Shown one piece after another: positions 1-64,000 of a stretch of 64,000 nt of DNA. This DNA is from Heterostelium album PN500 (lineage: Eukaryota; Evosea; Eumycetozoa; Acytosteliales; Acytosteliaceae). Below the pieces are notes generated by a model. It did not search any database and had not been told where the DNA came from. It saw nothing but the letters and a program-made list of their open reading frames with translations. The DNA lies in contig NW_008805086.1 in NCBI RefSeq assembly GCF_000004825.1, positions 434,001 through 498,000 of the forward strand, written 5' to 3'. How positions within the stretch are numbered: position 1 is the first letter of the stretch; each line of letters starts with the position of its first letter. Both the position numbers and the translations under genes were made by a program.

Positions 1-1547
1 TTTACTTAAAGATCAGATTAATCTTAAATTAGATGAGTTTAAATCACTTATCAAAATAATTAATACTTTAAAACATAATAATAATAATAACAATAGTAGT
101 ATTAGCAGTAATAATAGTGTTACAGATGATAGTTTAGATTATCAGATTAATGATGATAGTTTAGATTATGATAATGATAATGATAATGATAATGATAATG
201 ATAATGATAATGATAATGATAATGATAATGATAATGATAATGATAATGATAATGATAATGATACAACTATTAGATATTCTATTGAATCGATTATTAATTC
301 TGCTCTATCGATAGAATCAGTACAACAATTCATTAAACATCATGATCAAACATTGTTTGACTATCGGTACAATAACAATAATATTGTTAGTTTTATCAAA
401 GATCATACTACTAGCATCGATATTATCATCCTAAAGTTAATCAATATTCATAACAATCAATATAAACAATCAATTTCAAAGAATAATGTTATCGATAATC
501 AATCAACAACAAATAATAATATGATCATCGATAGTTACAATATCACCACAACATTAACACCGAATGATATTGATACTTATCAAAAATTTGTACGACTATC
601 AATAAGTGTGACCAACCGAAATGATATTCTCAAGACAACTAAGACCACAACAACTACCGTAGAGAGAAGAATACCACAACAAAGAACTGATCCAATAATA
701 ACATTCAAACAAGAACTATCAAAGGAACTCGTTAAAGAAAGATATCTCCAGAATCTAGTGCCAACCACCAATTCCGATGGCATTCCGATTTATATATTTA
801 AATTTTTGTTACTTGGAGATGCCTGTGTTGGAAAGGTAAATACATCCAAATATACTACCATCGATTAACTTCATTACTAATCTTTACAATATAGACACAA
901 ATGATAAATAGATTTGCACATAATGAATTCGATAGTTCACCTGGACATGGCACTAGTTTGGATTTCAAAGTGCGTATATTCATTGAAGATAAATTTACGA
1001 TTAGGCTACAACTATGGGATACCTCTGGAACATATTCATTCCACAGAATGAACAGTCTCTACTTTCCTGGTCAACTAGCCATCATTATTGTCTATGATGT
1101 CACCGATATCGTTTCGTTTGAAAGTAAGTTATAAAAATAATATTACCACTTATGGGTATCAAAAGAGTGACACTCAATTGTTTTTAATATTCATATCATC
1201 CATTAACAATATTATAAATCTATTTAGATGTAACAAGATTGTTTAACTTGATCAACGAGAGCAATGGAACGATGGCATATAAAATATTGGTTGGCAACAA
1301 ATGTGATAGTCCTAAAAGAGTGATCGACTATGAAACCGGTCATAATTTGGCGGATTCGCTTGGAATATCATTTATGGAGACATCTGCCAAAACTGGACAA
1401 GGAATTGAAGAGCTATTTATGAAGCTATACAACATCCATAAAAATATGATTTTGAACAAAGCAATACCAAATCAACAAAAAAACGATGATAATAATAATA
1501 ACAATAAACCTCAGGCAAATGGTTTATTCTCATTTTTCAAGAGATAA
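1..1547 (+). CDS. B-box / Ras-Rab-like GTPase fusion protein, copy 1 (5' end outside window)
   Basis: The frame is open from base 2. Exons are 2-835, 895-1123 and 1228-1547 (460 residues visible). The first visible residues match the coiled region of copy 2 (3226-5182), so the missing 5' part should encode a B-box zinc finger. The C-terminal third is a small GTPase: G1 GDACVGK-TQ with the intron splitting the P-loop between K and T, G3 WDTSG, G4 NKCD and G5 ETSAK. The residue after G3 is T where Ras and Rab have the catalytic Gln, so GTP hydrolysis may be slow (inference). The protein ends LFSFFKR without a Cys for prenylation, so classical lipid anchoring is unlikely. It also differs from copy 2 by an expanded Asp-Asn tract. 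The family is clear from the motifs; the cellular role is unknown. Confidence 0.85.
170..262 (+). repeat. GATAAT hexanucleotide microsatellite inside the GTPase-fusion exon
   Basis: About 15.5 units of GATAAT encode alternating Asp-Asn in frame. The equivalent tract in copy 2 (3856-3876) has 3.5 units, so copy 1 gained about 12 units (24 residues) or copy 2 lost them. The six-base unit keeps the frame whatever its number. Confidence 0.97.
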
Positions 1548-1627
1548 ATAATAATAATAAAATTTTTAATTTTAGGAAATGATCATTTTATTTAAATATA
1601 ATACAATGATTGTTGATTTTTAATGAT

Positions 1628-1908
1628 TTACAATACAGTGGCATTCACCTTAATACCCAAAATACCCAATACCGTTGCAAGGATATTCAAATCAACAAGT
1701 GATTGATTCGAGTTTGATGTTTGACCAGTTAGAGTATTGTTACTGTTGTTCAACATTATTTCATTCTTCATTGTTGTTTGATTGGCTTGGACAGATGATC
1801 CAAGTTTGGTGATTGAAGCTAAGATATCAGAATATATAGATTAGAATTTAAGTTACTTTGGAAGACCTTATATGTTTTTAATATGATTTAATTACCAATT
1901 AAAGTCAT
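1628..1908 (-). CDS. HssA-like mini-protein, copy A (67 aa, one intron)
   Basis: Exon 1 is 1908-1896 and exon 2 is 1818-1628 on the minus strand; the intron 1895-1819 starts GTAAT and ends CTTAG in phase 1. The protein begins MTLIASITKLGSS, the N-terminal signature of the dictyostelid HssA/2C/7E family, and has the usual intron after four codons. Unlike typical members it lacks a Gly/Cys-rich tail and ends in a hydrophobic stretch, DLNILATVLGILGIKV. It converges with the GTPase gene, stop codons about 80 bp apart. The family is expressed in prestalk and other developing cells in D. discoideum; the molecular role is unknown. It is too short and too split to stand out as an ORF, but three aligned copies here support the model. 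Confidence 0.75.
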
Positions 1909-2545
1909 TTTTGATAGTTTTGATTGTAAGTATTTTATATTTTTATATTTTACTTTGTTTTTGATGATATTTATTGACTAAAAAGTAAAGTATTTATAGT
2001 TTCTTATCATTTTCATTCTGCTATCATAAGAACGGTGAAATCTTGTAGAATCTTGAATCAAGATCATCAAATTATCCTAGTGTGTCAAGATATGTTGGTT
2101 AAATAATGAATGTATAGATATTCCGATATCCAACAAATGTCACATCCAATCATTTCAGTTAATTGCCTTGAATTAAATTTCAGTTGTTAAAAATGATCAT
2201 TAGATTAAATTACTTTTGATTTATTAAAATATTGGTGATCCACCATCTGATTTATAATATTAAAACATAAAGATATAACTCTGACTATATTTGTTCAACT
2301 GATAGATTAAGATTAAATTAAAAATAAGTACACTGACAAACCAAAATGTTTAAACACACACAAATCGAGTGGGTTATATAAATTTCCTTTTTAAAAATAA
2401 TTGTCATCATTTTTAGTTTCAAGAGTAATCTGTGTGTTTTGTGTATGTTGATGTGTCAGTGTGTCTGTCAATCACAATTCTATATTTTTATATCATTGTC
2501 TACTGAAATCTGGTCAATCTTTGATCATATCTGACATTTGATAAT
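1628..2545 (-). repeat. Inverted duplication, left arm (HssA-like gene A plus its upstream region)
   Basis: Read on the minus strand this segment aligns with the plus strand of about 5966-6888, over the HssA-like gene and some 630 bp of upstream DNA. Shared landmarks are the motif AACCCACTCGATTTGTGTG, a block ending TCTTGACACACTAGGATA, and the gene itself. Ends are approximate because alignment was by eye. Confidence 0.85.
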
Positions 2546-3225
2546 TTAAAAAAGCTCTACCCAATTCAAATAAAGATTAATATAACCTTGAATCTTGACA
2601 TTAAATCTCTTTTTAGAAAATTAAGATTTCAACAAAATAAATATACTCTTAGATTTTACAATTTCTAAAAAATTAATTACATTTTATTTAGTCCTTTCTA
2701 TTAATTGTCACTTATATCTATGAAATAAAAATTAATTCAATTTATCTAAAATTTATCTAAAATGACTTAATTAGTATGGAATTAATTCCACATAATATAA
2801 ATTACTATGTAAATTTATAGGATTATATTAATTTTGTTTTTCTTGATTAAAAAAAATCTTAGATCACCAAACTTTTCTTTAGTTCAATCAAATCAAACTT
2901 TCAAGAAGGAATTGATATAATCAGGATTAATTGGAAATAGTTAAATTGGACAATTCTCCAGAATCTTTTGTTAATTTGAACAAACTTGCAAATGTTTTTA
3001 GTAGCTTGTGAATAAAATGTTTGTGTTTTTATATTGAAAATCCAAAGGATAATAATAAATAAGATCTTTTTTTTAAAGATTTTCTTCTTCAAAGCATAAA
3101 CACAGTTTTTATTATTTTTTGAAATATTAATATAATTATTTTTTTCACACATTGCATTTCTTCAAAGTTTTTTCAATCCCTGCTGACATATTACACCAAC
3201 CACTTTAATTGCACACAATAAGTAA
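1909..3225. other. Intergenic: promoter side of HssA-like A and leader of the second GTPase gene
   Basis: 1909-2545 is the upstream part of the inverted repeat. 2546-3225 is AT-rich and holds no supported gene; the minus-strand ORF at 2901-3152 is low-complexity and has no counterpart in the neighbouring duplicate. Confidence 0.7.
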
Positions 3226-5182
3226 ATGGAAATAGAGTGTTCAAAACATAATAAAACACTTGAATATATTTGTTTTCAATGTAATTTGTCGTTTTGTTAC
3301 AGGTGTTCGAATGATCATCCAAAATCACATCCCAGACATACTTGTGAACATATCGATGATATCAAATTACAATTGTTAAAGACAATAGATAACTCAAAGC
3401 TCATTAATAATAATAGTAATAACAATAATAGTAGTAACAGAGATAAAACTAGTAATAGAAATGAGAATGTTCAAGAAAGTAATAATAATAATAATGTTAA
3501 TAGTACAAAAGAAACAGAAAATAACTATATACAATCACAAATTGATAATCTATGGTTAAAAATAAAAGATTCATCAAAACAATACAGGTCACTCGAAGAT
3601 AAACAACAAAAGATAAGCGATCACTTTGCAATATTACATAAATATTTGATTGAAGAGGAACTTAAATTAAAGAAACCGATTATAAATGATATCGATTTAC
3701 TTAAAGATCAGATTAATCTTAAATTAGATGAGTTTAAATCACTTATCAAAATAATTAATACTTTAAAACATAATAATAATAATAACAATAGTAGTAATAA
3801 TAGTGTTACAGATGATAGTTTAGATTATCAGATTAATGATGATAGTTTAGATTATGATAATGATAATGATAATGATACAACTATTAGATATTCTATTGAA
3901 TCGATTATTAATTCTGTTCTATTGATAGAATCAGTACAACAATTCATTAAACATCATGATCAAACATTGTTTGACTATCGGTACAATAACAATAATATTG
4001 TTAGTTTTATCAAAGATCATACTACTAGCATCGATATTATCATCCTAAAGTTAATCAATATTCATAACAATCAATATAAACAATCAATTTCAAAGAATAA
4101 TGTTATCGATAATCAATCAACAACAAATAATATGATCATCGATAATTACAATATTACCACAACATTAACACCGAATGATATTGATACTTATCTAAAATTT
4201 GTACGACTATCAATAGGTGTGACCAACCGAAATGATATTCCCAAGAAAACTAAGACCACAACAACTACCGTAGAGCGAAGAATACCTAAACAGAGAACTG
4301 ATCCAATAATAACACCCAAACAAGAACTATCAAAGGAACTCGTTAAAGAAAGATATTTCAAGAATCTAGTGCCAACCACCGATGACAATGGCATTCCGAG
4401 TTATACATTTAAATTTTTGTTACTTGGAGATTCCTGTGTTGGAAAGGTAAATACATCCAAATATACTACCATCGATTAACTTCACTATTAATCTTTACAA
4501 TATAGACACAAATGATAAATAGATTTGCAAATAATGATTTCGATAGTTCACCTGGAAATGTCACTCAATTGGATTTCACACTGCGTATATTCATTGAAGA
4601 TAAATTTACGATTAGGCTACAACTATGGGATACCTGTGGAAATAATTCATTCCACAAAATTAACATTTTCTACATTCCTGGTCAACTAGCCATCATTATT
4701 GTCTATGATGTCACAGATATCGGTTCGTTTGAAAGTAAGTTATAAAAATAATATTACCACTTATGGGTATCAAAAGAGTGACACTCAATTGTTTTTAATA
4801 TTCATATCATCCATTAACAATATTATAAATCTATTTAGATGTAACAAGATTGTTTAACATGATCAACGAGAACAATGGAACGATGGCATATAAAATATTG
4901 GTTGGCAACAAATGTGATAGTCCTAAAAGAGTGATCGACTATGAAACCGGTCATAAGTTGGCGGATTCGCTTGGAATATCATTTATAGAGACATCTGCCA
5001 AAACTGGACAAGGAATTGAAGAGCTATTTATGAAGCTATACAACATCCATAAAAATATGATTTTGAACAAAGCAATACCAAATCAACAACAAAACGATGA
5101 TAATAATAATAATAATAATAACAATAATAATAATAACAATAAACCTCAGGCAAATGGTTTATTCTCATTTTTCAAGAGATAA
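3226..5182 (+). CDS. B-box / Ras-Rab-like GTPase fusion protein, copy 2 (597 aa)
   Basis: Exons are 3226-4446, 4506-4734 and 4839-5182. Residues 5 to about 42 form a B-box-type zinc finger (C5, H8, C17, C20, C25, C28, then closely spaced His: CSKH, CFQC, CYRC, DHPKSHPRH). Asn-rich linkers and an alpha-helical, probably coiled-coil region follow. Residues from about 400 are a small GTPase: GDSCVGK-TQ, WDTCGNN, NKCD, ETSAK. The catalytic Gln after G3 is replaced by N, and there is no C-terminal Cys motif. B-box plus coiled coil is the front part of TRIM-like proteins, so this may be an oligomeric scaffold with a GTPase read-out (inference). I know no named protein with this order. Its exon 2 differs from copy 1 mainly at the switch regions. 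Confidence 0.9.
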
Positions 5183-5253
5183 ACAACCAATAATTATTTA
5201 GGAAATGATCATTTTATTTAAGTATAATACAATGATTGTTGATTTTTAATGAT

Positions 5254-5519
5254 TTACAATACAGTGGCATTCACCTTAATACCCAAAATACCCAATACAG
5301 TTGCAAGGATATTCAAATCAACAAGTGATTGATTCGAGTTTGATGTTTGACCAGTTAGAGTATTGTTACTGTTGTTCAACATTATTTCATTCTTGAATGT
5401 TGTTTGGCTGGTTTGAACTGATGATCCAAGTTTGGTGATTGAAGCTAAATAAAAAGTAATTTAAATTAATTTTATATTCAAATGATCTAATGTATAAACT
5501 ACAAACCAATTAAAGTCAT
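5254..5519 (-). CDS. HssA-like mini-protein, copy B (67 aa, one intron)
   Basis: Exon 1 is 5519-5507, the intron 5506-5445 (GTTTGT to TTTAG), and exon 2 5444-5254. The spliced product starts MTLIASITKLGSSVQTSQT, has one notable change (F for M in the 'TTMKNE' segment), and ends LGILGIKVNATVL like copies A and C. It lies convergent to the second GTPase gene exactly as copy A lies to the first, so gene pair and spacing were duplicated together. Its upstream DNA is unlike that of A and C, so its expression may differ (inference). Confidence 0.72.
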
Positions 5520-6614
5520 TTTAGATTATACTAGCAAATTTAATAATATTTGATTTGTATTCTTTTAATATTTTGAAAATAAGTTGGTCGATATTTATAG
5601 GTTTTTTCAATATCTTTTTATTTATATGAAATTTATATCAGACAAAGTACATACATTGAATCTTATAGAATTTAAATAAATCAATCACAGATCTTAATCT
5701 GGAATAATAAAGATAAGAATGGATTATTCAAATAATGTGCAAGCTGTGACCTATTAGAATAATAAATGGTGATCACCAAATCATTGAAATCTCAATCTAT
5801 TATTGAGTACTGATTATTCAAATTTAAATGACATAACTTTCCAATAATTAATATCTACAACCAAATATTACCCATATCTTAATTTTCCTTTAAGAGATGT
5901 TTTTATGATTCCAGGTTTTATTTTTCTATGTTTGAAAAGGGGATAGTGTTCTTTCATAATAAATCAGAAAATTGATATGCCATATATGATCAAAGATATT
6001 GATCAGATTTCAATAGAATGATATAAAAGTATAGAATTGTGATTGACAGACACACTGACATATCAACATACACAAAACACACAGTTTACTCTTGAAACTA
6101 AAAATGATGAAAATTATTTTTAAAAAGGAAATTTATATAACCCACTCGATTTGTGTGTGTGTTAAAATATTTTGGTTTGTCAGTGCACTTATTTTTAATT
6201 TAATCTTAATCTATCAGTTGAACAAATATAATCAGAGTCATATCTTTATGTTTTAATATTATAAATCAGATGGTGGATAACCAATATTTTAATAAATCAA
6301 AAGTAATTTAATCTGATGATCATTTTTAACAACTGAAATTTAATTCAAGGCAATTAACTGAAATGATTGGATGTGACATTTGTTGGATATCGGAATATCT
6401 ATTTATTCATTATTTAACCAACATATCTTGACACACTAGGATATTGATAATCTTGATTCAAGATTCTACAAGATTTCACCGTTCATATGATAGCAGAATG
6501 AAAATGATAAGAAACTATAAATACTTTACTTTTTAGTCAATAAATATCATCAAAAACAACATAAAAGAACTAAAATATAAAAACATTCAATATCTACAAT
6601 CAAAACTATCTAAA
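5520..6614. other. Intergenic between two divergent HssA-like genes
   Basis: 5520 to about 5965 is unique AT-rich DNA upstream of copy B. About 5966-6614 is the upstream part of the right inverted-repeat arm and so the likely promoter of copy C. No ORF or RNA gene is supported. Confidence 0.7.
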
Positions 6615-6888
6615 ATGACTTTAATTGGTAAGCTATTCTTTATTAGAATTATTCTTTTCTATTTTAATGTATTAATCTATATATTGTAATAACTAAGCAT
6701 CAATCACTAAACTCGGATCATCAGTTCAAACCAGCCAAACAACAATGAAGAATGAAATAATGTTGAACAACAGTAACAATACTCTAACTGGTCAAACATC
6801 AAACTCGAATCAATCACTTGTTGATTTGAATATCCTTGCAACTGTGTTGGGTATCTTGGGTATTAAGGTGAATGCCACTGTATTGTAA
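5966..6888 (+). repeat. Inverted duplication, right arm (HssA-like gene C plus its upstream region)
   Basis: This is the partner of 1628-2545 in the opposite orientation. About 3.4 kb separates the arms, and the second GTPase gene and HssA-like copy B sit between them. Similarity is high through the promoter-side DNA and the gene and fades just past the stop codon. Confidence 0.85.
6615..6888 (+). CDS. HssA-like mini-protein, copy C (67 aa, one intron)
   Basis: Exon 1 is 6615-6627, the intron 6628-6697 (GTAAGC to CTAAG), and exon 2 6698-6888. The product starts MTLIASITKLGSSVQTSQT and ends LGIKVNATVL. Exon 2 has the same 191-nt length in all three copies and the reading frame is conserved, which argues for function. 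Its upstream region mirrors that of copy A. See copy A for the family. Confidence 0.75.
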
Positions 6889-7330
6889 ATCATTAGATCA
6901 TGAGATACATCAACAATAACATATAATTCATTGTAAAACTAAATATCGTAAATGATCTATTTCTCCTTGTGAAAATAAAAATAAAATAAAAATCAAATAT
7001 ATATTCGTTCATTGAATTCTTAGACGAGTCTAACAAAACGTCGATTCTAATTAATTTAAGAAAAAATTCCCCAAAAAAAATTCTGAACATATGCACTTGT
7101 GTTTGGATTGAACACAAAAATTTAAAATTAAATTGTTTTTTTTAATTTAAAAAAAAAAAAAAAAAAGTAAATTAAAAATTGATCATCAAAAAACAACAAC
7201 ATTTATTTTTTTCATTATTCGTTTAATATTTCACATATATATACACATACATAATAAATTTTATATAGAACTTGACATATTATATCATTCTATACATTTT
7301 AGATATATTAAAAAGTTAAAAAAAAACAAA
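6889..7330. other. Intergenic, AT-rich
   Basis: Contains a poly-T/poly-A junction at about 7136-7165 and the probable leader of the UBX gene. No gene seen. Confidence 0.7.
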
Positions 7331-8883
7331 ATGGATAATGATGAAAAGATTATGTTATTCTTTCAACTTACAGACTCTTCAGATCCAGCTGAAGCAATAC
7401 AAATATTAGAGGTATTGATTGATCAATAATCATCATAACAAACAACAGTTGATTAATTAACAATGAAATTACATTATTATCATTCAACAATTTGAAAACT
7501 ATTGTAGCAAAACAATTGGGATTTAGATGCTAGTGTCAATCATTATCTTTTATTACATGACAATCAAGATATATCGACATCAAATAAATCAAACAACAAC
7601 AATGGTTATAATGATATATCACATGGATATAGCGGTGCCGCTGGAAGTGGAAGTGGAAGCGGTAGCACCGGTGGAATCAAAGAGGATGACTATGTCGGTT
7701 TCGACGATGAGAATGTTCGTGCACCGATTCCATCGACAATAGAGACGCTGGTCGACGGTGGAATCTACGACGATCCCTACTATCCTGCGAGTCGTGTTCG
7801 CTCGAGTGCCGCGCCGACCACCAACGTCTTTGAGGCGTTCCGTGACTTCTCGGCGGAGGGCAAATTCGGTGGTGCCAACTCGATACCCAAGCAAACACCG
7901 AAACAACAGCAGTTGGCCAAGCTTTTCGAGCCACCCTACGATATTCTCTCGTTTGGAACATTCAATCAGGTCAAGAAGTTGGCTGCCGACAGCAAGTTGG
8001 TGCTACTCGTAAACATCCAGGATATCAGCAACTTTGATTGTCAGGTACTCAATCGTGATACGTGGTCGGACAAAGGACTGAAAGGCTACATCAAAGAACA
8101 CTTTATCTTTTGGCAGATTGCACACAACAACCCGGAGGGTGTCGCCTACTGCAGTCTCTACCCGGTCTCTAAATATCCACACATCTCAATCATCGAACCA
8201 CAAACCGGAATGAAAAAGGCAACTCATGAAGGAATGATTGATTCAAATGATACATATAAATTTTGTAAGTTGGCTAACAAAAAACACTTCACTTAAATAA
8301 TAACATTTTAACTAATATTCAAATTGCTATTATTACTGTTACATTAGTACAACACTACATAATTGGACAATCAAAAGAAGTAAAGAAACCAAGAAAATAT
8401 ACTTCAGAGGAAGAGGAATTGGAATTGGCGATTCAGCGTTCGTTGGGTCAGGACCCTGCTGGTGCGCCAAAGAAGAAACAAGTGAATCTCGAAGAGGAGG
8501 AAGAAGAAGAGTCGAGTGGCGACGAAGCCAAAGCAGAGGAGGAACAGGAGGAGGAAGAGGATAGCATTGACGATGGTTTAGAAAAGTTTGAGAATCCACC
8601 ACCAGTCGTAGTTCCACCGATGACCCAACCCGATACCATCGGCACCGTTGGTGACTGTACAATTCAAATTCGTTTGCCAGGCGGTGAAATTCTCAAAGGT
8701 CAATTCGCAGCCAACGACAAGATTCAGAAACTCTACTACTTTATCTCTGTAAAGAAAGGAATCAACAATTTTGTATTATGTACCAACTTCCCAAAGAAAG
8801 AACTCTCTGGTGAAATTTTAAATAGAACTCTGGCAGAAGAAGAGTTGGCACCAAGAGCAGTTCTAATCTTGCAAGAGAAATAG
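7331..8883 (+). CDS. ubxd7: UBXD7-type p97/Cdc48 adaptor (UBA-like, UAS, UIM, UBX), 457 aa
   Basis: Exons are 7331-7411, 7508-8264 and 8348-8883. Residues 1 to about 50 are a UBA-like helix bundle (WDLDASVNHYL). A Gly/Ser linker is followed by a UAS thioredoxin-like domain from about 140 to 275 (KLVLLVNIQDISNFDCQVLNRDTW). A UIM follows (EEELELAIQRSLG), then an acidic Glu-rich stretch, and a UBX domain occupies the last 85 residues (CTIQIRLPGGEILKGQF). This order matches UBXN7/UBXD7, which links ubiquitylated substrates and cullin ligases to the p97 segregase. The family and splice sites are well supported. The substrate of this protein is unknown. Confidence 0.92.
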
Positions 8884-9104
8884 ATAGAGAGTGTGAATAA
8901 TATCATAATAATAAAAATAAAAAATAATCGAAATGTGTAAATCAATTAACAAATTATATATATTGTTTTGATTTGAATATGTATAATAAATAACTTTGGG
9001 AGGTTTAATAACTATTTACATGTAATTTTTTTAACTATTATAAATCAATGAGAAAGGGAGTGTGTAAGTGGGAGGAGGATGGGGAGGAGGAAGAAGAGGA
9101 ATTT

Positions 9105-9685
9105 TCAGGAAGAATAAGTAATAACCATTAATATGGTTGGTAATTTTGATTCCCATTTAAAAAATATACATAGAAATGGTTTATTATCAAAATTTTCATA
9201 GTGAGGTAAATCGCTATGTGGATTATGATAATTAATCTCTTTGAATAGTTTAAAGTTGAATAGTTGTTGATGTTGCTGCTTCTGCTGCTGACGATCGATG
9301 ATATTATTGGCGATAGGTTGTTGTTTACCACCAATTTTGTCTACCTTTGAATCCACCACGATATTGAGAGCAGTAGTTAGTGGTGTTGTAATTGAAACTT
9401 TGTGAAGAATCGTTAGAGTTGAATCCATCGCTGCTGCTAGAATAACCTCCACAATAATTTTCGTTTCTTGCTATATTATATTATACCGATAATAAAATTA
9501 AAAATCTATTTACTTTGCATTATTATACTTTATTTTAAAACAACACATACGTCTCATTATTTTATTTTTTTTATTTTATTTAGTTATAAATTAATTAGAT
9601 ATTTGGCGAATTTGATTAGATATATATATATTTATTTTTATTTTTTTTAATTTACAAGTTTAGGTGAGAATACAACAAAGACCAT
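9105..9685 (-). CDS. Possible small gene of uncertain structure
   Basis: One model joins 9685-9656 (starting MVFVVFSPKL) through an intron 9655-9471 (GTAAAT to TATAG) to 9470-9105, giving 131 residues with a Gln-rich stretch and no known domain. Other frames in the same segment also read like dictyostelid protein (a Gly/Tyr/Ser-rich stretch near 9390-9460 and a Ser-rich run near 9060-9100), so the true exons may differ or the locus may be broken. It is convergent with the UBX gene. I do not recognise a function. Confidence 0.28.
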
Positions 9686-10191
9686 TTTGACCAATCTTTG
9701 CGAATAAAAAGTTGTAGATTGAATTTTGTTGCGAATTTTTTGATGAATTTTTTTAAAAAAACTTGTTTAATTTTGATGTTGTGTTTGGGTCTCTCTGTTT
9801 TTTGTTACAACAAAGCCACCCACTGTTAAATTTCTCACCCAGATTTTTTATTCAAAAACCTCGCAAATCAAATAAAGTTGCACGAAACGAAAGGTCAGGT
9901 TGTTGACCTGACCCCTTTCGCGGAATCAAATTGTTGTTGTAAAATAATTATTGCTTTAAAATGACTCGTAATTAAAAACGACTTGAGTTGTTATAAATTT
10001 TAATTTTCTTTCAAAGATTATACAAACAAATCTGAATTTAATTGATAATAAATAAAATGATAAATAATCATAACAAATTTGCAAATCTAAAGATATCTAT
10101 TTTTTTTCCTGGTTAACTTTTTTTTTTTTTTTTTTTTTTTTTTGATAACACATATATAATATTTTAAATTTTATTTATTTAATTATTTAAT
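9686..10191. other. Intergenic between the uncertain small gene and the 3' end of fimbrin
   Basis: AT-rich, with a long poly-T at about 10122-10142 and a GC-rich hairpin at 9888-9920. No gene seen. Confidence 0.6.
9888..9920. other. GC-rich imperfect inverted repeat (hairpin)
   Basis: CGAAA then GGTCAGGT, a 5-nt loop TGTTG, ACCTGACC, a CC bulge and TTTCG give a 13-bp stem. It stands out from very AT-rich surroundings. It could be a protein-binding palindrome or part of a small RNA; nothing decides between these. Confidence 0.6.
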
Positions 10192-12113
10192 TTATACACT
10201 GACAGCCATTAAACCAGCAAACAAAGTCATCATCATCTTTGGTTTGACTTCAACGATATCCTCTGGGAGTGAGAATACGACGGCACCAATCTTTCTGGCG
10301 GTGGAGATTGCCAGCTTAGCGTTCAAAAGGTTGTCTTCGGCGGTACCAGAGGTGGTAACCAATGAGCTGTCAACAGATCCTGGACGGATTGCTTCGATCA
10401 AATCCAAAATTGGACGAGCATCGGCAAGCTTACCGTCTTTGAATCCAGAGATGGTCGACTTACCGGCGGAACGAAGCTTGTTGTTGGCCCACTCGACAAT
10501 GTCGGCATCACCGATTGGCTTACCGGTGGTGGAGAGTGCGTTCAAGATGGAGAGTACGTGAGCTCTCATCAGCTGCCAGATGATCGACAATGTCAAAGTC
10601 TTGTTCTTGTCATAGATGTTCTTACCGTCGATTCCGACCAACGAGAAGTTCATCTTCTTACCGAGCTCGATGGCGTAGTTGCAGTTCTCGAGCTTCTTCA
10701 TCTCACCACCCATCGCTTTGTATGGTGGATAGTTGACACGCTTGTTGTCTACAATTCCTGGCTTGACCTTCTCAAAGAGTTGGATCAAGACGAGACCGTC
10801 GTAGACACCTTCGTAGAGGTTGTTGACGTATGGATCGACACCGAGTGAGTTCATCCAGTTACGGAATGTCTTTTCCTCACGGGTCTCCTCGATGACGATT
10901 GGTACGTCCTTGACTGGCTCGAGTGCTGGGTGAGTGTTGAAGAGATTGGCGACGAATGCCAAATTCAACTTTTGATTTCCGTTGACAATGTCCTTGGGAC
11001 GCAAGAACTTACGACATTGGATCTTGTCGGCATTGTCCAACACCATACCGGCACGACGCTCGAGGTTCGACTCGTTCAGTGCGTTGGTGTCGACACCGGC
11101 ATTCTTTGGTGCGATTTGCTTCAACAAGATAGTGTAGCACTCGGAATCCTTGATGTCACCAGTGAAGTTCTTAACACGACGTGGGTGTCCGGCTTCACGG
11201 AGGTGGTAGTTGAACCAACGCAACAAGATCTCCTCGACCGAGAGCTTCAAGAGATCCTCAATGGTTTCTCCTGGCTCCAAAAGACGGTAGAGCTCTGGGT
11301 GATTGGTAAGATTGATCTTGGCGAACAAACCAATCTTGATGATTTGCCATACGAGACCCATAATCAAATGGGCACGACCTTCCATCAAGTCGGTGGCACC
11401 AATATTAACGATGGAACAACCGATGGCTTTGGCAGAGTTGACGCAGAGCACTTGATTCTCATTGATACGGAAGGTGTTCAAATTCTTCTTGTTGAGAACA
11501 CGCTCGTCGATTGTCTCTGGTACGGCGTCGTTGATCAACTTACACAACAAGAGACCGTCGTGACATGCCTTGAAAAAGGCATCTCCCTCGGTGGAGATTG
11601 GCAAATGACCCTTCAAATCGACATCCGACTTTAAACAGGTGTTGATCCAATCGATAAATGCGTACTTCTCCTCATCGGAGTAGGAATGAGTGGTTCCTGA
11701 TGATGTGGATCCAGAATATCCACTCAATACATTGACTTGACCTACTTTCTTAACGACTATGGAAATGAAAAATGAAAGTGAAATATGGAAGAAAAAAAAA
11801 AAGGAAATTAGTTAAAAGTAATAATATATGTTAAAAATAATAATAATAATTGTTTACCATTTGCAAATCCAGTATCACTACCAGACTTTTTAGCAATTTC
11901 AACTACTTTGAGGAACTCATTAAAATCTATTCCACCGGACTGATCAGTATCGACCTCCTTCATCATATCTCTAACTTGGATACCAGTGACTTTTTCACCA
12001 AGTGCGGTGAGGATAGAGGACAACTCGGTTGCTGAGATTTGACCATCACCATTCTGATCAAACTTGGCGAATGTACTTCTGTATTCTTGAATTTCAGATG
12101 CTGAAAATGTCAT
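10192..12113 (-). CDS. fimA: Fimbrin (plastin), actin-bundling protein, 606 aa
   Basis: Exon 1 is 12113-11858 and exon 2 11756-10192, joined in phase 1 (GFAN/VVKKVG). The N-terminus carries two EF-hands: FDQNGDGQISATE near residues 18-30 and VDTDQSGGIDFNE near 54-66. Four calponin-homology domains follow in two tandem actin-binding modules, from about residue 120 to the end. Length and layout match fimbrin/plastin, which crosslinks actin filaments in a Ca2+-sensitive way in the cortex. Codon use is GC-richer and more biased than in the neighbours, as expected of an abundant protein. Exon 1 is the EF-hand module, so the intron lies between the regulatory and actin-binding parts. Confidence 0.97.
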
Positions 12114-15100
12114 TTTTTTTTCTTTTATAACCTTTTTCAAAAATAAAAATATAAATATAATACAACAAACAAATATATATAAATGTTACAATAAATAAGA
12201 TATTAAAATGTTAATTAAAAAAAAAAAAAGATGATATTTCAATTTTTTTTTTTGGTTGATTTTAAATGAAATCATCCCAACTTCTAAATTTTAATTAATT
12301 TTGTTTTTTTTTTTTTTTTTTTAGAATTTATTTGAAATTTAGCTTATTGATGGTTTTTATTTCAATCAATGGGTTTTTTGATATTTTGGTGGTTTGTTTT
12401 TTTTTTCAAAATTTCAAAATTGCTCTCCAGCCAAATTTTCTGTTGGCTATTCTTGATCCATTTTTATTCATTGAATTTTTTGTAACAAAAAAATAAAATA
12501 AAATAATAGTTAATTTTAACTTGCGCCAATATATCATAATACAAACAAAATAAATCTGATTTATCTATTATTACTCTTATTAATATTAATTTATATTATT
12601 TAAGCTGGAGTGTTACATTTTTTGATAATAATTCACAAACAAAAAAATATGTGCTGTGAAAACAAAGCACAAGGAAAGTTGACATTAAAAACAATAAACA
12701 ACAACTTCAAACACACATAATTACTGTTTTGAAGTCAAAAAATTCACTGTTCAAATTGTCATTAATGATTTTGTTTGTAAACTGAAAAGTGGTCTAAAAC
12801 AAAAAAAAATAGCTCAATTAATTAATTAATTAAACCCCCCCAAAAAAAAGAAAATTACTGAGGAAAATGATTTCGGTTTGTATTTTTCTTTACCGGTGTG
12901 TTTTTTGGATGCGAATTTTTATCACTTGACACGTATTTTAAAATTGCGTGCCGATCTGCAACAGCATGTTTGTGAGTGCATAAAAGAAAGAAAAGAAAAA
13001 AAATAAAATAAAAAACAAAAATAAAAAAAAAAACAATCTTTAATTTAATTCCACCTAACATTAACAAATCGTCTCAAGTGAATAAATCAATTTCGTCATA
13101 ATCCAATCAACTGAACAAAATAACAACAACAATAATATAAATAAGCAGCAATAAAAGATAATTAAAACAACCAAAATTAATATATATACTAACAAATATA
13201 ATATATATACATTGATAAACAGTTATAGTATACAAGTACATATATAAACTCAAAATATTTTAATAGTAGTAGTAGAAACAACAACAATAATAATAATAAT
13301 CTTTTCATCATTATTTGCAATTTTTCTCTTTTTTAACTATATATATAGGTACATACTCATACCAACCAAAATTTTTATTTTATAATTTTATCTTTACTTT
13401 TTTTTTTAATTTAATTTTTAATTTTTATTAACAATTTAATTTTATTTGTTTTCGTGAGAGATAGAGATAGAAGAAGAAAAGAACAATTTAATCTCGCCAT
13501 CTATCTCCATAATTTGTAATCTTATTCTTCAATTTGCTGCTGTTCATTGTAATTAATGTTTTTTAAATTAATTTATCGTAATCATTATATTTCTATCATC
13601 ATCCGGTGACACATTGAGCGATGTATACTTCAAAATAATAAACACCACCCATCTAAACAATACTTCTACCAGTAATAGTCAGAGTCGTCAGTATTTTAAA
13701 GAGTGTTTATCATCCTTAAATTTTCCTTTGCAATTGTGATCACAAAATTAATTAATTATTCTATACTCTTCCAACCTTTTTGGAAGTAAGTGAAAATATA
13801 AATATGTAATATAAATTAATAAAATATAAAGAATATTATTATTAACACAACAACAATCATTTTCATTTATCATTCCCTGACTGTTTTGTTGCAAGATTCA
13901 AAGTTTGCATTTATTAATATGTCAACACATGATCATGTGTTTATATATATATAAATGTGTGTGTGTCTCTCTTGCATACTATTCTCTTTGAATTGACACA
14001 AAGTTATTTTTTCTAAATTTTTTTTTTTTAGAACAAACATAGCTTTTTTTTTCTTGAAATTAAATCAAAGAGTAACAACAATAATATTTTTATGGAGTTT
14101 GGAATCGACCTTAATAGTGTAATTCATAATTTCATATGGACGTTTGTTTTTTTTTTTTTTTTTGTTTTCATTGCACCAAAAAACTTTTCTTTTTTTTTAT
14201 TTTTATTTTTTTTTCTCAATTGAATAATAATACATCCCTACCCTTAAACCATTATCCTTCTATATTTCCAGAAGTTAATCATTCATTTGTGTGTTTATTT
14301 AACATTCACTTTATTTTTTTTAATAGCCAAACAGAGTAGCAATCTAAACTAACTTGTTATTTATCTTTCTATTTTTTTTTTATCTTCTTATTTGCATTTT
14401 GCCTCAAATAAACTTTTTTGATTTTATACAGTTTATTTTTACCTCTCTTTCTAATCAGTGGCTGCAGTTCTGTTCATTTTCTATTGTCATTACAACAACA
14501 ACAACAACAACAAGTTAGTCGTCAAAGTCTCAAGTTTAATTAAACTGCATTAAAGTAGATAGAATAGTTAGATAGATAGATAGCACAGATTTTAGTCAGT
14601 AGTCATATATAGGAGAAACAAAGTAAATAGATAGATAGTTAGATAGTTAGGATAGCTAGTTTTAAATTAATTATAATTATCAGTACTACAAGCTAGACGA
14701 CAGTAACAAAATAGCACTAGCAACTGCACAAGCAAGCAGCAGGTGTCTGTGTATTAAGAATCACACTTTTTTAGTTTTTCATTTTTATTTTTATTTTTTG
14801 ATTGGGTGATTATTTTAGAATCAAAAAACAAAAACAAAAACAAAAACAAAAAAAAAAAAAAAAGACAATTTGGAAGTGTTATTAACATTATTGTTATAAT
14901 ATATTTATTTTTATTTTCTCTCCAATATTCTCTTTTTTCTTCTTTTTTTTTTGACAACTCGCATTTTTATTTATATTTATATTTATTAATTATTTAAAAA
15001 GAGAATTGAAGCGATATCGGCGTAATGAGATTCAATAGAGGCAGTACTCTAACTCTTACATATTACTACTACTCTTCTCCCACCCAATCTTTTGTTTGCA

Positions 15101-15313
15101 GACGGATGGCGGACAACAGAGTCATCTAACATTTAATCACCATAAAACAACCACGTCAATCAACAACATATTAAATATATACATACAATCATATTTTATT
15201 AGATCAAATCAAATCAAATCAAATCAAAATTAGAATAAACTACAGCAACATCAACAACAACAACATATTTATCAATATTTATTTAAAAAATACATTTATT
15301 TATTTATTTATAA

Positions 15314-15349
<36 letters not shown>

Positions 15350-15352
15350 AAT
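12114..15352. other. Gene-free 3.2-kb region, probably long leader or promoter of the downstream gene
   Basis: No supported ORF. Contents include poly-T and poly-A tracts, a perfect 18-bp palindrome at 13924-13941, CAA and GATA-type simple repeats near 14495-14515 and 14565-14650, a GC-richer stretch with a possible acceptor at about 15105, and an (AT)n run at about 15319-15345 just before the next start codon. Dictyostelid genes with such long upstream regions are often developmentally regulated (general knowledge), but no known site is identified. Confidence 0.6.
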
Positions 15353-18220
15353 ATGAAATCAAATAGTAGCAATCAATCAAAGCAAAAAAGTAGCAATAGT
15401 AATAGTAGTAATAGTAACAGTAATAGTAGTAGCAGTGGCCGACTTGCATCTTCTCCCACTTCTTCTATCATAACACCCTCGTTCAATGTCGACAGTTATT
15501 ACCAGCCTAATTGCCAGACACCAAACCATCTCTCCATTTTCCGTTCACCTCCTTATGTCACTTCTGGTGAGCATTCTATCAATATATCACCCAAGTCTCC
15601 GTCGACTGTCAGTTCACCTCCAACTATCAACTCACCACCAACAACAACAACAGCTACTACAACAGCAGCACAATCAAATGACATATCATCACCACAGTCA
15701 CCACCTCAAACAGTTACCCAGCTATCAAGTCCAGTCATAAGTGCCACTACAACTACAGCAACAGCTACGACAGCAGCATCTACTACGACTACTACGACGA
15801 CTACTACTACACAGCAGCAGCAGCAGCAACAGCAACAGACACCTACTGCAACCTCCAGCGCGCAAACAGCATATCCAAAAGAGGTCTATGAATCATCACC
15901 TGCCGTCGGAGGATCTGGTTGCGAAGTTGGAAAAACTCAGTGCGATGTATGCGTTAAAGGATCACCAAGTTGCTTGAATTCAAAATCATCATGGTAAGTA
16001 TCAACCAACATTATAGTATATATAAATAGTTACAAATGTTCTTATATTTATATTGTTATGTTTTTTTATATTTTTTTTAGGGCAACTATTCTATGGGTTG
16101 TATTTTTTTCATTAAAGGAGAAATCCAGAGGACAAGAGTTTTTCTCACTAAAGCGCGATGTTTATCCATTTGTTTCTCACCATTGGGACGTGTTGTGTCC
16201 AAAGCGGAGTAGATCACACAAATGGAAGAAACAGATACAAGTATTTAACTTATGTTGTAAAGTGTTTTGTTGATTATAAGATATCTATAGTTATTGGTTT
16301 ACACGTTATAGATATTTTTAAAAGTATATGGTTCTTTTAGGTTACAAGTTTATAATTTTATTGGAATAACATCATTCCTTATTTTACTTTATTATTATGT
16401 CGACAATAGATTCTGGTTATTTTCTTTTTTGTATCCAAATGTTAATTCGGTACAACATGCAGCAAAAACAAGAGATACGAAAATACTCTACGATCCAACA
16501 ATGATGAATTTCTTTATTATTAAACGGTCTTTCCCTATAAAATTGGGATACAGTCGTTGTGTAGATCTTGTTTTTGTTCTTGGACAAACAAAAAAGGAAA
16601 AAAAGGATGAAAGAAAAAAAAAAAAACAAACTTAGGAACTATATATTTATCTATACTGTGTTTTGGAAAAAAAAAAAATAGATAGGTGTTTTTTTATTTT
16701 ATTTTATTTTATTTTTAAAATTTATAAATTTTATAATGATGTTGGGTCAACATTCTTTTTATATGAAATTAACATTGTAGTACTTTCTTTCTCTTATTAG
16801 GATGCTTTATCTCATTCAAAAGTTTTCAAATCTGGAATTCAGAAATTAGGATGTAATGGATACTGGAAATTAAAATCATATACCAGTCCGTGGACGACAT
16901 TGAAACCTGCGGATTTGGATGAGTTTCAACCCTCGACAGACGACGAAGATACCTCGTCTGCCGCTAGCAACAAACGTAGTCGTGACATCGTTAACGAAGA
17001 AGACGATGATGAAGAACAAACAAAACGAATGAGAGGTGAAAATTCTAGAGGTAAAATATATTTATAATATATATATTATTAAAGTTGATATCAATTAACA
17101 CCTCCTCTTATTTTATCTTATTATTACTTTAGAAAATCATCATAAATCAACTTCCAATCACGGAAGTGGAATGGTTGGTTCGCCATCATCTCAAAATAAA
17201 TATTTATCACCACCAACGGCGGCATCGTCCTCTTCTACCTACAGGAGTGGTCATCGTGTACAAACATCACATCACAACCAAATGGTTGTTGATCACCACA
17301 ACCATCAACCGAGTAGCAGCAGTGGTATGCAATATAAACAGGATTCATCCATGTTCAACTCGGTATGGGATGCTATCATAGGGTTGACTAAAAGATTGGA
17401 TTCGATTGAGCAGTCCGTCTCAGAGTATCGCAACTCGACGAATTCAAAGCTAAACGATATCTATAATTGTATTAGCACTGTAGTTTCTAATTTACCACAA
17501 CAACATCAACAACAACAACAGCAGCAACAGGATAGTCATCACCACTTTCGTCACCCAGAATCGCCACCTTCACACCAACAACACCCAATCTCTTCACCAG
17601 AGTCACCACCGCAGCCAGCCTCACCACCGCAACTCTCCTTTCATTTTCAACACCAATACCAACAACACCTACAATCCCACCAATATCAACAACAACAGCA
17701 ACAACAACAGCAGCAACAACAACAACACACAAAGTACCAGAGCGGCCCAACCCAACCCAAATCTTTCACACCTTATTCTCAGTTTCAACAACCATCTCCT
17801 CAATATCAATCAAGACCGAAACCATCTCCCTTCTCCGCTAAATCAGCGCCACTCCCCAGAGTAGACAACTCAAAGCCCGATCAAGTCAACCTGGGTGATT
17901 GGCTGCAGCCTGTGAACACACTGACTTCTCCTGATCTCCCAAACCTTACCACCAAACACTACAGTCCCCAATCCACCAGATTAACCAACCAAGATTTTCC
18001 AACCAACCACCAACCACAACCGAAACAGACGCCACAACCCCAACACTTCCAACATATTAACACCATCGCTTTAAAATATCAAAAGTACTCTAATCACCAT
18101 ATTCTAAATCAAAATGAACTTTTGAAATTTGAACAACGATCAAAATTCAATATTCCAAATTCAAATACCGACGAACCAAATCATCAAACCCAGCAAATTA
18201 AATATATCTTAAATTCTTAG
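15353..18220 (+). CDS. Thr/Gln/His-rich putative DNA-binding protein with winged-helix-like segment, 712 aa
   Basis: Exons are 15353-15993, 16081-16240, 16801-17050 and 17133-18220; all junctions keep frame. The N-terminal 190 residues are Ser, Thr and Gln tracts. A conserved-looking core from about 195 to 310 has CEVGKTQCDVCVKGSPSC, then RDVYPFVSHHWDVLCPKR, a basic SRSHKWKKQ and a Trp-ending strand GCNGYWKL. This resembles an atypical zinc finger followed by a winged helix, and ASH2-type winged helices came to mind, but that match is from memory. An acidic stretch, a KR-rich stretch (ASNKRSRD), a helical region and long Gln/His/Pro-rich C-terminal sequence follow. Probably a nuclear transcription or chromatin factor (inference). 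Intron 2 is unusually long at 560 nt. Confidence 0.75.
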
Positions 18221-18454
18221 ATGAATTAATAAAACTATTATTATCTTGACGACGTATATGTGAGTTGAATCAAATTCTGTAAAGATTTGATCATCTTCAC
18301 TAATACCAAAAATATCAAAATCAATTACTGGAAATCCTATTTCTTTCTGTTTTTTTATTAGATTCTTTTTTTTTTTTAATATAGATATTATTTTATTCTA
18401 GAATAAAATGGTATCATTTTATTGATTGATGTTGAACATCCAGACATATTGCAG

Positions 18455-20277
18455 ATGTCTAATAATACAAAGAATAATATTCCTATTGAATCATTACCTT
18501 ATGATTTTACAATACCAGGTTTGTTAAAAGAATTTAGTACCATTAATGATTATTTTTTAAAAATTGTTAAAATTAATAAAATATAGATCATATTCTTGAT
18601 TATGAAGGTATCAAGTTGGATGACAAGTTAATTTCTCCTAGAACAGAAATTGTGACATCTATTACAGATCATCTAGATAAAAATGGTACATTACTCTTAA
18701 ACTCAGCTCCAAAAACCGGAAAGACACATATTGCTCAATTTGTTGAAAAGGAGTTGATAAGATCGAAGCCAATGGCCTATATAAGAAGGTTTTCATTCAA
18801 ATGGCCGTCATCACGATCAGAGTCCTCCGCTTCTTCAAGTGAACAAGACTTTATCAATCTATGGGTTCAGTACACTGGAATGTCTTTCAGTGATTGGATG
18901 ACCCTATCGGATAGTCACCCAGTATACTTGATCATCGATGAAGTTCATAAGCTCTATGATAGCAGACATCGATTTCATTCGTTATTCTGGCCATTGATTG
19001 TAGCTAAGAAAACAGCTCACATCTTTTTGTTGGCCGGATATGATGTATTGGTTGAATTAGAATTTCCATTCGATCTCGAGAGTATCATTTCTAAACAGTT
19101 TAATTCTATGAGTTTACTTCTAAGTGAGAATGCATACCTTGACCTCATCGGTAGTTTCGAATCGCTACATTCAGTGACATTCCCGAATACAATCATCGAC
19201 AAGATCTGGTGTGATACAAACGGACATGTTGGATTGATCAGGAGTATACTTGAGTACATTTCAACTGACAACAAACTTTTACAAGCTATGAAATCAGTTG
19301 TATCTATCAAACAATTAGAGTCTACATTGTTTATGTTTTTAATCTCAAGTGACTATAGTGAGCTAGTTAAAAACACAAGTGCAGCTCCTACTCTGTCAAA
19401 CTTTAATAACCAATGTCATATCGATGATCAACCACATTGGGGATTTCTGGATGTTGTAATAAGTGGCATTGAAATATCTTCGTATCGGTCACCGGCAATC
19501 GAGGTGTTCAGGCTAGGTTACCTCATCACCGTACCCATCAAACCAAGGATCGAGCCGAAAGTATGTTTTATAGATTTCAGCCAATCTATTCGGTTTGCAT
19601 CGCCGCTCTACTATCGATGTCTCCTAAATGAAAGATACTCTAGAGCCAGTTTGAATTTGTTTAAGATCGAGCCTACTGCTTCCGATGGAGTCAAGCGATT
19701 GCTCATTGAATCACTCAGACACTTTAGCTCAGAGAACATCGCAAAATACAGCACATGGACATCTCTTGATGACAAAACACTGCCGATATTCGAGGAGATC
19801 TGGCATCAAGAGTTCTTCTACTCAGCTACTGCTGCTCAGGGACCGTCTTATATCTGTCCAAACACTGGTACCAAATTAAAGGCTGCCAAGAGAGATGTCG
19901 ATTTCTTCATTTGCAACAATAACAACGGTGTTGATGATAGTTTTGTTGACACTTGGGCAATTAAGATAATATCTAATGGAGAAGATAGACAATATTATGT
20001 AGATAGAATGAATTTATTATCGTCCGATAGTATCGATTATGACAACAAGCAGGCAACTCAAAGAAACCTTTCGGATCCATCAAAATTTTCATCCATTCGA
20101 CACATGATAAATGATTGGTTAGTTGTAGACTTCACTATAGCAAGTAATATTCAGCTTCCTCCAACTCACGACGAGCATCTTTTGATCGTAGCATATAGCG
20201 ATGATTTTAAAACATTCACAATCTATGGAACAAACTTTGGTGACTATCAATTTCCCTACACCATTTCCATTAACTAA
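18455..20277 (+). CDS. P-loop NTPase with nuclease-like C-terminus (Crinkler-like candidate), 584 aa
   Basis: Exon 1 is 18455-18518, the intron 18519-18586 and exon 2 18587-20277 (phase 1). Walker A is APKTGKTH near residue 65, and Walker B is YLIIDEVHKL near 140, as in STAND/AAA-type ATPases. The C-terminal part has EIWHQEFF, then RDVDFFI near 457 and WAIKI about 15 residues later, followed by a conserved-type Arg-Met. That resembles the NTPase plus restriction-endonuclease-fold layout of Crinkler (CR) proteins, in which a D and a later E/K pattern form the nuclease site. The usual Glu of the second motif seems to be Lys here, so activity is doubtful. No ubiquitin-like header is evident. The ATPase call is firm; the Crinkler link is inference. 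Confidence 0.72.
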
Positions 20278-20755
20278 TCATTCTTAAGAAAAACATTTTA
20301 TTATTAATATTAAATGTTTAATATATATTTTTAAAATTTATCAATGATCACACACAATAAGATATTACTCACAATTAATAAAGTCAATAATTTACTAATA
20401 TTTTGGAGTTTATTCGAACAACCACATTTATATATTTGTTTTTTTTAAATATCCAATTATTTTTTAATTCTAATTTTTTATATTAGTTGATTTAAACATT
20501 TATAATATAACCTTGAATAATAGTATGATTATAAATGATGTAATTTATTTTTTAGCAATAATAATTGTAAAGAAACTAAAAATAACTAAGCAGGTCTACG
20601 TAGAACTCAAAGCAACTGGTTACAACTATCTTTTGTAAAGGAGAATCTTACTTTCAAGAATCTATTTAAACAATGATTTTTATTGCTTTTAAATCATTCA
20701 AAACAATAAAAACTTAAAATAAAATAGTTTTATAAATAATTCTATTAATATAAAA
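20278..20755. other. Intergenic; promoter side of the first CBM49 gene
   Basis: From about 20390 the sequence is shared with 25365-25701 upstream of the second CBM49 gene (landmark TTTATTCGAACAACCACATT). No other gene. Confidence 0.75.
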
Positions 20756-21300
20756 ATGAAGATTGCTTTATTCTCATTGTTGTTTGTTGCATTGACATGT
20801 TTATCAGCAGTAAACTCAACATTCATTGTTGGAACATGTGATTCAAGCAAATGTGGTGCTGGTCAAGTTTGTATCTGTGAAGGTGGTGTCAGTCATTGTG
20901 TTTTGTTGGATCAATGTCATGATGTTGCAATCGTTCAAACAATTGAACGTAGTTGGGTTGAGAATGGTCAATCATTCACTTTATACCGTGTTCACATCTT
21001 CAACTATGGTCCAAGAACCTTGAAGAACATCGCCATTCAAACTGATTGCACTTTGGACCCACGTGACCAAAGCTCAGTTTGGAACATCGAATATCACAAT
21101 GGATTCTTCTCACTTCCATCCTATGGTCAAGGTATTGCCACTGGTAGAGAATTTGTCTTTGGATACATCGATCGTGGAATGCGTTCTCCAAATCTCTTTA
21201 TCCGTGCTCTCCAATATTAAATTAAATAAATTAATTTTCTCAATATTTTTCTTAAATAATTGCCCAAAAACAGGACTGTCTTTTTTTTTTTTCTGTGAAG
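20390..21300 (+). repeat. Segmental direct duplication, copy 1 (promoter, CBM49 gene, 3' flank)
   Basis: Upstream DNA, the whole coding sequence and the 3' flank (AATTGCCCAAAAACAGGACTG then poly-T) recur at about 25365-26245. Similarity is near-complete in the gene and lower upstream. Confidence 0.9.
20756..21220 (+). CDS. Secreted CBM49-type carbohydrate-binding protein, copy 1 (154 aa)
   Basis: Residues 1-21 are a signal peptide (MKIALFSLLFVALTCLSAVNS). A short Cys-rich segment follows (CDSSKCGAGQVCICEGG, then C and C). Residues 56-154 fit the CBM49 fold: SWVENGQSFTLYRVHIFNYG, LKNIAIQ, a Trp (SVWNIEY), LPSYGQGI and FVFGYI. In dictyostelids such domains bind cellulose in stalk, spore-coat and sheath matrix. 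There are no introns. A near-identical second gene lies at 25702-26166, so dosage may matter. There is no catalytic domain, so a matrix-structural role is likely (inference). Confidence 0.88.
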   Translation: MKIALFSLLFVALTCLSAVNSTFIVGTCDSSKCGAGQVCICEGGVSHCVLLDQCHDVAIVQTIERSWVENGQSFTLYRVHIFNYGPRTLKNIAIQTDCTLDPRDQSSVWNIEYHNGFFSLPSYGQGIATGREFVFGYIDRGMRSPNLFIRALQY

Positions 21301-21623
21301 GTTTTTCTTTTTTTTTGATGAAAATATTCATTTTATTCAAACACATTTTTATTTATTCCTTTATTTTATAATAAGATCTGAGAAATAGATAAAAATAATG
21401 TAATAATAATATTCTCTATTTACTTTATTCTTTTATCATTCCTTGATTAGAGAATTTAATACAATAACTAAAATATAACTTTGTGATCTTTACTAGAATG
21501 TTACAACTTATACACTATAAAAAGCTAACGATCAACAATGTTTTCAATCAAAAACAAAACAATCAAATAAAATATTAATTATTAATTATAATCAACAACT
21601 ATTATTAATCAAATAAACTAACA
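21221..21623. other. Intergenic
   Basis: 3' flank of the CBM49 gene (to about 21300 it is part of the duplication) and AT-rich leader of the next gene. Nothing else seen. Confidence 0.7.
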
Positions 21624-22484
21624 ATGCCATTCCCATTAGTAGCAAGAAAGAACTTGAAGGAGAAAGAACCAGCTCTAGCCAAATACTCAAAGGAAATTGC
21701 CGATCTGGTTGGTCAAGAATGGGAATATCAATTCGATTTAGATGGTTTCTCAAACTACTTGGAAGGAAAGACATTCTCATGTTACTCCAAAGAAGCACCA
21801 GGAACATTCTTATACTCTCAAGTGATGGAAGCACTTCGTGATTCCTTGAAACAATTCTTGACTGGTGAGAATCCAACCTTTAGAAAAGAAGCACTTTTGG
21901 ATGCCGTTTCTGCAAAGAAGGTCATTGTCACTGTTGACACTGATGAAACCAACAAATATGAATACTATCGTCTCAGATTCGATGGCGGTATCATGACAAT
22001 CCTCTTCAAATGTCCGGTTAATTCACCAAATTCCTCACACTTCAAGATCATTCAATCACTCCCAGGTGCTGGTGGATATCCATTCGAAGTCGCACTCGAA
22101 ATGACCAGACTCCAACCAAGATTCGACAACTACCTGACCAACCTCTCAAAAGCAACCGGACAATCATGGTCATTGATGGAACCAGCAGTTGCATTGAAGT
22201 TATTCCAATCATTCAATGCTGATCACCAAAAATCATTCGCAGGAATGTATTTAGATGCATTGGAGAAGACCTCTGGTAATATTATCAATCGTGTCAAAGA
22301 TGAGATGGTCAAGGAGGCATTCGCTGAGAAAGTACCAAATGCCACACTCACTTTCGTTTGGAAGAGCACTCAAACCAACTGTGATTGTATTTACGAGTAT
22401 GTCAATGGTGGATTGGTTGTATCTTTGAGATACCAAGGTTTTTGCAATGTCTCAAGAGATTATGACTTTGAAAGAGATCTCTAA
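21624..22484 (+). CDS. Uncharacterised 286-aa protein
   Basis: Single exon, ATG in an A-rich context, no signal peptide and no membrane segment. Coding GC and codon bias are high for this genome, suggesting strong expression. No domain is recognised. It is mixed alpha/beta with a beta-rich middle (KKVIVTVDTDETNKYEYYRLRF), a helical region at about 160-235, and a C-terminal strand pair with a Cys pair (TNCDCIYEY). It sits between the two CBM49 copies on the same strand. I do not assign a function. Confidence 0.85.
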   Translation: MPFPLVARKNLKEKEPALAKYSKEIADLVGQEWEYQFDLDGFSNYLEGKTFSCYSKEAPGTFLYSQVMEALRDSLKQFLTGENPTFRKEALLDAVSAKKVIVTVDTDETNKYEYYRLRFDGGIMTILFKCPVNSPNSSHFKIIQSLPGAGGYPFEVALEMTRLQPRFDNYLTNLSKATGQSWSLMEPAVALKLFQSFNADHQKSFAGMYLDALEKTSGNIINRVKDEMVKEAFAEKVPNATLTFVWKSTQTNCDCIYEYVNGGLVVSLRYQGFCNVSRDYDFERDL

Positions 22485-22618
22485 ATACAACAATCAATTA
22501 ATTTATTCATTGTAAACTTATTAAATAAATAATCTTATTTAATTTATTTAATTTTATATTGTTTTTAATTTTTATGAATACTAATAACAGACAATGAGTA
22601 ATAAGTTTGAAGTGGTGG

Positions 22619-24790
22619 TTATACAATTTTATAATTATTGTTTTTAAGATAGTTAAGAATAGTGAAGTATCCCATTTTGTTGGCATATCTGTATGAAATT
22701 TTGGAGCAGATCTTCTGACTCTGAAGTGAACCAAGATATTTTAAAGTGGGAAATTGTCCAAATTCCAAAGCCAAATGAAATGCTCTTTGAATTGTTGCTT
22801 CATTAATTTGAATCTTTTCCAAAATGAACTTAAGAGAATCCAATTGTCCACTTGAAACAACACTGTCAATCATATCTTTTGTGAATAAATTTGGAAATCT
22901 ATCATATATGAAGCGATATGATTCAATAGAATGTAAAAGTCGATTAATTGGATTGGTATCGATCAGTTTGAGTTCTTCATATAAGTAGGTTGCCATATCT
23001 ATATCACCATAGCTTAACGCTCCTGCAATTGCATTGATATGAAATGTGCTGGGTCGGTATACAAGTTTTTTATTTTTTATCGTTATATTTGCATGATCAT
23101 ATTTATGTTGATACTTTATCAACAACTTGAGCATATCTATATCACCACTTTTAACGACAGGTCTAATATCCAATCTAAGCGTAGTTTTGCTTTCGATTAA
23201 CAGCTGTTCAACGACATCGTAGAGACCAATCATTTTGATCTTATTTACATTCAAACAAAGATCGATGATTTCCTCGAGGTCGTTTGGGCAAATCTGTTGA
23301 TCAATAAGATATCTGAACATGTCGATGTGTACATTGTATGATACATTAAGAATAGATTTGTGATACGTAATTTTGTTGCCAACATGTTGGTGAATATACT
23401 TGACGAATTCGAACTGCTTGTACTTCACTGCATAAGTAAAGTGAAGAGAATTGATATCACATAGACCAAGCTGGTGAATAGTTTTGAAGGAGTGAAATCT
23501 ACCAAGTATAATGACATCGAGAATCTTGGATGGTTTCTCTATCTTGTAGAATACTTTCATTTCTATAAACAAGAAATCAATGATCTCTGGATAGTCGTAG
23601 TTGAATACCTTGTTGATTGCTCGGTCAATTATCGTTAAAGGATGGGAGAACAGATACTTTACAATATTGATATGTCCAAAGCTAGCGGCATTGAGCAGTG
23701 CTACTTGAAGTTGATCTTTTATACTATCGATATAATTGGCACACATGAATTGAACCACTGAAAGATGACCGTTTAAAGATGCTTGATTCAATGCTCTCCC
23801 AGAACAACCTTCACTTCTATTTCGAGATAACCATTCTATCGTTTCGAAATGACCATTTGCTGAAGCATTGTTCATCGCTGATCGATCACATCCTTCTGTT
23901 CTATTTTCGTGTAACCACTTGACCAATTGGATGTTTCCATTGGTTGAAGCATAGATCATTGCTGCCTTTGAACATCCTTCAGTTCGATTCTCATGAAGCC
24001 ATTTGACATTATCCAATCTATTGTGTTTTGATGCAAGATCCATCATTTTAAACGAACTGGTTTGTGATTGATTCCTGGTGAATAACCATTCTAACATTGC
24101 TACGTCACCATGCTTTGCAACAGCTGCCACTGTATTCTCTGATAGAATAATACTGTGAGGAATAAAGCTAGCCATATATCTAACTATATCAAACTGCTTT
24201 CTGCATGCTGCATACTCGATACTCCTATGCCAATCTGTTGTTTTGAGTTTAAATTTCGATTGAAAATAGTCGACGATTTCAGTGTCACCATTAGATGCTA
24301 TAATCTTTATATCGAACCTAGATTGGTTTTCCTCCAAAAATTGGCTGGACACACTACCGAGAAGAAGGTCCATCATGATTAGATCTGCATTCTTGATAGC
24401 CTGTAAAATGGCGGGAATGATTTTTTGGTCTGTTCTGTTCTCCAATAGAAATCTAATGGTCTCGGTGCTACAACGTCGTTGTACTGCGCTTGCCAAGATA
24501 TTGCCTTGCCAAATGTCATACTGATATTGTTTATGTACTACTTTGAGCAACGGTAAATGATAAAGGCAATCATGTATTGGAAAAAAAGTCACATAATCAT
24601 CACCACTTTCCACTAAAATAGCCAGTTGATCAAAGTACTTATATGAAATCAGTGATTTATGATTTCTTATTAAAGTAGACCATCTGATAGATGTGTTACT
24701 GTCACAGTAATTTATATATCTAATAAAAGAGAATATCTTTCTCCAAATTACTTTGTTATAATAAAATGATAATAATAATTCTTTATTCAT
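22619..24790 (-). CDS. Dictyostelid ankyrin-repeat protein, 723 aa
   Basis: Single exon, start at 24790. The N-terminus is a short helical module (VIWRKIFSFIRYIN) seen in dictyostelid ankyrin proteins, loosely like an F-box position. From about residue 120, degenerate ankyrin repeats follow; the clearest are WLHENRTEGCSKAAM and WLHENRTEGCDRSAM near 275-340, each about 33 residues. The family is very expanded in dictyostelids and is usually intronless. No catalytic domain. A related gene lies at 43498-45337. Partner and role are unknown. Confidence 0.88.
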   Translation of the reverse strand: MNKELLLSFYYNKVIWRKIFSFIRYINYCDSNTSIRWSTLIRNHKSLISYKYFDQLAILVESGDDYVTFFPIHDCLYHLPLLKVVHKQYQYDIWQGNILASAVQRRCSTETIRFLLENRTDQKIIPAILQAIKNADLIMMDLLLGSVSSQFLEENQSRFDIKIIASNGDTEIVDYFQSKFKLKTTDWHRSIEYAACRKQFDIVRYMASFIPHSIILSENTVAAVAKHGDVAMLEWLFTRNQSQTSSFKMMDLASKHNRLDNVKWLHENRTEGCSKAAMIYASTNGNIQLVKWLHENRTEGCDRSAMNNASANGHFETIEWLSRNRSEGCSGRALNQASLNGHLSVVQFMCANYIDSIKDQLQVALLNAASFGHINIVKYLFSHPLTIIDRAINKVFNYDYPEIIDFLFIEMKVFYKIEKPSKILDVIILGRFHSFKTIHQLGLCDINSLHFTYAVKYKQFEFVKYIHQHVGNKITYHKSILNVSYNVHIDMFRYLIDQQICPNDLEEIIDLCLNVNKIKMIGLYDVVEQLLIESKTTLRLDIRPVVKSGDIDMLKLLIKYQHKYDHANITIKNKKLVYRPSTFHINAIAGALSYGDIDMATYLYEELKLIDTNPINRLLHSIESYRFIYDRFPNLFTKDMIDSVVSSGQLDSLKFILEKIQINEATIQRAFHLALEFGQFPTLKYLGSLQSQKICSKISYRYANKMGYFTILNYLKNNNYKIV

Positions 24791-25701
24791 AATTTAAGTT
24801 AGATCTATTGGGAATAGAATCAATTAATCCATTGTAAAATGGAAATCAAAAAGATCAAAATTTTAAGTTGTTTTTTTAAAAAAATCAAGATATAAATAAT
24901 CTTTATAAAGGCTAAAAATGTTGGTAACGTTAAGTTTTTTTATTTTGTTATAGGTTCTAAGTAAGAGATAGTTCTCTACAAACAAATATTAGAATAGTAT
25001 AGCTCAAAGATCAATCAAGATTGTAAACCAATTAATATCAGTTCATAAATTATACCAAAGAAAATTTTTCTCTATTTTATCAATTGATAATTTTAAATTT
25101 ATTTAAAAACTTAACAACCAAGCAAAACAAATAGAAAATAGATTCAAATATTAAACAACTATCAAAATAAGCAATTAATTATATTTAAAATTAAAATATT
25201 AAGTTACAAATCAAATTTCATTAATTATATTCATTATTAATATATTAATTTTCATATATCCTTATACTTTAAATTTATTACTTATTTGACCAACTATAAG
25301 AAAGTAATAATTGTTGTTCTAAATTTATTTTTGTCTAAATATCAGATGAGTATAAAAAACAATTAATACTAATATTTTGGAGTTTATTCGAACAACCACA
25401 TTTTTTTTTTTTTGTTTACATCTAAAAATAAAGATATATTAATCATTTTATAAAATATAACCTTGCAACATGAGTATAAATGATGTAATATCTATCATTA
25501 TATTACGTCAATGATCTTTTTATTTTAAAATATTAGAAACTCAAAACAACTAGTAGTAACAATTAGTTAAATATCGTTTGTAATGAATAATCAAACATTT
25601 GAAGAATCTATTTAAACAATGATTTTCATTACTTTTAAATCATTCAAAACAATAATAATTTAAAATAAAATAGTTTTATAAATAATTCTATTAATATAAA
25701 A
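24791..25701. other. Intergenic, AT-rich; promoter side of the second CBM49 gene
   Basis: 24791 to about 25364 holds no supported feature. The remainder is the upstream part of the direct duplication. Confidence 0.7.
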
Positions 25702-26245
25702 ATGAAGATTGCTTTATTCTCTATGTTGTTTGTTGCATTGACATGTTTATCAGCAGTAAACTCAACATTCATTGTTGGAACATGTGATTCAAGTAAATGT
25801 GGTGCTGGTCAAGTTTGTATCTGTGAAGGTGGTGTCAGTCATTGTGTTTTGTTGGATCAATGTCATGATGTTGCAATCGTCCAGACCATTGAACGTAGTT
25901 GGGTTGAGAATGGTCAATCATTCACTTTGTACCGTGTTCACATCTTCAACTATGGTCCAAGAACATTGAAGAACATCGCCATTCAAACTGATTGCACTTT
26001 GGACCCACGTGATCAAAGTTCAGTTTGGAACATCGAATATCACAAAGGATTCTTCTCACTTCCATCCTATGGCCAAGGTATTGCCACTGGTAGAGAATTT
26101 GTCTTTGGATACATCGATCGTGGAATGCGTTCTCCAAATCTCTTTATCCGTGCTCTCCAATATTAAATTAAATAAATTAAATTTCTCCAAATAATTGCCC
26201 AAAAACAGGACTGTCTTTTTTTTTTTTTTTCTAAGAAGTTTTTCT
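25365..26245 (+). repeat. Segmental direct duplication, copy 2
   Basis: Partner of 20390-21300, offset about 4.95 kb. The upstream regions share blocks with indels; the coding regions differ at only a few sites, mostly silent. Confidence 0.9.
25702..26166 (+). CDS. Secreted CBM49-type carbohydrate-binding protein, copy 2 (154 aa)
   Basis: Same architecture as 20756-21220: signal peptide, Cys-rich segment, CBM49 domain. The protein differs at two positions that I can see: Met for Leu/Ser near residue 8 of the signal peptide, and Lys for Asn in the stretch preceding GFFSLPSY. Retention of both near-identical copies suggests recent duplication or gene conversion. See copy 1 for function. Confidence 0.88.
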   Translation: MKIALFSMLFVALTCLSAVNSTFIVGTCDSSKCGAGQVCICEGGVSHCVLLDQCHDVAIVQTIERSWVENGQSFTLYRVHIFNYGPRTLKNIAIQTDCTLDPRDQSSVWNIEYHKGFFSLPSYGQGIATGREFVFGYIDRGMRSPNLFIRALQY

Positions 26246-26350
26246 TTTTTTATACAACAATGATCTGCTCCCAAGCATCACCCAGATGTACCTTCTGTCA
26301 AATAAAAAGTGAATTATGCGCGCATATTGGGTTATTGTTTAATAAAGATA

Positions 26351-26421
26351 CTCCCCTTCCGGGAATCGAACCCGGGGTATCAGTGTGAGAGACTAATGTG
26401 TTACCACTACACCAAAGAGGA
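26351..26421 (-). tRNA. tRNA-Glu (anticodon CTC)
   Basis: Read on the minus strand it folds fully: acceptor TCCTCTT with AAGGGGA (one T-G pair), D stem GTGT/ACAC with loop AGTGGTA, anticodon stem TTAGT/ACTGA around loop CTCTCAC (anticodon CTC, reads GAG), variable loop TACC, T stem CCGGG/CCCGG with loop TTCGAAT, discriminator G. It has no intron. The internal A and B boxes are intact (B box GGGTTCGAATCCC). A retroelement fragment sits just upstream of its 5' end. Confidence 0.96.
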
Positions 26422-26440
26422 TTTGGATGAATATTCAACC

Positions 26441-26458
26441 AAAATATACAATCTTAAT
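26441..26458 (+). repeat. Target-site duplication, left copy
   Basis: AAAATATACAATCTTAAT here recurs at 27021-27037 directly after the poly-A tail of the retroelement fragment. At least 14 bases (TATACAATCTTAAT) cannot come from the tail itself. Confidence 0.88.
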
Positions 26459-27020
26459 CACCTTTTGTATACACTGCTTACCATTCGTATTCACAGGTCT
26501 CCCACCGATCAAGATCACCGAGCACCACCTCTTCAAATGCAAAATACTCAACACCTACAAACCCATCATAAAACGGATCATACACATATTTACCGGGGAA
26601 ACTCTCGACTGGGAGTTCGACATCCTCAAGATGACAAGCAAAAACGAGCTAAATCAAAACGTAATTGCTATCGTACTGCACCAGGTCTGGATTCTTCACT
26701 GCAAACTCACGCACAACTCCCTCATCACACCCACCACCTTCTATCACGCAACAACCAACAACATTAACAAACTAGCTAAACTTGAATACCACAAACTAAT
26801 CAGAAAATCAAAACAAGACTTCGGTCGAAACAACTCAAACATTCAAACATATCAATCAAAATGGCTGAAGAAGCTAGACGACTTCAAACTCATCTGGAAC
26901 CACCAAACCTGGAACTTCCCAACGCCATCACACCTCATCAGCAAATAAACAAATAAAAATAAAATCCATTTGAGTATTCTTCAAGATATGAGAATACTTT
27001 AAAAAAAAAAAAAAAAAAAA
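26459..27020 (+). mobile_element. 5'-truncated tRNA-linked non-LTR retroelement (TRE-like), C-terminal RT fragment
   Basis: The insert carries an open frame to the stop at 26948 that begins inside the element. Its start matches the zinc-binding region at the end of non-LTR reverse transcriptases (FCIHC, then ITEHHLFKCKIL), followed by a basic tail with VLHQVWILHCKL. A 3' UTR with a perfect 8-bp stem (26973-26980 with 26991-26998) and about 23 A residues follow, and 18-nt target duplications flank it. The junction lies 20-40 bp upstream of the tRNA-Glu start, on the side used by dictyostelid TRE5-type elements (established for D. discoideum). The endonuclease and RT core are missing, so it cannot move alone. 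Confidence 0.85.
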
Positions 27021-27037
27021 AAATATACAATCTTAAT
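27021..27037 (+). repeat. Target-site duplication, right copy
   Basis: Matches 26441-26458; its first A residues merge with the poly-A tail, so the exact boundary is ambiguous. Confidence 0.88.
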
Positions 27038-27225
27038 TTTTTAAAAAATATATTAATCTAATTTTCTTAAAAACAAAAAAGGAAGGTTTACTCATACAAA
27101 TATTTCATATGTTTCTATAAAAAAAATTATATTTAGTAATATAATATTTCTCACCAAGGCCTGGAATCCTTCCAGAAACAAAAAATATTTATTCTCAATT
27201 AATTGAGATATTAAAGATAACTTTA

Positions 27226-29646
27226 TTAATATTTTTGTTGTTTCTTATATTGTATGAATCTTGTTAAATTGATTCTAGACTCATCGAGACGGTCGAGCAT
27301 TTGACGATCTAGTTTCTTCTTGTCTGTTTTTATCTTATTTCGCAAGATTGGTACATATTGCTCGAGAGTAGACATCATGTTGAGTTCTTTAAAGACCTGA
27401 TTGACTGGTGGCTCAGCAAATACATCGAATATCGAATTCAAAGTCTCTGCAATGACCTCTGCATTCTGATCGTTGGCCAAACAGTAGACGAACAACTGAC
27501 CGATCTGATTCAATATTGATTTACACATATCTTTTTGTCCCATCAAACCAATCATACCAATTAAATTGGTCTTTACCAAAGTAGGAGCATTACTTGTAAT
27601 AAACAATATATTTTTAATTTCATCTAAATTATTCTATTATTAATTAATATAAAAACCAATTAGTTATCTATCTCTGTCGTCACTCTAATAATAAAGCTTA
27701 ATAACACTTACAAAACCAATTGAACTATTATTTCTCATGAGTGACCAAAGTGAGCTGGTTGCAATCTCTAATTGTTCAATCTCGGTCTTTGCTTGTGAGA
27801 TTTGGCCGTTGTGAATGGAGTGTGCAGAGATCTTCAACATCAAATCCCATAGTCTTTGGTGTGAATGTATCTTCTCTTTACTGAATGAGATTAAAAGATT
27901 CGATAGGCATTGAATTGCACGTTTATACATTGTCTTTAATGAGATTGCCAATTGCATCAACTCTGTACATTCCTTTACAATCTTTGTAATATCCTGTAAT
28001 TCAATTGATTCAATCAATTCTATTAACTAAATAAATAAAATAATAATAAATAAGTATACATACTATTTAAAATAATAATCTATCTTTATAACTTACATTT
28101 GCTAATAAAGTAGTACTTTCTAAGTATTTAATTAATGGTGATACATCTTGATCTTGTGCAGATTCAATGTCTTGAACATCGAGGAATTTGTCATCTTCGT
28201 CGTATGGATTGTCCGATGGTTGTTGCTGGCCATCGTCACTTAGAATGTTGGTAAAGATTTCGATGGCTGTTTGTTGTGCAGATAATGAATCACGCCATTG
28301 CTCTTCCATCTTTTCTGCTTCATTCTCAAAAGTAACTGATTCACTCTTTGCTTTCTTTGGTTCTTTAGTATCACCATTATTATTATTATTTGATGTTGTT
28401 GATGTTTCACCCATTTGCTGATCTTCAACTTCATCATCGTCATCACCATCCTCTACGATTGTATCTTCTTCAATTGGTTCATCCTCTTCCTCCTCTTGGT
28501 TGTTAGATGAAGCGGTGACCTCTTTCAATGCCAATCTCTTCTCTTTGATTGCGAGCAACGATGCTACCGGTTGGAAGTTGGTGAATGCTGGCAAGAGGAG
28601 TGGTGTGATCAACTCTACTACTTTGTCACGGTGGTAGTGTGATCCAATATTGAGAAGAGTGACAGAGATGAGAGATAACAACTTGATCGACATCTTTGAT
28701 TCGCTGACACACTTGTAGAGTTGCATCAACAAGTCATTACCAACGGTCATCGATAGCTTTGCGTTATTCTCTGTGATGATCGACAAGAACTCGCAAGTAT
28801 AGAACACCAACTCCTCCAAAAACAAACTGTGTCCAATGAGCAATTGGAACAACTTGCTGAAATGTTGACCAACTGAATTAGAAACAACTTCGAATGCTGA
28901 ATCTGATAATTCACTATTTATTGATTGATTGAATCATTATTAATATTTAAATATTATATTCACATATTATCAATCAATACTTACCAAAGATTTGTTAATA
29001 ATGATAATGATTGTAATAAGATATGTTGATTCTCCAATGCAGGACCTGTAGTATATTTGTTATTTTGAATTGTACTGATAAACTCTAGTGACCTGTTAAA
29101 GTTTGAGATCAAACTAGTAAGAATATCCGATGATAACAATAGATCACATGATTCTGGATTGACAATTGTAAGGTTTCTAAGATTTTGCAATTGATTGAAA
29201 TTACATAGTTAATATATATATATATATATATAAGATACAAATAATAACAATAGATGCTAATATTATTCTTACCTTAATGCACCCATTGCGGTGACGGCAA
29301 CTTGTGGTTCAGGATCGGATGATCTCTTTATGATCTTTATGAGATTATCTTTATTATCGAGGAGATTGTTCTTATTGAACGATGTGTTCTCTATGATGAG
29401 TTCTGCCACGGTTCTGAGTGCGAGATCACGTTGATTGGCATCCTTGTCATCGACCATCTTCAATAGTTCCTGAGGATCATCGACAAGAGTAGATGCAGCA
29501 TTCAACACCTGATCATAAAGCATCTTGGCAGTGTCATCATTCATCACTTCAGATGCTGATCCATTTCCTTCGTCATCGTTTCTGGTATTAGCACCTGTGA
29601 TTGGATCAACTCTATATACTTTTTTATTATTTGTAATCTTTCCCAT
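27226..29646 (-). CDS. heatr3: HEATR3/Syo1-like ribosomal protein import chaperone, 701 aa
   Basis: Five exons on the minus strand: 29646-29273, 29176-28985, 28913-28097, 28026-27712 and 27633-27226, all in frame. The N-terminus MGKITNNKK and the early ARM-type repeat (VAVTAMGALRNLTIVNPESCDLLLS) match HEATR3/Syo1. The middle carries HEAT/ARM repeats with an acidic insert at about residues 310-350 (EEEEDEPIEED, DGDDDDEVEDQ), where Syo1 has its acidic loop. The family carries uL18 and uL5 into the nucleus for 5S RNP assembly. It lies 311 bp downstream of the MRTO4 gene on the same strand; both act in 60S assembly. Confidence 0.85.
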
Positions 29647-29957
29647 CCTTATACTATCCTAACTTTTAAAATATTTCTAAATTTATAGTGTTTAAGAATT
29701 GAGATATATTATAAATTGATTGATTCACACAACACACACAGAATAGTCAAGTCAGTCGAATCACAAAAAAAAAATAAAAAATTAACTTTCGTTTCGTTTT
29801 TTATAAATAAAAATTAAATTATTTTAATTAAATATTTTTATTTTATTTTTTATCTAAATTTGTAAATGGTTGAATAAAATAAATAATATTAAATTAAGAT
29901 TTATAAGTATTTTGTTTTTTATTTTATTTTATTTTATTTTTAAGATGATTGGTTGAT

Positions 29958-30816
29958 TTATTCATCATCTTCGCTGTCATCTTCGTTCATGTCTTCGGAT
30001 TTGACATCGGCTGATGGCTCTTGCAAAGCATAGTATTCGGCATCCTTCCAGTATCCGAGTAAGATAAATTTAAACTCTGAAATCTTGTGGTCAAACAATT
30101 GTAAAAGTCTGGCTTGGTCTGGGGTGAGAACGGTACCCTTCTCACAAAGATCGTAATCTCTCTCCAAAATGATAACACCATTCTTCAGTGAAGTTGGCAT
30201 ACCTAATCTACGTAAATATGGTTCTTGTGTATGTGTCATATCGATTGGTCCTTGTTTTAATGTAATTGTTTCCTCTGGTTCAAATCCTGCTCTTGCAAAA
30301 TCAACTTCTCTATATGTATTAAAATATCTATAAAATAATTGATTAATATTATTATTCACATTAATCCAAATATATATTTCTTATATATAATAACCTACGA
30401 TAAAACGGTATCTTTTGGATCATTTGTGAAAAATAAACAACATTCTCCTGAGCTTTGTAAATTCTATTTGTTTGTAAAAATTGTTAGATAACTATATATA
30501 TTTGAAAATGGAAATTTATAAATTTTATAAATACCTGTGATAATTTTGAAAGACCTGGCTTTTGTTCGTCACTGTCGGCACGACCCAAACCGATAGATAA
30601 AACTTTCTTCTTTCCGAAAAGGAATCTACTGTTGGACCAATCGGCTCTAGCTTGTTTCAAATGATTGTTACGAACATTGTCAAAGGAGATCAAATAGATA
30701 TCTGAATACTCTTCTACACACTCTCTGACTGTGCTAATCAATTTCGATTTCTTTTGATTTGGGTTCTTTGTGACCTTTGTCAATGAAACTGCTTTACTTC
30801 TTTTTGATTGTACCAT
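29958..30816 (-). CDS. mrto4: MRTO4 (Mrt4) 60S ribosome assembly factor, 238 aa
   Basis: Exons are 30816-30535, 30463-30399 and 30327-29958. The second junction (TC/A) restores KDTVLSYFNTYREVDFARAG, a hallmark Mrt4 segment. The N-terminus MVQSKRSKAVSLTKV, the central SNSRFLFGKKKVLSIGLGR and the C-terminal GVIILERDYDLCEKGTVLTPDQARLLQLF all match. Mrt4 is a P0 paralogue that occupies the stalk site on pre-60S particles in the nucleolus until P0 replaces it. An acidic tail (DMNEDDSEDDE) replaces the P-protein C-terminal motif. Length is normal. Confidence 0.95.
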
Positions 30817-32315
30817 TCTATTTTTTAGTTTTTACTTGTTGTTTGTAAAAAAAAGAAATAAAAACAATATAAAAATTAATTAATTTAAAATAAATAAAAA
30901 TAACTAAAAGATTGAGAAACGAAAGTTATAACTTTTGATCGAGTCTGAAAAAAATTGAAAAAAAAATTGAAAAAAAATTGAAAAAAATCAATTAATTCAA
31001 AATTAAATAAAATAAAATGGTGTGAGAGAAAAACGAACGAATATTTATTTATGGTTTGTATATTGAATTTTGATTGTATAATACATTAGTTAAAAAAAAA
31101 AAATTAATAGAACTTCACTCTTAACTATTATCTAATAATATGACGATTTTCTAGTTGTTTTGTGTTTATAGTCTAAATACCTGTTTGGCCAATTTGAAAT
31201 CTAAATATTAGAAAGATTAAAATGAATTATTTTTATTTTCTATTTCTGTTAAAAAGCTGTGATGCCGACATATCTATGAGAATATATCGTTGTATGTACA
31301 GTTGATATTATATGAAAGTAATTCTATAGCGACTAGTTTACAATCTTTCCAGAGGAGATCATAGTTTTTCAATCCTATGACTCAACCAAGGAGATGTACT
31401 CTCCGTCTCAGAAAATCATTGGAAAAGATCACTTTAACCTTGGGAGTATATTCAACTCATTCCTTGGATTCTTTGGATCTCGGTCAGGTCGAGGAAAGTT
31501 AAAGTACCGATGAATTATTATCGATAGAAATTGCATAAATTACCAATGACCTCTCAACCAATCACAGTTCTGAGGCCATTTGATATTTTAAACATTAGTC
31601 CACTGCTACGTCTAATGTTTAAAAAAAGTGACAAGTGCCACATAAAATACTTTTATACATTTTTCATCCTTGACAAGATACTGAAAAAAAAAAAAAAAAA
31701 TAATAAACTAGATAACATTTGTATTACTTTTCTAAAAACTTTTTAAAATTTGTTCACATACTCATTAATCTTGTTCAATAAGAGAGAAATGTTTGATGCT
31801 CTGTTTGCAAAGCAAACAAAATAAATTAAATTGAAAGGTTTTGAATTATTACTCGATCAATATATTTAATTTAATAAATCTTAATGAAATTTCGATGATG
31901 ATGATGATATTGACCAAGATAAATTGATAAAAAATCTTTCGAAACCAAAAAAAAAGAAGAAAAGCTTTCTAATAAATTTTGAATTCTTTTTTTTTTCCAC
32001 ACACTATATTTGAGTTGGCAGCACGATGAGTGCCTAATGAGGGGTTAAACTTTATGATCAAAATTGATTTTTAAAGCTTAGGCATGCTAGGTGAGAAAAA
32101 TTTGATAAAAAACTAAATAACCCAATAACACACGACCTATCTTTTTTTAAATTTTAATAATTATTTTTTATTTAATTTTTAATTATCAAATTTTTAGAAT
32201 TTTTTTTTTTTTTTTAACCTCCAACTCTTCACCACCAAATTTGTTTTTTTATTTTTAATATCATTTCTATTTCTTTTTTTTTTTCAATATACACAATTAT
32301 ATATAATTACACAGA
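30817..32315. other. Intergenic 1.5 kb with a coding-like relic and an inverted repeat
   Basis: Mostly AT-rich. 31337-31513 reads like protein, 31586-31624 holds a perfect 13-bp inverted repeat, and 32031-32084 has a 7-bp inverted pair (TGCCTAA / TTAGGCA). The end is the Skp1 leader. Confidence 0.6.
31337..31513 (+). pseudogene. Orphan coding-like fragment (58 codons, no start)
   Basis: After a possible acceptor GACTAG the frame runs FTIFPEEIIVFQSYDSTKE to a TGA, with balanced codon use and higher GC than its flanks. There is no start codon and no plausible upstream exon in frame. Best read as a gene or element relic. I do not recognise the parent. Confidence 0.4.
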
Positions 32316-33287
32316 ATGACCACCGTTAAATTAGAATCATCTGATGAAAAGGTTTTCGAAGTCGAGCGTGACATCGCCTGTATGGCCGTCACAATCAAGC
32401 ATATGTTAGAAGGTATAGTTTTTGTTTAAATATTTTGTCTATCTGAATTATTTATATAATATAAACAAAAAAATAACAATCAGTAAATTAAATTAAAATA
32501 AACAAACAAAAAAAACAAATATACAGTAATAATATTTTGTGCGAACGATTCAATAGCAATCTTTTAATTACTTTAAGATAATTTTCAAGATTAAAAACGA
32601 GTTCATAGCAATACCTCATTAATTATTACTATTATCACTTTTATTATTATCAAGTTTTTTGTTAAAAGATAATATCTAAACATAGATAAACAAAGCAATA
32701 GTTATAATTATTTTTAGTGTAGAAAAGAAAATATAGATTTTGGAGGTAGATTTTTTTGACAGTGGTAAATTTTTTAGTAAAAAAAAAAAATTCAATTTTT
32801 TTTTTATTTTTTTTTTCTTCACAAATGATGATCTTGCCAATATTATTATTATGCAATATTAACAATTAAAACTTGTTTTTTATTTATTTATTTTTTAGAC
32901 ATTGGTGAGACTGACACTGCTATCCCATTACCAAATGTCACTGCTGCCATTTTGGAGAAGGTTTTGGAGTACTGCAAACACCACCACGAACACCCAACCC
33001 CACAACAAGACGACAAGAAGGACGAGAAGCGTTTGGATGACATCCCACCATGGGACCGTGAGTACTGCAAGGTCGACCAACCAACTCTTTTCGAGTTGAT
33101 CTTGGCTGCCAATTATTTGGATATCAAGCCACTTTTGGATGTCACATGTAAGACTGTCGCCAACATGATCAGAGGAAAGACCCCAGAGGAAATTAGAAAG
33201 ATTTTCAACATCAAGAACGATTTCACCCCAGAAGAAGAGGAACAAATTAGAAAAGAAAACGAATGGTGTGAGGACAAGGGTAACTAA
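32316..33287 (+). CDS. fpaA: Skp1, SCF ubiquitin ligase adaptor, 161 aa
   Basis: Exon 1 is 32316-32412, the intron 32413-32898 and exon 2 32899-33287 (phase 1). The POZ-like N-terminus ([20 protein letters not shown]) and the C-terminal F-box-binding helices ([41 protein letters not shown]) are nearly as in D. discoideum Skp1. The Pro in NDFTPEEE is the site that is hydroxylated and glycosylated by the O2-sensing pathway in that species (established there), and it is conserved here. The 486-nt intron is long for a dictyostelid. Two F-box-type genes in this window (38990-40595, 57124-58690) encode potential partners. Confidence 0.97.
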
Positions 33288-33693
33288 ACTAATCCTATTT
33301 AGTTTATTGTTTATTTGATACGGTAATCTCTTTTAAAACAAGATTTTATACAACAAAAAAATTAAAAAGAAAAAAAATAAAGAAAACCAATCATTAAAAC
33401 TAAAAGTGTATTCATAAAAAAAAAAATCTTGTTCTTATTTATTTTTATTTTTTTTTAATTTGTTATTTTGTTGATTGATTATCCTCACAAAAGTAAGATT
33501 TAATCAAAACAAAGTTATACAAATCTGTTAGTATAACTCTAAAATAAAAGAAAAAGGACAAACAAATAAATTATTAATAAGAGTGTTTATTTATTTTTGA
33601 TATATCATTTGTTGTTATTGTAACCAATCAATTGTTTATTGGTTGTTTGTACAATGAAATAGGTTGTTGATTTCAAAAGTGTATCTTTGTTAA
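33288..33693. other. Intergenic, AT-rich, between convergent Skp1 and pseudogene
   Basis: Skp1 3' flank with poly-A/poly-T runs; nothing else seen. Confidence 0.7.
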
Positions 33694-34072
33694 TTAAAAT
33701 ACCTTTGTCTTTACTGTGGGGTTCTCGATACTATCTAATGGAATGGATAGAGTCTTTGCAATGGCTTGCTTGTAGTCATCGACGGTTTCTTCTTCTTTTT
33801 CAACTTTAAATGCATAGAAGAGTTGTGGATCGCGGTTAGCCAAAGCAAATTTGTAGCCGGGGAGTTGATCTTCAATGTTATCACCTCTATATTCTTCAAA
33901 GTCCTCTGGTAATTCGTATTTCGAAACAATTCCCATCTCATTAAGAAGAAACTGTCGATTGATCACGAGAATTGAAATCAACCATCAAATTCCAAGAATT
34001 GCTATCACCTCTTCCACCTCGACCTTTACCATATAGTGTCCTATCGATCCAGATTCCTTAACCAAGTTCCAT
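33694..34072 (-). pseudogene. Broken gene remnant of unknown family
   Basis: On the minus strand a frame starting at 34072 (MELG, then a stop) continues as GIWIDRTLYGKGRGGRGD to NSRDQSTVSS and a stop near 33960. A different frame carries on immediately as EMGIVSKYELPEDFEEYRG to 33694. Both parts look like protein and overlap with no splice signal that joins them, so at least one stop and one frameshift break the gene. The C-terminal part has an acidic, helical look. Parent family not recognised. Confidence 0.5.
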
Positions 34073-34290
34073 TAAGAATTTGATTATTATTTATAAATAA
34101 TATTTGTTTCATTTTAAATAAAGATTTTTTTTTTTCATAAATCATTCATTTTCTTGGAACTTTTTTTTTTTCACAAATTAATAAGAAGTATGTTTGATTT
34201 TCATGAATAATGTTTAAATAAATCATCGATCGATTTAATTATTTTGTAAATAATATTTATTTATTTGAATTGTATATAGTAATAATAATA

Positions 34291-37200
34291 ATGCAGAGAA
34301 TTAGAAAAAAGAATTGTAATGGTTATGATGTTAGTGTTTTCGACGGTAGTGCATCTGTTGAAAATGATGACTTTTTTGATGAAGACAATGGCCATAATGA
34401 GGATGGTAATGACAACAATTCCGGTAATAGAAATAACAATAGCAATAGCAACAGCAATAACAATAACAACAACAATAACAATGGTGATGACACATCAGAG
34501 ACAGTCAATGCATTAGATTTCTTATTAGAAGATCAGCCAACTCAAACTCAAAGATTTCAACCAACACAACCAACATTAAATAATAATAATAATAGTAAAC
34601 AAACATTAGAAGAAGATGAAGAAGAAGAAATATATAATCCAATTAATATAGTCATTCATAATAATAGTAATAATAGTAATAATAATAAGAAAAGTAAATT
34701 AGATGAATATGATTTACAATATGAAGATTTTGATAATGATGGTGGCGGTGGTGATGATTATGATTATGAAGCTGATGATCAACAAGCCAATAGTAAAGAG
34801 AAAAGAAATAAGAAAACAGCCGCTAAAAGTAAAAGATCAACGAGAAAAAAGAAAGAAAAGAAGAGTAATCTGGATTTTATTGTTGGTGTAATAGATGAAA
34901 GCGCAATCAATAGTGTATCTACAGATACTGGTAAAAGAACAAGAAGAGCCACTGGTAGAAGCATAAGATTGGTTGACGAGGATGAGGATCAAAAGCAACA
35001 ACAACAGTCAATAGTATCAAGAACAAGATTACAAAGACAGAAAGAAGAGAAAGAGAAAGAGAAAGAAAAAGAAAAACAAAGAAAGATTAAAGAGAAAGAG
35101 AAGAAGAATAAGAAGAATAGTAATAACAATAATAATGAGACAAAGAAAGTAACATCTAGAAAGAATGGTAGATTGATATTGAATGAAGACGAAGAAGAAT
35201 ATGATGATGATATGGTTTTAGATTATGAGGAGGAAGAAGAAGAAGACAAAGAAGAGAATGAGGAAGAGCGAGTTGAAGAGCAAGAGAGCGAAGATGAATC
35301 AGATTCAATGGATATCAAGCAGAATGAAACAAAGAATAGTGATGATGAAGAACTATCAAATCTATGGGTTGGTGGCAAAGTTGCAGAGATCAATGATCTA
35401 TCTTACTATCGTGGTATCAAGTTGAATGGAATAGACTACTATGTTGATTTCACTATTGAGGCAGACGATCTCATTGCTAATCGATATGCATCTGGACCAT
35501 CAATGATATTCAAGCTATCTGCTTTGTGGCAATCGAACGACGATCAAATACCATATGCAGAGTTGACAGTCATCAATAGATTCATCAGTAGGAACAGCAA
35601 CAACAACACTAGTCAAAGCAGTCAGAATAACTTCAGATCTAAACCAAGACCACCTGTTTCAAGGAGTAGAGATATATCGTTGGATCAGTGTGTAGTGCCA
35701 ACCAAAGAAGTTATCATTAGAAAGATATCGAATCTCGGTGGTGTTAGACACTGTACTGTCGAGCCATTGTCAGTGTATCGCACAAGAGAGTACTTCCCAA
35801 GGAATGCATACTATTGTGACGATTCCAACGATAGGCTGTTGAGCTACAAGGGACCAAAGAGAAGAGCATACGACTCGATTACATTGGTATCACCACCTGC
35901 ATCACAAGTCAATGCCTCTGGTAGTACCAGTCTAGAGTATGACATATTCATACCGATCAATAATAATAAGCAACTGATAAAGAAACTGAACAGTAATACC
36001 ACAACTAGCCAGGAAGTTGAACAAGACTCGTCGGATGAACTTAATACTACTTGGGGTGGTGGAGGTGGTGATGATAGCTATGAAGATAGTGATCCATTTC
36101 CAACTAGTGATGAAGAAAATGATAGAGATAATCAGTTGGATAGTGATTGTCAGGTTAATAGTGATGATGACAATGACAATGATAATGATCAGTTACTATT
36201 ATTGGACAATGGTGGTGGTCCAGCAAAGAAAGAGAGTAGAAAGAGACTGCGAAAGATAATGCCAGAGGATATTTATGCAAAGGAAGATTCACTGGATTTG
36301 GGTGGAATAGACAAGTCTATAAAGTTGAAGGATAGAGATAGGAAGAGAGTCAAAAGCGCAATGTCAGACCTTAAAGATAGTAGAAAACAACGTGCAACTC
36401 AACAAAAGAAACAAAAGAAAGAACTTCTACAACAACAAAAACAACAACTACAGATTAGTGATAAAATGGATAGTGATATTATTGTTCTAGATGAAGATGA
36501 TAACAACAATGACAACTATAGTAATAGTAGTGGCAGCAGTCTACATCTACCTTCACCAATGCTAGCTTCCAACTTGAATTTGGGTGATAGTCACACAACT
36601 GATGGTGTCAACAGCGGCAACAAAAAGAGTAAGAGTGGTAGTAAGAAGGTTAAGGTTACTAGTAAACCTACTTTGGATTTCAGTGGTGGTAGCAGCGAGG
36701 ATGAAAGAAGAGGTGCCTATCAGAAAGTGGAATTGACCGAGGAAGATAAAGAAGTGATAAAGAATTCAAAGTTGAATTGGGAGTTGAGCGGTTTTGCTAA
36801 CCCGCAGAAGATGTCTGTCAGGAGAGCGACACTGCAGTTTGAAGGTCCGTCGTTAGCCACTCAAATGATGGACGATGCAATCAAACAGTTGGCACGTGAG
36901 CAACACGCAAACAGGAAGCAAACAAAGATTCATAGCTTTTTCAACAAGACCAACAAGTCGCCATTACAGCAAGAGTTGGACGACCATCAAGCTCATCGTG
37001 CGTCACAACCTACACATTTCATTCGACAGATCTTCGATGTCGATAACGATACATTCTTTATACCAAAAGATAAGAAAGATAAGGAGAAAGAGAAAGATAA
37101 AGATAAACAACAAAAGAATGTTTTCAGTGGTGGTAGTAGTAGTGGAAGTAGTGGAAGTAACAGTGGAAAAGTAGAGCAAGATGAACCCTATTTCAAAAAG

Positions 37201-38818
37201 GTGAATGAATTGACATTCCTGTTGCCAAACGGGGAGGTTGCGCCAAAGTCACAATCTACCAATATATCGCCGACCAAGAAGAAGTTGTCTGGAGCCGGTG
37301 TTTTGCTGGGTGGAAGTCAGCGACGTGTGTCTAGTGGCTATTTCGTTGATAATATCGTTAGTGACGATGAAGGTGATGATTACGAATATGACGATTTTGT
37401 TGTCAACGATGAAGATGCGTCAGCCAGTGAGAATGAACAAGAGGAAGATGCTGAAGAGGAAGAAGAAGAAGAAGAGGAATTCAAATTAAAGACCAATACC
37501 AAGAATAAGAATAATAAGAAAAATAGTGAAAGAAGAGGAAGTAGATTGATAAAGAAGAAGAATATAGATAAATCACCAATTAATTTTGATGAATTCGACA
37601 TTACAAGCAAGAGTAGTAATAATAATAAAAAGTCAGGACCTGCAGATATCGATCTACTAGATAACGAAGAAGAAGACAGAGCAGCAAATCATCAATCAAC
37701 ATTCTTGGATAGGTATCTAAATGAAACAGATAGCCAGATTTACCAATCACAACATCAGAAGGTCGATGAACAACCAACCAACAACATTGATCTATCAGAT
37801 TCAGACAATATACAAAAGATTAAATCTATTAATAATTATAATTCAGATGGAGAACAAGAGCAAGATGAAGAGCAAGATGATGATGATGAAGAAGAAGAGG
37901 AAGAAGTAGATATCAATTATTATAGATCGTTAAATAAGAATTTGACACCAACAAAAATCAAAGAACAAGTTAAACATCAGTTCTCAAAGAAATTTACAAC
38001 CAAAGAATCATTCGATATCTTATTGCAGTATATTGTTAGTTGTATATTAGATAAAGACTTTATTAACTCTGTATTTGATAGTGATGGTACGTAATGTTTT
38101 TATTAAATATATCTATTTTTAAGATTTAGGAATAAATATTAATTAAATAACTTTATGTATAATATAGATAATTATTTCTTAGATGCAATTGAAAAGATTG
38201 AAATGACAGTGGTCGGTAGAAAAGATACATTGGTTCGAAGTAGTGTTTGGCAAACGGGTTTCTTTGACGACTTGCAGTACAGACCACAATATTCATTGCT
38301 ATACAACGATGATATCAAAGATTCAACTGAAATGAGATGTCAATCATGTAAGCGTGCTACTCATTCCGTTACCGCAGCCATCGTTCTCTCTGGTAAATCT
38401 TATGAAGTCGGTGATTTCTGGAAAGGCTATTTCTGTGTAAGTTTATCTAAAGAATTAAGATATTTATCATCATCATCATTATTATTATTAAATAATTAAC
38501 ATAATCATTTATATAAACAAATAATAGAGACCCGAAAAGTTACAGATAAACTTAACTGAACCAAAACAGAAAATGTATCATCTTGGATCTCATTGTTTTA
38601 AGAAAACATCGTTGTTCCACGAGCTGCATCACTATCCGTTTACTCTTTATAATACGATCAAGAAACAAGTTAGAAAGTATCAACATATCAATCCAGACTC
38701 TTCAATACCCGATATACTGGATCATTTCATTTCTGATGATCATTGGACTAATAGTGTATGTATATTTAATTTCAACCAACCAGTTGTTTTAGATAATGAT
38801 CATAGTATTGAATATTAA
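34291..38818 (+). CDS. BAH and DUF4211 domain nuclear protein, 1451 aa
   Basis: Exons are 34291-38086, 38168-38436 and 38528-38818. The ATG at 34291 is preferred over an upstream TTG. Residues 1-350 are Asn, Asp/Glu and Lys-rich. Residues about 355-512 fit a BAH domain (LWVGGKVAEINDLSYYRGI, YYVDFTIEADDL, REYFPRNAYYC). A very acidic/basic low-complexity stretch follows. The last 240 residues fit DUF4211: SVWQTGFFDDLQYRP, MRCQSCKRATHSVTAAIVLSG, then YHLGSHCFKKTSLFHELHHY with conserved Cys and His. DUF4211 is found in CCDC82-like nuclear proteins. A chromatin role is inferred. The last few codons could alternatively be spliced (GTATGT at 38755), so the C-terminus is uncertain. Confidence 0.82.
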
Positions 38819-38989
38819 CAACTTACTCTATCAATAGTTATTCCTACAATTAGAATCACTTTTACAATCAGCGGATGAATTAGGTTTATTAAAATGAATT
38901 TGAAAGATATCTTTATTTGAATAGCTTATCGATCTTTGCAATAAAATCAATTGCTTTGTAAAAATGTTTATTATTAATAATATTATAAT

Positions 38990-40595
38990 TTAGTTTGTTG
39001 TTTGATTTAAATGTTTGTTCTTTAGATGTTTGATGTAATTAATGATCGATGAGAAGTTGATTATCTTGGCGTTGAATGGTGACATAATTAAGAATCTCTC
39101 GTTGTCTAATCTTCTCGTTTTGAAATCAATATGATCGCTAAAATAAACGCTCAAAGTAAGGTCCATGATCAGTGATTCTTGAATTGATGACTGTGATGTA
39201 GGATATTGATTTTCAAAGTACTCCAATGGAAGTGTCAATGATCTAATGGAGGGTGGCAGCCAATCGAATGGGTGATTCTCAATATCATCAATCTCTAACG
39301 ATTCCAATGTAGAGGGTGCATTTCTCATTTCTCTTGAAATATTTGAACAGTTCCATGTGTTGGTATACTTGAGGTGTTTCACTCTTGGAAATCCACTGGT
39401 AGTCGATAGTTGCATCCAACTATCTACTACCAATTGGACGTCACCAGGAATGAAAACGTCAACGTCATCACCTAGTGATTGCTTAAACGAGCTCGATAGT
39501 TGCAATGACTTTAGAGTGCTTGGTATTCTTTGTTGGAATTTAGTATTCTCCTGACCAACTGGTGTTCCAATCTCGAGTGATCGTATTGTAGATGGAATGA
39601 ATGTGTTATTATTATTATTATTGTTATTGTTATTGTTATTTTCTGATTGGTTGTTGTCGTTTGGATAGTAGAATACAAGATCACCAACATAGGATTTCAA
39701 ACATAGTATCTTCAGTGTGGATGGTAATGTTCCTCTAACCAAAGGATGTGAATAGTTGTCGTTGTTAATGGTGAATTCGGTAAGTCCATGCGGAAGCAAT
39801 CCTGGTTCGAATAGCTGATTATAGTTGTTTCCAAGTAGTAGTTCTTTCAAGGTAGGTGGGAAGAATCCTTTTTCAAACTTCTGATCGCATTCTAAAAGGT
39901 AAAGTATTTCTAGTCGAGGAGGTAGCACTGCATTTGGACCGAATAAGGGTGATTCCTTTCGACTAAGGACAAGTTTGGTAATACTATCGGGTAATGAATA
40001 GTCAACTATTGCCGTCAATGGCCTGGTGATGATCAGCTTCTCCATTCGATTGATACCTGGAAGAGAAGTTATAGGAATACCCAAATGGAAATGTAATACC
40101 ATTTCATTGATATCCAAAGCGATATCATGATCACCCCATGTTAAGAATTGATCTATTGTTTTTATAGAATATGAAAAGTTTGTTTAAAATGTTTGCTGTT
40201 TGAAAATAACTATAGATTGTATTTAAATATATATATATATATTTACGTCTATTTACAATAGTAGTTCCTGGGTTTGGATTGGTTGAATAATAAGTGTGAT
40301 TGGTCATCACAATTATACATTTAATTAGTTGTTGAGTATCTACCGCAGGCAATCTAATAATCTCTGTTTGATTTACAAATTGCTTGAGCATGAGAGAACT
40401 TTCATCGTCAAGGTTTTTGAATTTAGAGTTGATTTTCAACTGTAGATGAAGATAGGTAGATCTATTATCATACCATCTCTTACAAGTAAGAGCAAAGCAA
40501 ATCTTATCTATATTTTCATCTAACCCTTCAACTATCTTTTTTATTAATATAAAAGGAAAATTAACTAATAAATTAATATTATTATTATTTGTCAT
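38990..40595 (-). CDS. FNIP-repeat F-box-type protein, 503 aa
   Basis: Exon 1 is 40595-40247, the intron 40246-40153 and exon 2 40152-38990 (phase 1, giving RHQFLTWGDHD). The N-terminus is an F-box-like helix set (LLVNFPFILIKKIVEGL, KICFALTCKRWYDN). From about residue 170, FNIP/IP22 repeats of about 22 residues follow (LPPRLEILYLLE, FFPPTLKELLLGNNYNQLFEPG, LPSTLKILCLKS), with an Asn tract in one. Such proteins are a large dictyostelid family, thought to be Skp1-linked substrate receptors with an LRR-like surface. The target is unknown. Confidence 0.85.
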
Positions 40596-40736
40596 ATTTA
40601 AAAATATATAAATCTGAAAAATAAATCTGTTTTAAGAAAAATGATAAACAAATTAGATTGTATGAATAATTATTAAGAAAGATAATATCTAAAAATTATC
40701 TTTTTTTTTTTAGAATTCTTTAAATTCTTTAACTTT

Positions 40737-41202
40737 ATGTCTGAAGATATAGATACTTTACAAACAAAATCAACAACAAATATTAATATAAAGAAATTAG
40801 ATGATTTAGTTGATCTTTCAACTAAATTCTTTTTTAAATATAAGAATAAAGCAGTAGAAGATCATAATGAAGCAACACAAATACTAAACAAGTTAAATAG
40901 TAGTAGTAGTAGTAGTAACTCAACTGAAACAACTTATGTTTGCAATACTCCTTTACCTTCCAACCCCTCTAGAGCAGATCAAGTTTACTTCTTAAAAGAC
41001 AGAGTAAAAATCATTCCGCTTCAAGGGTACTATGCCTTGAATGAATATGTAAATGATCCATTGTTTCTTGTTAATAACCCTGGTGATACAGAATACAATG
41101 ATGCTGTCTCCAAATCAATTACAACATATCAACAATCTAGAGCTATAATACTAATGGAGTTTCTAAAATCTTCATGTTTCATACTTAGATTACAACTCAA
41201 TG

Positions 41203-41260
<58 letters not shown>

Positions 41261-41690
41261 TAGAATAGTTGAAAATCTAGTGTTAGGTAGTGCTTATACA
41301 CCAAGTAACCTAATCGATTACTTTGAAGCACAATCACAAACTAATTCTAAAAGGATATGTAAGCCTGTAAATGTAGAGCACAAGTTCGACCGACACGGTA
41401 TGATGGGTCCTTGTGAGTGTTATCTTCATACGGTTTCTTATGAATTCATAGGTGATGACAACTACGGAGACGGTCTTCCACTATTAGAGACTGCAGTATG
41501 GCAACAAGTGGTCTGGCCAGAAGGAGATGACAGCCAACTCATTCAATATATCTATACGAAAGCAAAGTTTGACATCAATATGGTCACTGGTCTGGTTACA
41601 TTCTCTGGCGAGTTTAAAAAATTCAAATTAATATGTGAATCTATCAACAACGGTCATAATCAACAAGTAATCGATAGAATATCAATATAG
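40737..41690 (+). CDS. Uncharacterised 317-aa protein with poly-Asn insert
   Basis: Single exon. No signal peptide, no membrane segment, no domain recognised. A Ser tract lies near residues 55-62, and an AAT run encodes about 20 Asn near 157-176. The C-terminal half has conserved-looking segments (RHGMMGPCECYLHTVSYEF, WQQVVWPEGDD, NMVTGLVTFSGEF). A poly-T followed by AG just upstream (about 40713) may be a leader splice acceptor. It is divergent from the FNIP gene, starts only about 140 bp apart. Confidence 0.8.
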
Positions 41691-42826
41691 TTTTAATAAA
41701 TATTTATAAAGATTACACTTGATTAGACTATTGTAAAAGACTATTGAAAAATAATCAGTCTAATGACAAAGAGAGGCAGTGACATAATATTTTTTAATAA
41801 TGATAAATAATATAATATGGATTTTACCATATAACCGTGCAATTCTTGGAATTTGGTTCCATTTTGTTTATAGTGTGGAGATCCTGGACTGTACCCTGAT
41901 ATCATTTTAATGTTCTACAACGAGCAGAAAATCACAGACATTTTTCTATGTCTCCAAATAAAACAGATTTATCTGTCTAGAAAATGCATACTTTATACAT
42001 GTTGGTGGTGTTATCATGTTCATTAAATATGTTTATCTTAAAAAAAAAGTGTAGTGGTCTGTGTTACTTTATTTTTTTAATTTTGTTACCAAATTGATAG
42101 AATTCACTGTTTTTTTTGATTTCTAATAAATCTCAATTTTGAGTTCTGGAATAGTGTAAATAAATTATCAAATGTCACTTTTTAAATATTAAAAAATAAT
42201 CATCTCCCATTCACTAAAATTCTTTTTTTTCATTAATTTTATAAATATTTTAAGAGAGTAAATACAATTTTTTTCTACTAGAATGACGACTAATCTTCCA
42301 CAAATCAATATTAGTTTTTTTTTAAGATAAACATAATTTTCAATCAAAAAGGTTATAAATTAAAACAATCTAAAGTCCAGATTTAAATCTTTTTTTCATT
42401 TCAACCAAAAAATCTAGTTTGTTTTGACGTTCAAAGGATTGGCTTTGGGAAACCACAAAAAAAACCGCTAAAAAAACAAAAACTGTAAAAATTTTTCTCA
42501 AAAGTGGTCTTTGGACAATGAGTTTAATTAATCCTGCAAATCAATTTCAACCCTGTTATTGGGTAGTTTGGTTCGAATCCAAGTTTACAATAGTAACTCG
42601 AATCTTTGGAGATATCAATCTTTAAGAGTAACCTATCCCTATCTAATAAACGAGAAATAAATAATAATTTGAATAAAAAAAAATATTATATTTATTCTTT
42701 AATATTATAATGATTTACATCTAGAAAATTAATAAATGAAAAACTATTTAAAATCAATAGTTGGGTAGAATTTATCATTTCAAAACAAAATCAAATACCA
42801 ATTTAACAAACAAACAAATAATCAAA
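41691..42826. other. Intergenic 1.1 kb
   Basis: AT-rich. A GC-richer island at about 41815-41945 reads as short protein-like sequence on the minus strand, and an isolated tRNA B-box motif lies at 42570-42580. No complete gene is supported. Confidence 0.6.
42570..42580 (+). promoter_or_regulatory. Isolated consensus B box (TFIIIC site) without a recognisable tRNA
   Basis: GGTTCGAATCC is a perfect B box and can form a T-arm-like hairpin with flanking TTTGG and CCAAG. A 6-bp match to TTTACA (42583) exists at 42484, but the distance is too long and no D or anticodon arm fits. It may be a relic or an extra TFIIIC site. Confidence 0.4.
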
Positions 42827-43393
42827 ATGAATAAACTAACTCAAGCTTTATTATGCTCACTCCTCTTTGTTGCTATTGTCAGTGCTACAGATTGTGGCTA
42901 CTATTGCACCAGCTGTTGTGATGTCTTGACCAACAGACTCATCGATCTCGAAAACAGAGTCACCGTCCTTGAAAACTCAAAGGTTAAGACCATCTCTATT
43001 GCTTCCCCTATTCAAAATAATATCATCTCCTCTACAACATGGACTCTCCTTCCAGGTACCACCACCAATGTTGAAATCACTCGTCCAAGTAATTTGATAG
43101 CTAATATCCACACTGTCTCTCATTCCGATAATTTGGGAACTGGTGCCCAAGCCGTCGATATTACTGGATTCCTTAATGGTTACTTAATGAGCCTTGGTAA
43201 TCCAGGAACAGTGGCACCAACTGGACTAGGAATTGATCACACCCTCCAATGGTCCACCACTCCAGCACTCAACCAACAATACTTGAGCCCAGGTAACTAC
43301 ACCTTTGACATCAGATCAAGATTGAGAGGCTCAACCGCCAACCCAGGAGAAGTTAACAACCCAGGTGCTGTCCTCTTTATCGTTCCTTTGTAA
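42827..43393 (+). CDS. Secreted protein with Cys-rich neck and short coiled coil, 188 aa
   Basis: The ATG at 42827 begins a clear signal peptide (about 20 residues, LLCSLLFVAIVSA). A cluster of four to five Cys follows (DCGYYCTSCC), then three or four heptads (LTNRLIDLENRVTVLENSKV) and a beta-rich C-terminal domain of about 140 residues without Cys, with one N-glycosylation sequon (GNYTF). Cys cluster plus coiled coil suggests a disulphide-linked trimer or dimer presenting a beta-sandwich, as in C1q-like or lectin proteins (inference). Family not identified. Confidence 0.85.
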   Translation: MNKLTQALLCSLLFVAIVSATDCGYYCTSCCDVLTNRLIDLENRVTVLENSKVKTISIASPIQNNIISSTTWTLLPGTTTNVEITRPSNLIANIHTVSHSDNLGTGAQAVDITGFLNGYLMSLGNPGTVAPTGLGIDHTLQWSTTPALNQQYLSPGNYTFDIRSRLRGSTANPGEVNNPGAVLFIVPL

Positions 43394-43497
43394 ACTCCTT
43401 CCAATATAACATTAAATAAATAGAAGGAATTTTCTTTATCCTAAAAATCATCAAAAATTACTTAATTTTATTTATTTTGAAAATTAATGTATTTCCT

Positions 43498-45337
43498 CTA
43501 TGATTGAATCGTAACAGTTCCATTTATATTTAGACTTTTCAAAAATTGAATTAACTTATTGTGACCTATCGACACGGGAGAGTCGAATTTGAATGTAATT
43601 CTTCGAAGTGTATTACCAAATCGTTCCACCATCATTTCTATCACATCGTAAATTCTAATACCAAGTGAGTCACGATATTTATCTTCAGAGATTAAAGATT
43701 TGAAGGTATCTACATATAGATAGCTAACATCCATATTCAAGACAAATTGAATTATATCCAAATCATAGGTATGAACAGCAAGCTCAAATATTGATTTCGA
43801 ATAGTTGATGTTCTTGCAATTGTTGTAAATGAAATCCAAAATATCAAGATGCTTTTGTTTAATAGCCAAATTCACCAAAATACCTTTGAACAACTGGTCA
43901 CCACACATTTCATGCACTAATCGAATACTATTTAGACAACCAAGTTTCACTAAATCTAACATGTCTGCTTCCTTTAGATGTTTTAAAGACAATCCGTTCT
44001 CTCTGAAAAAGAAATTGTTGACTTGCTTGTGGTTGTAATATAGAGCTTTTGTGATACTTACACCGACTGATGATACCTTGGGGAAAAGGAACCTAATGAT
44101 ATCCATGTGTCCATTGATCGATGCACTCAGTAATGCAGACATAAGATTACACTCTCGTTGCCGGTGAGTAAAGAGGTAGACGACCACATCAAAGTGTCCA
44201 TTAGTTGCGGCGTCGTTCATTGCTCTTTGATCACAGCCTTCATTCCTATTTTCTTCCAAAAATTTCACCACCTCCAAATGTCCATTGGCAGCCGCTATAT
44301 TCATTACCTCCACAGAACAACTTTCTTTACCATGCTGATGTAGATATTTCACAACATCAATATGATTGTTGGCAGCAGCTTCGACCATTGCTCGAATAGA
44401 ATATATTGTGAATCTTCGGTTCTCATTCAGATATCTGACCATCTCTAAATATCCTTTTGCCGCTGCCTTTTCCAAAGCCCTGCCACTGCTTCCTCCCTTT
44501 CCATTCTCACTCATCCATTTCACCATATCCATGTTATTATTGGAAGCTGCATAGTCAACTGCGTGATCAAGTCCATGTGCTCTCGTCAACATGGCTGTCT
44601 TTGATGAATAAAGTTGTTTGAGAAGATCCAAATCACCGTGATTCGCTACCATATTGAATGTATTGACTGTAAGCACAATTGGAGGCGATGCACTCTTAAA
44701 ACAGTCAATGAGATAACGAACTATATCCATACGATTGCTAACTGATGCACCATCGATTGCCAGATGTACATTGAGTGGTGTTATTAATCCATTCTTCATA
44801 AACAATCGAATCGTTTGTGAATCTGCTTTCTCCGCTACAAATTTTATTTTACTTGTAATTCCACTAAATTCCTTTGCCAAAGGAAAGAGATAACTGATGA
44901 TTTCATTATTGTTGGGTGTCGCAACACAAGCATTGTAGAAAGCCAAAGATATTTCTGTTTTCGTTGATTTAGCAGCCAATATTTTAACAACATGGAGATT
45001 TCCGGCAGATATTGCATTGGTCAATAATAATCCTGACGGCCACCACTTTTGATATCCGTAACTCTCCAGAATAAATTGAACAAAAGACAAGTCTTGAATA
45101 ACAGATTTTTGTTTGAAATGATAATCTAGCATCGAATTCATTATCCAATGAATTCATCAAAACTCTTAACTGATCGAAATAACCATAACTCCATAAAGTT
45201 CTTGGAATACTAGTAACTTGATACCATTTATAACCTTGATTACCTCTATTTCTATTTAATAACTTTACATTTCTCCATATACATATCATTATGTATTTAT
45301 TGGAAAAAACATTTTTAATTATTTGTTCATTTAACAT
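43498..45337 (-). CDS. Dictyostelid ankyrin-repeat protein with a frameshift
   Basis: The long frame 45141-43498 has typical repeats (KYLHQHGKESCSVEVM, FLEENRNEGCDQRAM). The N-terminal module lies in another frame starting at 45337 (MLNEQIIKNVFSNKYIM, then LWSYGYFDQLRVLMNSLD) and, by comparison with the paralogue at 22619-24790 (SYKYFDQLAILVESGDD), should be continuous with it. The frames must switch between about 45150 and 45110; no intron there restores frame. So this is either a recent pseudogene or a one-base sequence error. The rest of the gene has no stops, which favours a recent event. Confidence 0.75.
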
Positions 45338-45672
45338 AGATCTTGGTTATTATATTAAAAAAGATTGTTTTGGCGTAGAGCATTTGGCGTACTTAAAAAG
45401 TAATTATCATGATTCTATTTGGATTGTTTTTTTTTTACACAAATCAGAATTTCCAGAAATAAATAAGAAATTGTTTGTTTGTTTTTTTTTTTGTATATTA
45501 CAAATAATGGTTTTATTAAATAAAGTAGTAGTTTGTTTTTTTTTAGTTTTTTGTTTGTTTTTTTTTCGTTCTGAATAGGTTGTAAAAAAATAAATAAGTT
45601 AAAGTTAAATGGCTCCTGCTATTGTTGTAACAACATCATGATGTGTTTTGTTTTGTTGTTGTTTTTTTTTTT
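45338..45672. other. Intergenic between the ankyrin gene start and the RhoGEF 3' end
   Basis: T-rich with several T-runs; no supported gene. Confidence 0.65.
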
Positions 45673-48600
45673 TTAAGATTGATTTTGATTCTGTCTATTT
45701 TTGAGCTCAGAGTTGAGTGCTGAGAGATTGAGATTACTCTGTTTGACGGCAGGGTTGTTGTTAATCGATGATAGCGATGGTGTCGATTTCGATTTAGATG
45801 TTGAACTACCATCTTTATCCTTGGATGACGACGAAAGATTGATGGTTGAGAAGATCTTGTTGAGTGAAGGTGCACCTGTTCGCTTCTTCTCTGGCTGCAG
45901 TGTGGCTGTTCCATCGATATGATGATTCAAATCCTCTGACGATCCTCCACCACTAATATTATTATTATCTTTCTTAGCACCGGTTATCATCGTTGAACGA
46001 CCGACAGTTCCAAACTTTATCGAAGAATACTTGTTGCTATCATTTTGTTGTTGTTGTTGTTGTTGTTGTTGTTGCTGTACAGATTGATTGATTGTATTCA
46101 AATTGTTATTAAATGTTTGTTGTTGTTCCGATTTCTGGTGTTCCATTTTCAGTTGACTTGTTTCCTCGGCCATACCTTTCAGACGTTCCTCTCGCTGGAG
46201 AATAGTCATGTTGTGGAATGTCGCTTGTCTTACCATCATTGGTTGACGATCGTTTCCAGAGGCACCGCCACCACTGCCACTGCTACTGCCATGTGCTCCA
46301 CCGCCACCTTGTAGATCACCACCACTGCCATCTGCTGAATAGTCATCCGCTGACTCTGGTGCTTGTCCTCTGACAGTACCACCTCTTGTGACTCTACCCT
46401 TAACCATGATGTTTGTGAAATGATTCTCAATATAGGTCTTTGCTTGACCAGCCTTCTCGACTGCTCTCTTATCCAAAGTTTGATTGTTATTCTGCTGACT
46501 ATTGATATCACTGAACACCTTTCTGAAATTACTCATCCAAATTTGTTTTGAATCTTCAGACTCTGCCAAGAATGTACAAGTAACCGATCTCAATTCAATA
46601 TCGAATGCATGTGTCATAATTGCTGCAAACAATATTTAAATTATTATTATTAATTAACATCTTAATCATATACAGATGATTCTTTTCTTATCTAAAATCT
46701 GAAAAATACATACGATTATTTGGTATATCAGTTAAAGCTGGTGATGGTAATAAATCTTCAATCTTTAAAAACTTAAATTTAGATTTACTAAATATTTTGT
46801 TTGATGATGGCTGTAATAATAATAATAATGATAAATTATTGTTAATAAACTTTCATTATCTTTAAAGATTTGATTAAACTATACTTACTCTTGAGAAAAT
46901 AATAATATCATTAAATAGGAATATATAAACTTTTTTAGTCTTAACATTGGACGGTCCACTTAAAAGATATCCTTCATGAACATATCTACGATCTGCTACA
47001 ACCAAATTCTAAAGATATAACAAGATAAGATAAGATGAGATTATTAGATAATGTTAGCTATCTTTACAAACAAAGAACAAAGGTTATACATACAGGGAAT
47101 TTACCAACTAATTTGTTTTGAACCTCAATTACTTTAAGAGAATTATCAGCACGTCGTTTTGTGTCGTTGATAGAGATGGCAACTTTCTTGATGATTTCCA
47201 ATCCCTCTGTGATATGTGGGAAGTCAGGATGTGATTCCTCAGTGTGTTTCAATAGATCCTGTAGGAGAAGTACGTATCTTGGAATACGTTGAACCGGTGT
47301 AATCAGCAGTGATTCCAATCGGGAGCGCGGTACCGTCTTGTCTTCGGCCTGCTTGATGAAAGCAACGAATTTCATCTCTTTCGAACACGCCTGGAGTCGA
47401 CGCAGCGAAAAGTCAAAGTTCTTCACATAGTCGGTGTACGCCTTGAGGAAGACACCGAGCGTAGTGAATGATTTACCCAGAATGGAGTAGGGCTTCCAAT
47501 TCTCGAGAATCGATTCGATGTCACTCATCAGCGTCGTATTGATGGCAATGATCGCATCGATACCACCGAATATCAACTTTACATCCTCTTGACTAATCAA
47601 TCCATTCTTTCGCAGTGGGTCGATGAAGAGCTGTGAGAGTTGCCTCAAAGTACTTAAATAAGTCTTCTCAGTGTTATATATCTCTTGTACAATATTCCAT
47701 CTATATCTATATAATATTTCTATAATTATAACGATGATAATAAAGGGTTAGTTAATTAACTACAACAATTATGAATTATCATGTCCAACTTTAACAACTA
47801 TCTACACTACTTACTTAATTTCTTAAATGGTAACATTTGTTGATATCTACGCCAACATTTTTGTATTTTAATGGCAGCTTTAATTTGTGTATCGTTGTAG
47901 GCTTTGGCGACTGGTTTACGAGGTGGTGGTGGTGGAAGTGGTTTACGTGGTGCAACAGGTCTGTAAATGGAAAAACGTGGGTTGAAAACAGTCTTACGAT
48001 TTGAATTTTGTAGTGTTTGTGGTGGTTGATTTGAGTTGGGTGTTGTTGTTGATGATGATGATCCATTGCTTTGTAATCCATTGGAAGCAGCTTGTTGCTG
48101 TTGCTGCTGTTGTTGTTGTTGGGTTGGATAAATACTCTTTCTCATTTGTGAGGGTGTGGATGACATCATTTGTGAGGGTGAAGTTGAGAGAGGTGATCCT
48201 AGACCAACGAAACATCGGGTCACTCTGAATTTGGTACCACCTGCAAGTAGTTCCATTTCTTTCTTCTCTTGTTCTTTGAGTTCGTCGCGATTCTTGTTGC
48301 CAAGACCGAGCTCCTTGAGGAAGTTCTCGTGCATCTCTTCCTCCTCCTCGTCGGTGTCGTCATCAGAGTCTTCAACGACCTGGTCGACGTCCTCACCCAT
48401 GAAACTTGAAGCGTCTCCCATGAAACTGCTGGTATCAGAGTCCGCTTCACTTAGATTGCTGTTTCCACTTCCTAGGAGGGAGCTACTCGATGAATTCGGT
48501 GATAAATTGAAAGACGATGGTTGACGTGGTGCTAATTTTGGTGGTGGTGATTTTATTGCCGATTTTAGAGGTTGCTGCTGTTGCGGTGTTGGAGTGGATG

Positions 48601-49060
48601 CCTGTAGACTAGGTGATAATGCATGTCCATTTACAAATGCTTGATTTCCACCATCTTGTTGCTGTTGTTGTTGTTGTTGATTATTTCTAGGTGATACATT
48701 GGGTGGTTGCTGTTGTTGATTATTTCTAGGTGATACATTGGGAGGTTGCTGTTGCTGCTGTTGAGGGGCAGGTGAAGGTGTTGGTGTTGGTTGATGATTA
48801 TGACTTTGTTGTTGTTGTTCCAAATTCTGAGATGAATTCATTGATGCAGATACATTTACAGAAAATGTTCTTGGTTTTGGCATGGGTGGGTGGTGATTTC
48901 CATTTGAATTTCCATTTTCTAATGGTGGTGACTTTAAAATGTGTGAAGTTCGCAATGGTGCAACACCAATCTGTTTTGAATTTCCAAACGATGATTGTTG
49001 ATGTTGTAACAATGATGATGGTGGTGCTGTTTTCCTTTTATCGTCTGCAAATTCACTCAT
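45673..49060 (-). CDS. RhoGEF with IQ motif, DH and PH domains, 1012 aa
   Basis: Five exons: 49060-47815, 47719-47094, 47008-46889, 46810-46714 and 46622-45673, all in frame. The first 380 residues are Pro/Gln/Asn/Ser-rich with an acidic patch, ending in a polyproline PLPPPPPRKP and an IQ motif (AAIKIQKCWRRYQQ). The DH domain follows at about 425-620 (QEIYNTEKTYLSTLRQL, LITPVQRIPRYVLLLQDLLKHT). A PH domain spans three exons at about 625-740 (YVHEGYLLSG, VYIFLFNDIIIFS, CTFLAESEDSKQIWMSNF). The tail is low-complexity with a Gln run. It should activate Rac-type GTPases at membranes, with calmodulin-type light chains on the IQ motif (family knowledge). Which GTPase is unknown. Confidence 0.92.
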
Positions 49061-51474
49061 TATTTAAATTTACTCTTTTTTTTTTTTATTTAATAATTAC
49101 ACTTTTTTTTTGATTAAATAATATATTTGTTTTTTGTTTTTGTTGGTTTTTTTGTTTTATTAAAGGTGATGATAATATAGATACATAAACTAATAAATAA
49201 AATAAAATAAAATAAAATAAAATAAAATAAATAGTATATATTTATAAATATTAATTAATTACAAAGTAAAGTAAAGCAAAGCTAAATAAACAAATAAATA
49301 TGGAAAATAAATATATATATATAAATAAATAATATATTGATTGTTATTATAAGAAAATTAGATATAAAAAAAGTCGAAAATAAGAAAAATTTGGTCAAGA
49401 TTGGTTGAAAGATAGATAAATAGTAGTGATCGAAAAAAAAACCTTAAAATAACACCAATTATAATCTAGTTGTATTTAGTTGGTTATATTCAGTAAAATT
49501 AAATGTTTTTTTTTGCAAAAAAAAAAAAAAAAACAAAAGAGGTGAAGGTTTGATTGTGTTTTAAAATTAGAGCAATTTCAAATAAAAGTTAGTTGAAAAC
49601 AAACAATCAATTAGAATGTCGACTGAATGAATTATTATCTAACAATTACAAGTAATAATAATAATACTGTAACTACAACTACCTACCAATTATCAATTTT
49701 TATTGTAAATGGTTGGTTGTTGGTAGTAATGTTGTTAAGATGCCAACAAGTGTATAAAACTGAACTATGATGATTTGGTATGTTGTTATATATAAAGTCA
49801 AAAAAAAATAATAACTACAACACAATTGCACCTTTCCTTTTATTGAGAATTGGTTTCTGTTTTCTGTTTGCTGTTGTTTAATTTGATGGCTGTTTGCTGG
49901 AAATGTGAATAATAAAAAAAAAAAAAAGAGTAGTCCAGTGAATGAGTTGTATTGCAACTACTATTATTTATTATCTATCTATTTATGATTGCTTTAAACC
50001 GACCAAACAAGGTAAAAAAGCCCTGATTATACCTTAAACCCACAAAAAAAAAAAAAAAAAAGTTTAGATTAACCACCCAAATTCCAACAATCACAAAATA
50101 ATGGTTTTTATTAAAAAAACATTAACACCATGCAAAAAAACATATCACAATTTTTTTTTTTGATTGATTATTGCAACCATTCAAATAATCAAATTTTGAT
50201 CGATCATCCAATTTTAGTGTTTTTTTTTAAATCAAAAAGTTTTTAAGTTTGATCAGACGGATAAAAGATATATCATAAAGAATAATAATAATAAACAAAA
50301 CCAGCTTCATTTTAATGATCTTTAGTTAGTTTCAATGACAGAGCTACAATCTACAAACTATAAATTTACAACATAGAAAACGAATAAATTGGATACACAC
50401 TAACCAAAAAAAACAATATAATATAATTTATAAAAACAACAAAAAAAAAAAGAATTAATCACTATTTAATCAAAACACACTCAAACCATACACACACAAA
50501 CATACAAACACACACTTACAAACACACATACAGCTCACTGTCATTTAATCACTCACACTCTCACCCACTTGGATAAAATGTAATAGTTTTGTATTCACAT
50601 TCATGGTTTATGATTATCAGTGTAAAAATGAAAGAGAAATAGGTGTAGATTATGAATTGAATGAAATAAGTGATGAATATATATATAACTTATACTTTCA
50701 ATATAATTATACATATTGACACTCTGTTTGCAAACATGGGTGAGCGCTTAAATTATTTACTTCACAGCGCACTATTTAATATCATCTACTTCACAGCGCA
50801 CTCATTAATATCAACTTCACTTTACTATTTATTCAATATGAAAAAACAAAAAATGTAAAGAATGATCAGTCATATATTATGATCACATTGGTATGGATAG
50901 ATATATGTGCACATATATTCATACTCTTATTGTATTATTATGTGTGTTCTTGATTCACATGAATGAATATTAATCATAATAATATTAATATTATTGATTT
51001 GATTTGATTTGATTTTGATTTTAATTTTTTTTTTATATTATTATCAGTCAATATTAATATTATTATTTCTATTAATATTTATTATTAACAAAAAAAAAAA
51101 ATTGAATAGTTAATAAAAAAAAATAATAATAATAACATAACATTTTAATTAACTTCTCCAAACACAATATCTATTAAATTAACATAGCATTTAGAGATAA
51201 TAGTATTTGTTTTTTTTTCTGGAAATAAAATTGATCAAACAATTGTAAATCATCCAGGTCAACAAAATTAATAACTAATCAATTTGAAGGCTCGTGAATA
51301 AATTTTTCTATATTATTTATTCGCAAGACAACAACCACAACACCTGCTCCAACCGGAACAAAAAATATAAATAACAACAAATTAAGATTGTCTTTTATCA
51401 TCTTTATCTCATCTTCAAGAAGATCTTTAGTTTGTTTTTGTTTTCAATTCGAGTTTAATTTATAAATAATAACA
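49061..51474. other. Gene-free 2.4-kb region between divergent genes
   Basis: Contains (AAAAT)6 at 49201-49230, poly-A tracts near 49515 and 50045, a CA-rich stretch at about 50470-50530, and a GC-containing direct repeat at 50758-50802. It must hold the promoters of the RhoGEF and the cupredoxin-like gene. No ORF is supported. Confidence 0.65.
50758..50802 (+). repeat. Direct repeat TACTTCACAGCGCACT x2
   Basis: The 16-mer occurs at 50758-50773 and 50787-50802, a 29-bp period, with related flanks (TTAATATCA after each). GCGC is rare in this AT-rich DNA. A further GAGCGCTT lies at about 50742. It may be a regulatory module about 0.7 kb upstream of the cupredoxin-like gene. Confidence 0.85.
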
Positions 51475-52431
51475 ATGAAAATCTATAGTATTATTTTATT
51501 GGTATGCTTTGTCGGTGTAATTTCTTGTCTACCCGACGTCGTAGTAGAGTGGACAGAGGACAACAATTTCCCATCGCCACTCAATATTCTAGTGGGACAA
51601 AAGGTAGTTTGGAAAGCAGTGAACTCCGATAAACATGAAATTCTGTTGGTAGAAGATAACGTCCACGAGCCAATGATCAACAACGTTGCCAGTCACGTTT
51701 TCAAAAAGGCAGGTTGGTTCTCATACTCCTGCACTATCCACCCAGGCAAGCGTTTCTACGTCAAGGTCGCCGAGTCTGAGAATCAATCCGCCCGTGACTT
51801 GGCTCTCAAGGAAATCGAAGACCAACAACGTGCCAAAGAGAATCTCAAGGCTTACGAGAAGCGTGAGGTACTCTACCGTCTCCAACAACAACAGGCCGAG
51901 CAAGAATTGAAGACCGGAGTCAAGGCACCAGCCGGACCATTTGGTGCAATTCCAGCCGATATCGCTGCAACCAACCAAGCACCAGCCACCAACAACGCCG
52001 TTGAAACTCCAGCCACTCCATCCAATCCATCCGCTGCCAGCTCAGAACAACCAGCTGAACAATCTGGTGAGGAAGGAACCACCTCTGGTCGTCCATCCAC
52101 CAAGCCTGTCAAGCCAACTCCAAAGACATCGAACAAACCAACCGATGCCACCACTGCCTCACCAACTGACGACAGCTCAGCACCACCAACACCACCAAGA
52201 TCCACTCCAAGACCAACCACCAAGACAGACACCAATGTCAAGCCAGGCGAAACCAAAGATCCACTTGGATCAGTAAAACCAAAGGTACCAAAGAACTCTG
52301 CTGCTGACTCTGAAGACAAGCCAAAGGATGAAGATAACGGATCAGGATCAGAAGGAAAGAATAGTTCATCAACTGTCACCTACAGTATTGTATTACTTGT
52401 ATTATCTTCCATTATCTCTATTATCTTCTAA
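51475..52431 (+). CDS. Secreted, GPI-anchor-type cupredoxin-like protein, 318 aa
   Basis: Residues 1-18 are a signal peptide. Residues 19 to about 100 fit a cupredoxin fold: VVVEWTEDNNFPSPLNILVGQKVVWK, an early His (SDKHEILLV), and a late loop SYSCTIHPGKRFYVKV. That supplies the His, Cys and His ligands of a type 1 copper site, but the usual Met is absent. A short helix with Gln and Lys follows, then about 150 residues of Thr/Pro/Ser-rich stalk, and a C-terminal hydrophobic end (YSIVLLVLSSIISIIF) preceded by small residues, as in GPI signals. So it is probably a cell-surface copper or redox protein (inference). The leader has a T-rich start region typical of abundant dictyostelid genes. Confidence 0.85.
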   Translation: MKIYSIILLVCFVGVISCLPDVVVEWTEDNNFPSPLNILVGQKVVWKAVNSDKHEILLVEDNVHEPMINNVASHVFKKAGWFSYSCTIHPGKRFYVKVAESENQSARDLALKEIEDQQRAKENLKAYEKREVLYRLQQQQAEQELKTGVKAPAGPFGAIPADIAATNQAPATNNAVETPATPSNPSAASSEQPAEQSGEEGTTSGRPSTKPVKPTPKTSNKPTDATTASPTDDSSAPPTPPRSTPRPTTKTDTNVKPGETKDPLGSVKPKVPKNSAADSEDKPKDEDNGSGSEGKNSSSTVTYSIVLLVLSSIISIIF

Positions 52432-52679
52432 GATAATATTCTATTCTTTTTAATTTAAACTTTAATTTATAAAGAAAAGAAAAGAAAAAAAAAAACTAAA
52501 AACCAAAACATATATTATGGAAAACCAAGAAAATAAAACATTCAATGATTTGTTCAAAAAAAAAAAAAAAAAAAGAAAAACAAACTATAACTTAAAAGTT
52601 TGTTGTTATTTAGTATTAATTCTCCTTTCTTTCTTTTTGATTTTATTTGAATTGATTCTGTTTGATTTAGATTTAGAGT

Positions 52680-53576
52680 TTAGAGTGTTGGATCTTCGTG
52701 CTCTTGAAAGGAAATATCTACACATTGCTCGGAACCAGGGTATTTTGGTATTTCGATATTCATCTCTTCGAGGAATGACTTTGGTAGGAAACGACCACCT
52801 AGATAATGGAATCCTTTGTAGTTCTCTGCACATTTCTTTGGTGTTGCCAGCGAGATTAGCAAACCTGGTGTGAAAGTGTTACGAATATTGCCTTGTTCTA
52901 CATCCCAACCTGATGGAATATCAACTGATGCAATCGGTACCAAATCACTCGGTAGCATACTTAGTGTGTTGATGATAGAGTCAAACGGTGCACGAATATC
53001 ACCCTTAAAACTATAGCCAAAAATTGAATCCACCACCAAACTATAAGTATTAATAATCTCTTCCAAAGTTGGTAATGATCCAATCAGTTCACATCCAACA
53101 TGTTCACATTGCAATGTTAAATTCTAAAAAGTTATATATAACTTTACAAATTAGAATTACAAAAACAAAAGAGTAGATTGTAAATATCGATATTTTTAAT
53201 TACTTTGTATAAATCTTTATCGGTTCTCTTTGGATATAATATATCTACTTTATAACCAAAGTGTACAAGATGTCTTGCTGCTACTAAACCATCACCACCA
53301 TTATCTTGTTTGTTTTTAATGAACGTTAGTTAAGTTGTTGTTGTTGTTGTATTGTAACAATGATAAACGAATAATGTACATACTTCCTGGACCACAAATA
53401 GTTAATACTTTCTTTGATAGTGTTGAAGGATTGTAGACTTTATAGATTGAGGAAGCAACACTCAGTCCAGCCAACTCCATTAGTTGGTCGACAGAGAATC
53501 CATACTCCTTACCCATTAGCAACACATCCATTTTAATTGCTTCATTCTGACCTAAATATAATAGCTTCTTACTCAT
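52680..53576 (-). CDS. naxe: NAD(P)HX epimerase (YjeF_N, NAXE/APOA1BP), 245 aa
   Basis: Exons are 53576-53384, 53304-53204 and 53123-52680. The start [17 protein letters not shown] is the family N-terminus. The key segments are [18 protein letters not shown] across the first junction, [16 protein letters not shown], and [15 protein letters not shown]. The family epimerises damaged R-NAD(P)HX to the S form for the ATP-dependent dehydratase, and is usually mitochondrial or cytosolic. There is no dehydratase domain, so it is a stand-alone epimerase as in animals. No targeting peptide is evident with this start; an upstream in-frame start at 53660 would add a hydrophobic N-terminus but lies in AT-rich leader. 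Confidence 0.93.
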
Positions 53577-53898
53577 TTTTTGTTTATTCCTATTATAGGT
53601 TACAATATTATAACTATAAAATAATGATAATGATAATAGATTAAATAAATTTAAAACCAAAAACTTTTATTTAAATTTTAATTTAAATTCGGTGAACTTC
53701 AAACAATGAAATTTGCAATTTCAAAAAATTTAATTAAATTTGGCCTGTACAAAAGTAAACATAATAATGTTGTTACTATTGATATTTATATTATTATTAT
53801 GTTGTTGTTGTTGTTGCTGCTGTTGCTATTATTATTGTTTATTGTTAAGGTTGGTTGGTTGGTTGATTGGTTGGTTTTACTGTGTGAATAAATAAATT
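53577..53898. other. Intergenic between NAXE start and a small gene
   Basis: AT-rich with a GTT/GCT simple repeat at about 53800-53840. Nothing else seen. Confidence 0.65.
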
Positions 53899-54210
53899 TT
53901 ACATAAATAAACCTTGTTTCTCTAATAATAAATTTTGTAATTCTATTAGTTGATTCTTCTTTTTCTCGATGATTGCAACGTTTTCAGTCATTGCTTCATA
54001 GTAGACTGGATCAGGATCCTCTATGTATGCACTAGCCAACTCTACATTTGATTTCTCTAGGTTTGCAATGAATTTTGTGACATCTTCGATGTTGAACTGC
54101 AGTAACTCTTCTTCGGTGCTGTAATGTGGTTTTATACTATCGATTCTACGTTGATACTCTTGTTCATCTTCATCTGAATTAATATCATTACTATCTTTCA
54201 TATCATTCAT
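53899..54210 (-). CDS. Small acidic coiled-coil protein, 103 aa
   Basis: Single exon, acidic N-terminus (MNDMKDSNDINSDEDEQE) and a mostly helical body. Its most conserved-looking part is IEDPDPVYYEAMTENVAIIE followed by KKKNQLIELQNLLLEK, a strong coiled coil. No signal peptide and no membrane segment. The 'DPDP..Y.EA..EN..II' pattern looks like a conserved small eukaryotic subunit, but I cannot name it with confidence. Confidence 0.75.
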   Translation of the reverse strand: MNDMKDSNDINSDEDEQEYQRRIDSIKPHYSTEEELLQFNIEDVTKFIANLEKSNVELASAYIEDPDPVYYEAMTENVAIIEKKKNQLIELQNLLLEKQGLFM

Positions 54211-54907
54211 TATTCTTTTTTATTTACTAGTAATCTTTCTATATAACAAACTACACAGTATCGAATTGAATCGATTCATTTAAAATTATGGAACAAAAAA
54301 TTAAATTAAATTTAAAAAAAATTTTAAAAAAAATTTTGAACTTATTTAGTATATTAGTTAGTATCGATACTACACGCACTTGAATCACTTAATATATTAT
54401 ATTTTAATTGTATAACTTATTGGTACAATATGTACCCAATAAAATGATCTTACTATAGGAGATAATAAGTATTTGCTTTTTTAAGAACCTTTGATCTAAA
54501 CATTTCTAATCTATTTATCTTAAACATTCAGATTGATAAGTTTAATTAATTAGCAAGTGATCAACCATTTATTGTTGGTTTAATATCAACCTCTGTTGAT
54601 CTCCATGCTCTTTCAACTAGTTTTTTTTATTATTAAAAAAATAAAATAAAATTTAAAAACCACATAATTTTGATTGTTAACAAAATTTATATTTTTTTCT
54701 TTTCATATGAAAACTATTTGTTGATTTCTGTTTTTGTTTAATTAGTCAATCATTCAATTAGTCAGTCAGTCAGTCAGTCAATAAATATATTTGTACACCA
54801 ACAACTGTTGTTATTTTTAATTTTGTAAAAAGTAATAATAAATAATATATGATTATATTTATATAAATAAATTTGATTATATTTGTAAATAAAATAAAAA
54901 TCTATAA
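54211..54907. other. Intergenic between divergent genes
   Basis: AT-rich with (GTCA)5 at 54761-54780. It holds the leader of the protease gene. No gene seen. Confidence 0.65.
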
Positions 54908-56988
54908 ATGACAATAACTCATGGATCATTGTCAGCTTGTGACATTTCAAAACTAAGACAATGTTGTGTGGTTGTTCGTGTCAAGGGTAATGATATATCG
55001 ACTGCCTCTAACTATGGATCAAGTAGCAGTAGTTCCGCTCTGAAATCAAATAAATCATCATCATCACAAGTTCCTACTTTCTCACATTCAAGGTAAATTG
55101 AAATTGAAGCGGAAATTGAGATTAAAATAATGAAAACTTTTAGTTACTAACAATAGATACATATATATATATATATATATATAGTGAAGGTAAAATTACA
55201 TTTAGTTGTAGTGGATTCATTATTAATAGAGAACAAGGTATCATATTGACATCGTCTTCTATATTCATGCCATTTCTGAGTAGGAGAAATGAACAGGCAC
55301 ACTATGAGATACATAGAGATACAGAGATAGATATTATGTGTAATAACAACAGACAAATAAAAGAAGAGGATATCAAATCAAGTAATAGCGGTGGTAGTGG
55401 TGGTAGTGGTAGTGGTCAGTCAATTTATAACAAGTCATCCGATGAGAGAATCTATGATCCTCTGAAAGATTGGATTCAATGTAGATTTCACCAGTTGATC
55501 GAAGTCGATCAATCGATCATGGATATAGTGGATTTGCTGAAATCCTACTTTGTGATTGGCTCGAGTAAGTCACTGTCGCTCGTCTTGCTCAAGGCGTCGT
55601 CACCGCTCACCGTCGATCCGGCAATCGATCAAGTTCGTTTTGCACAATCAACACACATCAAGACGGGCGAGCGGATCTCAATCGTTGCATCGCCATTCGG
55701 TTTCATCTCACCGACGATCTTTCTCAACTCGGTGTCGAGTGGAATCATCTGCAACAAGATAGCGGCGCGACCCTATTCACATCCGAGCCTGTTTCTCACC
55801 GACGCCAGATGTTTGCCAGGCAGTGAGGGTGCGGCAGTGTTCAACTCGCGTGGCGAAGTCATCGCCATCGTAACACCACCCATCAGAGCAAAAGATGAAA
55901 AGACACCTTTCAACTTGGCAAGTCTGCTCCCCACACACACATTCCTCGAGTATCTTCTCAAGACTGACCTGGTTGCAAAACCTTTGATTTCCAACAGCGT
56001 GCTGTCGCTCTCACCGCTGCAAACCAGTCTTTCGCTTCTCGACCGACAAAAACATAATATCGTACTGGTGAAATTCAAGGATACATGGGGATCCGGTGTT
56101 TTGATATCTTCGAACGGCTACATCCTGACGAATGCACATATATTGGCACCGTCGATATCGGCATTGCATAAAGCATCGAACGACTCAAACAACGCAGTTG
56201 GCTATCCCGCTCACATGTTTAAAGACTACCGCGTTGAGATACGTGTCGACTATGCTGCGTTGATTGGCAAAGAGACAATTGGCGGACACATGTGGTACAA
56301 TGGGCGCATCGAATACATCTCACATACTCACCTCGATATTGCACTGCTAAAGATTGTTTGTGATGATTCGCTTGTATTCCATCATGTTGAATGCAACACA
56401 CTGCTGAACGTCCAACACGGAACCGAGGTGGCTGTCCTCGGATATCCGCTGTTACCACCCTCACAGGAACCGCCAGTCTCTGTCACACATGGAATCATAT
56501 CGAATGTTGTTTGTGTCGACGGCATGGCCGTGAGCTACCAGACAACGGCACCGGTACACTCTGGCAATTCCGGAGGTGGCTTGTTTGATGAACGCGGCAA
56601 CTTCTTGGGCATAGTAACTTGCAATGCCAAACAGCGAAATGGATCGATCATCACCGATCTCAACTTTTCAATACCGGCAACCTCGCTGGTCCACTTTTTC
56701 AACTATGCAAACGGTCAAGATATCCAAGGCCTGGAGATCATGATACGTTCAAAGACAAACAAATTCCTGAGAGCTCTCTGGAAACTACAAATCACTTCAT
56801 CACCTCATTCCTCATCGCAAAACAACATCAACCAAAAGCATCTACAACCACTTCAAAAACAACCACCTCAAACAACCGGTAATGGAAGAAAATATGCAGA
56901 ATTCCTTGAAAAAATTACAAATACTCCACAAACCTCAGCAGCAAACTGTAATACTGAAAATATAAATTCACTAATGGCGAAACTATAA
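54908..56988 (+). CDS. tysnd1: TYSND1-like peroxisomal trypsin-type protease, 662 aa
   Basis: Exon 1 is 54908-55092, the intron 55093-55184 and exon 2 55185-56988 (phase 2). The N-terminal half is a degenerate protease-like domain. The C-terminal half carries a full catalytic triad in DegP-like order: His about 380 (ILTNAHIL), Asp about 446 (HLDIALLKI) and Ser about 524 (HSGNSGGGL). This two-part layout is that of TYSND1/DEG15, which removes PTS2 presequences and processes PTS1 beta-oxidation enzymes. The last three residues are AKL, a functional-type PTS1, so the protease should itself enter peroxisomes. A Gly/Ser-rich insert lies near residue 130. Codon use in exon 2 is GC-rich. Confidence 0.92.
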
Positions 56989-57123
56989 CTACTTCTAATA
57001 TAAATATACATATATAGATATAAGAAAAAAGTAAATATAAAACTAATAAACTTTTGTATTATAAAATAAATTAAATAAACAAAAAAAAAACATTAATCAA
57101 ACACTTTCGCTTTATTTGAAAAA

Positions 57124-58690
57124 TTATTGGTGATCGTTGGTGATCGTTCGTTGGAATGATAAGAACTTCCAAATTTGCGATCTACTAACCATTGCTGAAA
57201 AGCTGGGTGATTGACCAACAACGATAAAATGATCACCAAATCTTCGTATATATATTTTTTCTTTATCTTTACAATTGAGTACAAGACTATTGGGAATACA
57301 ATGAATTGGAAAACTCCATGATGGATTCAAATTTCTAAAACCGCTTCCACTCGAAAATAGTGGTTGATCATAGTTGATCCTCAATTCCTCTATGGAGCTA
57401 GTGATAATATCTGAGGAAAAATAGTTCTCAAAACCAACGAAACCATTTAGATTAGAGCCAACAATCAACTTTTTCACTGATGGAGGAATAGCATTGTGAA
57501 AAGTAAAAGGTTCTGAATACAAAATGATACCCAGTGTCTCAACATCGTGCGGAATTTCGACAGTACGGCTATCATTGTCAATTTCAAGATGTTTGACACT
57601 TATATTTTCGAGTGACACTGACAATGCAAGCTTTAAGGTTTCAAATTGATACTTTGAGGCTTCATTGAATATGCCATCTGCTTTACATACAGCAAGCTCG
57701 AGATATTTGATTGACGGAGACAACACTGAAGATAGGGTGATATGTGTATTTATACATAGCTTGGTTAGAGAGGTTGGCAAATCACTGAGACATAATATTT
57801 CATTCTCAAAGATATCATCGATGTATGGTTCCCAGAATGTCAGTGATTTCAGATTTGGATGCGACTGTATTGCTGGTGCCCATGATATCGGAATAAAGAC
57901 CAGGGTATGTAGAGTGGAAGGCAATACTTCACTGGTGATGGGACCTCTAAATCCTGTATATTCAAGTACCTCTAGATTCGGAGGAAGTGATCCAACTTGA
58001 AGATTTTGCTTAAAGGCAAGACCTTTAAATACGAGGACTCGTAGAGATGCTGGTAAAACACCAGGTTCAAGTGGTTGATTAAATTTACTTCCGAGTATCA
58101 AATTCTCCAACGTGCTTGGAAGGACACCTGCCAAGATAGGGTGGTCGAATTTGGTCTCTCCCAAATCAAGTGTTCGTAAATTTGGTGGAAGATAGCCAGG
58201 CAATAGTGGTTCATTGTGTAACATCCATCAAACTTGTAGATATTTGAATTCGATATCAATCTATACAGACTCTCGAGATCTTCATCATTCACAAATTCCG
58301 ACTTTACTATTAGTTTTGTCAACTGATTGCTAAAATTGATACTATCTAAAAAATCTATTAATTAAAATGAAAGTTAAACTTTCTGATGTTTTAAATGTAT
58401 TTACCTGGTGTCATTTGATCATTATCAATGATTAGAGTACATGTATCCTTGCTTTCCAATGATTTGCTCATTAAACATTGATATGATTTCAAATAGAATT
58501 GGTCATTCTTTTGTATAATATCAACAAGTATTTTATCTTTATTAAAAGATAGATATTTATCTCTTTCACTGAACCATCGACTACAAACTAATGTAAAACA
58601 TATTCTATCTATATTATCTTTTAGATGATTTGTAATCTTTGATAATAGAATATGAGGTAGATTTACTAATATATGTAAAACATTATCCAT
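57124..58690 (-). CDS. FNIP-repeat F-box-type protein with a frameshift
   Basis: Exon 1 is 58690-58405 (F-box-like: LVNLPHILLSKITNHL, RICFTLVCSRWFSE), the intron 58404-58346, and exon 2 starts at 58345 (DSINFSNQLTKLIVK). The first frame runs to SNSNIYKFDGC near 58220, while the FNIP repeats (HNEPLLPGYLPPNLRTLDLG, FNQPLEPGVLPASLRVL) lie in another frame that opens at 58224 just after a stop. No splice site bridges them. A one-base frameshift or sequence error is likely. It is otherwise complete to 57124. Same family as 38990-40595. Confidence 0.75.
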
Positions 58691-58894
58691 ATTTCTATTT
58701 TATCTAAATTTAGATTATAAACAATTGAACAATGAAGGACACTTTTTTTTTTTTTTTGATCACATGATTTGTAAAAGTGAAAATTAAATCAAATCAAATA
58801 ATAAATATTTGTATAAACAAGTTTTTTTTTTGGTTTAATGGTTTTTATAATATTGCAATAATTTAAATAGTATATATTAATTTATTTAATTAAT

Positions 58895-60346
58895 TTAGTT
58901 GGCTTGGATTGTGAATGATGGTCTGGCGTTGGCAGAGGTACAGAGACCAACATCAGTGCAGATGGCGAGTGGGCTGACACCGCTGATGAGACGTTGAACG
59001 ATGGCTGGACCGTACAAAGCAACGATTGACTTGCAGGTGGAAGCGAGTGGACCGATATCAGCACAGTCGTTCTCCAAAATGGTGACGATTTGGTTGACGG
59101 TCAATCCCTTGTCCAAGTAGGTCTCGATACGACCGACCAAGTATGAGCAGAGAGTGCATTCAGTGGATCCCTTGACGGACTTCTTGGCAGCCTTTGAGGA
59201 GCAGACACCGAGGTCAGTGCATATGGTGATTGGGTTCTCGTCGTTGATGATTGAGTTGATGATTTGTGGGGCGTAGATGCTGACAAAGTTTTGACAGGTT
59301 GAGGCCAATGGACCCAATTCGTTGCAGTCGTTATCCAACAAAGCGACGATTTGAGTTTCGTTGATGTTGAGACCCAAGTATGATTCGATCTTACCGACCA
59401 AATAGTTGCAGAGTGAGCACTCGACGTCGTTCTTGACTGGCTTGGCAACCTTCTTGGCAGAGGTGCAGAGACCAATATCAGTGCAGATGGTGGTTGGGCT
59501 GACTTCGTTGATCAATTGTTGGACGATTTGTGGACCGTACAAGGAGACGGCGGTTTTGCAGATCGAGGCAAATGGACCCAAATCAGCGCAGTCGGTTTCC
59601 AAGGCAGAGACGATCTCTGGGACAGTCAAGTTACCTTCGATGTACTTCTCGGCACGAGCAACAATGTAGTTGCAGACGGCACATTCAGTGTCTCCCTTGA
59701 CAGCCTTCTTTGGGGCTGGCTTGGCAACGGCAGTGGTGCAGAGACCGACTTCAGTGCAAACGGTCAATGGGTTCTCTTGGTTTTGGATCTTTTGGATGAT
59801 GGTTGGACCATAGATGTTAACAACATCGTCACAGACAGAGGCAACTGGACCCAACTTGGAGCAGTCGTTTTGCAAAAGTCCCATGATTTCAGTTTCGTTC
59901 ATGTTCAAGTTCAAAGCAGACTCAATCTTACCGACCAAGTAGTTGCAGATATCACAGTTGATACCACCCTTGACGGCTGGGACTGGCTTCTTGACGGCAA
60001 CCTTTGATGAGCACAAACCAATGTCAGTGCAGATGGTGATTGGGTTTTGAGCGGCTTGGACTTTGGCAATGATGGTTGGACCGTAGACAGCGATGAGGGT
60101 CTTGCACTCACCAGCCAAGGCACCCATGATGGCACACTCGTTTTGGAGATCGATGATGATTTGAGCTTCAGTGATGTTCTTTTCGACGGCATTCTCTACC
60201 TTTCCGACAATGTAACTGCAAAGGGTGCATTGGACACCTTCTTCACCGTTCTTTTCAACACGAACGTTGGTTTGTTCGTGGACAGCGACAGCTGATACTG
60301 AATAGACTGCCAACAAGGCAAATAATAAAATAGCAACAGATTTCAT
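58895..60346 (-). CDS. Secreted multi-saposin precursor, five SapB domains, 483 aa
   Basis: Single exon with signal peptide (MKSVAILLFALLAVYSVSA). Five saposin B-type units of about 80 residues start at CTLCSYIVGKVE, CDICNYLVGKIE, CAVCNYIVARAE, CSLCNYLVGKIE and CTLCSYLVGRIE; each has six Cys and ends ICTD(I/L)G(L/V)C or VCTEVGLC, with Lys/Pro-rich linkers suited to processing. There is at least one N-x-T sequon in several units (NIT, NET). Saposin-like proteins bind lipids in lysosomes or open membranes of engulfed bacteria; in amoebae both roles are known. GC-rich biased codons indicate high expression. Units are diverged, so not a recent array. Confidence 0.93.
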   Translation of the reverse strand: MKSVAILLFALLAVYSVSAVAVHEQTNVRVEKNGEEGVQCTLCSYIVGKVENAVEKNITEAQIIIDLQNECAIMGALAGECKTLIAVYGPTIIAKVQAAQNPITICTDIGLCSSKVAVKKPVPAVKGGINCDICNYLVGKIESALNLNMNETEIMGLLQNDCSKLGPVASVCDDVVNIYGPTIIQKIQNQENPLTVCTEVGLCTTAVAKPAPKKAVKGDTECAVCNYIVARAEKYIEGNLTVPEIVSALETDCADLGPFASICKTAVSLYGPQIVQQLINEVSPTTICTDIGLCTSAKKVAKPVKNDVECSLCNYLVGKIESYLGLNINETQIVALLDNDCNELGPLASTCQNFVSIYAPQIINSIINDENPITICTDLGVCSSKAAKKSVKGSTECTLCSYLVGRIETYLDKGLTVNQIVTILENDCADIGPLASTCKSIVALYGPAIVQRLISGVSPLAICTDVGLCTSANARPSFTIQAN

Positions 60347-61506
60347 ATCTATTATATTTTTTTATGTATATATATATCTGATAAAATAATTATTAAATCA
60401 GGTTAGGAGTAAATAACTGAATATGATATCTTTAGTCAATGGTCCTTTTTGATGTTTTGGGTGCCGGCAAACTTTAAAAAAAAAAAATTAAAAAAATTAA
60501 AAAATATAGAAAATAAAAGTTGTAGTAAGTATAGTACCACACACTAGTGCTTTTTTTGATGATTCATTCCGAGCACGGTGCCTCAAGAAAGGGTATCAGG
60601 AGGAAGAGTTTTTTTTTTTCTAGGACCTGGAAAAATATAATGACAAATCTTTTTTGATTATTTTGTGTCTTGTCTTTTTTTTTCTGCTGTAGTTTTTTTT
60701 TGATTTCATTTGATTTTACAATATTTTATTTTTGCAGAAAAAATCAAGGGGTGATGATATCATTTGGTGGTGAAGATTTTGCACCCGATTGGCAAAGAAA
60801 AAACTAGAATCATAAAAACAACACACCTTTTTTTTTAAAAAATAAAATATCTGAAATCGACTCAATTCACCACTAATCACAGCAATTCAGTTCATTGAGG
60901 TTCGTTCCCATTTTCCATTTTCTCAATAACAACATAATTTCTATTTTGGAGGTTTTAGAGTTTTTCTATGATTTTTTTGAATTTTCTTGGAGAGATATTT
61001 TGCTAGAAAATTTCTAACGCACTTTATGTAATGTGGGTGGCTGTTGAATGAATAGAAACAACATGCACCAACAAAAATATATATGTGGTATGGAAGGATA
61101 AAAAAACAACAATTAAACAAACCCATTTTAATTGATTTTTGAATTGTCATTTTAAATTTCTCAATAAAAAAAATATTGATAATAATAGATATTTAGGTAA
61201 TTTTGTTTTTTTTTCGACTATTTACTATGATACAATACATCCTCATCAACCTCAATTTGATCGAAAATATCAGAAATTTAATTGGAAATATCAATATCAT
61301 CGGATATTAATGATAAATTTGGAATCGTGATTTCTTTCTAAATCATTTAATTTACAGATTAGATGAATTGTTTTTTTTTGTTGTTGGAAACACCATTCAA
61401 CAAATTGATATTGTTTTGATTTTGAAACCAAATTTAATTTATTTTAATTCTAAATCTTTTTCTCAAGAAATTGATAATGGTTTCTTCAGAAAGTTCAGGT
61501 TTGTTA
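60347..61506. other. Intergenic 1.2 kb; saposin gene promoter side
   Basis: AT-rich with A- and T-runs. Short ORFs here are low complexity. No gene supported. Confidence 0.65.
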
Positions 61507-64000
61507 TCAGTGGGTCTGTTGGTCGGAGGACGATACAGCAATGGCTTGGGAGGTGGTTTGCTCGAATAGCTTGTAAGAAGAAGCTCGGACATGTGGATCT
61601 TTTACCATTTCGTTGTCACCCTTGATCAAGATTTGAATGGCAGGAGTGATGCTTGTCATCTTCTTGAGATCCATTAGCGATTTGAAGAAACGGCATCGCA
61701 ATGCCGGTTGACCCTCCAGCACTTTCATAATCAGTAAGATGAGATCTTGGCTGAGCGAGTTCGTGGTTTGCAGAGTGTTTTCAAACATCAGTGAATCAAA
61801 GTACTCTCTGATCAATCTGGTTTGATTGGCTTGGTGGAAAATCTTGAATACAGTTGCATATTGCTGTTGAGAAAGGTCGTTGGAAGGTGTCGAGTCGGTC
61901 TTTCTATCGATACCAAAGAATGAATCGAATTGTTCCAAGCTCAATTCAGACGATGAAGAGTTGTTTTGGTTGTTTGATTCATGTTGTTTCAAGAGGATTT
62001 GAGCTGCCAGTTGATAGGAAAGTTGATCTTTTTGTTGCATATTTTGAAAGAGTTCTGTTGCCAATGGATACTCGCCGCGCTGGATGACATTGGAGAGCTT
62101 GAGGTTGTGAAGTGGAAGTGATTCGTGTTGCTGTGGGAGTAGAGTGAGGACAGTCGACGCCAACTGTTGAGCTTGCTGATCTTCTTTGATATTTACAAGT
62201 AGATTGTTGGCAATGGCGTCGAGTGTACGTGTCTGAAGCTGTGGGAAGTGTTTCTGCTTCATCTCCAAACCGGCAGCCAATATTCTAGTGAGCAAGGTAT
62301 ATCGCTTGCTTCCCACGAGACTTATGAGGATGTCGTTGAATGGTCCAACGTTTCCGACTGCCTCGCGACCCGGCAGCATATTGATTCCACTCATCAAGTC
62401 GGATTGAAGACTGTCCGAGAAGAATCTAGGGTTGGAAAAGAGTGGCGCGAATCGATTCGGTACCAGTTTCAGGAAGTTGGGATAGTGTTCCGGCACCGAT
62501 TCGTAGATGGCAATGGCGCAACGGATGATCAGTTGGTCGCGTGGCAACTCTTTGTTGAGGAAGTAGAACTTCTCGAGTTTCTCAATGATCTGGTCGATTT
62601 CTGACTTCTCGAGGAAGGCAGCCAATTGGTTGTCCGCGTTGATCGCAGCGAATCCACCACGGCGCACAGCAGCTTGTCGACGGAATGCTTCGCCTTTTAT
62701 CAGGGGATCGATCGAGTACGAGAGGAAGCTACGCATGGCAGCGACGTCGCCAATCGGGGCGGTACTCACAGCTGACCAATGACGCGCCAGCTCCTCGTCA
62801 CCACGCAACTTGTGATACGCCACAAATGGCTTGTAAGCAAGATGTCCAACCATATTCGCGCCTCTAGCATACCAACTCAAAGCATGATGATAGCAATCCA
62901 ATTTCAAATAGATACTGATGATCGACTCTAGAAAAGTAGTATTCTTACTTCTCCACATAAAATGTCTCAAATGACCAAACAATTCATAATGAATCTCTCT
63001 ATCTTTATCTGATTTTACTTGACTACTGTTATTACTGTTATTACTGCTGCTGTTGTTGTTATTGTCATTATTATTTGATTTTGGATCGAAAAGTGACATT
63101 GCTTCATTGTATACTATTAATGTTGAAAGTGAAGGTAATGATGGTAAATCAAGTTGATTGATAATGCTATTATTGTTATTATTGTTATTGTTATTTTGTT
63201 GAGATTCTGTTAAATTATTTTTAAAAAGAGTGAATAGTGTATATTGTGATATATCTGATCGGTTAAAGAGATGCAATATTTTCGGTTCGGAATGCATCTT
63301 GGTGAATATATAGTTGGCTAGTTTGTCGAGTAGTTGATCATTGATACGAGGAATGTTGTGCCAAGTGTATTGCTCTATAGTTCTCGTTATCCACATATGA
63401 TCTTTAATCGCGAGGAAATATGACATGAAATCATCGATGATCTGTACCACTTTGAATGGTTTCGCCTTTACTATCCAAGCAAACAAATGTCCAACGTGTT
63501 TAGGTCTATTAAACTTTACATTTTCATCAAGTAATATACTACTTGATAGAAACTCTTTCAATCTGATTGATCGATCAACTTGTACGTTAGTAAATAGATT
63601 TGATATTGGTTCGATGATTTGATTAATCATCTATTAATTACCTTTGATCTGCAAGCACATAGTTGTTTACTTCATATAGTTTCTTAATATGTTGTATTTC
63701 AATATAAATAGGATGTGATGTATATAAATGTTGTTGTGGTGATGATGATGATTTTGGTGAGTCGATTTCCTCAAAGTTCAAAGAAGATGCATTTCTATTA
63801 AAAAGTATATTGTTGCTACTACTGCTATTGTTTGAGTATGATCTTGATATTAATGATGATGATGATGATGATGAAGGTGATGTTTGTGAAACTGATGATA
63901 TATTATTATTATTTCTAAAACAGTAAGGAATGATGTGTGTTGTTGATGATGATGATTTTCCTATAACTTTAAATAAAGAATTTACAATTCTTTTATTTGT
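61507..64000 (-). CDS. Large alpha-helical protein, possibly organellar repeat protein (5' end outside window)
   Basis: The last exon is 63562-61507. The intron 63563-63641 (GTAATT to ATCAG, containing TTTACTAAC) joins it in phase 2 to an exon that stays open from 63642 to the window edge, giving VLADQR/LKEFLSSS. At least 800 residues are visible. The visible N-terminal part is Ser/Asn-rich and basic (KRIVNSLFKVIGKSSSS). The rest is helical without Cys-rich or catalytic motifs; segments such as YHHALSWYARGANMVGHLAYKPFVAYHKLRG recall PPR/TPR-like helical pairs. A mitochondrial helical-repeat role is only a guess. Asn and Ser tracts interrupt it near 63040-63200. Confidence 0.8.

What the first reader, a model, noticed from the sequence alone, without database searches (positions are those of the whole stretch)
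895..4838. Switch-region exon diverges almost only by replacements while the adjacent intron is identical
Comparing copies 1 and 2, the 104-nt second intron is identical by eye and the first differs at two bases. Exon 2 (895-1123 against 4506-4734) differs at about 20 bases, of which all but about one change the amino acid. The changes cluster in switch I, the residues after G3, and switch II. That is the pattern of diversifying selection on an effector-binding surface.
Basis: seen in the sequence. Interest (0 to 1): 0.72.

Follow-up and report, generated by a model that had tools for sequence, protein, structure and literature searches.

The report
Fast-changing switch region in duplicated Rab-like genes
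Two neighbouring copies of an amoeba gene, a zinc-finger protein fused to a Rab-like molecular switch, differ mainly in the part that usually touches partner proteins while nearby non-coding DNA is almost unchanged, which hints at natural selection for new binding partners but does not prove it.

Summary
Exon 2 differs at 20 of 229 bases (19 of them in codons whose amino acid changes), intron 1 at 2 of 59, intron 2 at 0 of 104; 14 of 16 replaced residues lie in switch I or II. The inference is partly supported. Exon 2 dN/dS is about 2.7 but not significantly above 1 against its own silent sites. The unit's upstream non-coding DNA diverges 5-6%, so the identical intron 2 is itself unusually conserved and exaggerates the contrast; against that background the replacement excess is 1.6-2-fold, p = 0.009-0.056 by alignment. 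The DNA searches found no third-gene donor. An independent tandem pair of the same family repeats the pattern more strongly: introns 0 of 143, exon 2 about 20% diverged in patches between identical islands. There, however, silent sites changed as much as replacement sites, which point mutation plus selection does not explain. A third pair does not show it. Best reading: a B-box-Rab family whose switch surface is being diversified, by point replacements here and by segment replacement in the sister pair, resembling snake-venom genes.

The parts
1..835 (+). Copy 1 (C25a) exon 1, 3' part; the start codon lies 476 bases before the window. B-box, linker, P-loop at its end
   Evidence: 1311 nt in all
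836..894 (+). Copy 1 intron 1 (59 nt)
   Evidence: 2 differences from copy 2
895..1123 (+). Copy 1 exon 2: switch I, G3, switch II
   Evidence: 20 of 229 differ
1124..1227 (+). Copy 1 intron 2 (104 nt)
   Evidence: identical to copy 2
1228..1547 (+). Copy 1 exon 3 with stop: NKCD and SAK motifs, C-terminus GLFSFFKR
3226..4446 (+). Copy 2 (C25b) exon 1
   Evidence: 1221 nt
4447..4505 (+). Copy 2 intron 1
4506..4734 (+). Copy 2 exon 2
4735..4838 (+). Copy 2 intron 2
4839..5182 (+). Copy 2 exon 3 with stop
1572..3225 (.). Upstream part of the duplicated unit (small gene copy plus intergenic), used as divergence yardstick
   Evidence: 95 mismatches in 1555 aligned bases against the stretch upstream of copy 1; blastn: 73 mismatches in 1545 columns

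Best explanation
Two intact, tandem-duplicated genes of a multi-copy family that joins a B-box-like zinc finger and a long linker to a Rab-like GTPase domain, in a genome that looks dictyostelid. Shown: divergence between the copies is concentrated on the switch surface and the stretch just before the P-loop and is mostly replacement; an independent pair (C15) repeats it on overlapping positions, with unchanged introns inside the diverged block. Inferred: after duplication, selection favoured altered switch surfaces, hence altered binding partners. In this pair that went by single replacements; in C15 short segments were replaced whole. Recent duplication and some gene conversion keep introns, most of exon 1 and most of exon 3 alike. 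Likely working mode (inferred): a scaffold whose Rab-like head binds a changing partner; 7 of the 8 genes compared lack the catalytic Gln, so GTP hydrolysis may be weak in them.
For: Replacement excess in exon 2 over introns plus exon 2 silent sites, p = 0.0007, and p = 0.0013 with adjacent changes collapsed; 14 of 16 replaced residues in the switches, 10 of 16 also replaced in the C15 pair, p = 0.026; C15: introns 0/143, exon 2 N 33.7/174, flanking non-coding 20/394; open frames and splice sites kept in both copies; omega against C7 0.26; an inverted Ran-like pair in the same genome has its differences in introns and flanks, none seen in exons.
Against: Exon 2 codon test not significant. p = 0.056 against the full upstream alignment. 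Whole-gene replacement divergence, 48/1425, is below that yardstick. Introns of the two pairs pooled (2/306) are below exon 1 silent sites (15/420), p = 0.011, so introns are an unduly low baseline. C15 exon 2 has omega 0.46 (2dlnL 3.30). The C9 pair has diverged introns (17/69, 13/76). The region was picked by eye; one genome, one control pair.
Confidence: 0.5

Rival explanations
1. Conversion mosaic without positive selection: the duplicates are older than they look; conversion homogenised intron 2, exon 3 and most of exon 1, while the end of exon 1 and exon 2 escaped and carry near-background divergence with weak constraint.
For: Intron 2 plus exon 3 silent sites 0/164 against 78/1505 upstream, p = 0.0006; silent sites of the whole gene 11/498, p = 0.004. 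The diverged block is continuous from about 4172 to 4680. Block N 33/364 against block silent 7/163, only p = 0.07.
Against: Replacements exceed the upstream divergence 1.6-2-fold, which escape alone does not give. In C15 both introns lie inside the diverged block and have no mismatch, and islands within exon 2 have no silent change; tracts would have to stop at both exon borders twice.
Confidence: 0.25
2. A local mutational process (segment replacement or complex multi-base mutation) drives the divergence, with selection playing little part.
For: C15 exon 2: silent 11.3/48 as high as replacement 33.7/174; silent changes sit only outside the longer unchanged islands, 6 in 11.7 sites against 0 in 19.7; in-frame indels in switch II.
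Against: Confined to exons; the introns between the diverged exon parts show no substitution in C15. In C25 the changes are mostly single bases and nearly all replacement. No donor found for two C15b patches at up to 3 mismatches.
Confidence: 0.12
3. Relaxed constraint: one or both heads are decaying pseudo-GTPases.
For: Gln70 position lost in 7 of 8 genes compared, Thr43 position lost in C25a, C25b and C7; C7 lost the P-loop Ser/Thr and the common C-terminus; C9 genes are interrupted in exon 1.
Against: Relaxation brings the replacement rate to the silent rate, not above it (10.1% vs 3.9%). Frames are open, and positions 48, 65, 80 stay Phe, Trp, Tyr in both C25 copies. Omega against C7 0.26-0.43.
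Confidence: 0.1

Closest known systems
Accelerated exon segment switching (ASSET) in snake three-finger toxin genes (PMC2474615 passages; PMC2711939 abstract and passages)
   Same: Duplicated genes with conserved introns while short exon segments at the molecular surface are replaced by unrelated ones; mechanism reported as unknown. Fits the C15 pair.
   Different: Those are secreted venom proteins; here it is a GTPase switch region. The C25 pair shows point replacements rather than switched segments.
Rab GTPases, nearest Rab-1A
   Same: PF00071 at 135.9 bits; P-loop, NKCD, SAK motifs (motif names recalled).
   Different: Fused behind a B-box-like finger; no C-terminal cysteine in 8 of 8 models; Gln70 position not Gln in 7 of 8.
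TRIM23/ARD1-type proteins (RING, B-box, coiled coil, Arf domain; recalled)
   Same: Zinc finger and linker joined to a small GTPase domain.
   Different: No RING hit; GTPase is Ras/Rab-type, Arf model only 40.2 bits; B-box below cut-off.
Species-specific small GTPase amplification in Dictyostelia (PMC8923023, passages and section 9)
   Same: Lineage-specific GTPase copies; the paper calls the cause unclear.
   Different: The word B-box does not occur in that paper's main text; I saw no statement on switch-surface divergence in the parts read.

Membership tests
Ras/Rab superfamily | PF00071 above the curated cut-off | tested here: met
   135.9 bits against 21.6
Ras/Rab superfamily | P-loop GxxxxGK[ST] | tested here: met
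   GDACVGKT and GDSCVGKT in the C25 copies; C7 has GKK
Canonical hydrolysing Rab | Gln at the Rab1A 70 position | tested here: not met
   T and N in the C25 copies; Gln only in C15a among 8
Canonical Rab | C-terminal prenylation cysteines | tested here: not met
   copies end GLFSFFKR
B-box zinc finger | PF00643 above the curated cut-off | tested here: inconclusive
   best model but 18.4 (C25a) and 20.3 bits (C7) against 24.1
TRIM | RING finger before the B-box | tested here: not met
   no RING family among Pfam hits at E 0.01; the finger starts at residue 3-5
ASSET-type exon segment switching | Introns conserved, exon segments replaced | tested here: inconclusive
   C15 pair fits; C25 only partly; C9 introns diverged
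Positive selection | dN significantly above dS | tested here: inconclusive
   omega 2.66, 2dlnL 1.16

The most novel reading that the evidence does not exclude
The family is an amoeba set of integrated Rab1 decoys: a TRIM-like B-box scaffold carrying a non-prenylated, largely non-hydrolysing Rab1-like head whose switch surface is diversified copy by copy, partly by whole-segment replacement, in an arms race with microbial proteins that grip host Rab1.
Probability: 0.1. Interest if true: 0.88.

Novelty: new variant of a known kind. Interest (0 to 1): 0.5.

Why it matters
Dictyostelid small GTPases are amplified species by species for a reason called unclear, with food bacteria, predators, infectious agents or toxins offered as possibilities (PMC8923023 section 9). 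A family in which the effector-binding surface diverges fastest between fresh duplicates would make that question directly testable. It would also extend exon segment switching, described for venom genes, to an intracellular switch protein.

Tried and rejected
Third-gene conversion of exon 2: DNA searches found only the two copies and C7; C7 is too distant in silent sites (exon 2 pS 0.31-0.32 against 0.04 between the copies). Polarised with C7, the 20 exon 2 differences are 7 copy-2-derived, 2 copy-1-derived, 6 unresolved, 5 without an aligned C7 base, so there is no sign of a tract copied from C7. For C15b, a DNA search found itself, C15a, C15c and the L055 copy, and two patches of 27 and 26 nt had no other match at up to 3 mismatches. 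A spliced (retro-copied) donor for C15 was dropped as main idea because the islands inside exon 2 have no silent change. Mutation spectrum: C25 exon 2 has 3 transitions in 20 against 60 in 133 in the rest of the unit, p = 0.014; C15 exon 2 has 16 in 45; not decisive. The first codon-model run stuck at its start for two partitions and was repeated. The global alignment of C15 flanks overstated their divergence; local alignments replaced it. A badly aligned 100-base window (3072-3171, 17/50) was dropped from the yardstick; one search gives results with and without it. Of 11 loci fetched, five (L054, L056, L057, L058, L062) gave the modelled genes; L055 was aligned but not counted because its exon 1 is disrupted; L059, L060, L061, L063 and L064 were not modelled. 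No structure prediction was run, since the protein must be spliced and the tool takes proteins read straight from the DNA. Paper searches on the topic listed no such family among the rows shown (20 of 305, 4 of 4, 7 of 7, 0 of 0); two searches sought precedents (15 of 18 and 10 of 72 shown).

Full report
What the gene is. The window is C25:434001-498000 of a 32.9 Mb genome in 39 contigs. Copies 1 and 2 encode proteins of 619 and 597 residues: a B-box-like finger (Pfam 18.4 bits, below the 24.1 cut-off), an Asn/Asp-rich linker, and a Ras/Rab domain (135.9 bits) nearest to Rab-1A among solved structures. Intron 1 falls right after the P-loop lysine, intron 2 after the switch II region, so exon 2 is the switch I to switch II module.

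The observation. NG86 gives exon 2 dN/dS 2.7 (18.2 N, 1.8 S), exon 1 0.82, exon 3 5 N and 0 S. The codon model gives omega 2.66 with 2dlnL 1.16, not significant. Against introns plus exon 2 silent sites p = 0.0007; with adjacent changes collapsed (15 N events) p = 0.0013.

The yardstick. The duplicated unit reaches upstream of each copy. That stretch, a small gene plus intergenic DNA, differs at 73 mismatches in 1545 blastn columns (I took about 1480 aligned bases after gaps, my estimate) or 95/1555 by MAFFT. Intron 2 with exon 3 silent sites (0/164) is below it, p = 0.0006, and introns of the C25 and C15 pairs together (2/306) are below exon 1 silent sites (15/420), p = 0.011. So the introns are an unduly low baseline, from conversion or chance. 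Against the upstream stretch the exon 2 replacement excess is 1.6- to 2-fold: p = 0.009 (blastn), 0.016 (MAFFT without one badly aligned window), 0.056 (MAFFT, all). The excess begins in the last 80 codons of exon 1 (15 N, 3 S). Whole-gene replacement divergence (48/1425) is below the yardstick. These p-values are for a region picked by eye and are not corrected for that.

The family. A DNA search found one more close copy, on C7 (74%), and protein searches led to members on C15 and C9. Besides the C25 pair I modelled C7, C15a, C15b, C15c, C9a and C9b. The C9 genes are interrupted in exon 1 as modelled, and C7 has lost the common C-terminus.

The second pair. C15a and C15b are tandem neighbours. 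Introns have 0 mismatches in 69 and 74 aligned bases (intron 2 with 3 small indels); three flanking non-coding stretches have 20 in 394; exon 1 is 4.4% silent and 2.5% replacement, exon 3 11% and 7%, exon 2 24% silent and 19% replacement. The diverged block runs from the last codons of exon 1 (10/81) through exon 2 to the first codons of exon 3 (12/36), with both introns inside it. Within exon 2, islands of four or more unchanged residues have 0 changes in 19.7 silent sites, other unchanged residues 6 in 11.7. This is patchwise replacement, neither a uniformly old exon nor plain point mutation; omega is 0.46, so by the usual test it does not show positive selection. Ten of the 16 replaced C25 positions are replaced in C15 too, p = 0.026.

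The third pair. C9a/C9b has exon 2 at pS 0.25 and pN 0.20, but its introns differ at 17/69 and 13/76, and exon 3 has pS 0.04 and pN 0.08. The low-intron pattern thus holds in 2 of 3 pairs.

Control. One inverted pair of Ran-like genes on C16 (identity by recalled motif) shows its differences in introns and flanks, with none seen in exons by eye. It is a single control; the other four regions asked for were not obtained.

Function. The catalytic Gln position is T in C25a and N in C25b, the switch I Thr position G and V, while positions 48, 65 and 80 stay Phe, Trp and Tyr (the Rab effector triad, recalled). C15a keeps Gln and Thr. None of the 8 models ends in cysteine. I infer a scaffold with a binding head whose partner preference changes quickly. 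Sequence does not tell whether the partner is an own protein or a microbial one.

Literature. Three-finger toxin genes of snakes show conserved introns and switched exon segments, mechanism unknown (PMC2474615, passages; PMC2711939, abstract and passages). Dictyostelid GTPases are amplified species by species for an unclear reason (PMC8923023, passages and section 9). Lineage-specific expansions in dictyostelids were reported with positive-selection signals (PMC8535579, passages).

Verdict. Diversification of the switch surface is the best reading, but dN/dS above 1 is not established and the intron yardstick flattered it.

Noticed in passing
window 1620-1920 (-), 5240-5520 (-), 6614-6890 (+): Copies of a small two-exon gene (about 67 residues) duplicated along with the GTPase unit and also beside the C7 copy; no Pfam family above its cut-off.
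   Followed up: partly
window 164-262: A long GATAAT array in copy 1 exon 1 codes for (Asp-Asn)n and is much shorter in copy 2.
   Followed up: no
whole genome G000: At least 149 matches to the B-box-like finger, many in open frames of 550-620 residues without a GTPase match noted.
   Followed up: no
L072 and L073 (C16): Inverted pair of Ran-like genes with differences only in introns and flanks by eye.
   Followed up: partly
L062 6423-6956 (C7 copy): P-loop reads GKK and the C-terminus is cut short relative to the other copies.
   Followed up: no
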